Positions 1 to 30,676 of a stretch of DNA of 30,676 bases are shown here, in pieces. Under the pieces are notes generated by a model. The model saw only the letters and a program-made list of their open reading frames with translations, was not told the origin of the DNA and did not search any database. Origin of the DNA: a virus; the IMG/VR virus record IMGVR_UViG_3300030098_004595, positions 22,830-53,505 of that record; one strand, written 5' to 3'. Each line of letters opens with the position of its first letter. Positions within the stretch are counted from its first letter, which is position 1. A program made the position numbers and the translations under genes.

Positions 1-2162
1 CTATCAACTGCATTTACAGCTTCAATTAAATTAATCTTTAATCCATTTTGTTCTAATTGCCTGTATGCATCATCAATATATTCAGTCAATACATCAAAGT
101 CCATGCGTCTGCCATGAGTATAAGGCTTATTTTTTATTTTCCTACCTTTTGCATCTACATAATGACTAGCAAATGTTATATCTCCATCCTTATTGATGTA
201 TCTAGGTAAGGCTTCCATCATTAAGCCTCTTTCCATAGTAGCTTTTAATTGAGTAGCCTGATTAATTTTAGAATGATCAATTTCTTCTTTAGATTTTAAG
301 CCTACAGTTAAATCTATTTTATCTTCAATAACTTGTAGCTGATTTATCATCTCTTCTAATTCAAGCTTTTTATCAATGACTTGCTGTCCTACCGCTGATG
401 GATTATCTTGATGTTCATCTTGAATTGCTGCAATATCTCTTTCTTTTTCACTAATACGAACCTCTAATGCATCTCTATATTCCATGCTATTAATTAATAT
501 ATCTTTTATAGGATATCTGTAGGTAATATAATCTTCTACATGGTTATAATGATGATTCATGGATATTACTTTTCCATATTTATTAACATAGAAGTTCATA
601 TTTATATTATCAAATCCTAATACATCAGCAAGTATTTTATTTAAATCGTTCTTACTTTTTCTACTAAGCTCAGATAGACTGATTCCCTTTTTCTTTGCAG
701 CCTTATTTAAAGCAGTAGTTAAAAAAGCTTCTTGCTCTATTACTGTTTTTGTAATATCCCCATATATATTCCTCATAATGCGTCTAATTTCAGCGACCAT
801 CCTCCATTCTGAATCAGAAACATCAGATTGATCTTCTTTAAACTCATAGTCTTGATAGGTTTTAATAGTAAATGATTCACCGTCTTTATCAAGCCCACTC
901 ATTGGCTTAGTAAGTGTAGAATTATAATATCCCTCACGCATCATACCAATAGTCATTGAATCTTTTTTAGGGTCTGATGCAAATTCTTTATATGTAGGGG
1001 CTAATCTTGGTATAGAAAAGAAATCAAGCCATTGTTTAGCATTATATGTCTTCATTGGGTTCATTAAGCTATCATTTTTTATCTTAACTCCCTTAACAAC
1101 TTCTCCTGCTGGGATGTAAGGCACTTCATATGCATAATATATTTCTCTTCCACCAGCCATCACTTCTTTTATTGGGATAAAATAACTATTTCTTCCATCA
1201 ATTTCTATCTTTTGTATCTGCCCTCCTGCATTCCAGTTTTGCTTTATATTTCTTTCTAGTATTTCTTCATATTTCTTTTTATGTTGCAAATTTTCAAATC
1301 TATAGCCAGGCCTTTTATTATTTTTATCAAGATCCCAACCAACAACTCTCTTAGGGATTAGATACATCTCTTGTCTATCTAATTTTTTATGTACTGATTC
1401 AATTAAATCATCTATATTTTTATTACTGTTGTTAGCAAAATGCTTTAATCTTTCTAATGCAACAGATAAAGCAAGTTTATGTGGAGCAGCTTTAGAATAC
1501 ATATTATCAGTCATTGACCTAGCTTGTTCAGTAAATTTATATCCAGCTAAACTTACATCAGTTTCAAATAATAATGATGCTGGGTCTCTTAATTCAAAGA
1601 AAGCTCCATCTTCTAACTTTCTTTTTTGTGCATTAGCTTCTGCTTTCTTAAATGATTTGTCTAAAGTATTAGCTATAGATACTAAGGTATTAACATCTAG
1701 ATCTGTCAACCTATTGAATGGTAATGTAAATTGTCTTGATATCCACTCTTTAATTGTAGGGATTTGAGTATGAGGATTGACATCATATACATTATGCTCT
1801 GCATATCTTACAAGCCTATCCATTATAATCTTATTAATTTTCTTTAAAGTTCTTTGCTTTTTTTCAAAGTTTTTATAATCTCTGTCGTACTTAGATCTTT
1901 TATTTCCAAGTTCTAATATTTGTTTATCAACATCTGCTAGCTCCTGACTAGCTCCCTGTTTCTTTAAAATCCTTTTTTGATTACTTAACTCTTTTATTTT
2001 AGCTGTCATCTTTTTAGATGCACTTTTAAATGCTTCTTTACTAAATAAAGGTACACCAAAATTTGCCTGATAAACTGTTTCAAATGTATCAAGTAAATTA
2101 TTTATCTCAGATTCAGCAGCCTCTGTATTGACTTGTTGTGGTATATCGCATATTTCTTTCAT
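1..2162 (-). CDS. Giant internal virion/ejection-block protein, 3' end beyond window
   Basis: I translated this frame by hand from the ATG at 2162: it stays open for 720 codons to the window edge, so the C-terminus is missing. The start overlaps the stop of the upstream gene as TAATG, pointing to translational coupling. Residues about 45 to 115 are very rich in Lys, Glu and Gln and look like a coiled coil; a second charged helical stretch lies near residues 570 to 640. The rest is mixed charged sequence with no motif I recognise, no signal peptide and no obvious membrane span. It is the third giant gene in a row after two other ejection-block genes, so a role as an internal virion protein injected with the DNA, or as a partner of the polymerase-like protein upstream, is an inference from position only. 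Confidence 0.8.
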   Translation of the reverse strand, partial: MKEICDIPQQVNTEAAESEINNLLDTFETVYQANFGVPLFSKEAFKSASKKMTAKIKELSNQKRILKKQGASQELADVDKQILELGNKRSKYDRDYKNFEKKQRTLKKINKIIMDRLVRYAEHNVYDVNPHTQIPTIKEWISRQFTLPFNRLTDLDVNTLVSIANTLDKSFKKAEANAQKRKLEDGAFFELRDPASLLFETDVSLAGYKFTEQARSMTDNMYSKAAPHKLALSVALERLKHFANNSNKNIDDLIESVHKKLDRQEMYLIPKRVVGWDLDKNNKRPGYRFENLQHKKKYEEILERNIKQNWNAGGQIQKIEIDGRNSYFIPIKEVMAGGREIYYAYEVPYIPAGEVVKGVKIKNDSLMNPMKTYNAKQWLDFFSIPRLAPTYKEFASDPKKDSMTIGMMREGYYNSTLTKPMSGLDKDGESFTIKTYQDYEFKEDQSDVSDSEWRMVAEIRRIMRNIYGDITKTVIEQEAFLTTALNKAAKKKGISLSELSRKSKNDLNKILADVLGFDNINMNFYVNKYGKVISMNHHYNHVEDYITYRYPIKDILINSMEYRDALEVRISEKERDIAAIQDEHQDNPSAVGQQVIDKKLELEEMINQLQVIEDKIDLTVGLKSKEEIDHSKINQATQLKATMERGLMMEALPRYINKDGDITFASHYVDAKGRKIKNKPYTHGRRMDFDVLTEYIDDAYRQLEQNGLKINLIEAVNAVD

Positions 2163-5100
2163 TATTTACAAGCCTTTCTTGCTTCCTGTATTAATGCTGT
2201 AGTAGGATTCTTCTTCTTTCTTAAATCAGCCATAGATTTATAATCAACAGTTGTATCTTGGTGATATTTTCCTGCTTGATCTGCATAATATATTAAATAT
2301 TCATTATCAAATACAATAGGATCAGGTAGATATTTAATATTTGCCCTGCCTTTAAACCCATAGAGCATATTAAATGTAAATACTTTACGAACCTGTTCAC
2401 CAGCATCATTAAGCTCGTTGTTATACTTATCTAACAGTTCATAAAGATCTTCATCAAACCTTGCTTGCTTATTAATAATATGTTTTTCTTTTACTTCTTC
2501 ATTTGTTGTTTCTTCTACGTTTTGCCCTTCATGCTCTTCATTTTTAGGATAAAATTCGTCAGCAAATCTATCAGCAATATCTTGACCTATCTCTAAATCA
2601 TCTGCATCTATTTTTCCATCTTTAATGTCTTGTGCTATATATCTAGCTAAATCTCTTCTTGCAAGAAAATGAGACATATCTTCTCTTTTTTCGTTATATA
2701 CTAATGGAGCTTCTACTTTATCTTGAGGAGTAAATGAATCTTTAAATTTATCTGCCATTCTTAATAAAAATTCTTCAGTAGGAGTACTTTCATTTATTAC
2801 TTCAATATCTTTAATGCTTAATGCAGATTGCTTATATGAACCATCAGTTTGTTTTAACTGTATAGCATTAGTTATTCTTACACCTTCTTGAATTACTTTC
2901 TTTAAAGCTTCAGGAGATGCATCTTTTCTAGATCTTACCCCATCTAATGCATGCATAAATAATTTAAAACTCATTCTATCTCTTGAATTTGGAGTTTGAG
3001 CTTTCTTTAATGCAGAGAATTTATAATTTTTAATTAGACCAGGGCTATTTTTAGTACCAGTTATCATTTTATAATGATGCTTAGTTAGTTTTCCTTCAAC
3101 ATGGAACATTCTATCTAAGTACCATTCATACTTAACAGCTCCCCATTTAGCAGTAAGCATCCCAGACTTGGTTATATCTACTGCTGCATTTGCAATCAAT
3201 AAAAACTCATGCTCTGCAGTAGTCTCTAAATATTTATCTCCTAAGCCAGCATTCCAATCTACCCACTTTCTAGTTTCACTATCATAACCAACCAATCTTG
3301 CATTGTCTGGAATATCATATTTAGTTATATCATCATTCAATGGAGCATAATTCATAATAACTTTATCAGTCATTTTCTTTGGAGTAATTGTTACTCCATC
3401 ATTAAATTCAATCTTTCCAAACTTTTTAGATATGATTGAAGCCATATTTTTTAGGTTTGTTGCAAGGCCTTGACTGTTGCTGCCATACATCAATGTCATA
3501 ATAGATCTACGTAATTCTATGGGGTTTGCAAAGCTAAATGTATCGGGCTTTTTAAATATACCAATATCTGCATTTACTGATTTACGCTCTTTATACCAAT
3601 TAGTTTGCTGGAATGATTGTATAATTTTTAAATCTTCATTTTTTATAACAATAACAGATGCTTTATCATAATCGTTATCTCCAACCAATCTAATTGCTGT
3701 ATCATTAATATGGTGATATATTGCATTACCTTCATTTTTTGTAAATTCCTGTATCATTCTTGGTTCTAAGCCAACAATCTGCAATAATGGAAATCTATAA
3801 GTTAGTACAGCTACATTATTTTCTTCGAGCCAGTAATTTACAGCATCAACCTTATCTTCATAAGGCAACTCATTAAAATCTTTTTTACCTTGATCATCAA
3901 ATGTTTCAAGCATTTTATCTACAGTATCATTAAAGATAGTTGCATTGTCAGCAGACAGTATTACCTTACCTTCTTCTACTTTTCTACCGGGCTTCATTAC
4001 ATATGTTGAACCTTTATAGCCACCATCCATTAAACTATTTAGTTTAGCTGGTGTAGTACGCCCCTGCAGGACACCTTTTACAACTAGCATATTCATAATC
4101 ATTGGTCTTAACATAGTTAAATTATTAGCAAGATGAATACCTTTACCTTTAGTAATACCTAAGAATGTACGTAATGCTAATTTAGCTTCGGCTCTATCGC
4201 TAAAGTTATATTTAACTATTTCCCATAATACTTTAGGATCTTTAGTTGCATTCATCAAAAGATTACTATACCTATCTGCTTGCTCAAATAGTATATTAGA
4301 TAAAGTTTCTTGATACTTTTTAAAGTCAGCTGCAACAGTTTTGTCTTTAATGTCAAAGTTTAAGTTTTCTAGTATTTGACCGAAGCCAGATGTACTATCA
4401 GATGATTTAGGCCTTGGAGTAATTATAACCTGCCTTGAAGACTCTTGTAATCTAAACTTGCCAAACACTCTATTCTTTTTACGTATATCATATACTCCAG
4501 TAGTAGTTTTAACTGCATCTAGGTCAGAAATTTGATGTATGTAATTTCCATCACCATCTTTAATACGAAGTTTCCCCATCTCTTTTATCATCTTAACTAT
4601 AACAGTTCCATCTTTTTTTCTTATTTCTAGTCCGGGAATACCTACAAACTCAGCATGCTTCTTCTCAATTGTACCCGCAAATGTGCCATCGTCATTTCTG
4701 GTATGCTCATGCCAAACAGTTTTTATTTCTTTAATATTCCCCTCATCATCATAAATTTTATAGACTCCAATTCTCTGACCAGTTTCGTCTAAATATTCTT
4801 CACTAACAAATGATGCTCCATCAAATATATTAACTTTTCCCTTAATACCAGGGACATCTGCTAAGTGTTCATATCTCTCACCATCTAAATAATATTCTAC
4901 TCTATCTTGGTCATAAATAATATGCTCTGATGGACCCATACCAGTAGTAACAATGCCATCACTTAAAGGAATTTTAATCCTATCCATAATTTCTAATGCA
5001 CTGCCATCCTTTATTGTCATAAAGTTATCACCTCTGACTGCTTGCATCCATTCATATGCAGCAATTCTTCCAGCAAAATGTATATAATCTGGAACTTTTA

Positions 5101-6577
5101 TATTGCCTACCTGATTTGTTGCAGCATTGTCAGCATTTTCTATATAAATTTTTTCTTGCCCTGGATTTAAATTGCCTTTTTTTAATTCTTCTTTAAAATA
5201 TAATTCTAACCGTGAAATCATAAATGGCTTTAAAGCTTTTTGTAAATCTTCAAATTGTGCTTCTTTCCCAGCTAACTCTAATTGCTCCTCTTTTTTAATT
5301 TCTCTTGAGACTCTTTTCCTTTTAATATTATCAGTCTTTTTTTCTAATTGCTTTAAAAGAGATGCCATTGTCCTAGGATATGATTCTACATATTCAATCA
5401 ATTCAGCAGAAAAGTTTAAAGCTTTCATATACTTAATAACTGCATCTTTAGGGAGTATAAAGTTAAAGATTTGAGGATTAATAAATGTGCTTATTAATCT
5501 ACCATTGTCCCCAGGTCTCATGCCAACAAGCACAGCAGGTGCATCTTTTTTGTTGAACTTTAAATTAGCTAGTTTATATTCTAATAGCTCTAAATCTTTT
5601 TGCTTAAACTCAGAAGTATCTTCAAACATTGACCAGCTATCATCTTTTTTATGTGCTACTAATTTCCCAGAGTTTTTTAAATTAATAAATAGAGTGTAGG
5701 ACTCGACAGACTTCCCTCTAATTTTATTTTTTAAACTATCAATGAAACTTTTCCCAACAGTAGACGGTTGTTCTTTTTTATCTTTTAGGCTAATTTGAGG
5801 GTTAAGAACTAACCTTTTATCATTAGCAGGAAGTATAGCATCTCTAACACTTTCAACAGAATCAATAACAGCACTTCCATCTAAGTTGGTATAAATTAAT
5901 TCTTTTACAGCTGTAAATTTTTGACTATTTAATTCATTGTGAGTATTATAAAAAACAGTTATTAGTCTTTTACGTGCTTCTAAATTTTTATTATAATTTG
6001 GACTTCTTGTATCTAAGCCACTATCATGAATTAATGGGTCTAAAAATTGATCATATACCCAATCATAAAAATCATTTGAGTCATTAAATATACTAGCTGC
6101 ATCAAATAATTTAGCTCTTTCTTCTGGCTTTAATTTTCTTCCAATAGCAGTATTGAATGCTACTTCAAATGGGTCCATCCCAGACTCGGTTACATTATAA
6201 CCGCCCGGTCTTAATACTTGATCATCACTATCAAAATCTGTATCTTCATCTCTTCCAGATTCATTAAGGGATTCACTTTTAGATCCACCGTCAGATACAA
6301 TAGAATTTTTTAATGGAGAAGATGCATATGCTAAATCAACTACTTCACCAGAATCAAACAATAAACCTAAGTCAATACCTTTTATCTCAAGAATTGCTTC
6401 AGTAAATATATCAATCATATCAGGACGCTCTTGAGCAATTGTATTATATAATATCTTTGCTACTTTACTCTTGTCATCATTTGGGAATTTATCTATGTAT
6501 TCTCTTATAATAGCTTCCATTCGTGAAGCAACTGATCCAATATTATTTAAATTTGGGCATGTAGAAAATCTAGCCAT
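2162..6577 (-). CDS. Candidate virion-packaged RNA polymerase (multi-subunit-type, single chain)
   Basis: 1471 residues, starting with ATG after an AGGAGA site that overlaps the preceding TAG. Residues 921-971 resemble the catalytic double-psi barrel of RNA polymerase beta-prime: NVAVLTYRFP (R928, P930), G936, then G-D967-N-D969-Y-D971, giving the Asp-x-Asp-x-Asp metal triad 39 residues after the Arg (35 in E. coli, R425 to D460). Residues 1027-1045 resemble the F-loop (M..MYGS, then N1041, M1045), and 1131-1144 the bridge helix (AAVDITKSGMLTAK, compare SGYLTRR). A possible beta-like barrel lies at 833-862 with K845 and K855-G. No trigger loop was recognised. The N-terminal 450 residues are helical and charged, with a basic cluster KRKR near 419. 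The usual Gly of DFDGD is Tyr here. Expected role: early transcription after ejection into the host, as in phages that package their polymerase. Alternative: a structural ejection protein with chance motifs. Confidence 0.65.
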   Translation of the reverse strand: MARFSTCPNLNNIGSVASRMEAIIREYIDKFPNDDKSKVAKILYNTIAQERPDMIDIFTEAILEIKGIDLGLLFDSGEVVDLAYASSPLKNSIVSDGGSKSESLNESGRDEDTDFDSDDQVLRPGGYNVTESGMDPFEVAFNTAIGRKLKPEERAKLFDAASIFNDSNDFYDWVYDQFLDPLIHDSGLDTRSPNYNKNLEARKRLITVFYNTHNELNSQKFTAVKELIYTNLDGSAVIDSVESVRDAILPANDKRLVLNPQISLKDKKEQPSTVGKSFIDSLKNKIRGKSVESYTLFINLKNSGKLVAHKKDDSWSMFEDTSEFKQKDLELLEYKLANLKFNKKDAPAVLVGMRPGDNGRLISTFINPQIFNFILPKDAVIKYMKALNFSAELIEYVESYPRTMASLLKQLEKKTDNIKRKRVSREIKKEEQLELAGKEAQFEDLQKALKPFMISRLELYFKEELKKGNLNPGQEKIYIENADNAATNQVGNIKVPDYIHFAGRIAAYEWMQAVRGDNFMTIKDGSALEIMDRIKIPLSDGIVTTGMGPSEHIIYDQDRVEYYLDGERYEHLADVPGIKGKVNIFDGASFVSEEYLDETGQRIGVYKIYDDEGNIKEIKTVWHEHTRNDDGTFAGTIEKKHAEFVGIPGLEIRKKDGTVIVKMIKEMGKLRIKDGDGNYIHQISDLDAVKTTTGVYDIRKKNRVFGKFRLQESSRQVIITPRPKSSDSTSGFGQILENLNFDIKDKTVAADFKKYQETLSNILFEQADRYSNLLMNATKDPKVLWEIVKYNFSDRAEAKLALRTFLGITKGKGIHLANNLTMLRPMIMNMLVVKGVLQGRTTPAKLNSLMDGGYKGSTYVMKPGRKVEEGKVILSADNATIFNDTVDKMLETFDDQGKKDFNELPYEDKVDAVNYWLEENNVAVLTYRFPLLQIVGLEPRMIQEFTKNEGNAIYHHINDTAIRLVGDNDYDKASVIVIKNEDLKIIQSFQQTNWYKERKSVNADIGIFKKPDTFSFANPIELRRSIMTLMYGSNSQGLATNLKNMASIISKKFGKIEFNDGVTITPKKMTDKVIMNYAPLNDDITKYDIPDNARLVGYDSETRKWVDWNAGLGDKYLETTAEHEFLLIANAAVDITKSGMLTAKWGAVKYEWYLDRMFHVEGKLTKHHYKMITGTKNSPGLIKNYKFSALKKAQTPNSRDRMSFKLFMHALDGVRSRKDASPEALKKVIQEGVRITNAIQLKQTDGSYKQSALSIKDIEVINESTPTEEFLLRMADKFKDSFTPQDKVEAPLVYNEKREDMSHFLARRDLARYIAQDIKDGKIDADDLEIGQDIADRFADEFYPKNEEHEGQNVEETTNEEVKEKHIINKQARFDEDLYELLDKYNNELNDAGEQVRKVFTFNMLYGFKGRANIKYLPDPIVFDNEYLIYYADQAGKYHQDTTVDYKSMADLRKKKNPTTALIQEARKACK

Positions 6578-6585
6578 TTACTCTC

Positions 6586-9500
6586 CTATAGACAAAAGTC
6601 TTCATCAATTTCTTTATTAATATTATCAGCTTCATTTTTAATATCTTGGGCTTGAGTTTCTTCAGATTTAATAATCTTAGATACAATACCTGATATTTCC
6701 TGAGTTTCTTCATTAACCTCTTTTATTGCTTGTACAATAGCATCAGTAGATATAGTAGGTGCTTTTCTTTGTTCTATTAATTCTCCCCCTAGTTGATATA
6801 ACTCTGCTTCTGCTTGACCTTGCAATGCAAGTACTGGAGAATTTTTCTTTTCATTTATTGCTAGCAATCTATCTTTTTGCTCTTCAGTTAATAAAACTTT
6901 CTCTCCATCTACTATAGCATGGGCTTCTTTCCTAGATTTAGCAGGAGGGAATTGAACCCTATTAGGTATATCTAAATATGCTTCCCCTTTAAGATCTTCT
7001 TGCTTATCAAAAATCAAATCAAATCCAGCTTTTTTTAATTTTGGATTAAATGTTTCTTTAAGTGCATTAACACCTTGAGTTAATAATTCTATATATTCAT
7101 CAAGTAATTTTTGATCTTTCTTTGATAAATTAGCCTTCCATTTATCTGTATTATTATCCCAAAAATTAGATACAACTTTCATTAATTCTTCAAATCTAGC
7201 CTGAGAAGCTAGTAAAGGCTTTAAGCCAGGCAATCCCTTGATAGTCTCAGTGTTTATTTTTTGAAGTACTGAACCAATCCCGCCAAGTGAGTATTCTCCA
7301 GCTAAACTATTATAAGTATTTTTCCATTTAGCCAGCTTTAAATTATCTCCAGGAAAATCTATCCATTGAAAAGTCTTCCCTAATTTATCTACAGCATCAT
7401 ATTTCGCTTGAGAAGGATTATCTTTACTAACTGGAGTATCTAGTTGTACTTGTTCTTCAAGCTTTTGTCTTTCAACTTTAGCGGCACTTAATTCTCTTTC
7501 AGCAAGTTCTACTTTCTTAATTGTTTCCTTTTGAAAAGGTTCTGGCATAAAGCCTTCTGTTGAAGTTTGTGTAGCAAGCTCTTTCTTAGCCTTTGCAACT
7601 TTTTCTTTTGCCTTTTTTTCTTTAGCAATAACCTTTTTATACTTAGGGTTCTTATCAAGCTTATCTTGCATGATTTCAAGTCTTGTTTTTTGAACTGGAT
7701 CTTTTTGTTTAGATAGCCATTCTTCAGTTGATTTAATCTGAGCATCAATAGCTTCTATTTCTTTACCTTTTGTTATAGCTTCTTTAATTATAATATTTCC
7801 ATCTAAAGTTTTAGCTTCACGTTTTCCATATTTCTTTTTTTGTAGCTTTAATACTTTTAAATCTGCTTCTTCATTTGCTATTTTTGTAATATCTACATAA
7901 TCTTGTGTTGCAGTTCCATCTTCAAGCCCATCAAGAGCATCAAGATAAATCTTACGAGCAGCACTTGCTTCTTTTTTAGCTTTCTTAATATCTTTATTAA
8001 GCTGTCTATTTTGGTCTACAGTTAGTACGCCTTCTGCAGCAGTTTCTTTTTTAGTTGGAGCTTTTGTAGGCTTTGCTGTCTCTTTTTCTTTTCTACCTAG
8101 TTTTAATGCAGCTATTCTAGCTTTAACATCTGGTATTTCATCTTTAGTAATTTCATCTGACTCTAAATACTTTTCACTTCTTGCTATAGCTTTATCTATT
8201 GCTTCTATAGTCTTTGGTATTCTAAATTTTTTAGGGCCTACTTCTTCAAATACTCCAGGTGCAACCTCTTTATACTCTGGTTTCTTTTCTTCTACTACAG
8301 GAGGAGCTTCTTTAACCTCACGCTTAGGCTTATCTTTCTTTGATTGCTCTTTCTTTAAGGTAGAAATTGTTTGACCTTTAAATTCCTGTGAAAATTGATC
8401 AGCAAATAACATTAATGTACCAGATACATGTTCTATAACAGCCTCTCTTTTAGAGCGTATCTCATCCGGTTTAAATTCTAGACCTAATGTTTTAGATAGT
8501 TTGTTAAGGGTAGTATTATTTGCTTTGCCTTTACCGCTCCTAAGCCTATCATACAACCATTGCTCTCCATTCTTTAAATACCCAAGCATTAATGCCGCTT
8601 GTAGTTGAGCAGGTTGAAGATTCTTTTTATTTATATTACCTAAATCTACACCTTTAGCAAGAGTTTGCAGTTGACCAAGACCATTATCTTCATCTACTTT
8701 ACTGTCTATTTTGCTTTGGAATTTATCATCAAGCTTTTTCTCAAGCTGTATATCAAGCTTTTCTGATAGCATTTCTTCATATCTATTTTCTGCTACTGCA
8801 TCTAATACATCATCAGTGCTAAATTCACCAATAGTACGCTTAATATCTTCAAGCTTTTTAGCATTCTTTGTGCCTTTAACTTTTTCATGTGCTTCTATAG
8901 ATTTAGATTTAGTAAGATAGTTTGCAACTTCTCTTTCAAGTGCTTTTACAGTATTGTCCTCTAGCCCCAACTGTTTAAATATATTTGCATTACCTGATTG
9001 ACTGACTATATCATATGCTTTTCTTCCTATATCACTATCATACTTAGCACCTTTGATAATTAGTTTCTGAACATTATTTGGATTCTTACCAAATGCTTTT
9101 TCATATTCAGTATTCGCTTTTATTTCACTAAGTTCTAATTGGCCTGCTAATAAATTAGCATAATCTTCTATAGTATTAAATTCTCTATTAATTGCTATGT
9201 TAGCATTTGAATCGCCTTCATCATTAATATCTTCATAGTCATATACTTCTCTATTAGACAAATCAGATCTAAACTGTTCAGCCATTTTAACGGCTTCAGC
9301 TTCAGTACCAGCATTATAAACATAATAAGGAAGGTCATCTTTTATTAATGTAATTACAGAGCCATCTTGGTCAATGCTAAAGCCCGCTCTAGTTCCATCT
9401 TTTCTTTTTTCTGCATGAAATGCAGCTTTATATTGCTTCCATGCTCTAGCAGGCCTTCTGCCAATTGCAGGCACACCAGGTATAATACTTCCTGACATTC

Positions 9501-10956
9501 CAGAAAATGCAGACTGATTAATTTCTTTAATATCAGAAGCAAATGGATTTAATAATGAGAACCTTTCTTCACCAATAGTAGCCCCAACTTCTTTAAGTAA
9601 ATTCGTTAATGCTGTTTCTTTAGTAGGTCCATAACCTTGACGCATTGCTTCTGATATAATGTAATTCCAAGTCTGTTGATACCCTTCTACACCTCCTTGT
9701 TCAAGTGCTCCTGCAGTCCAATCTATACCTCCCCACAAAAGTTCCCATCCTACACCACGTTTTGCCTGTGCACCTAATTCTTCAAGGGAAACCTTACCTG
9801 CAAGTCTATTCATCAAGGTAGACATAAATATTCTATCAGCTTGTTTGTTTACCCCAAGGGCTTTAGTAAGTTTATTGAATTGAAATTTTTCTAATAAAAG
9901 ACTAACTGGAACATATCCAATAGTACCTAAACCAGCAATAGGAGCTGCATCTTTAGGTTCAAACCCATATTCGTCTACTAATATATCAAGCCCAGTACTA
10001 TATATATCTCCACCCTCTAATGCAGCCATTGTACCTAACCCTAATGCTTGTGAACCTTTTACTAAACCTGTGCCAGCTGACTTAAGAGCTTTAAGCTTAG
10101 TAAATGCCCCTATTCCCTTTGACACTGTACCTACAGTACCCCAAGCACCCATAGCAATAATTGATGGAGCTAGATCAGCAAAACCACGTTTTATCATTTT
10201 AGGAGTATAAAAGTTTTTCCAATTCATAGGGTCTGAGTCAACATCAAGCATGTATGCTTGTATTGCTGGGTCATTTTTAATTGTCTCGTTAATAGACTCA
10301 TCTGCCCATTTCTTTAAATCATATGAAAAATTAGCCAATGATGTAGCTATATCCCTAAGATCTCTAGTCCTTTCTAGATTGTCAGCACCAGCTCGTCTAG
10401 CTGTATCTCTTTCAACAGCTGAAAATTTATAGTCTGGTCGTTTACTTACTTCTCTTTGTGCTAACTCTCTAGCATATTGATCTTTTGTTTTTCCTTCTGG
10501 AATTTTTACATTATAATTATTTATTGAATCTAATGCTAACCCATACCATACAGCCTCATTTTCGTTAAAATACTGATTGACTCTACGTCTTGGATCATCT
10601 TCTTCTAATGTAATATAGTCTAATAAAGCTGCAGCGGTACCTACTGCTCCTGCAGGGATTTGTTTGATCATAGATTTTAAATTATGATAGATCATTTTAC
10701 CCGTACTTGCACGATTAGGGTCTGACCAATTTTTAATTTGTCTTTCTTGCCCTATATTTTTAAACTGAATGGTATTGCTTTCTGGATTAAATGTAGCGAA
10801 TTTATCTCTATCTTTAATATGAGCAATATGTTCTGGGTGTTTTAAAAACCATTGGTTTAGCAAGTCTTCATCTTCAAGTCTTGCATATCTTGTAGTAGGA
10901 TAAGCCGCTCTAATTCGATTGGCAAATTCACTGGATGTAAATTCTCTTAAAGACAT
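6586..10956 (-). CDS. Giant internal virion (ejection) protein with membrane-active N-terminal region
   Basis: 1456 residues. The start follows TAAGG with a 7-base spacing and lies 4 bases after the upstream stop. Residues about 255-350 are Gly/Ala-rich and hydrophobic, followed by amphipathic sequence to about 500 that ends in a Gly/Pro/Arg patch (PGVPAIGRRPARA). Such segments are typical of phage ejection proteins that enter the cell envelope. Residues 868-915 form a Pro/Lys/Glu-rich linker, and 980-1190 are strongly Lys/Glu/Ala-rich and should form long coiled coils. The C-terminus is again acidic and helical. I see no lysozyme, transglycosylase or protease motif. It sits between smaller internal proteins and the polymerase-like gene, which fits a channel or core protein that carries DNA and the other giant proteins into the host. 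Function is inferred from composition and position. Confidence 0.8.
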   Translation of the reverse strand: MSLREFTSSEFANRIRAAYPTTRYARLEDEDLLNQWFLKHPEHIAHIKDRDKFATFNPESNTIQFKNIGQERQIKNWSDPNRASTGKMIYHNLKSMIKQIPAGAVGTAAALLDYITLEEDDPRRRVNQYFNENEAVWYGLALDSINNYNVKIPEGKTKDQYARELAQREVSKRPDYKFSAVERDTARRAGADNLERTRDLRDIATSLANFSYDLKKWADESINETIKNDPAIQAYMLDVDSDPMNWKNFYTPKMIKRGFADLAPSIIAMGAWGTVGTVSKGIGAFTKLKALKSAGTGLVKGSQALGLGTMAALEGGDIYSTGLDILVDEYGFEPKDAAPIAGLGTIGYVPVSLLLEKFQFNKLTKALGVNKQADRIFMSTLMNRLAGKVSLEELGAQAKRGVGWELLWGGIDWTAGALEQGGVEGYQQTWNYIISEAMRQGYGPTKETALTNLLKEVGATIGEERFSLLNPFASDIKEINQSAFSGMSGSIIPGVPAIGRRPARAWKQYKAAFHAEKRKDGTRAGFSIDQDGSVITLIKDDLPYYVYNAGTEAEAVKMAEQFRSDLSNREVYDYEDINDEGDSNANIAINREFNTIEDYANLLAGQLELSEIKANTEYEKAFGKNPNNVQKLIIKGAKYDSDIGRKAYDIVSQSGNANIFKQLGLEDNTVKALEREVANYLTKSKSIEAHEKVKGTKNAKKLEDIKRTIGEFSTDDVLDAVAENRYEEMLSEKLDIQLEKKLDDKFQSKIDSKVDEDNGLGQLQTLAKGVDLGNINKKNLQPAQLQAALMLGYLKNGEQWLYDRLRSGKGKANNTTLNKLSKTLGLEFKPDEIRSKREAVIEHVSGTLMLFADQFSQEFKGQTISTLKKEQSKKDKPKREVKEAPPVVEEKKPEYKEVAPGVFEEVGPKKFRIPKTIEAIDKAIARSEKYLESDEITKDEIPDVKARIAALKLGRKEKETAKPTKAPTKKETAAEGVLTVDQNRQLNKDIKKAKKEASAARKIYLDALDGLEDGTATQDYVDITKIANEEADLKVLKLQKKKYGKREAKTLDGNIIIKEAITKGKEIEAIDAQIKSTEEWLSKQKDPVQKTRLEIMQDKLDKNPKYKKVIAKEKKAKEKVAKAKKELATQTSTEGFMPEPFQKETIKKVELAERELSAAKVERQKLEEQVQLDTPVSKDNPSQAKYDAVDKLGKTFQWIDFPGDNLKLAKWKNTYNSLAGEYSLGGIGSVLQKINTETIKGLPGLKPLLASQARFEELMKVVSNFWDNNTDKWKANLSKKDQKLLDEYIELLTQGVNALKETFNPKLKKAGFDLIFDKQEDLKGEAYLDIPNRVQFPPAKSRKEAHAIVDGEKVLLTEEQKDRLLAINEKKNSPVLALQGQAEAELYQLGGELIEQRKAPTISTDAIVQAIKEVNEETQEISGIVSKIIKSEETQAQDIKNEADNINKEIDEDFCL

Positions 10957-10960
10957 AGAG

Positions 10961-12457
10961 CTACCTTAATATTGTTTCAAGTCTTGTACTGCTCAATTCT
11001 TCGTCTGCTTCTTCTAATGTAAGATATCCATAGATAAGACTAGCAAATGTTTTTTCAATAGCACGTTGTTTTTCATTTTTGCCAAGGAGGCCACCAGTTT
11101 CAAAGCCTGCAAAATACTCTTGCAAGTCTGATAATGTAATTTCACTTATAGTCTTACCTTCTTTAGCAAACTGACTGACAATATTAACAAAAATACCTTG
11201 AGCATCTACATCGCTATATGATAAGGGTTTAATATCAACTCCAGATAAAGAAGTATAGGTTTCGTCTTCAAACTCATTAGCAAGTATTTTAATGTTATGT
11301 TCATATTTTTGACGTAAATCAGCTAAAGTACGTCTGTCTAAGTTTTGATCTTGTTCTGGTTGGAATGGTATAAGATCTGGATGAACTAATTCTCTACCAG
11401 ATTTAGGCCTATTGCTATCCTTATAGTACATAGCACTATTGCTATCAGAAGATCTTTCTTTTACTATATTACCCCAGCTATCCCATGCACTATCTTGAAT
11501 GCCTTGTTCAGCTTTATCAAACCATTCTTGAGCTTTATCATATTCGCCTCGTTGCAAGTGTTTATAAGCACGTTGCATTTTTGAATCATCTAACTGATAC
11601 CCTTTATATTTAACAATCTTATTATGTTCATAGATAGATTTTAGTTCTTCTTCATTAAACTGCTTAATTGGATACCTTTGTTTAAACTGTTCAAAAGATT
11701 CTTCTTGTTTTGGCATTGTATCATGGCCACTTATATCTTCTGATAAATTTGCTAAATTAATAACATCATTTCTATGATCGTTTAAATCATTAAATGCTGA
11801 CGCAGAACTGTTCCCTCTGTATTGTTTTGCAACTTGATCTAAATTACCTAAAACATCAATAATATCACTAGTTTCTAATTCATCAGAAAGCTTGGATAAT
11901 TCATTCTTAGCTTCTGCAATAGAAGACTGAATAACAGTGTCATTACGCAATATATTTCTATTTGCAACAATATTTTTTCTTAAATTTTTAGCTAAACTTT
12001 GGTTTACTGAACCTCTTACTTGACCTAATCCATTATCAAAAATATTTAATGCTGTTGTATACTCTTGATCACTCTTAAATTTAGATGCATTATCTGTTAA
12101 GTCTTCAAGTGATTTCATTAATTGAGCTTGATATTCAGCCTCAACCCTTCCATTATAACGCCTAGTCATAACATCTTTCATTGTATTAGCAATTTTAATA
12201 TTTTCATCGCCAACAACTTCTTTAGCCTTAGTGTCAAACAATTCCTGTGCAATCTCTAGCTCGTAATCTGCATCATAATCTTTAATAGCCAATGATTCTA
12301 ATGATCTTAATATACTAGCTTGAGTCGAGTCTGCCTCACCTTCTTTAGCTTTCTTGTAATCTAATGCTATATCAGCAAGCCCAGTAAGAGTTTTATCTAA
12401 TGCTTCCATTTGCTGTTGTTGAATGCTCTTAGAGCCAAATTGTTTATATTCTGACAT
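10961..12457 (-). CDS. Helical internal virion protein
   Basis: 498 residues, almost entirely predicted-helical from composition (Gln-, Lys-, Glu- and Asp-rich), with no cysteine, signal peptide or membrane segment. One short stretch around residues 296-316 (LQRGEYDKAQEWFDKA) has the look of a single TPR-type helix pair. The ATG overlaps the stop of the upstream gene as TAATG. The gene is followed within 4 bases by the 1456-residue ejection-type gene. Helical, Gln-rich proteins of this size between tail genes and giant internal proteins are the usual place of the mid-sized internal core protein in podoviruses (position of T7 gp15), but I see no sequence match to gp15, so the role rests on context. 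Confidence 0.72.
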   Translation of the reverse strand: MSEYKQFGSKSIQQQQMEALDKTLTGLADIALDYKKAKEGEADSTQASILRSLESLAIKDYDADYELEIAQELFDTKAKEVVGDENIKIANTMKDVMTRRYNGRVEAEYQAQLMKSLEDLTDNASKFKSDQEYTTALNIFDNGLGQVRGSVNQSLAKNLRKNIVANRNILRNDTVIQSSIAEAKNELSKLSDELETSDIIDVLGNLDQVAKQYRGNSSASAFNDLNDHRNDVINLANLSEDISGHDTMPKQEESFEQFKQRYPIKQFNEEELKSIYEHNKIVKYKGYQLDDSKMQRAYKHLQRGEYDKAQEWFDKAEQGIQDSAWDSWGNIVKERSSDSNSAMYYKDSNRPKSGRELVHPDLIPFQPEQDQNLDRRTLADLRQKYEHNIKILANEFEDETYTSLSGVDIKPLSYSDVDAQGIFVNIVSQFAKEGKTISEITLSDLQEYFAGFETGGLLGKNEKQRAIEKTFASLIYGYLTLEEADEELSSTRLETILR

Positions 12458-13536
12458 TATGGTCTAGGGCCTCCATATGTTCCTCCTACGTTTCCACCCC
12501 CTGGGTCATCAAGTCTCTCATACCCTGGAGTTGATGCACGATCAATTGTTTCTATTTGGAGTCCAGCATAAAACTCATCAATATCAATTGACCCATCATT
12601 TAATTGATTCATAAGATTATCTATATACTCTTCTGAAAGTCCTGAATCTTTTAGGCGACTTAGAGAAAGTCTAAGATACTCAGGTTCAATCCCATATTCA
12701 AGAGCAAAATCAATATAATCTATTGCTTTATCTTCAGCTAATCCTAACCCTGTAAGTGAGTCATCGCCTTCATAAATTAAATCATAATCTTGACCTTCAG
12801 GATCTGTAAAAAATAAATCTTTAACATTTTTAGCAATAGAAATCTCCCATGCTTCCTGCATATTATCAACTTCTTTTGCAAGATCTAAATTTAATGACTC
12901 TGTTCTATTTTCAAGATTAGTAAGCTTCATATTGTAAGCTGCATCATATTTAACAGACTCTAAATCTCCAATTCGTCCTTCTACCCAATCTCCATCTTCT
13001 GCATAATAGCCAGTATTACGTTTAATATCATCTATAGATTTAATGGTCTTTTTTCTTGAATATGCATGTGAAGCATTGGCAGTATTAATTTTACTCTTAA
13101 CCGCATCATATGCAAGATTGGTAATATCTTCTCCAACATGAATGCCAGTTTTAGCTTGAGTAGCAGTGATATTATTTAATTCAGTTAATGCACCTAAAGT
13201 AATTGCATCTTTTTTCAATTGATGATTATGTTTAGCTTTTGACATATTGTTCTTTAGATTACTAAGATTCATTTCAGAAATTTGCTGTCTAAACCCTGTA
13301 TTCTTTTTTAATCTATCTTCTTCTTGCTCTATAAATATATCAAGATTTTCTTGAAGATGGTCTTTTTTTATTCCAGTTTGTTCTGTTGAAATATCTTCAC
13401 GTAAAGTATTATAATCAAAGAATAATGCACCATAATTGTCATATAACTCATCAGCATTTCTAAAGCCTAATTCTCTCCATTTATCTTCATACTTAGTCCA
13501 ATATAGATCCATAGGGCCTAAATTATTATTTGCCAT
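12457..13536 (-). CDS. Internal virion-type protein, unrecognised family
   Basis: 359 residues with an ATG preceded by an AGGAGG site 5 bases upstream. The N-terminal two thirds are charged and helical (Lys/Glu/Asn-rich, possible coiled coil about 60-115), the last third is acidic with short helices, and the final 20 residues are a flexible Gly/Pro tail. It has no cysteine and no membrane segment. It overlaps the next gene by one base (TAATG), so the two products are probably made in matched amounts and may act together. The setting, between a coiled-coil/Cys-rich protein and a helical internal protein, suggests a virion-internal or ejection function. I do not recognise the family. Confidence 0.7.
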   Translation of the reverse strand: MANNNLGPMDLYWTKYEDKWRELGFRNADELYDNYGALFFDYNTLREDISTEQTGIKKDHLQENLDIFIEQEEDRLKKNTGFRQQISEMNLSNLKNNMSKAKHNHQLKKDAITLGALTELNNITATQAKTGIHVGEDITNLAYDAVKSKINTANASHAYSRKKTIKSIDDIKRNTGYYAEDGDWVEGRIGDLESVKYDAAYNMKLTNLENRTESLNLDLAKEVDNMQEAWEISIAKNVKDLFFTDPEGQDYDLIYEGDDSLTGLGLAEDKAIDYIDFALEYGIEPEYLRLSLSRLKDSGLSEEYIDNLMNQLNDGSIDIDEFYAGLQIETIDRASTPGYERLDDPGGGNVGGTYGGPRP

Positions 13537-13569
13537 TATGCCTCCTGTATATTTCTTTAACTATTCCCA

Positions 13570-15105
13570 TTAAACTGCTATTACTGGATCGCAACCACCA
13601 TAACTGTTTGGCTGTTTCCCTTCAGGGCACCAATGCATACCTACTTCAAATGCTGTTCCATAATTAGCACCAGGTCCAGTACCCCATCCTGGAGGAAAGA
13701 CAATGTTGCCTCCTGTGCCACCTGTACTGCCTTGGCCTAATTCATCTGCCTCTACGCATCCTCCACCAGTCCATACTCCTCCACCAGCAAGGCAAGTTCC
13801 TTCTGGATCAGGATCAGTCCATACACCTCCTTCATCAGTTCCACCAAGACCAAGGTCTCCATCTCCACCTTCTTCTATACACTGACATAAAGTATCTGAC
13901 CAAGACCAACCAATTCCACAATAAGATTCTCCACCAGGACAATTACCACTATATGCTGGGTCTGTATCTGTTGGGCCAACTACTTCATCTCCAGCGCCTA
14001 AGTCATGTGACCCTGGCTCTGTTCCATATTCACAGGAGCCATCGTCAATAGTTGCTTGAGGATCATAATTATTCGCATCTGGATAAGTACAGCCAGTAGT
14101 TTCTCCAACTGTAGCCAATTCTTCAGTATATGCTTCAGAGCTAAATGGATTAAATTCAAAGTGCTCAAAACCTGCTGGTGCAGTATAGCCTGAAAGTTGA
14201 GTAGTCATATCTTGAATAAGACCTGCATACCAATCTTCATATATATCTAATGCTTCTAGTTCAAATTCGCCACCAACAGTTTCAAGATATTGAGATAATC
14301 CTAAGTTCTGCAATTCTAGTTGATCAGAAAACCCAGTTTGTATGCCACTTACATCAAAATCATATCCAGCAAGATCTTCTGCTATTGCTGCTTGTGCAGA
14401 ATCACGTATGCCTCTTTGGCTTATTATATTTTGTCTAATCTCTTTCCCTAATTTTTCTTGTAAATTTTTAAAAGCTAAAGATCCACCTCCTCCAATGCCT
14501 CTACCAGCTTGTAATCTTTTAGATTTTAATTCTTGCATACCAGCTTGCAATGCTTGGTTTCTAGACATTCTCGCTTCTCTTAATTGAGATTGTTTATCTA
14601 TCTCTATATCTTCTAATCCACTTAAATAATTTGATTCCAAGTTAGACAATTGAGTTTCTAATACTCCACCTTCTCCAGCTTGTGCTTGTGTCCACGTATC
14701 ATAAGTCTCCCATGCATGCTCCATATCTGTTGCATATCTACTCTCTAGATCAGCTATTTCTGCTGCATCAAAAGCCCATTGTCCAATCTGTTCGCTATAC
14801 ATATTTGTAAAATCTGCTAGAACTTGATCGTAGCCTTCTAAGCCTTCATATTGGTTAAATCCTAACGTTGCAATAGCATCTACTAAGTCACTTGATCCTA
14901 ATGAAAATAATGGATTATAGCCTTCAGGAAGTCCAGTAGAAACATTGAATTGAAAATCTGGAGTTCCACCCCATTCATAAATATCTCTTCCAAATTGATA
15001 ATCAGAACCAACTCCAATATTAATTCTATCATCAAAAGATAACCCTCCAGTATATCCTTCATATGATATCCCCTCTATTTCAAATGGATTGTATTGCTCA
15101 GGCAC
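13570..15105 (-). CDS. Virion protein with cysteine-rich C-terminal region
   Basis: 511 residues starting with GTG that overlaps the upstream TAG (TAGTG), with AGGT and AGGAG just upstream. The N-terminal part (1-330) has no cysteine and is acidic and helical, with a likely coiled coil at about 110-245 interrupted by a Gly run (GRGIGGGG, 201-208). The last third holds ten cysteines (339, 358, 389, 396, 407, 409, 438, 450, 493, 505). Residues 338-360 match a short repeat well known from secreted proteins of aquatic bacteria and some phages, of the form GCxxPxAxNYxPxAxxDDGSCxY. The remaining Cys pairs lie in Gly-rich loops (CLAGGGVWTGGGC). The pattern suggests disulfide-stabilised modules that work outside the cytoplasm, so the protein may be exposed on the particle or delivered to the periplasm. 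It belongs to the ejection block by position. Confidence 0.72.
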   Translation of the reverse strand: MPEQYNPFEIEGISYEGYTGGLSFDDRINIGVGSDYQFGRDIYEWGGTPDFQFNVSTGLPEGYNPLFSLGSSDLVDAIATLGFNQYEGLEGYDQVLADFTNMYSEQIGQWAFDAAEIADLESRYATDMEHAWETYDTWTQAQAGEGGVLETQLSNLESNYLSGLEDIEIDKQSQLREARMSRNQALQAGMQELKSKRLQAGRGIGGGGSLAFKNLQEKLGKEIRQNIISQRGIRDSAQAAIAEDLAGYDFDVSGIQTGFSDQLELQNLGLSQYLETVGGEFELEALDIYEDWYAGLIQDMTTQLSGYTAPAGFEHFEFNPFSSEAYTEELATVGETTGCTYPDANNYDPQATIDDGSCEYGTEPGSHDLGAGDEVVGPTDTDPAYSGNCPGGESYCGIGWSWSDTLCQCIEEGGDGDLGLGGTDEGGVWTDPDPEGTCLAGGGVWTGGGCVEADELGQGSTGGTGGNIVFPPGWGTGPGANYGTAFEVGMHWCPEGKQPNSYGGCDPVIAV

Positions 15106-15848
15106 TATTTACCTACTCCTCTCCAATCAGGAGTAGAAATATATTCTCTAGACGCCATGCCTATACCGGCACTAGTATATGGCTTACTAGCTAGTTGGCT
15201 AGTATAATCTCTATAGACTGGATCTTGAATTGGAGGTGGAGAAAAGGATGAAGAATCTCCTATTTTAAATGACCCTGCTATTTCAGCTAATCCATAAGTT
15301 TTAGCTACATCAACTGCTATTGGTCCCATGTTATACAATAAATCTTCAGCCCAATTATTATAAAAAGTTTCATTCCAAACATCAAATGCTTCTAAATCTG
15401 CTTCTAATTGTCTTTCAACACCTTTTCCCCATTGTTCATGTATTTCTGAATCATACTTTCTAGACATATCACTTAACTGAAAATCAAAATCTTCTAATTG
15501 ATCCCTCATGTCCTCTAAGTTTTCTTCAAGGTCATCATACCAACCCCAATCATATGTAGTTGCACCTACCCCAGAGCCAACTTTATACCCAGTAGCACAA
15601 TTGGTTACAGGATTTCCAAAACCAAAAGCACCTGCAACAATACCTACTCCACATCCTACTGCACCACCTATAACACTAGATTCTCCACGTCTTTCACCTG
15701 CCAGCTCTGTTCCTTCTGCAAGTGCCTGCTGGGCCTCACTATATTCATCCATTAGTGCATCTTTTTCACGCTGGACTTTCCTTCTTGTTACAGCTTTATC
15801 TGCTGCAAAAAATGCATCTGCATAAGCATTATTTAATCTATTACTCAT
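15105..15848 (-). CDS. Small internal virion (ejection) protein, T7 gp14-like in layout
   Basis: 247 residues with ATG after AAGGAGA, spaced 6 bases. Residues 58-97 form a Gly/Ala/Val-rich hydrophobic stretch (IGGAVGCGVGIVAGAFGFG) able to enter a membrane. It is flanked by a charged N-terminal helix (1-55) and an acidic helical region (103-160, DDLEENLEDMRDQLEDF). The C-terminus is Ser/Pro-rich. This layout, a small helical protein with a glycine-rich membrane stretch coded just after the tail proteins and before larger internal proteins, is that of the first ejection protein of podoviruses (T7 gp14 type), which forms a pore in the outer membrane. Sequence identity to gp14 is not visible, so this is an analogy. 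Its TAG is shared with the GTG start of the next gene. Confidence 0.65.
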   Translation of the reverse strand: MSNRLNNAYADAFFAADKAVTRRKVQREKDALMDEYSEAQQALAEGTELAGERRGESSVIGGAVGCGVGIVAGAFGFGNPVTNCATGYKVGSGVGATTYDWGWYDDLEENLEDMRDQLEDFDFQLSDMSRKYDSEIHEQWGKGVERQLEADLEAFDVWNETFYNNWAEDLLYNMGPIAVDVAKTYGLAEIAGSFKIGDSSSFSPPPIQDPVYRDYTSQLASKPYTSAGIGMASREYISTPDWRGVGK

Positions 15849-15910
15849 AAGAGTCTCCTTGGAAATCCGTGTAATATAAATCTTTATTCATTAAAATTCC
15901 AACCTTTTTA

Positions 15911-17626
15911 TTATCCATATACAGCATAATCAGTAGTTGCTGCTGGCAATGCTGTTACTTTCATTATAAAAGGAGCATATTCAGATGCCTCTGTTCCATC
16001 AGCTACAGCACTTGAATCTCCTCCCCATCTTAGATCTATTCTGCCTGCTTGAGCAGCCCCTGCTGCAAACCAATATGTATCTACTGCACCAGCAGTAAGC
16101 CCTGTAACAACCCACCTATGAGTAAGTACGTAAGTTTCAGTGCTCGCTCCTATAGTAGCCCAGTTCTCATATTGAGCATCAAGAGATGTAAATCCTGTAG
16201 TAGCATTAGTAGTAGATAATCCTAATGTTAAATGTCTTGCACTTGCGTCAAAATCAACAGTAATACTTGCCATTACTTCTACTACTCCACTTGGAGGGGC
16301 TTTAAATGTCACCTTCATATCATCATGTACAGGATTCATAGAAGCAAGAACATCATATTTTGCAGGAGTAGCATCTCGTCCAAGCGTAGTATAGCCAAGT
16401 ATCATACCTGCATAAGCACTGTTAGCTACACTAAACTCAGTACCTGCTTTTTTAGCTATAAAATTTCCATCATGTGCATCTAAGGTAATAGACCCACCTG
16501 AGTCTACAGTTAGAGCTCCCGCAGAAGTAATTGCATCTCCATCTATATCTAAGTCACCTGCAACAGTTGTGACTGACGCTGTTCCATATCCAACATTAAC
16601 ATTTACTTTGCCGTCATCACCAGTCATCTGATATCCAATTTGCGAAGTGCTTCCATCCATTACAGAAAATACTATTTTGCCTTCTTCACTCCCACCAGTA
16701 GGGCTCTCAATCATACCTCTAATTGATCCATATCCAGTAATATTCCCGCCACTATCGTCACCTTGAAAGAATATTTCTCCTAATACATCACCAATAGCTG
16801 GACTTGCACTGTCCTGCTTAAATACTTGTATTGGACCAGCTGCACCAGCATCAGTAGAAGTTAAGTTGAGACTTGGATAATAAGCAGTAGGGTTACTATC
16901 GTTAATGCTAAAGCTACCTCCATCTGTATCTACAATAATACTTCCAGCTACATCGATAGTTAAATCACCAGAACTAACATCAATTTCATTATCTGTAAGA
17001 GTCATTCTTTTATTTGCTCCAACTGATAATCCAGTAGCAGTCATATCTATAGCATTAACTCCATTGATTTCCCATTGCAAATTAGAGCCTGCTTTCTGCA
17101 TATTATAATCACTGCTACCTAAAGCAGTATAGTCAAATATTAAATTTTGTGCAGCAAAAGATGCAGGGTGTGTCCCTGACCCAGCTGTAACCCAAGATGC
17201 AGAGGCATTTTCAAACCAATATTGCAAAGTTCTACCATTTGCTTCTAGTCTTAAATTTTTATTATTAGTAGGTAAAGATGAACTTTTATCTTCTCCAAGT
17301 AAAAGATTATTTCTATTCCCATTAAAACTTATATCTCTACCAGATTGTAATTGAAGATCTCCAGAGTTTGATATGCGAGTTTTATTTCCAGGAGATACTT
17401 TACCTGCACTAGAGTTAACTTCTTCTCTGCCTCCACCAATTTCTTTTAAGTGCTCTCCAATTATATACCATTTATTTCTATATTTAGCAAATAGCTTTAA
17501 ACCAGTATTAGTTACTCTTAATGCTAAATCACCATCAAATCCTTCATCATTACGAGGAACACCTTTACCAACTCTTATTTGAGAAGATTTAAGATGATGT
17601 AGCTGTCTATCTCTATACTTAGGCAT
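15911..17626 (-). CDS. Tail fibre protein
   Basis: 571 residues, ATG overlapping the upstream stop as TAATG. The N-terminal 55 residues (MPKYRDRQLHHLKSSQIRVG, then a DLALRVTNTGLKLFAKYRNKWY-like strand segment) look like a particle-binding domain. The middle is low-charge, Gly/Ser/Thr/Asp-rich, with repeated short strands of the type GDLTIDVAGSI and GALTVDSGGSITLDAHDG, typical of the trimeric beta-helical shafts of phage fibres. The last 150 residues are richer in aromatic residues and could form the receptor-binding tip. It directly follows the nozzle gene, so the fibre probably attaches at the tail. No endosialidase or pectate-lyase motif was noticed. Receptor specificity cannot be told from the sequence. 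Confidence 0.85.
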   Translation of the reverse strand: MPKYRDRQLHHLKSSQIRVGKGVPRNDEGFDGDLALRVTNTGLKLFAKYRNKWYIIGEHLKEIGGGREEVNSSAGKVSPGNKTRISNSGDLQLQSGRDISFNGNRNNLLLGEDKSSSLPTNNKNLRLEANGRTLQYWFENASASWVTAGSGTHPASFAAQNLIFDYTALGSSDYNMQKAGSNLQWEINGVNAIDMTATGLSVGANKRMTLTDNEIDVSSGDLTIDVAGSIIVDTDGGSFSINDSNPTAYYPSLNLTSTDAGAAGPIQVFKQDSASPAIGDVLGEIFFQGDDSGGNITGYGSIRGMIESPTGGSEEGKIVFSVMDGSTSQIGYQMTGDDGKVNVNVGYGTASVTTVAGDLDIDGDAITSAGALTVDSGGSITLDAHDGNFIAKKAGTEFSVANSAYAGMILGYTTLGRDATPAKYDVLASMNPVHDDMKVTFKAPPSGVVEVMASITVDFDASARHLTLGLSTTNATTGFTSLDAQYENWATIGASTETYVLTHRWVVTGLTAGAVDTYWFAAGAAQAGRIDLRWGGDSSAVADGTEASEYAPFIMKVTALPAATTDYAVYG

Positions 17627-20600
17627 TATCTAGGGCTCTTCAATCTATAAACTATTGATATGTCATCTAATTCATAATTATCTACATCTCCATCAGATTC
17701 AATCTTAATCTGACACACTTGTGCATTAACCGCTCTAACATTATATTTATATGTTCTATATACTTCATCATGTTCTTCTTCTGGATGTATTACAGAAAAT
17801 GAACCTTCATTACTTGTTTTTATATAGACTTTAATATTACTACTTGGATTATGAGAAATATAAACTGCATTAATATTCTTTTTAGAGCTTAAATCATCAA
17901 ATATTAATTCTTTTGTTATTATTCTTATATTAGATGAACTTCGATTAGTATTATCGTCATTATTAAAATAATCTATTTGTAGTTTTTTAGTATAAATATA
18001 ACCACCAAGATTTAATATCGAACCACCAGTAGTTATTTTATCTTCTAATATAAATCCCCCTGCTGATATACTGCATGTTGCAGTTTCATCTACAGGGTTA
18101 CTAAGACCTCCGTGCGAGATATTGGTTGTAATTATGTCAGGAGAGCCTGTAGTTATTTGAGATATATAAAATCTATTATTATTTGAAGATGTCCCGGTTA
18201 CGCTAATTTCCATTCCGGTCCTAAAACCAGCATTATATAACCCAGCCCCCCTAATAGTAGTTCCAGAAGCCGTAAATGTTAATTCTACAGCTGACATACT
18301 AATTTGTTCTATTGATGATATCATATTTTTACCCACCCAATTATTTGCAGTTACACTAGCAACTATACCAGATGCAACTTCTGAAGGGGTATCATTTGTA
18401 GATGTTGTATAAATAGCCTCATCATATATATTATTATTAGAATCTATTGCTAAACGATATTCACTCCCACCAGAAAGAAGTCCATACCTATATATATTCC
18501 CTATGTATTTTGACCCTACTGATGCTACTGGAGTGCTTATAGTGTCAGGCTCTACATCTTGAGATTCTTTGCTAATAGTAAAATTTGTCATAATATTTGC
18601 AGTATTATTTGATGGTAGAGGCCCAACTGGAGTAACTCTAATTAAATTTCTACCAAGAGTATGTACAATTAGATGATCATTTTGAATTTGTGCAGCTTCC
18701 TCACCCCTATCCTGAAAATCCCAAGAAAGTATAGCAAATTGCTTACCATTATAACTATCTTCAATAGACCCAGGCTCCGCAGTAAAAGAAGTTGTAATAA
18801 CATCTCCAATTTGAAACTCTCCACTTCGATCTATTCCAATTGCGTCTATTGTCCAATATTCCCCAACAGAATTTTTATAAATACTAGCAGATCGCCCTGT
18901 TAATACACAAGTTTTATTATGCAAGTCATTTCTAGTTAAATTAGCATTTCCAAAAATATTATTATTCCACTGGTCGTAAATATCTTCTGAAAATTCAGAT
19001 CCTAAAAAAATATCTGCAAGAAGGTGGTCTCCAAAAAGATGACCTGAAGTATTAACAACTGTATATTCTTTATTTAAAAACGATATATCTTCACTATCAA
19101 CTGTAGTATTTAAACCTGTAACTGTTACTGGAGCTCCTATTAAGTCTAATATATTTGTGTTAAGATCGTTTTCCATAGTTAGTGAAAATAATTCAACATG
19201 AAACTTATCTTTCATAGACCCTTCACTTGGCCATGCTCTAAATCTAAATCTAAGTACCTCGCCATAATACCAAAGATGCTCACCTTCTTTCTGAATTGCC
19301 TGAAGCCCTCCATATAAATTAGTCCAACTTCCTTGTACAGTATGTGGAGTGAAGGTAATGCTATTTGCTCCAGTTGGGGGATTGACCCATGCCATAGTTC
19401 CAGTGCTAAAATTTTTTGATATAACATTAGTCAGATCCCCATCCATAGTGATTCTTAATGGGTTTGGTTCAAGTATTTCATTAGACCATGAAACCTCTAA
19501 AGCATTATCATGCAAATTACCATTATTTACAATTGCATCTTTAACAGCTTGCTGTAAGCTGATACCGCTATTTAAATCATAAGAAAAGCTTGGAGTTATA
19601 TCAATACTGTTAATTTGAAGTTTCATATTTTGACCAGTAGCATTAGATAAATTAGGAATAGTCCACTCTCCATCAATTTTATTAACTTGCGTTGAATCTT
19701 GATTGATATTCAGATACTCACTTGAAACGCCATCTGAGCTCCCACCATAATTAGAAGCTATTAATAGTTCCCCCAAATAAGTACTTATAAAGTTTGATTT
19801 ACTTTTTAATGGTAATTTATTAATACCTTTAGTCCATGACTTAGTTCTAATATCGTATATAAATATATCACCACTATCTAAAAAGCTGTTTGGGTTTCTT
19901 GTAGCAATAAGCTGTTGATTTTTAGAGAGATAGCCAAGCATTCCTTTAGTTCCAACAAATGCCTTCCATTCAGATGGATCAATTTTATTAGATATAATAT
20001 TTTGTATAGACTCCCCATTATAAATATAGCATCCATATTGATTGATCCATGCTATGCCATTCGCCATTTTAGTAATTGCTGCAGGGCTATTAACACCCAT
20101 ATATAACTGATGATCTTCTACATACTCATAATCTCCAGAAACATTAATTATATATAAAGATTCTTTTTTAAATTGTAATATCCTATCTGAATATTCAGCC
20201 AAAGCCACAATAGCATCTCCATCGCCAATAGCAACTTCTAAAAAATTAGTAGAAGGGTATATATCAAACTTGCCTACAGGCGATTTAATCATTCTATCTG
20301 CATATGTCCTGCCCCCTTGCCTAATATGTCCAATATAGCATATATTATTAACTATTACAGATGTTTTGTATCTTGCAGTAGTGTATGCAACATTGTGCTT
20401 ATAAAAGTTTGTTAACTCATATGTCAAAGCTGGTTGAGTTACAATATCTAATGCTGAAGTATTGGTAAAATAACTACCACTACCAACTAGTAATTGCTCT
20501 TGATTACTATGAGCAACGACTACTCCTTCATTATCTACTCCTCGATTAAAATGGCCTGTAGCAAGAATTAATGGATCTTCAAATAAATCATTTGCCCCAC

Positions 20601-21552
20601 CTTCACCCATCCAATAAATTCTAAATCCAGTTACTCTATTAGGAAATCCTAACCCTGAAAAATCTGTGGCTTCAGTTTTATTGATTTTTATTGTCATTGT
20701 CATTTTTTTATCTACAGAACCGCCAATACTTACCGCAGACCCCCCATACTTTCTAATGGGGCTTTCTTGTTTTCCAAATCCTTCATCGTCATCATAAAGA
20801 AGGGAATAACCAAAGCTAAGAGATGTTAGCTCTGCATCATTCCATTCTCCATCAGTATTATCTGAAAATGTAAGAATACACCCAATAGCTCCACTTCCTG
20901 CATCTGGATTACTACCTAAATCAATAGCTGGAGGTCCATCAGCAATTTCTACATCTGGGTTGCCAGTAACTGCTTGTCGTTCTTGAGTCCAGCCAAAATT
21001 AGCAGCTAACGCATTAGATGAATCATTTCCAAACATAGTCCTTTTAATAAACCCATACCATACATTTTCTATAGCATCATGTGCAGGAGTACTAGTCCCA
21101 TCATCACCACCAACTTCTTCAAAGAATCCATCAGATATCCTCAATGCATTATTAAGATAAAAAAATGATGGTTCTACTTGCATCCCAAGCTGACTATCAT
21201 TAGTCAACTCTATTGCTTCAGGGGCTTGCTGTAAATCAAATAGAGTAATTTTACCCTCACTTTGAATAGCAATTATTTTTGTTTCTATTTCCTCATCACC
21301 AATATTATGATCTGCTCCAAATGAAAATAAGCCATACCCAGGTTTAACTAATGCAGTTAAACCATGTAATGGACCAATATGAGATCCTGGAGGAGTGTAG
21401 AGATCAGATTTTCCCATTAAACGTATTTTTCCAAGAATATCAACCATAATATCTTTAGCTTCTACTAAAGCATTATCATCAATATCTTTAGGATTATGAT
21501 AGTTTGCTAATCCACCTTCAAATCTATCTATTTTTAGGCTTTTTTTCGGCAC
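17626..21552 (-). CDS. Tail nozzle/stabiliser-like tail protein
   Basis: 1308 residues starting at a GTG (an in-frame stop lies 7 codons upstream, with GGGAAG about 7 bases before the GTG). The N-terminus (KIDRFEGGLANYHNPKDIDD followed by A-K-D-I-M-V-D) is the pattern seen in many podoviral tail proteins that carry a beta-propeller and close the tail, such as P22 gp10 or T7 gp12-type nozzles. Residues 130-144 (FFYLNNALRISDGFF) fit the same type. The remainder is beta-rich, Asn/Ser/Gly-rich, with many repeated strand-turn units and no membrane segment, so it should be a virion surface protein. It is followed with overlap by the tail fibre. The family name is inferred from N-terminal pattern, size and position, without a database comparison. 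Confidence 0.72.
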   Translation of the reverse strand: MPKKSLKIDRFEGGLANYHNPKDIDDNALVEAKDIMVDILGKIRLMGKSDLYTPPGSHIGPLHGLTALVKPGYGLFSFGADHNIGDEEIETKIIAIQSEGKITLFDLQQAPEAIELTNDSQLGMQVEPSFFYLNNALRISDGFFEEVGGDDGTSTPAHDAIENVWYGFIKRTMFGNDSSNALAANFGWTQERQAVTGNPDVEIADGPPAIDLGSNPDAGSGAIGCILTFSDNTDGEWNDAELTSLSFGYSLLYDDDEGFGKQESPIRKYGGSAVSIGGSVDKKMTMTIKINKTEATDFSGLGFPNRVTGFRIYWMGEGGANDLFEDPLILATGHFNRGVDNEGVVVAHSNQEQLLVGSGSYFTNTSALDIVTQPALTYELTNFYKHNVAYTTARYKTSVIVNNICYIGHIRQGGRTYADRMIKSPVGKFDIYPSTNFLEVAIGDGDAIVALAEYSDRILQFKKESLYIINVSGDYEYVEDHQLYMGVNSPAAITKMANGIAWINQYGCYIYNGESIQNIISNKIDPSEWKAFVGTKGMLGYLSKNQQLIATRNPNSFLDSGDIFIYDIRTKSWTKGINKLPLKSKSNFISTYLGELLIASNYGGSSDGVSSEYLNINQDSTQVNKIDGEWTIPNLSNATGQNMKLQINSIDITPSFSYDLNSGISLQQAVKDAIVNNGNLHDNALEVSWSNEILEPNPLRITMDGDLTNVISKNFSTGTMAWVNPPTGANSITFTPHTVQGSWTNLYGGLQAIQKEGEHLWYYGEVLRFRFRAWPSEGSMKDKFHVELFSLTMENDLNTNILDLIGAPVTVTGLNTTVDSEDISFLNKEYTVVNTSGHLFGDHLLADIFLGSEFSEDIYDQWNNNIFGNANLTRNDLHNKTCVLTGRSASIYKNSVGEYWTIDAIGIDRSGEFQIGDVITTSFTAEPGSIEDSYNGKQFAILSWDFQDRGEEAAQIQNDHLIVHTLGRNLIRVTPVGPLPSNNTANIMTNFTISKESQDVEPDTISTPVASVGSKYIGNIYRYGLLSGGSEYRLAIDSNNNIYDEAIYTTSTNDTPSEVASGIVASVTANNWVGKNMISSIEQISMSAVELTFTASGTTIRGAGLYNAGFRTGMEISVTGTSSNNNRFYISQITTGSPDIITTNISHGGLSNPVDETATCSISAGGFILEDKITTGGSILNLGGYIYTKKLQIDYFNNDDNTNRSSSNIRIITKELIFDDLSSKKNINAVYISHNPSSNIKVYIKTSNEGSFSVIHPEEEHDEVYRTYKYNVRAVNAQVCQIKIESDGDVDNYELDDISIVYRLKSPR

Positions 21553-21652
21553 GTTGATGCTTCCCTTTTTTCTTTAAATATGAATATAGTAACTGATTGT
21601 CTTCTTCGTAAACCTCCCAATCACGAGCTTGTGGTTTATGTTTTCTTCCCAC
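21524..21652 (-). CDS. Small basic peptide (42 residues), GTG start
   Basis: The 124-base gap between two genes holds an open frame starting with GTG at 21652, with AAGGGGAA (21657..21664) a few bases upstream. It runs for 42 residues to a TAG at 21526, overlapping the start of the nozzle gene by 29 bases. The peptide begins MGRKHKPQARDWEVYEEDNQ and ends in a Lys-rich tail. It has no membrane segment. It is supported by the binding site, by filling the only sizeable gap in a tightly packed region, and by a codon style like its neighbours. Its function is unknown; a chance frame cannot be excluded. Confidence 0.5.
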   Translation of the reverse strand: MGRKHKPQARDWEVYEEDNQLLYSYLKKKGKHQRAEKKPKNR

Positions 21653-21676
21653 AGTCTTCCCCTTGTAACTATTTTA

Positions 21677-21874
21677 TTAAAGAGCTTTTTTAATTGCAGC
21701 TTTAATCACGCCTTCAACTGTATCATATAATGCATTCATCATTTTTTCTTCAGTCTCTTCTGATATGAAAGGTATATCTACATTTTTATTTAATGCATCT
21801 ACTACTTCTTTTTGTAGTTCATCACCAAATACTTCATCAATTACCTGGTCACCTAATTTTCCAAAAATTCCCAT
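21677..21874 (-). CDS. Small helical protein, unknown function
   Basis: 65 residues with ATG after AAAAGGAG. It opens with an amphipathic helix (GIFGKLGDQVIDEVFGDELQ), a short central DIPFISEETEEK segment, and ends in a helix with a Lys/Ala tail (IKAAIKKAL). It has no cysteine or clear membrane span, though the last helix is amphipathic. It lies 2 bases after the holin-like gene and probably belongs to the same small cluster. I do not recognise a family and offer no function. Confidence 0.65.
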   Translation of the reverse strand: MGIFGKLGDQVIDEVFGDELQKEVVDALNKNVDIPFISEETEEKMMNALYDTVEGVIKAAIKKAL

Positions 21875-21876
21875 TG

Positions 21877-22182
21877 TTACTCCTTTTCGTTAGTTTTTCT
21901 TTTCTTCAAGCCATTGCCAGACAACGCTTGTACTATTTCTACTAATGACTCATAAGAAGATCTCATATCTGCAAGACTTTCCTTTATGTCAATCTGTAAT
22001 TCTTTTTGCTGGGATATTAATGTCACAATAATCTTCTCAAGTCTATTTTGAGATTCTTGCAAATCATCCATAAAAAACTTTTGTATAAATTGAGTTTGCT
22101 TCCAAATAAACCACATAGATGCACCAGCAACAGATACTGGCACTCCTAACTTCTCTATTATATCAATAAATCCCATTTCCAT
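21877..22182 (-). CDS. Holin-like membrane protein with coiled coil
   Basis: 101 residues. A single hydrophobic segment (about 12-28, LGVPVSVAGASMWFIW) is followed by a long charged coiled-coil-like helix (30-88) and a basic tail (KKRKTNEK). One membrane segment plus an amphipathic coil and basic tail is the layout of small phage holins of the BhlA/UviB type, which open the inner membrane at the end of infection. The ATG at 22182 overlaps the upstream stop (TAATG) and has little Shine-Dalgarno sequence, so translation is probably coupled; a second ATG at 22176 is possible. No endolysin gene is visible in the window, so a lysis role is inferred. It could instead be a membrane-anchored virion factor. 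Confidence 0.6.
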   Translation of the reverse strand: MEMGFIDIIEKLGVPVSVAGASMWFIWKQTQFIQKFFMDDLQESQNRLEKIIVTLISQQKELQIDIKESLADMRSSYESLVEIVQALSGNGLKKRKTNEKE

Positions 22183-22967
22183 TAATTACCGTCCAATACT
22201 TCTCCCCATAAAGAGGTTTTACCTTCTATGATTGATACTATATGCACAGTAAAGTGACCTTTATCATAAAAGTCAACTACAGCAAAAGCATGAGACCAGT
22301 TATGCGGCCTACCATTTAACCATGCATTTTGCTCTTTACTCATATCTTTTAAACATCCTATACTCCATGCACTAATAGGACCTGATAAATGAGTAATACT
22401 GCTTTGTTGTATATCATGGTGATGACCATACATAATACTTTCTCCTAATCTTTGTAAATGATTACGAGTATGCTGTATGCCTGCAAACTGATTCCCATGA
22501 TAAAAGTTTAAATTACCTATCTTAAGAAATTCACTATTAGGATGGTATATCCATCCCCGCTCTTCAAGCCGAATAGAGTTCTTAAATAAATAAGTATCAG
22601 CTAAATATGGATGTTCATCTACAAAACGATTCATCCAGTCATCATGATTGCCTTCGATCATATGCCTTTCATCACACCCAGCTTTATCTAAAGCATCATC
22701 AATAAAATCCATACCAACGTTGACATCTTCAATATCTTTATCTATAAAAGGCATTTGATATTCAAGTGGAGGTCTTTTCTTTTTCTTCCACTGCCAATGA
22801 GAACAGCCATGCCATTCTCCTACATCTCCCAGATCAATATAAATATCTGGCTTTACTATATCGATAGCCTGAGCTAAAACATTCATAGCCGGACCATCTG
22901 CCAAAGGATAGTGCTTATCTGGGGTTACAATTGCCCTCTTAACCGCACTTTTTTTCTTTCTAGGCAT
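22182..22967 (-). CDS. Calcineurin-type metallophosphoesterase
   Basis: 261 residues with ATG after AGGAGA. The metal-binding motifs of the calcineurin-like phosphoesterase superfamily are visible in order: D17-x-H19, G47-D48, G106-N-H108-D109, H157 (NFYHGNQ) and G181-H-H-H184. These ligands hold two metal ions and cleave phosphomono- or diesters. No signal peptide or membrane segment is present, and the N-terminus is very basic (MPRKKKSAVKR), so it may be cytoplasmic and bind nucleic acid or phospholipid. The motif set does not reveal the substrate; protein phosphatase, nuclease and nucleotide phosphodiesterase activities occur in this fold. It is sandwiched between two membrane-protein genes and overlaps the downstream one by a single base, which is an unusual setting for this enzyme. 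Confidence 0.88.
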   Translation of the reverse strand: MPRKKKSAVKRAIVTPDKHYPLADGPAMNVLAQAIDIVKPDIYIDLGDVGEWHGCSHWQWKKKKRPPLEYQMPFIDKDIEDVNVGMDFIDDALDKAGCDERHMIEGNHDDWMNRFVDEHPYLADTYLFKNSIRLEERGWIYHPNSEFLKIGNLNFYHGNQFAGIQHTRNHLQRLGESIMYGHHHDIQQSSITHLSGPISAWSIGCLKDMSKEQNAWLNGRPHNWSHAFAVVDFYDKGHFTVHIVSIIEGKTSLWGEVLDGN

Positions 22968-22975
22968 ATTCTCTC

Positions 22976-23122
22976 CTATTTAGATAATCTCTTTATTTTG
23001 AGCCATATATAAATTATATTTAATACTATTAATACAACTCCTAATGCTTCTGGTACTAAATTCCATATATTTACTATTAATGTCCCAGTACTAGTTCCTA
23101 AAGCTTTTAATGAATCTTGCAT
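22976..23122 (-). CDS. 48-residue single-span membrane protein
   Basis: A short frame read directly from the sequence: ATG at 23122 overlapping the upstream stop (TAATG), with AGGAGG at 23127..23132. The product is 48 residues with one hydrophobic helix (about 14-41, containing WNLVPEALGVVLIVLNIIYIW) and a basic tail (KIKRLSK), so the C-terminus should face the cytoplasm. It ends with TAG 8 bases before the phosphoesterase start. The excellent binding site and exact fit in the gap make it very likely real. Small membrane proteins next to a holin-like gene may take part in lysis or its timing, but this is inference. Confidence 0.75.
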   Translation of the reverse strand: MQDSLKALGTSTGTLIVNIWNLVPEALGVVLIVLNIIYIWLKIKRLSK

Positions 23123-23562
23123 TACACCTCCTCAATAAGTATTTGACCAACATTAATAGTTGCATCAGCAGATTGAAGCGTAAGAGTTAATCTTAAAGTA
23201 GTACTTGTACTTGTAAATGTTCCTCTAGCAAAACTATTACTATATGTTGATACTGTTACAGATGCATAAGAATCATTATCAGAAGTAGTACCAAGTTTAA
23301 TCATTTTTTTACCACTACCTGTACATCCAACAACCTTTATAGCAAATCTATATTTTATACCACTTTCAACCGTTATGTCCTGGTAAGTTTCTCCACCCCT
23401 AGAACTAGGAGCTCTAACTAATAGTTGGTCACTACTTACCTGAGAAGTAACTACATGATCATTCCAATCTGAAACTCCTGTATGAGGTCCTATTAATTTA
23501 GGAACCTTTCTTGCCCTTCTTTTCATTTTACCTGTTGATAAAACGTTAGAAATAAAAGGCAT
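23122..23562 (-). CDS. Small beta-rich structural protein (jelly-roll-like)
   Basis: 146 residues from the ATG at 23562, which has AGAGGT (23567..23572) 4-5 bases upstream and lies just past the previous stop. An upstream in-frame start at 23598 would overlap the preceding gene by 35 bases and is less likely. The N-terminus is basic (KMKRRARKVPK). Residues 35 to the end are Thr/Ser/Val-rich alternating strands (ITVESGIKYRFAIKVVGCTG, then TSTSTTLRLTLTLQSADATI), resembling carbohydrate-binding or decoration beta-sandwich domains. No catalytic motif is visible. Its place between the connector genes and the membrane genes suggests a minor virion protein, possibly a head or tail decoration. Family not recognised. 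Confidence 0.68.
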   Translation of the reverse strand: MPFISNVLSTGKMKRRARKVPKLIGPHTGVSDWNDHVVTSQVSSDQLLVRAPSSRGGETYQDITVESGIKYRFAIKVVGCTGSGKKMIKLGTTSDNDSYASVTVSTYSNSFARGTFTSTSTTLRLTLTLQSADATINVGQILIEEV

Positions 23563-23563
23563 A

Positions 23564-23860
23564 CTAACCTCTATAACATATAGCTTTAGCAGTCCCACTT
23601 GAACTAGCTACAGTTACTTGGCTCCATCTCCCAAAAATAGTTGTTCCTACAGGGACTGGAACGGTACTTAAATTTGGATATTTATCTGTATCAACACTTG
23701 TTGTAGAGACTAAAGTATCTGCTTCTGCTAATATTGTTACTGCTACATATTCAACACCAGCTGCTGCAGTTCCAGTATTACTATCACTTAATAATACATA
23801 TCCTGCTTGTCCTAAAGCTGCGTTTTGTGCTTCTTGTACTGTGAACTTTTGTAATGACAT
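23564..23860 (-). CDS. Small beta-rich virion protein
   Basis: 98 residues with ATG preceded by GGCAGGAGGT at ideal spacing. The sequence is low in charge and rich in Ala, Thr, Val and Ser with alternating hydrophobic residues (VEYVAVTILAEADTLVST and VPVGTTIFGRWSQVTVAS), so a compact beta barrel or sandwich is expected. The first 15 residues form a helix (SLQKFTVQEAQNAAL). Such small proteins are common as decoration or tail-accessory subunits in marine podoviruses. The very strong ribosome binding site fits a protein made in high copy number. No family is recognised, and no regulatory function is suggested. Confidence 0.65.
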   Translation of the reverse strand: MSLQKFTVQEAQNAALGQAGYVLLSDSNTGTAAAGVEYVAVTILAEADTLVSTTSVDTDKYPNLSTVPVPVGTTIFGRWSQVTVASSSGTAKAICYRG

Positions 23861-23911
23861 TTTTACCTCCTGCCCTAAGCAATGTCAATGCGTGAATGGG
23901 CTTGTTTATTG

Positions 23912-24580
23912 TTATCTTAATGCGTTACGGCCAGACATAATCATTCTGGGCCCCGCTACCTTACTGTTTTCATGCTTTTCTAGCATCTTTTTAAATTCTC
24001 TCATTGAATACTCTTTAAGCTCAAGATTCATTGCATCTTCTGCTACTTTAGCTTTTACATAATATACTAAAGCTTTAGATAAATATGTTGGTAAGTCTAA
24101 TTCAAATGATTCATCCTCTAATACAGATACATCATGTGATACAGTAGCCGTTAAGCCAGTAACTGTACCACCATTGTATTTTGTCTTTAACACAACAGTA
24201 GTCCCCCCAGTAACGTTAGCATTAACTTGATGAAGCCCATTCCATTTATTAGATCCTGTAATTAATATCCACTCATCTGCAACTACAGTTATACTAGCAA
24301 CTGTAATAGACAGCAATCCAGAAGATTCAGTATATTCAGTCATACTAACTGTATCACTTGCATCATTCACTATATAATTAGGGCTATATGTGTATTCTAA
24401 TTCAATTCCATCAGTTACATCTGATGTTGGAGATTTAATAATGGTACTGCCAGTTGAACCATCTAAGCCAGCTCCCTCAGTATATCTATAATTTAAACCA
24501 TCTGCAGTTTCAAAATCTTTTTCAAGTAGTGAAAGTTTATTCCCTTTTATTTGATAACTATATTCTTTTCTAGTTGCCAT
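23912..24580 (-). CDS. Head-tail connector-like protein with inserted beta domain
   Basis: 222 residues from the ATG at 24580, which has AAGGA at 24586..24590 spaced 5 bases. An in-frame ATG at 24586 sits inside that site and is unlikely to be used. The gene overlaps the upstream gene by 11 bases. The ends look like a helical adaptor: a charged N-terminal segment (KEYSYQIKGNKLSLLEKDFE), and a C-terminal helix pair (DLPTYLSKALVYYVKAKVAE then REFKKMLEKHENSKV). Between residues about 70 and 150 there is a Thr/Val/Ser-rich stretch with two or more strand repeats, containing WILITGSNKWNGLHQV, which looks like an inserted beta sandwich. It probably fills a ring between portal and tail. I recognise the arrangement but not a named family. 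Confidence 0.66.
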   Translation of the reverse strand: MATRKEYSYQIKGNKLSLLEKDFETADGLNYRYTEGAGLDGSTGSTIIKSPTSDVTDGIELEYTYSPNYIVNDASDTVSMTEYTESSGLLSITVASITVVADEWILITGSNKWNGLHQVNANVTGGTTVVLKTKYNGGTVTGLTATVSHDVSVLEDESFELDLPTYLSKALVYYVKAKVAEDAMNLELKEYSMREFKKMLEKHENSKVAGPRMIMSGRNALR

Positions 24581-24851
24581 CTGCATCCTTATTAATTGGT
24601 TTCCCTATACCCCTTGGTATTGACCTATATTCATCCTTGGAATTTAAATGATTTTTACATCTAACATCTAGTAATTTAATCATGTCATGTGGAAGATCAT
24701 AAAACCTTTGGTCTTTAACTATATCAATTCTAGCGGTAGTGATATGTGTTTCAGCTAACATATTCATTTCTTCTAAACCATCTTTAATATACGCTATAGC
24801 TCTACCAGTTTCTGTAATTCCAAGTCTTTCCATTAACTCTTGAACTTTCAT
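24570..24851 (-). CDS. Small head-tail adaptor-like protein
   Basis: 93 residues. The ATG overlaps the stop of the upstream gene as TAATG. The N-terminal helix region (MKVQELMERLGITETGRAIA, then YIKDGLEEMN) is followed by a strand-rich RIDIVKDQRFYDLPHDMIKL segment. The pattern of a small N-terminal helical domain, then an aromatic FYDLP turn and an Asp/Met-Leu-Leu-Asp helix, is common in podoviral adaptor subunits that bind the portal ring. It overlaps the next connector gene by 11 bases, so the two are made together. Assignment rests on pattern memory and on position right after the larger adaptor gene. Confidence 0.66.
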   Translation of the reverse strand: MKVQELMERLGITETGRAIAYIKDGLEEMNMLAETHITTARIDIVKDQRFYDLPHDMIKLLDVRCKNHLNSKDEYRSIPRGIGKPINKDADGN

Positions 24852-25603
24852 TATCCAGCTCCTTGCTGTTGTGCTGCAGCTCTCTCTGCATTACCAACCC
24901 CTAAAAACATTCTATACTCACTTATCAAGCTATCTTTCCTAGTAGAGTATGCTTTTTCTAATTCTATATCTTCATCGTCTAATATCAATGAAGCTAACTT
25001 TCTTTCAATACATTTAATAGCTGCATACATTATAACAGCATGATTATACTGTTCTGGAAGATTATATAAATAAGAGTGGCTTGATACATCTAAATTACTA
25101 AATGCATCCCCATCACTTGACCCTTTAGGCTCTATGTTTATATAACTAATAAATGCAGGTTCGCTAACAGTAGGGACAGGAGATATTTCAATAGTAATAT
25201 CATTATCTCTTGATGATGAATCCTTATTTACCATATACACAGGATTAAATTTAGACCTGTATGATAAACTAGAAGAGTCTTGAGTTCTTGAAAAATTACC
25301 TAACGATACTTTAGTAGCAGTACGAATATCATTATCCCCAGTATCAAGTGTCCCAACTTGCCTACGGACATTAATAATACCACTAGAAGAAACTCCATAG
25401 GGACTAGAAGTAATTGTTTCTGTAACAATAAAGTTGTCTATATCTCCAGGAGATTCCTTTTTTACTACTTTAACTACATCTTTAAATCCATCTAATAAAT
25501 ACTTAGCTGCAATATCATTACTGACTATACTGCCATCAACAATATTAAAGCCACATAATGATTGTATTTGTTCCTTAAATGATAATCTTGCATTATATGC
25601 CAT
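24851..25603 (-). CDS. Head-tail adaptor (connector) protein
   Basis: 250 residues, ATG after AAAGGAA. The N-terminal part (MAYNARLSFKEQIQSLCGFN) is helical, the middle is Ser/Asp-rich and probably beta, and residues 180-235 hold a conserved-looking helix pair: NLPEQYNHAVIMYAAIKCIE, then a second charged helix ending at EYRMFL. A Pro-Glu-x-Tyr/His-x-x-hydrophobic-x-Tyr-Ala-Ala helix of this kind is characteristic of phage adaptor proteins that form dodecameric rings below the portal. The last 15 residues are an Ala/Gln tail. It is the first of three overlapping or adjoining connector-like genes placed after the capsid and decoration genes, as expected for a podovirus. Confidence 0.72.
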   Translation of the reverse strand: MAYNARLSFKEQIQSLCGFNIVDGSIVSNDIAAKYLLDGFKDVVKVVKKESPGDIDNFIVTETITSSPYGVSSSGIINVRRQVGTLDTGDNDIRTATKVSLGNFSRTQDSSSLSYRSKFNPVYMVNKDSSSRDNDITIEISPVPTVSEPAFISYINIEPKGSSDGDAFSNLDVSSHSYLYNLPEQYNHAVIMYAAIKCIERKLASLILDDEDIELEKAYSTRKDSLISEYRMFLGVGNAERAAAQQQGAG

Positions 25604-25624
25604 ATAGTTCCTTTGCTAAACCCA

Positions 25625-25662
25625 CCCCCCTCCGCGGGGAGAGAATATCCCAGGGAAGGGGG
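25625..25662 (-). repeat. GC-rich inverted repeat between decoration and adaptor genes
   Basis: On the plus strand, CCCCCCTCC (25625..25633) faces GGGAAGGGGG (25653..25662). The arms can pair as five G-C pairs, one mismatch, then three pairs, around a 20-base centre. A competing local hairpin, CTCC-GCGG-GGAG (25630..25641), uses the same bases, so two folds are possible. The block is far richer in G+C than its AT-rich surroundings. In transcript orientation it is not followed by a U tract, so it is not a standard terminator for the phage operon. It may attenuate readthrough, protect or process mRNA, or serve as a hairpin promoter. Confidence 0.55.
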
Positions 25663-25677
25663 CAGATCTATTTTGTT

Positions 25678-26076
25678 TTATGCCTCAGCAGCCCATATGC
25701 CAGTTGAAGCAGTAACATACCAATCAGTACCATCTGAAACTAAAGTGACAGAATCACCTTTAATTGCAGTTCCTTTAGTATTGATTAAGTCTTTATTAGC
25801 AACTCCACCTAAATCAACAACAGAACCAGCAAGGGTAATAGTACCCCATATTCCATCTGTTTCTTGAGGTGAAAGAGTAATAATATTGTTACCATCAGCA
25901 CCTGTGTTTACAAATGTAAACTTAAGTCCTGCTTCACAAGCTGGCAGAGTAATTACTAAAGTATCAGTAGCTACAGTAAAAACCTTACCGCTATCTCCGG
26001 CATTTAAGGTAGTAGAAGCTGTTACTGACTGAACATAATTTTCATTCCATCCAGCCTTTGCACCTAACTTAGCCAT
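25678..26076 (-). CDS. Probable head decoration protein, paralogue of the upstream gene
   Basis: 132 residues with ATG after a full AAGGAGGT site, which overlaps the preceding stop. The sequence is Thr/Val/Gly-rich and should be all beta. It contains LNAGDSGKVFTV, an ITLPACEAGLKFTF strand pair and a C-terminal KGDSVTLVSDGTDWYVTAS segment. The same three blocks occur in order in the upstream 167-residue protein, so the pair arose by duplication. Blocks of the form GD-x-V-x-L-V-x-D-G-x-x-W-Y-V are frequent in phage decoration and fibre beta domains. The place directly after the major capsid gene and the strong binding site fit a high-copy capsid surface protein. A role in fibre or spike attachment is an alternative. 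Confidence 0.68.
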   Translation of the reverse strand: MAKLGAKAGWNENYVQSVTASTTLNAGDSGKVFTVATDTLVITLPACEAGLKFTFVNTGADGNNIITLSPQETDGIWGTITLAGSVVDLGGVANKDLINTKGTAIKGDSVTLVSDGTDWYVTASTGIWAAEA

Positions 26077-26087
26077 CAGTTACCTCC

Positions 26088-26591
26088 TTATGATCTAGTT
26101 GCTGTGCCAGATACGAAAACATTAGCCTCTAAGCAAACAGCATCCATAACATACCAGTGTTTACCATCGCATACTAAGCTAACTCTGTCTCCAGCATTAA
26201 CTGCGTTTGCAGAAGAATCCATTCTTAAAAGATCATCTGCAACCGAACTATCATGTACAGCTCCCGCATCTAAACAAGTACCAATAATAAATTCAGCTGT
26301 AGAATCAGTGAAAATATCTAGGTCTTTAGTTGCTTCAGCATCACTAGTAATATCAAGATGAAAGTGTACTTGCATCCCTTTATTAGCATATGCTGAAGGT
26401 AATCTAACAGAACACGTATTTGCAGAAACATCTACAAAGTATCTATTTCCAGCATCAGCTGAAGTCAGTATTATTGACTCGGCAGCTGCTATATGTGTAC
26501 CATCTGATCCAGGTTTGAAATGCACTATTTCTCCTGTTGAATTATCAACAGCGTTATCGAACTTATTTTGTCCGTACATTGGATTAGCCAT
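26088..26591 (-). CDS. Probable head decoration protein
   Basis: 167 residues from the ATG at 26591, chosen because AGGAGGT (26598..26604) lies 6 bases upstream; a start at 26615 would lie inside the capsid gene with no such site. After an N-terminal arm (MANPMYGQNKFDNAVDNS) the protein is beta-rich, with ILTSADAGNRYFVDVS, VRLPSAYANKGMQVHFHLD and a C-terminal GDRVSLVCDGKHWYVMDA. These match the downstream 132-residue protein in order, so both share a fold. It also has a middle insertion relative to that paralogue. It immediately follows the major capsid gene and so probably coats or cements the head. This is inference from position and fold. Confidence 0.7.
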   Translation of the reverse strand: MANPMYGQNKFDNAVDNSTGEIVHFKPGSDGTHIAAAESIILTSADAGNRYFVDVSANTCSVRLPSAYANKGMQVHFHLDITSDAEATKDLDIFTDSTAEFIIGTCLDAGAVHDSSVADDLLRMDSSANAVNAGDRVSLVCDGKHWYVMDAVCLEANVFVSGTATRS

Positions 26592-26597
26592 AATCAG

Positions 26598-26604
26598 ACC
26601 TCCT
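26598..26604 (-). promoter_or_regulatory. Ribosome binding site deciding the start of the first decoration gene
   Basis: AGGAGGT on the minus strand, 6 bases before the ATG at 26591 and overlapping the TAG of the capsid gene. Its position supports this ATG over the in-frame ATG at 26615. Confidence 0.85.
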
Positions 26605-28096
26605 ATGCTGTCCAAATAGCGTGAGACTCAGGCATTTCCCATTGCATACCAGCTTCGGTAAGAATAAGATCTACTCTGCGGTCAATTCCGCTATTTTCTA
26701 ATGTTTGAACACCAACGTAAACAGATGTGTCACGATTGATGCCGTTACCTACCAATGGACGATATTTACAATGACTCATGTTAATACCCAATAACTTAAT
26801 GTTAGTACCATCAAGGTGAATATTACGAGCTACATTCATATCTCCATAAGGTGTTGATATAACAGTAATGTCAATACCAAATACCTTCTTTTTGCCTGTT
26901 ATAGCTAAGTCAGCACGATAGTTAGAAGAAATTTCAAGATTATTCTTAAAGTATCCACCTAATTTATGCAACCAGTTAAACACAGAAGTACTACAGAAGA
27001 ACACTGTTCCTTTGCCGTTATTATAACGAGGATCTAAGTATGCTGACATATCATCTAGGAAGTCATCTGAAGTCTTAGTATTAATATCAAGACTAAATGC
27101 ATTTCCATATGTTGATATAAAGTCTACAGCACCTTGAGTGTATTGAACACCAGCACTATCTACATATTGAGAACCAAATAACAAAGATTGCTCAATGTCA
27201 AATTTGTGCTCAATTAGCTTTTCTTTCCAAATGCGTGACCATTCATTTTGCTCATATTTAAGAGCTGTAGCACGCATTGAGTTAGTCATAGCCATAGATG
27301 TTTTCCAGATCTGTGTTTGCCCATAACCTGTACCATAAGGTTGGTCTTTCCAAGTTTCAGGGTAACCAGATCCTTCAGCAAAAGCTGATCCAACTACATA
27401 ACACTTAAATTGTGCTAAGTCTTCTTCTGAGGCAGTAGTTTGACTTGAGCCACCAACAGCAACAGAAGCAGGATCATGCATAAAGAATGTAGAGCCAGTA
27501 ATACCTTTAACAACAGTACCTTCTACATTAACAAACTCACCACTATCAGTAGCATCATCAATCTTGACTATTAAATAGTCACTGTATGAAGATGCATTTG
27601 AGCTATTATCAGCAGCAGCCATAGGGACTTTAAGCAATTGACCTGGCAAAAGGAATGTAGGTTTAGTTCCTGTTCCGCCAATATAATAGTCAACTGATTT
27701 GCCCATTACATTAGTTTTGTTACCAGCAGAAGCATAATCTGTACCCATATTTAGATAGATCTTGCTTCCTGCATCTGCGTTTGCATTTGCGTCTGTTCCT
27801 TGTGATGTTGTAAAAGTAGCACCACCTGTATTTACATAAGCATATCGTTTATGCCATGAACCACGTTTTTCTGTGAATTTAAAAGCAGGGTCATCCGTTG
27901 CTTGTTTATTCACCTTACTTACGAATCGAAAGAATGGGTCTTGAGATAGTGACAATTCAGATACACGTTCACCGAAGTTATATCGTCTTCGTAAATCACC
28001 TGTACCTAAAGTTGTACCTAATCTGCTACCAGCTGAACCTAATGCGTTATCACTTAACGCGGCACTCTGTAACCCATTTTCAAAGATATCTGCCAT
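26603..28096 (-). CDS. Major capsid protein
   Basis: 497 residues with ATG after AAAAGGAGA. It follows the scaffolding gene and precedes decoration and adaptor genes, the standard place for the coat subunit. The N-terminal arm (residues 1-60) is Ser/Gly/Leu-rich and leads into DPFFRFVSKV and KFTEKRGSWHKRYAYV (73-88), which look like the N-arm and E-loop entry of HK97-fold coats. Size fits podoviral coats, and there is no signal peptide, membrane segment or coiled coil. The middle is mixed alpha/beta with a strand-rich Ser/Thr/Gly part, and the C-terminus (GINRDTSVYVGVQTLENSGI, then a VDLILTEAGMQWEMP segment) has the strand pattern of the axial domain. Named family not determined. Confidence 0.87.
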   Translation of the reverse strand: MADIFENGLQSAALSDNALGSAGSRLGTTLGTGDLRRRYNFGERVSELSLSQDPFFRFVSKVNKQATDDPAFKFTEKRGSWHKRYAYVNTGGATFTTSQGTDANANADAGSKIYLNMGTDYASAGNKTNVMGKSVDYYIGGTGTKPTFLLPGQLLKVPMAAADNSSNASSYSDYLIVKIDDATDSGEFVNVEGTVVKGITGSTFFMHDPASVAVGGSSQTTASEEDLAQFKCYVVGSAFAEGSGYPETWKDQPYGTGYGQTQIWKTSMAMTNSMRATALKYEQNEWSRIWKEKLIEHKFDIEQSLLFGSQYVDSAGVQYTQGAVDFISTYGNAFSLDINTKTSDDFLDDMSAYLDPRYNNGKGTVFFCSTSVFNWLHKLGGYFKNNLEISSNYRADLAITGKKKVFGIDITVISTPYGDMNVARNIHLDGTNIKLLGINMSHCKYRPLVGNGINRDTSVYVGVQTLENSGIDRRVDLILTEAGMQWEMPESHAIWTA

Positions 28097-28119
28097 GAGA
28101 TTATCTCCTTTTATTTAGG

Positions 28120-28145
28120 TTGTTATTATTATGGCAGTATAACAA
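28120..28145 (-). repeat. 7-bp perfect inverted repeat before the capsid gene
   Basis: TTGTTAT (28120..28126) and ATAACAA (28139..28145) are perfect inverted arms around 12 bases, inside the 53-base gap between scaffold and capsid genes. The repeat lies about 25 bases upstream of the capsid start. It may be a weak hairpin that tunes translation or stability of the capsid mRNA, or chance in AT-rich sequence. Confidence 0.4.
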
Positions 28146-28149
28146 AATG

Positions 28150-29007
28150 TTACCCACCGAACAAGTCGTCAAAGTCCACATCTGAACCCATGATTGAATC
28201 AAATGCTTGATCATCAGCGGATACTTCTGCTCTTGGACTATTGACACCACCGGCACTTGTTGGAATGTTTCTTACATTCTTCATCTGTTCCATCATATCT
28301 TGTTTAGTAGATCTGGCTACATTAGCACTAGCTTTATCACGATTCAAAAGATAATACATGTCATCTAATGTCATTCGTCTTTGTTGAGCTTGGCCAATTA
28401 TTTCCTGAACTTGCTCATCAGTAAATTCATGTCTATTTTTAAAGTCCATAATTTCACGCTGTTTAGCCATTTTAGCACGTGCTTGTAATGAACGTTTACG
28501 CTCATCATCAAGTATTCCACCTACTCTATTTTGAACTAATCTATCAACATGAGCATTAAAAACTTTAGCTGAATCAGAATCTGGATTACCCATTGCATCA
28601 CTTTCGTCATAAATGAAGTCTTCATCTAATCCTAGTTGTTCTTTTACTGATTTTGAAGGCTTTCCACCTTCAACAAGATAATTACGAACATGGTCAACAA
28701 GACCGCTGTCACGTTTCATCGCTTCGAGAACTGGTACAAATGGCTTTAACTCATTAATTTGCTCACGCATCTTAACGGCTTCACGACTTGAATCTTTGTA
28801 CCGTTTTTCCCAATCAACATCATTAGTACTGGTGCCCTCAATATTTTGTTGCTGGGTTGCCTGTGTAGGGCCAGCTGTATTCTGAGGGGTTGCCTCTATC
28901 GGTTGATCATCCATGATCGCTCCATTTACCTGGCGATCCATTGCATCAAAGAAGTCATCAGAGCCAAATTCCTTTGGGTTACCTTCAACTTGCTTTTCAT
29001 TTTTCAT
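28150..29007 (-). CDS. Scaffolding protein
   Basis: 285 residues with ATG after AAGGAGA. The first 60 residues are disordered-looking and rich in Gln, Thr, Pro and Asn. A charged helical region starts at W66 (DWEKRYKDSSREAVKMREQI) and runs on as LKPFVPVLEAMKRDSGLV, a pattern I know from phage scaffolds. The middle is Arg/Lys/Gln-rich helix, and the last 20 residues are acidic (MGSDVDFDDLFGG). An internal acidic/helical protein between portal and coat genes, without cysteine or membrane segments, is the classic scaffold that guides capsid assembly and leaves or is degraded. No protease gene is evident nearby, so exit rather than cleavage is possible. Confidence 0.83.
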   Translation of the reverse strand: MKNEKQVEGNPKEFGSDDFFDAMDRQVNGAIMDDQPIEATPQNTAGPTQATQQQNIEGTSTNDVDWEKRYKDSSREAVKMREQINELKPFVPVLEAMKRDSGLVDHVRNYLVEGGKPSKSVKEQLGLDEDFIYDESDAMGNPDSDSAKVFNAHVDRLVQNRVGGILDDERKRSLQARAKMAKQREIMDFKNRHEFTDEQVQEIIGQAQQRRMTLDDMYYLLNRDKASANVARSTKQDMMEQMKNVRNIPTSAGGVNSPRAEVSADDQAFDSIMGSDVDFDDLFGG

Positions 29008-29023
29008 TTAACTCTCCTTAGTT

Positions 29024-30676
29024 TTAAGATTTATCATTCTTGTCTTGCAGGTTTTTTATGTGATTAGAAACATTATCTTGCAACCTGCGGTTTTCATTGT
29101 CAAGATTACGCTGCCTCTCATTACGCAACATTTTCTGTTGTGTACGAGTTTCATTGTATTCTTTATCCATCGCACTATTTGCATTATCACGCTTCTTATT
29201 AATCTCCATAGCAGCTTGCATTACTTTGCCTTTTATACCAGCTTGTACTAATTGACGCTGTAAAGTTTCAATTGTACCTTGTGCATCTTTAAGCTCAGAT
29301 TCCATGCTACTAACTTGTCCTTGCAATCTAGAATATGTACTTTTACGCTTAGCAATACTTTCTTTATTTCTGATATCGGTTTCTGATAACAGGGCGATAT
29401 CATCAATAACACCTAATTGCATAAGCTCTTTTAGCTCGTCCAAATATGCCCAGCGATTAACAGGCAAGGTTGAACCAGCAACAATCCTAACATCAAACTT
29501 AGCTGAGGCATAATCTTTAAATTTACCTACAGCTTCACCAAGATCATTGTACATTGGTACATTAATCTCAATTTCTTTTTCTTCATGTAATGCATTTGGT
29601 TGCACTACTCTAAATACTTTATTTGCAGTATATACAGATTGAGTAAATTGGGCTGTTATAATACCCAACTGTTTTAACGCAGGCTCTACAGAGTTTTTAA
29701 GCCATTGCTTTACTCTACGTGTACCATACTCATCCATTGCAAGCATACCTCTATATGTTTCATGCTGAGCCCTAGTGTCTCCTTGCATTGCCCCATATAT
29801 ACCAGCTAAATACTCCATATCTTGCTTGCCCTCATTAACAATGCCAAAAAATGCATTAGATAATGGAGCAGGTTGCACTGGAGTAGGAGGAGTTGCACCT
29901 GGCCTTATTGGCAATAACGCTCCAGGTGAGCTTGCATATTGCTCCCAGTAATCTGTATCAATACTACCTTCTTCATGCATCCATCTTAAACTACTTCCCA
30001 AAGATGCATTGTGTACCATTAATTGATGTGCTTTATTCATCTCTCTTTGCTTACCTATTAATGGTGATACTGCAGAAATTGGATATGGTGTGCCAGTCCA
30101 TTTAAAATGGAAAGGAACAATAGGGTACTCAGTAATTCTATCTGGAAGGTACTTAGTATATATTGTTTTATCTCCAATAACTACAGTTTGCTTAATCCTT
30201 GTTCCAAAAAACGAAATTCTATCAATAACTAAAGATGCAAAAGTTTTATCTTTCATTAAGATATTAAACTCTTTTTCGCTAATAATTTTATTCTCTACCT
30301 TAGAAGCCTCTGCTTGCAGTTCTGACATGTATTCTTGCCTTGCTGCATTTAATTGCTGACTCATTAATTCTTGAGCTTTTTTTATTTCTAAATTATATCT
30401 CTCCTCTATCATAGATCCAGATTCTACTGCTTGTCGCATTTGTTGATCTTGTTCTTTTAGCTTGACCATCATTTCTTCAGTCATCTCTTTAAGGCGAACA
30501 TCAACTTGCATTTTAATACGATTTAATTCAGATTGATCTGGTGGAACCCTATAGAAAACATTAATATAAGGAATTTTTTCTTTCTCATAAACCTCAAAAA
30601 GCTCTAATAGTTTATCGCCTTCTCCAGTCTTAGGGTCTATGCTTTCACCTTCTTCAATATCTTTATAATCAAAATC
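29024..30676 (-). CDS. Portal protein (5' end beyond window)
   Basis: The frame stays open from the TAA at 29024 to the window edge, so 550 residues are seen and the N-terminus is missing; the in-frame ATG at 30511 is internal. The core ends with strands and helices typical of P22-like portals: TEYPIVPFHFKWTGTPYPIS, then GKQREMNKAHQLMVHNASLG, and further ETYRGMLAMDEYGTRRVKQWL. These correspond to the clip/stem region of podoviral portals, the ring through which DNA enters and leaves. Unusually, about 75 residues of the visible N-terminal part (about visible residues 56-130) are a Gln/Glu/Met-rich coiled coil inserted before the core. The last 100 residues are highly charged helix, as for a portal barrel. 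Confidence 0.85.
   Translation of the reverse strand, partial: DFDYKDIEEGESIDPKTGEGDKLLELFEVYEKEKIPYINVFYRVPPDQSELNRIKMQVDVRLKEMTEEMMVKLKEQDQQMRQAVESGSMIEERYNLEIKKAQELMSQQLNAARQEYMSELQAEASKVENKIISEKEFNILMKDKTFASLVIDRISFFGTRIKQTVVIGDKTIYTKYLPDRITEYPIVPFHFKWTGTPYPISAVSPLIGKQREMNKAHQLMVHNASLGSSLRWMHEEGSIDTDYWEQYASSPGALLPIRPGATPPTPVQPAPLSNAFFGIVNEGKQDMEYLAGIYGAMQGDTRAQHETYRGMLAMDEYGTRRVKQWLKNSVEPALKQLGIITAQFTQSVYTANKVFRVVQPNALHEEKEIEINVPMYNDLGEAVGKFKDYASAKFDVRIVAGSTLPVNRWAYLDELKELMQLGVIDDIALLSETDIRNKESIAKRKSTYSRLQGQVSSMESELKDAQGTIETLQRQLVQAGIKGKVMQAAMEINKKRDNANSAMDKEYNETRTQQKMLRNERQRNLDNENRRLQDNVSNHIKNLQDKNDKS

Follow-up and report, generated by a model that had tools for sequence, protein, structure and literature searches.

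We investigated whether a giant protein encoded in the ejection block of a phage genome is a divergent RNA polymerase (RNAP). The window, that is, the whole stretch of 30,676 nucleotides analyzed here, covers positions 22830–53505 of a 53,505-base IMG/VR virus record (G000:C1). The protein, P0001 (1471 aa; window 2162..6577, minus strand), is described below as a single-chain two-barrel RNAP and a candidate virion RNAP on the basis of its ORF, homologs, and predicted structure. The original prediction had pointed to three blocks in and around residues 928–1150 (window 3128–3796) that follow the order seen in multi-subunit RNAPs, and the quoted residues are indeed present in P0001: R928, P930, G936, and D967/D969/D971, with an Arg-to-first-Asp distance of 39; GSNSQG...N-L-x-x-M at residues 1032–1045; and AAVDITKSGMLTAK at residues 1131–1144. 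The accompanying argument that motif order and spacing alone are hard to dismiss was overstated for one sequence: the pattern R-x-P-x(30-50)-DxDxD occurred in 459 of 20,000 shuffles of P0001 (2.3%); among 245 ORFs from five reference phages, one contained it. Because the bare motif is this common in shuffles, the RNAP claim had to be tested by homologs and structure.

Searches of PHROGs, Pfam, NCBIfam, and the PDB (by sequence) with full-length P0001 returned no match, and tblastn of the full protein in 50,697 phage records found no relative (the sole match had E = 2). Two further core sequences also had no match among the phage records, and pattern scans of viral contigs with P0001 alone yielded no relatives. 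Relatives were reached via the major capsid protein and terminase, then by tblastn and profiles in the records so obtained, and then by alignment-based scans. The family alignment comprised 21 sequences including P0001, the other 20 of which share 16–41% identity with its core. Fourteen columns were invariant (D586, G587, K619, K640, K690, G694, R928, P930, D967, D969, D971, G1037, A1131, and D1134). The three Asp, whose loss in homologs would have spoken against the prediction, were kept in 21 of 21 sequences, and several relatives, among them G014 and G018, carry the canonical DFDGD, while K1137 was changed to S or E in 3 of the 21. The motif therefore exceeds chance, since R, P, and the three Asp are invariant throughout the alignment, down to 16% identity.

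The conserved polymerase core (residues 431–1400; window 2378..5287, minus strand) was modeled by AlphaFold2 with the 21 sequences (mean pLDDT 84.6, pTM 0.81). The top Foldseek match in the PDB was 6vr4, the crAss-like virion RNAP of phage phi14:2 (E = 1.2e-8), followed by cellular RNA-interference enzymes including QDE-1 (2j7n, 7y7t; E about 2e-5) and by bacterial beta-prime. Among predicted viral proteins, the closest match was an identical 1471-aa protein, A0A516M7V2, deposited unnamed; further unnamed relatives and crAss-like proteins, including crAss-like RNAPs, came next. Structure prediction, which had been suggested as a check, thus gave a confident model that matches two-barrel RNAPs, with the best match being phi14:2 gp66, named in advance as a comparison. 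These matches indicate that P0001 has the two-double-psi-barrel fold, and its invariant triad is the predicted counterpart of the Mg2+-binding DxDxD motif of the two-barrel RNAP superfamily. The TM-score to 6vr4 was 0.38 by query length, which means that large parts of the two proteins differ or are differently placed. A model of a second subfamily from the same phage clade, based on a 6-row alignment, was poor (pLDDT 44) and was set aside.

We then compared the family profile with a crAss-like profile, composed of phi14:2 gp66 and seven other Crassvirales RNAPs. Their alignment scored 38.7, whereas 40 column shuffles reached no more than 23.5 and the reversed alignment 19.9; 40 shuffles of 30-column blocks, which retain most of the DxDxD block, scored up to 37.6. 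Twelve of 16 family-invariant residues were identical invariants on both sides, compared with no more than one in 60 column shuffles and no more than seven in 60 shuffles of 60-column blocks. Direct hhalign between the P0001 family and the crAss-like RNAPs was weak alone (P = 0.006, probability 6%), and the second subfamily forms a bridge (family–subfamily, 95.8%, E = 7e-9; subfamily–crAss, P = 9e-5). Given the low direct probability, residue agreement and fold jointly carry the argument for kinship with crAss-like RNAPs.

Domain limits in P0001 were taken from AlphaFold2 secondary structure and conservation. The beta-like barrel region (DPBB-B) probably spans about residues 550–725 (window 4403..4930, minus strand), as judged from invariant columns, predicted strands, of which it mostly consists, and the gp66 pairing. 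It contains the invariant D586-G587, K619, K640, and K690, with D586, K619, K640, and K690 paired with gp66 D962, K1012, K1027, and K1065. K619 (4721..4723, minus strand) and K640 (4658..4660, minus strand), both aligned with crAss-invariant lysines, are the predicted catalytic lysines of this barrel. The beta-prime-like barrel region (DPBB-A) probably spans about residues 856–977 (3647..4012, minus strand), judging from secondary structure, R-x-P, and DxDxD. The R-x-P motif, R928-F929-P930 (3788..3796, minus strand), has R1322 and P1324 as partners in gp66 for its invariant R and P, and the catalytic-type D967-N-D969-Y-D971 (3665..3679, minus strand) has D1361/D1363/D1365. As the lysine block (619–690) lies upstream of R-x-P and DxDxD (928–971), both halves are in one chain, with the beta-like half first. 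Downstream, G1037, A1131, D1134, and K1137 are paired with gp66 G1548, A1609, D1612, and K1615.

Two of the original assignments were revised. The third block had been taken for the bridge helix; it aligns with gp66 AFVDNAK, whose last residue, K1615, is the trigger-loop counterpart of Rpb1 His1085 (PMC8713982). As K1137 pairs with this trigger-loop lysine, AAVDITKSGMLTAK is assigned to the end of the first, N-terminal helix of the trigger loop, in a segment at residues 1121–1144 (3146..3217, minus strand). Likewise, the second block had been likened to the F-loop, but G1037...N1041 falls midway along a predicted helix of 34 residues (residues 1019–1052; 3422..3523, minus strand) between DPBB-A and the trigger loop. 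Given this position and its length, the helix is probably the bridge helix, and the invariant G1037 within it is reminiscent of a glycine conserved in the bridge helix of RDR2 (PMC8713982). Both earlier assignments are therefore rejected.

P0001 is closer kin to the crAss-like/QDE-1 clade than to bacterial beta-prime. Like phi14:2 gp66, its best fold match in the PDB, P0001 is a single chain with a beta-like half followed by a beta-prime-like half, and all of gp66 D962, K1012, K1027, K1065, R1322, P1324, D1361/1363/1365, A1609, D1612, and K1615 are matched. Conversely, P0001 is shorter (1471 aa versus 2180), reads D-N-D-Y-D where gp66 reads D-F-D-I-D, has a K619–K640 spacing of 21 compared with 15 for K1012–K1027, and shows no pairwise tblastn similarity to crAss-like RNAPs and a weak profile-to-sequence match. 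The phages also differ: terminase, portal, and capsid belong to other families. QDE-1-type enzymes share with P0001 a trigger-loop Lys instead of His (PMC8713982), whereas they serve cellular RNA interference and have no PDB sequence match to P0001. Thermus phage P23-45 gp96 is likewise a two-barrel RNAP with DxDxD, and it is linked to a giant virion protein that is injected (PMC10770324), but it belongs to a long-tailed phage, is fused to the tape measure, and is clampless and flat, whereas P0001 is free-standing and has helical elements after the catalytic region in the AlphaFold2 model. Bacterial beta/beta-prime shares the order of R-x-P and DxDxD and the beta-prime fold match, but bacterial RNAP consists of separate subunits plus alpha and omega, whereas P0001 is one chain and no other subunit was seen. 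A Caudovirales lineage also encodes separate beta and beta-prime subunits (PMC7481178), unlike the single-chain P0001. P0001 does not resemble single-subunit virion RNAPs of the N4/T7 type, with no RNAP match in Pfam, PHROGs, or NCBIfam and with two-barrel enzymes as the fold matches listed.

Upstream of P0001 lies P0002, a 1456-aa ejection-type protein (6586..10956, minus strand), and on the other side P0003, which is the initial portion of a third giant protein of about 1240 aa (3..2162, minus strand; the rest is at L004:1195-2694), cut by a scaffold gap of 10 Ns (L004:2820-2829) at the left edge of the window. P0003 is one gene broken by assembly, because a single 1244-aa ORF of the related record G017 matches the two halves; G017 shows the same three neighbors (ORFs of 1090, 1683, and 1244 aa). 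In another relative, G014, one 3229-aa ORF matches P0002 at its residues 105–329 (E = 2.7e-17) and P0001 at its residues 2184–2886, near the C-terminus (E = 2.6e-12); the homologous part of P0002 is residues 213–455 (9592-10320, minus strand), corresponding to the N-terminal part of the fusion protein. By these matches, two proteins of the present phage are one chain in G014. Separately, in the related record G001 the RNAP is divided between neighboring ORFs of 1027 and 814 aa (G001:C1:47531-50468), with the break directly after the DxDxD region; ambiguous bases there probably mark an assembly gap. The late block of phi14:2 is also co-directed and has its RNAP as the middle one of three consecutive giants (gp67-gp66-gp65), annotated from virion MS/MS. 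Fusion of virion RNAPs to giant virion proteins is established in P23-45 and has been noted for crAss-like phages (PMC10770324). Because of this precedent, the late-block position beside P0002 and P0003, and the G014 fusion, we infer with fair confidence that P0001 is packaged in the virion and acts in early transcription.

Taken as a whole, the original prediction of a single-chain, divergent RNAP is supported by a homologous family that keeps its catalytic-type residues, including the Asp in all homologs, invariant, and by a confident, RNAP-like predicted structure. P0001 is thus very probably a single-polypeptide two-barrel RNAP of the crAss-like/QDE-1 clade, which probably works like phi14:2 gp66; we infer its activity, DNA template, packaging, injection, and role in early-gene expression. 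In such a scheme, P0001 would be expressed late along with the structural genes, packaged beside the neighboring giant ejection proteins, and injected ahead of the DNA or with it, after which it would transcribe early genes before host RNA polymerase does so, or without its help. The Asp triad of the beta-prime-like barrel (D967/D969/D971) would bind Mg2+ opposite K619/K640 in the beta-like barrel, and the putative bridge helix (about residues 1019–1052) and the trigger loop with K1137 would assist catalysis. No repeated promoter-like motif was found, nor was there any excess of sigma-70 sites or terminators.

Alternatively, an active two-barrel RNAP could be made during infection for middle or late genes and never be packaged, as is the case for the non-virion enzyme gp64 of P23-45 (PMC10770324); nevertheless, the gene sits in a late co-directed structural and ejection block between two other giant proteins, one relative has the RNAP and an ejection-type protein as one chain, and the packaged gp96 of P23-45 is likewise fused to a virion protein (PMC10770324), which makes this reading improbable. 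We regard it as more doubtful still that P0001 is a virion protein of RNAP descent, no longer catalytic, whose sole function is in ejection or DNA translocation. The strong divergence and the lack of universality of K1137 would suit such a protein, but three Asp, R-x-P, and three Lys that are invariant in 21 sequences to 16% identity are unexpected in a dead enzyme. Finally, the frequency of the bare motif in shuffles would allow an ordinary ejection protein with beta-prime-like motifs by chance, but family invariance, the AlphaFold2 model with its Foldseek matches to RNAPs, and the pairing with crAss RNAP invariants leave this with hardly any probability, provided that the model is right.

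The phage that encodes P0001 has an SU10-type capsid and a P22-like portal. Its terminase, portal, and capsid fall in phrog_38, phrog_156, and phrog_1328, versus phrog_6681, phrog_6547, and phrog_11589 in phi14:2, and by these three structural-gene families it is not a member of Crassvirales. Twenty-nine records (G001–G029) were selected through capsid or terminase, independently of RNAP, and 25 of them contain a match to the RNAP of either subfamily; the weakest matches are confined to a short stretch (E about 1e-5). No RNAP match was found in G009, G023, G026, and G027, which may be fragments, and the RNAP was absent from the cultured phages whose capsid or terminase is distantly similar (ICP2, PaP2, Tiera, Mel-JY34, and ICBM2). 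It appears somewhat probable, on this evidence, that nearly all members of a large uncultured clade outside Crassvirales depend on an injected RNAP of the single-chain two-barrel kind, either free (about 1.4–1.7 thousand residues) or fused to an ejection protein (about 2.7–3.4 thousand).

The fold and chemistry of P0001 are of a known kind. What is new is a family beyond the reach of any library used, its wide presence outside Crassvirales, the compact free form, and the variation between split and fused forms; no description of an RNAP of this clade was found in the literature searched, mostly without subscription papers. Virion relatives of cellular RNAP, known mainly from crAss-like phages of the gut, are also described in Thermus phage P23-45, and their presence in 25 of 29 records of a separate clade, in free and fused forms, widens the known range of the enzyme. 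If the clade does rely on it, virion two-barrel RNAPs would be a general strategy shared or exchanged among distant phage lineages and not a crAss speciality. In addition, the P0001 family supplies biochemistry with compact natural forms of the enzyme and makes it testable whether such phages begin transcription with an injected one. Giant "hypothetical" ejection proteins unseen by family libraries can thus conceal polymerases.

Several other genes of this phage were also observed. A late-region protein (window 13570-15105, minus strand) carries a GCTYPDANNYDPQATIDDGSCEYG segment, which we take to be of a kind found in secreted Bacteroidota proteins and a possible hint at the host. The structural block includes a metallophosphoesterase of PHROG 221 (window 22182-22967, minus strand), and the structural block of phi14:2 has one of the same PHROG. 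A 274-aa class II aminoacyl-tRNA-synthetase-like protein (L003:6462-7286, minus strand; Pfam tRNA-synt_2, E = 1.5e-15) has weak NCBIfam matches, far below cut-off, to Lys, Asp, and Asn ligases and EpmA, and is too short for a full synthetase. No DNA polymerase was recognized among the proteins scanned. A 601-aa protein (L003:17279-19084, plus strand) with a primase-polymerase-like N-terminus and a DnaB-like C-terminus is probably the replicative primase-helicase.

Follow-up and report, generated by a model that had tools for sequence, protein, structure and literature searches.

A probable, very divergent crAss-like virion RNA polymerase in an uncultured short-tailed phage, encoded among cargo chains with cysteines at their facing ends

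The closest described counterpart of the locus analysed here is the virion RNA polymerase of phage phi14:2 (gp66 in the literature, locus gp077 in the sequence record; PDB 6VR4), which is encoded between gp078 and gp076. The giant RNA polymerase ejected by the short-tailed phage N4, gp50, has a T7-like single-subunit fold. Among single-chain enzymes with two barrels, QDE-1 of Neurospora carries the lysines of its first barrel, DPBB1 (K743 and K767), ahead of the aspartates of its second, DPBB2 (D1007-D1011), at a distance of 240-264 residues from D1007 (PMC1750930). Phage P23-45 has two single-chain two-barrel RNA polymerases, gp64 and gp96, the latter a virion RNA polymerase fused to the tail tape measure (PMC10770324), and for crAss001 the presence of the cargo proteins in the virion was shown by mass spectrometry (PMC10172136).

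Gene layout and relatives of the probable polymerase chain

The stretch of DNA analysed (the window; 30,676 nucleotides) comprises bases 22830-53505 of the 53,505-base IMG/VR record IMGVR_UViG_3300030098_004595. Its cargo genes and their upstream neighbours are the following:

3-2162, minus strand: P0003, third cargo chain, cut by the window edge and by a 10-base N gap in the record
2162-6577, minus strand: P0001, putative single-chain two-barrel (crAss-like) virion RNA polymerase, 1471 aa
6586-10956, minus strand: P0002, first cargo chain, 1456 aa; most relatives have it joined to the polymerase chain
10961-13536, minus strand: two upstream virion proteins of 498 and 359 aa, both cysteine-free

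The gene order P0002-P0001-P0003 (large cargo, polymerase, large cargo) beside structural genes matches gp078-gp077-gp076 of phi14:2, and the simplest reading of this match is a crAss-like virion RNA polymerase set that is ejected at infection. The assignment of P0001 as a putative polymerase is based on its RxP...DxDxD motif, its position in the cargo series, a remote profile alignment to crAss RNA polymerases, and its location at the same site as proteins of 2,900-3,200 aa in relatives. Unlike this shared layout, pairwise sequence similarity to phi14:2 was not detectable, and the polymerase chain has 1471 aa in the window (phage record of 53 kb) as against 2180 aa in phi14:2. A ribosome-binding site, GGAG, lies immediately ahead of P0001.

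Just outside the window, a 10-base N gap (L003:10820-10829; record bases 22820-22829) splits P0003 from a 499-aa open reading frame. P0003 and this reading frame match a 1,239-aa protein of G001, the nearest relative, and the reading frame is probably the C-terminal part of P0003. The portal gene seems to span both ends of the record (window 29024-30676 and L002:1-783), so the record probably represents an almost complete genome that is circular or circularly permuted. Further genes in the record encode a 274-aa class II tRNA synthetase-like protein (L002:6462-7286, minus strand; Pfam tRNA-synt_2, D/K/N type, E 1.5e-15) and a 601-aa primase fused to a DnaB-like helicase (L003:5279-7084, plus strand), whose primase part resembles those of Thermus phage P23-45 (with the annotation of a eukaryotic-type small subunit) and others. 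Ahead of the rightward early genes, approximately 3 kb (L002:7990-11138) hold one tRNA-Met and no open reading frame of 90 aa or more. No repeated early-promoter motif emerged from a search for them.

Searches of Pfam, PHROGs, PDB sequences and isolate phages with P0001 gave nothing useful. A terminase search recovered at least 80 related contigs (75-88% identity), and G001 is the only record with a P0001 homologue recognisable at the sequence level (48% identity over the core); scans of viral contigs with P0001 or with alignments of the window protein and G001 returned G001 and no other. The remaining complete relatives encode at the same site a single protein of ~2,900-3,200 aa, its length being that of P0002 plus P0001, and this fusion of the first two chains sets most relatives apart from phi14:2. 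We sorted the giants of the relatives into groups B to F, with W denoting the type of the window protein (two sequences, including G001). Most of them carry R/x-x-P...DxDxD, across several very divergent groups.

Profile comparison connects groups B, C and F, and links E strongly to D and more weakly to B. The link of W to C is weak (E 0.01) and falls exactly on RxP...DxDxD. In profile comparisons with ten crAss-like RNA polymerases, the first or second match of all six groups, W included, fell on this same motif, each match being weak alone; for the triad segment, hhalign matches to crAss-like polymerases had E values of 0.26 (W), 0.033 (C) and 0.0012 (F). The global mode of hhalign was uninformative.

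AlphaFold prediction of P0001 from W and 15 mostly remote sequences reached a pLDDT of 37, and the fold search with this model yielded noise and no PDB match. The core of group B was modelled with a mean pLDDT of 72.7 (pTM 0.67). Using Foldseek, this model of a P0001 relative matched one PDB chain at E <0.001, chain A of 6VR4, which is the virion RNA polymerase of phi14:2 (E 3.4e-4, probability 0.99). Given the low TM-score of the model to 6VR4 (0.25), the match is one of parts and not of overall shape.

Asp triad, predicted barrels and candidate lysines

The motif shared with the crAss-like enzymes comprises two elements in P0001:

3665-3679, minus strand: D967-N-D969-Y-D971, predicted metal-binding triad of the beta-prime-like barrel (GDNDYDKA)
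3788-3796, minus strand: R928-F-P930, the RxP ahead of the triad

The Asp triad lies where the earlier note had placed it: D967, D969 and D971 are invariant in G001, and the DxDxD expected of two-barrel RNA polymerases is aligned across all divergent groups. RxP occurs in W and G001, throughout group C, in nearly every group B sequence and in the crAss RNA polymerases, while groups D, E and F retain P alone; it may be compared with RAPTLHR of the cellular beta-prime subunit. A beta-prime-like barrel would extend over approximately residues 805-985 and carry the Mg-binding D967, D969 and D971.

Motif, gene order, homologues and the fold match of a relative to the phi14:2 enzyme support the proposal, made in the earlier note, of a one-chain two-barrel polymerase of the QDE-1 or crAss type. 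We consider it likely that P0001 is the virion-packaged two-barrel RNA polymerase chain of this phage, with K640 and K673 rather than K845 and K855 as candidate lysines, and it probably adds a new, highly divergent member to the crAss-like virion RNA polymerases. The polymerase would be kept in the phage head alongside P0002 and P0003, exit through the tail together with them, and in the host transcribe early phage genes.

P0001 could instead be an ejection or internal virion protein other than a polymerase, with RxP...DxDxD arising by coincidence or persisting as a decayed relic of an ancestral polymerase. The poor model of P0001 and the lack of a sequence-level match to any RNA polymerase family would fit such a protein, the motif arises in 1.4% of shuffles of P0001 (a chance that applies to one protein), and neither the DHDID-E of G001 nor the DNDYD-K of the window is the canonical DFDGD. 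We nevertheless judge this unlikely, since the motif occurs at the same site in most of 26 divergent relatives, among them G018 with DFDGD, since W and G001 both keep all three Asp, and since the fold of group B matches the phi14:2 polymerase.

As a two-barrel polymerase, P0001 would share with QDE-1 the arrangement of DPBB1 ahead of DPBB2 on one chain; QDE-1 differs in being an RNA-silencing enzyme, in its spacing of 240-264 residues, and in that no sequence match to it was found. P23-45 gp96 resembles the giants of the relatives in holding a two-barrel RNA polymerase inside a giant virion protein, but P23-45 is a long-tailed phage, the fusion partner is another, and homology to P0001 was not detected. 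Similar to P0001 as read here, the cysteine-free N4 gp50 is a giant RNA polymerase ejected by a short-tailed phage, but it has neither two barrels nor end cysteines.

The earlier note had further proposed that residues 833-862 form the beta-like barrel and that K845 and K855 are its two active-site lysines. Two features delimit this region:

3991-4081, minus strand: residues 833-862 of P0001, aligned to the segment that precedes RxP...DxDxD in relatives
3932-4012, minus strand: residues 856-882, GSTYVMKPGRKVEEGKVILSADNATIF, the part of this region that is conserved

Residues 833-862 of P0001 (open reading frame 6577-2162, minus strand) have the sequence VKGVLQGRTTPAKLNSLMDGGYKGSTYVMK, in which K845 and K855 are spaced by 10; letters and position had been given correctly to within one base, with the triad downstream as described. 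The likeness to the beta-subunit block is weak; it is local, as LQG...K...YKG, and does not extend to K-x7-K with RHGxKG: the cellular block GDKxxxRHGxKG has its lysines 8 apart, and P0001 has a spacing of 10, no GDK and no RHG. Nor are the two lysines conserved. G001, the only close homologue, has R or L opposite K845, depending on gap placement, and H opposite K855, so the proposal fails on the test of conservation that the earlier note itself had set. Kept in G001 near this stretch are R840-T-T, Y859 and K862-P-G-R...G870, in addition to the triad, RxP and EGNAIYHH. G870 is aligned in all 16 sequences of alignment A5, and residues 856-882 correspond to strands E417-421 and E440-443 of the group B model. 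By the same alignment, the stretch with K845 and K855 falls where the beta-prime-like barrel of the relatives opens; most likely, it belongs to the start of that barrel or to the linker preceding it.

That residues 833-862 are the beta-like barrel is thus highly improbable, despite the local likeness and a position upstream of the triad. Beyond the loss of both lysines in G001, K845 and K855 are 112-122 residues ahead of D967, less than half the distance in QDE-1 (240-264) or phi14:2 (296-334), shuffling P0001 20,000 times yields a loose form of the proposed motif 168 times (0.8%), and the invariant lysines of the relatives sit far upstream instead. These point to another region of P0001:

4418-4750, minus strand: predicted beta-like barrel (DPBB-B), residues ~610-720
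4721-4723, minus strand: K619, candidate partner of the invariant K1801 (L115 numbering), aligned in 16 of 16 sequences and kept in G001
4658-4660, minus strand: K640 (EKKHA), candidate active-site lysine of the beta-like barrel
4559-4561, minus strand: K673, candidate second active-site lysine, chosen by spacing and kept in G001

Before the triad, groups B and C share invariant K-P, GKT and SxxK (K1801, K1822 and K1854 in L115 of group B), followed by RxP and DxDxD. The L115 positions fall in strands of the group B model, and in an alignment of group B with ten crAss-like polymerases these lysines come to lie near the invariant K1012, K1027 and K1065 of phi14:2. Residues ~610-720 of P0001 are co-linear with both sets. 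Opposite the GKT lysine of groups B and C, alignment A5 places K639 in the aligned column, and K639 and K640 are both kept in G001. The spacing of K619, K640 and K673 is 21/33, compared to 21/32 in L115. K640 and K673 precede D967 by 327 and 294 residues, similar to the 334 and 296 residues between K1027/K1065 and D1361 of phi14:2, if these invariant lysines are taken as the equivalents of the DPBB1 lysines. K690 (DAVKT) had also been considered as a beta-type lysine and was dropped, as K619, K640 and K673 fit the spacing of groups B and C and of phi14:2 better.

The beta-like barrel thus appears better placed at residues ~610-720 than at 833-862. In this position it would lie ~300 residues upstream of the beta-prime-like barrel and supply the active-site lysines, for which K640 and K673 are the best candidates, and the order of the two barrels anticipated in the earlier note would be retained. 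As the model of the window protein itself failed (pLDDT 37), we infer the positions of K619, K640 and K673 from the co-linear lysines of groups B and C and of phi14:2; since W comprises two sequences only, the alignment that places K640 and K673 is a shaky one. That P0001 is a two-barrel enzyme of another kind, e.g. a PolD-like or primer-making polymerase, is barely credible: PolD has the same two-barrel core and two lysines (PMC4996933) and no DNA polymerase gene was recognised among the open reading frames of at least 90 aa in the record, but both the gene order and the fold match of group B specifically favour a crAss-like virion RNA polymerase.

Cysteines at the ends of the cargo chains

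The cargo chains of the window carry cysteines only next to the breaks between them. The sole Cys of P0002 is residue 1455 of 1456 (window 6592-6594, minus strand), and P0003 has one at residue 5 (2148-2150, minus strand), a second one past the N gap being an artefact. P0001 has two in all, residues 7 and 1470 of 1471:

6557-6559, minus strand: C7 of P0001, the end cysteine near the N-terminus, towards P0002
2168-2170, minus strand: C1470 of P0001, the end cysteine near the C-terminus, towards P0003

The same pattern was found in the relatives. In 24 of them the giant is unsplit; its available sequence contains a single Cys, 0-3 residues from the C-terminus, and the chain after the giant has a Cys at residue 3-12, which is its sole Cys wherever the chain could be read to its end. 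G001, split like the window, has a Cys pair at every break. Over the 26 marine genomes taken together, a cysteine is present at each of the 56 facing ends, a count in which some giants come from partial open reading frames or from contigs cut at one end and in which related genomes are not independent. The virion proteins upstream of and next to the giant have no Cys, and many other proteins of the genome have 0.5-2.5%. The end-cysteine pattern is real in the sample examined.

An out-of-sample test in crassviruses revealed Cys pairs at chain breaks and none at fused junctions. Members of the Steigviridae, with separate chains (phi14:2, crAss001, DAC15, cr126, cr106), have Cys at the facing ends examined. 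In the Suoliviridae (cr55_1, cr118_1, cr50_1, cr10_1, cr115_1) and Fpv1, where the first two chains are fused, and in the Intestiviridae (crAss002, ZA, cr271, cr110_1; start codons of crAss002 and ZA reassigned to an MSC common to both), where the last two are fused, Cys is found at the remaining break only. Looser cases are crAss001 gp50 and cr10_1, with the Cys 8 and 10 residues from the end, cr110_1 (residue 17), and crAss002 and ZA with their reassigned starts. Some chains of gut crassviruses have internal Cys as well; the three large chains of phi14:2 have none, and the phi14:2 cargo thus resembles that of the window in carrying cysteines at facing ends only. Other ejected giants, N4 gp50 and T7 gp15 and gp16 (L154, L151), are cysteine-free and have no end cysteines. 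T7 gp14 has a single Cys, at residue 2.

Gene overlap or ribosome-binding signals were rejected as the source of the end cysteines, as the Cys lies at differing distances from the stop or start; moreover, crAss001 and cr106_1 encode the two chains on opposite strands, which argues against a nucleotide effect. Native chemical ligation is unlikely, given that the N-terminal Cys is at residues 3-12 and not first. In open-access papers, we found no mention of cysteines at chain ends, or of disulfides, for ejection proteins or the cargo of crassviruses. The mechanism we prefer, on what we see as an evenly balanced case, is a disulfide tether from one chain to the next; alternatives are links between homodimers, metal binding, and attachment to another part of the virion. 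Extending the disulfide tether, we tentatively propose that solitary end cysteines join the cargo chains head to tail. One long protein train would then be threaded through the tail in order and come apart in the reducing cytoplasm. Loss of Cys elsewhere in the chains would ensure that no unintended links arise, and in evolution a Cys pair would appear at the break where a chain is split and be absent where chains are fused.

Meaning for short-tailed phages

The assignment of P0001 would extend crAss-like virion RNA polymerases to widespread uncultured, mostly marine short-tailed phages for whose polymerase there are no isolate relatives, and would show how far these enzymes can diverge with the triad retained. 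The end-cysteine rule is the most novel result and possibly the more important of the two. It offers a concrete, testable answer to how very large proteins may be ejected in order through a narrow podovirus-type tail, a question left open in the structural work on crAss001, and cultured crassviruses already allow it to be checked.
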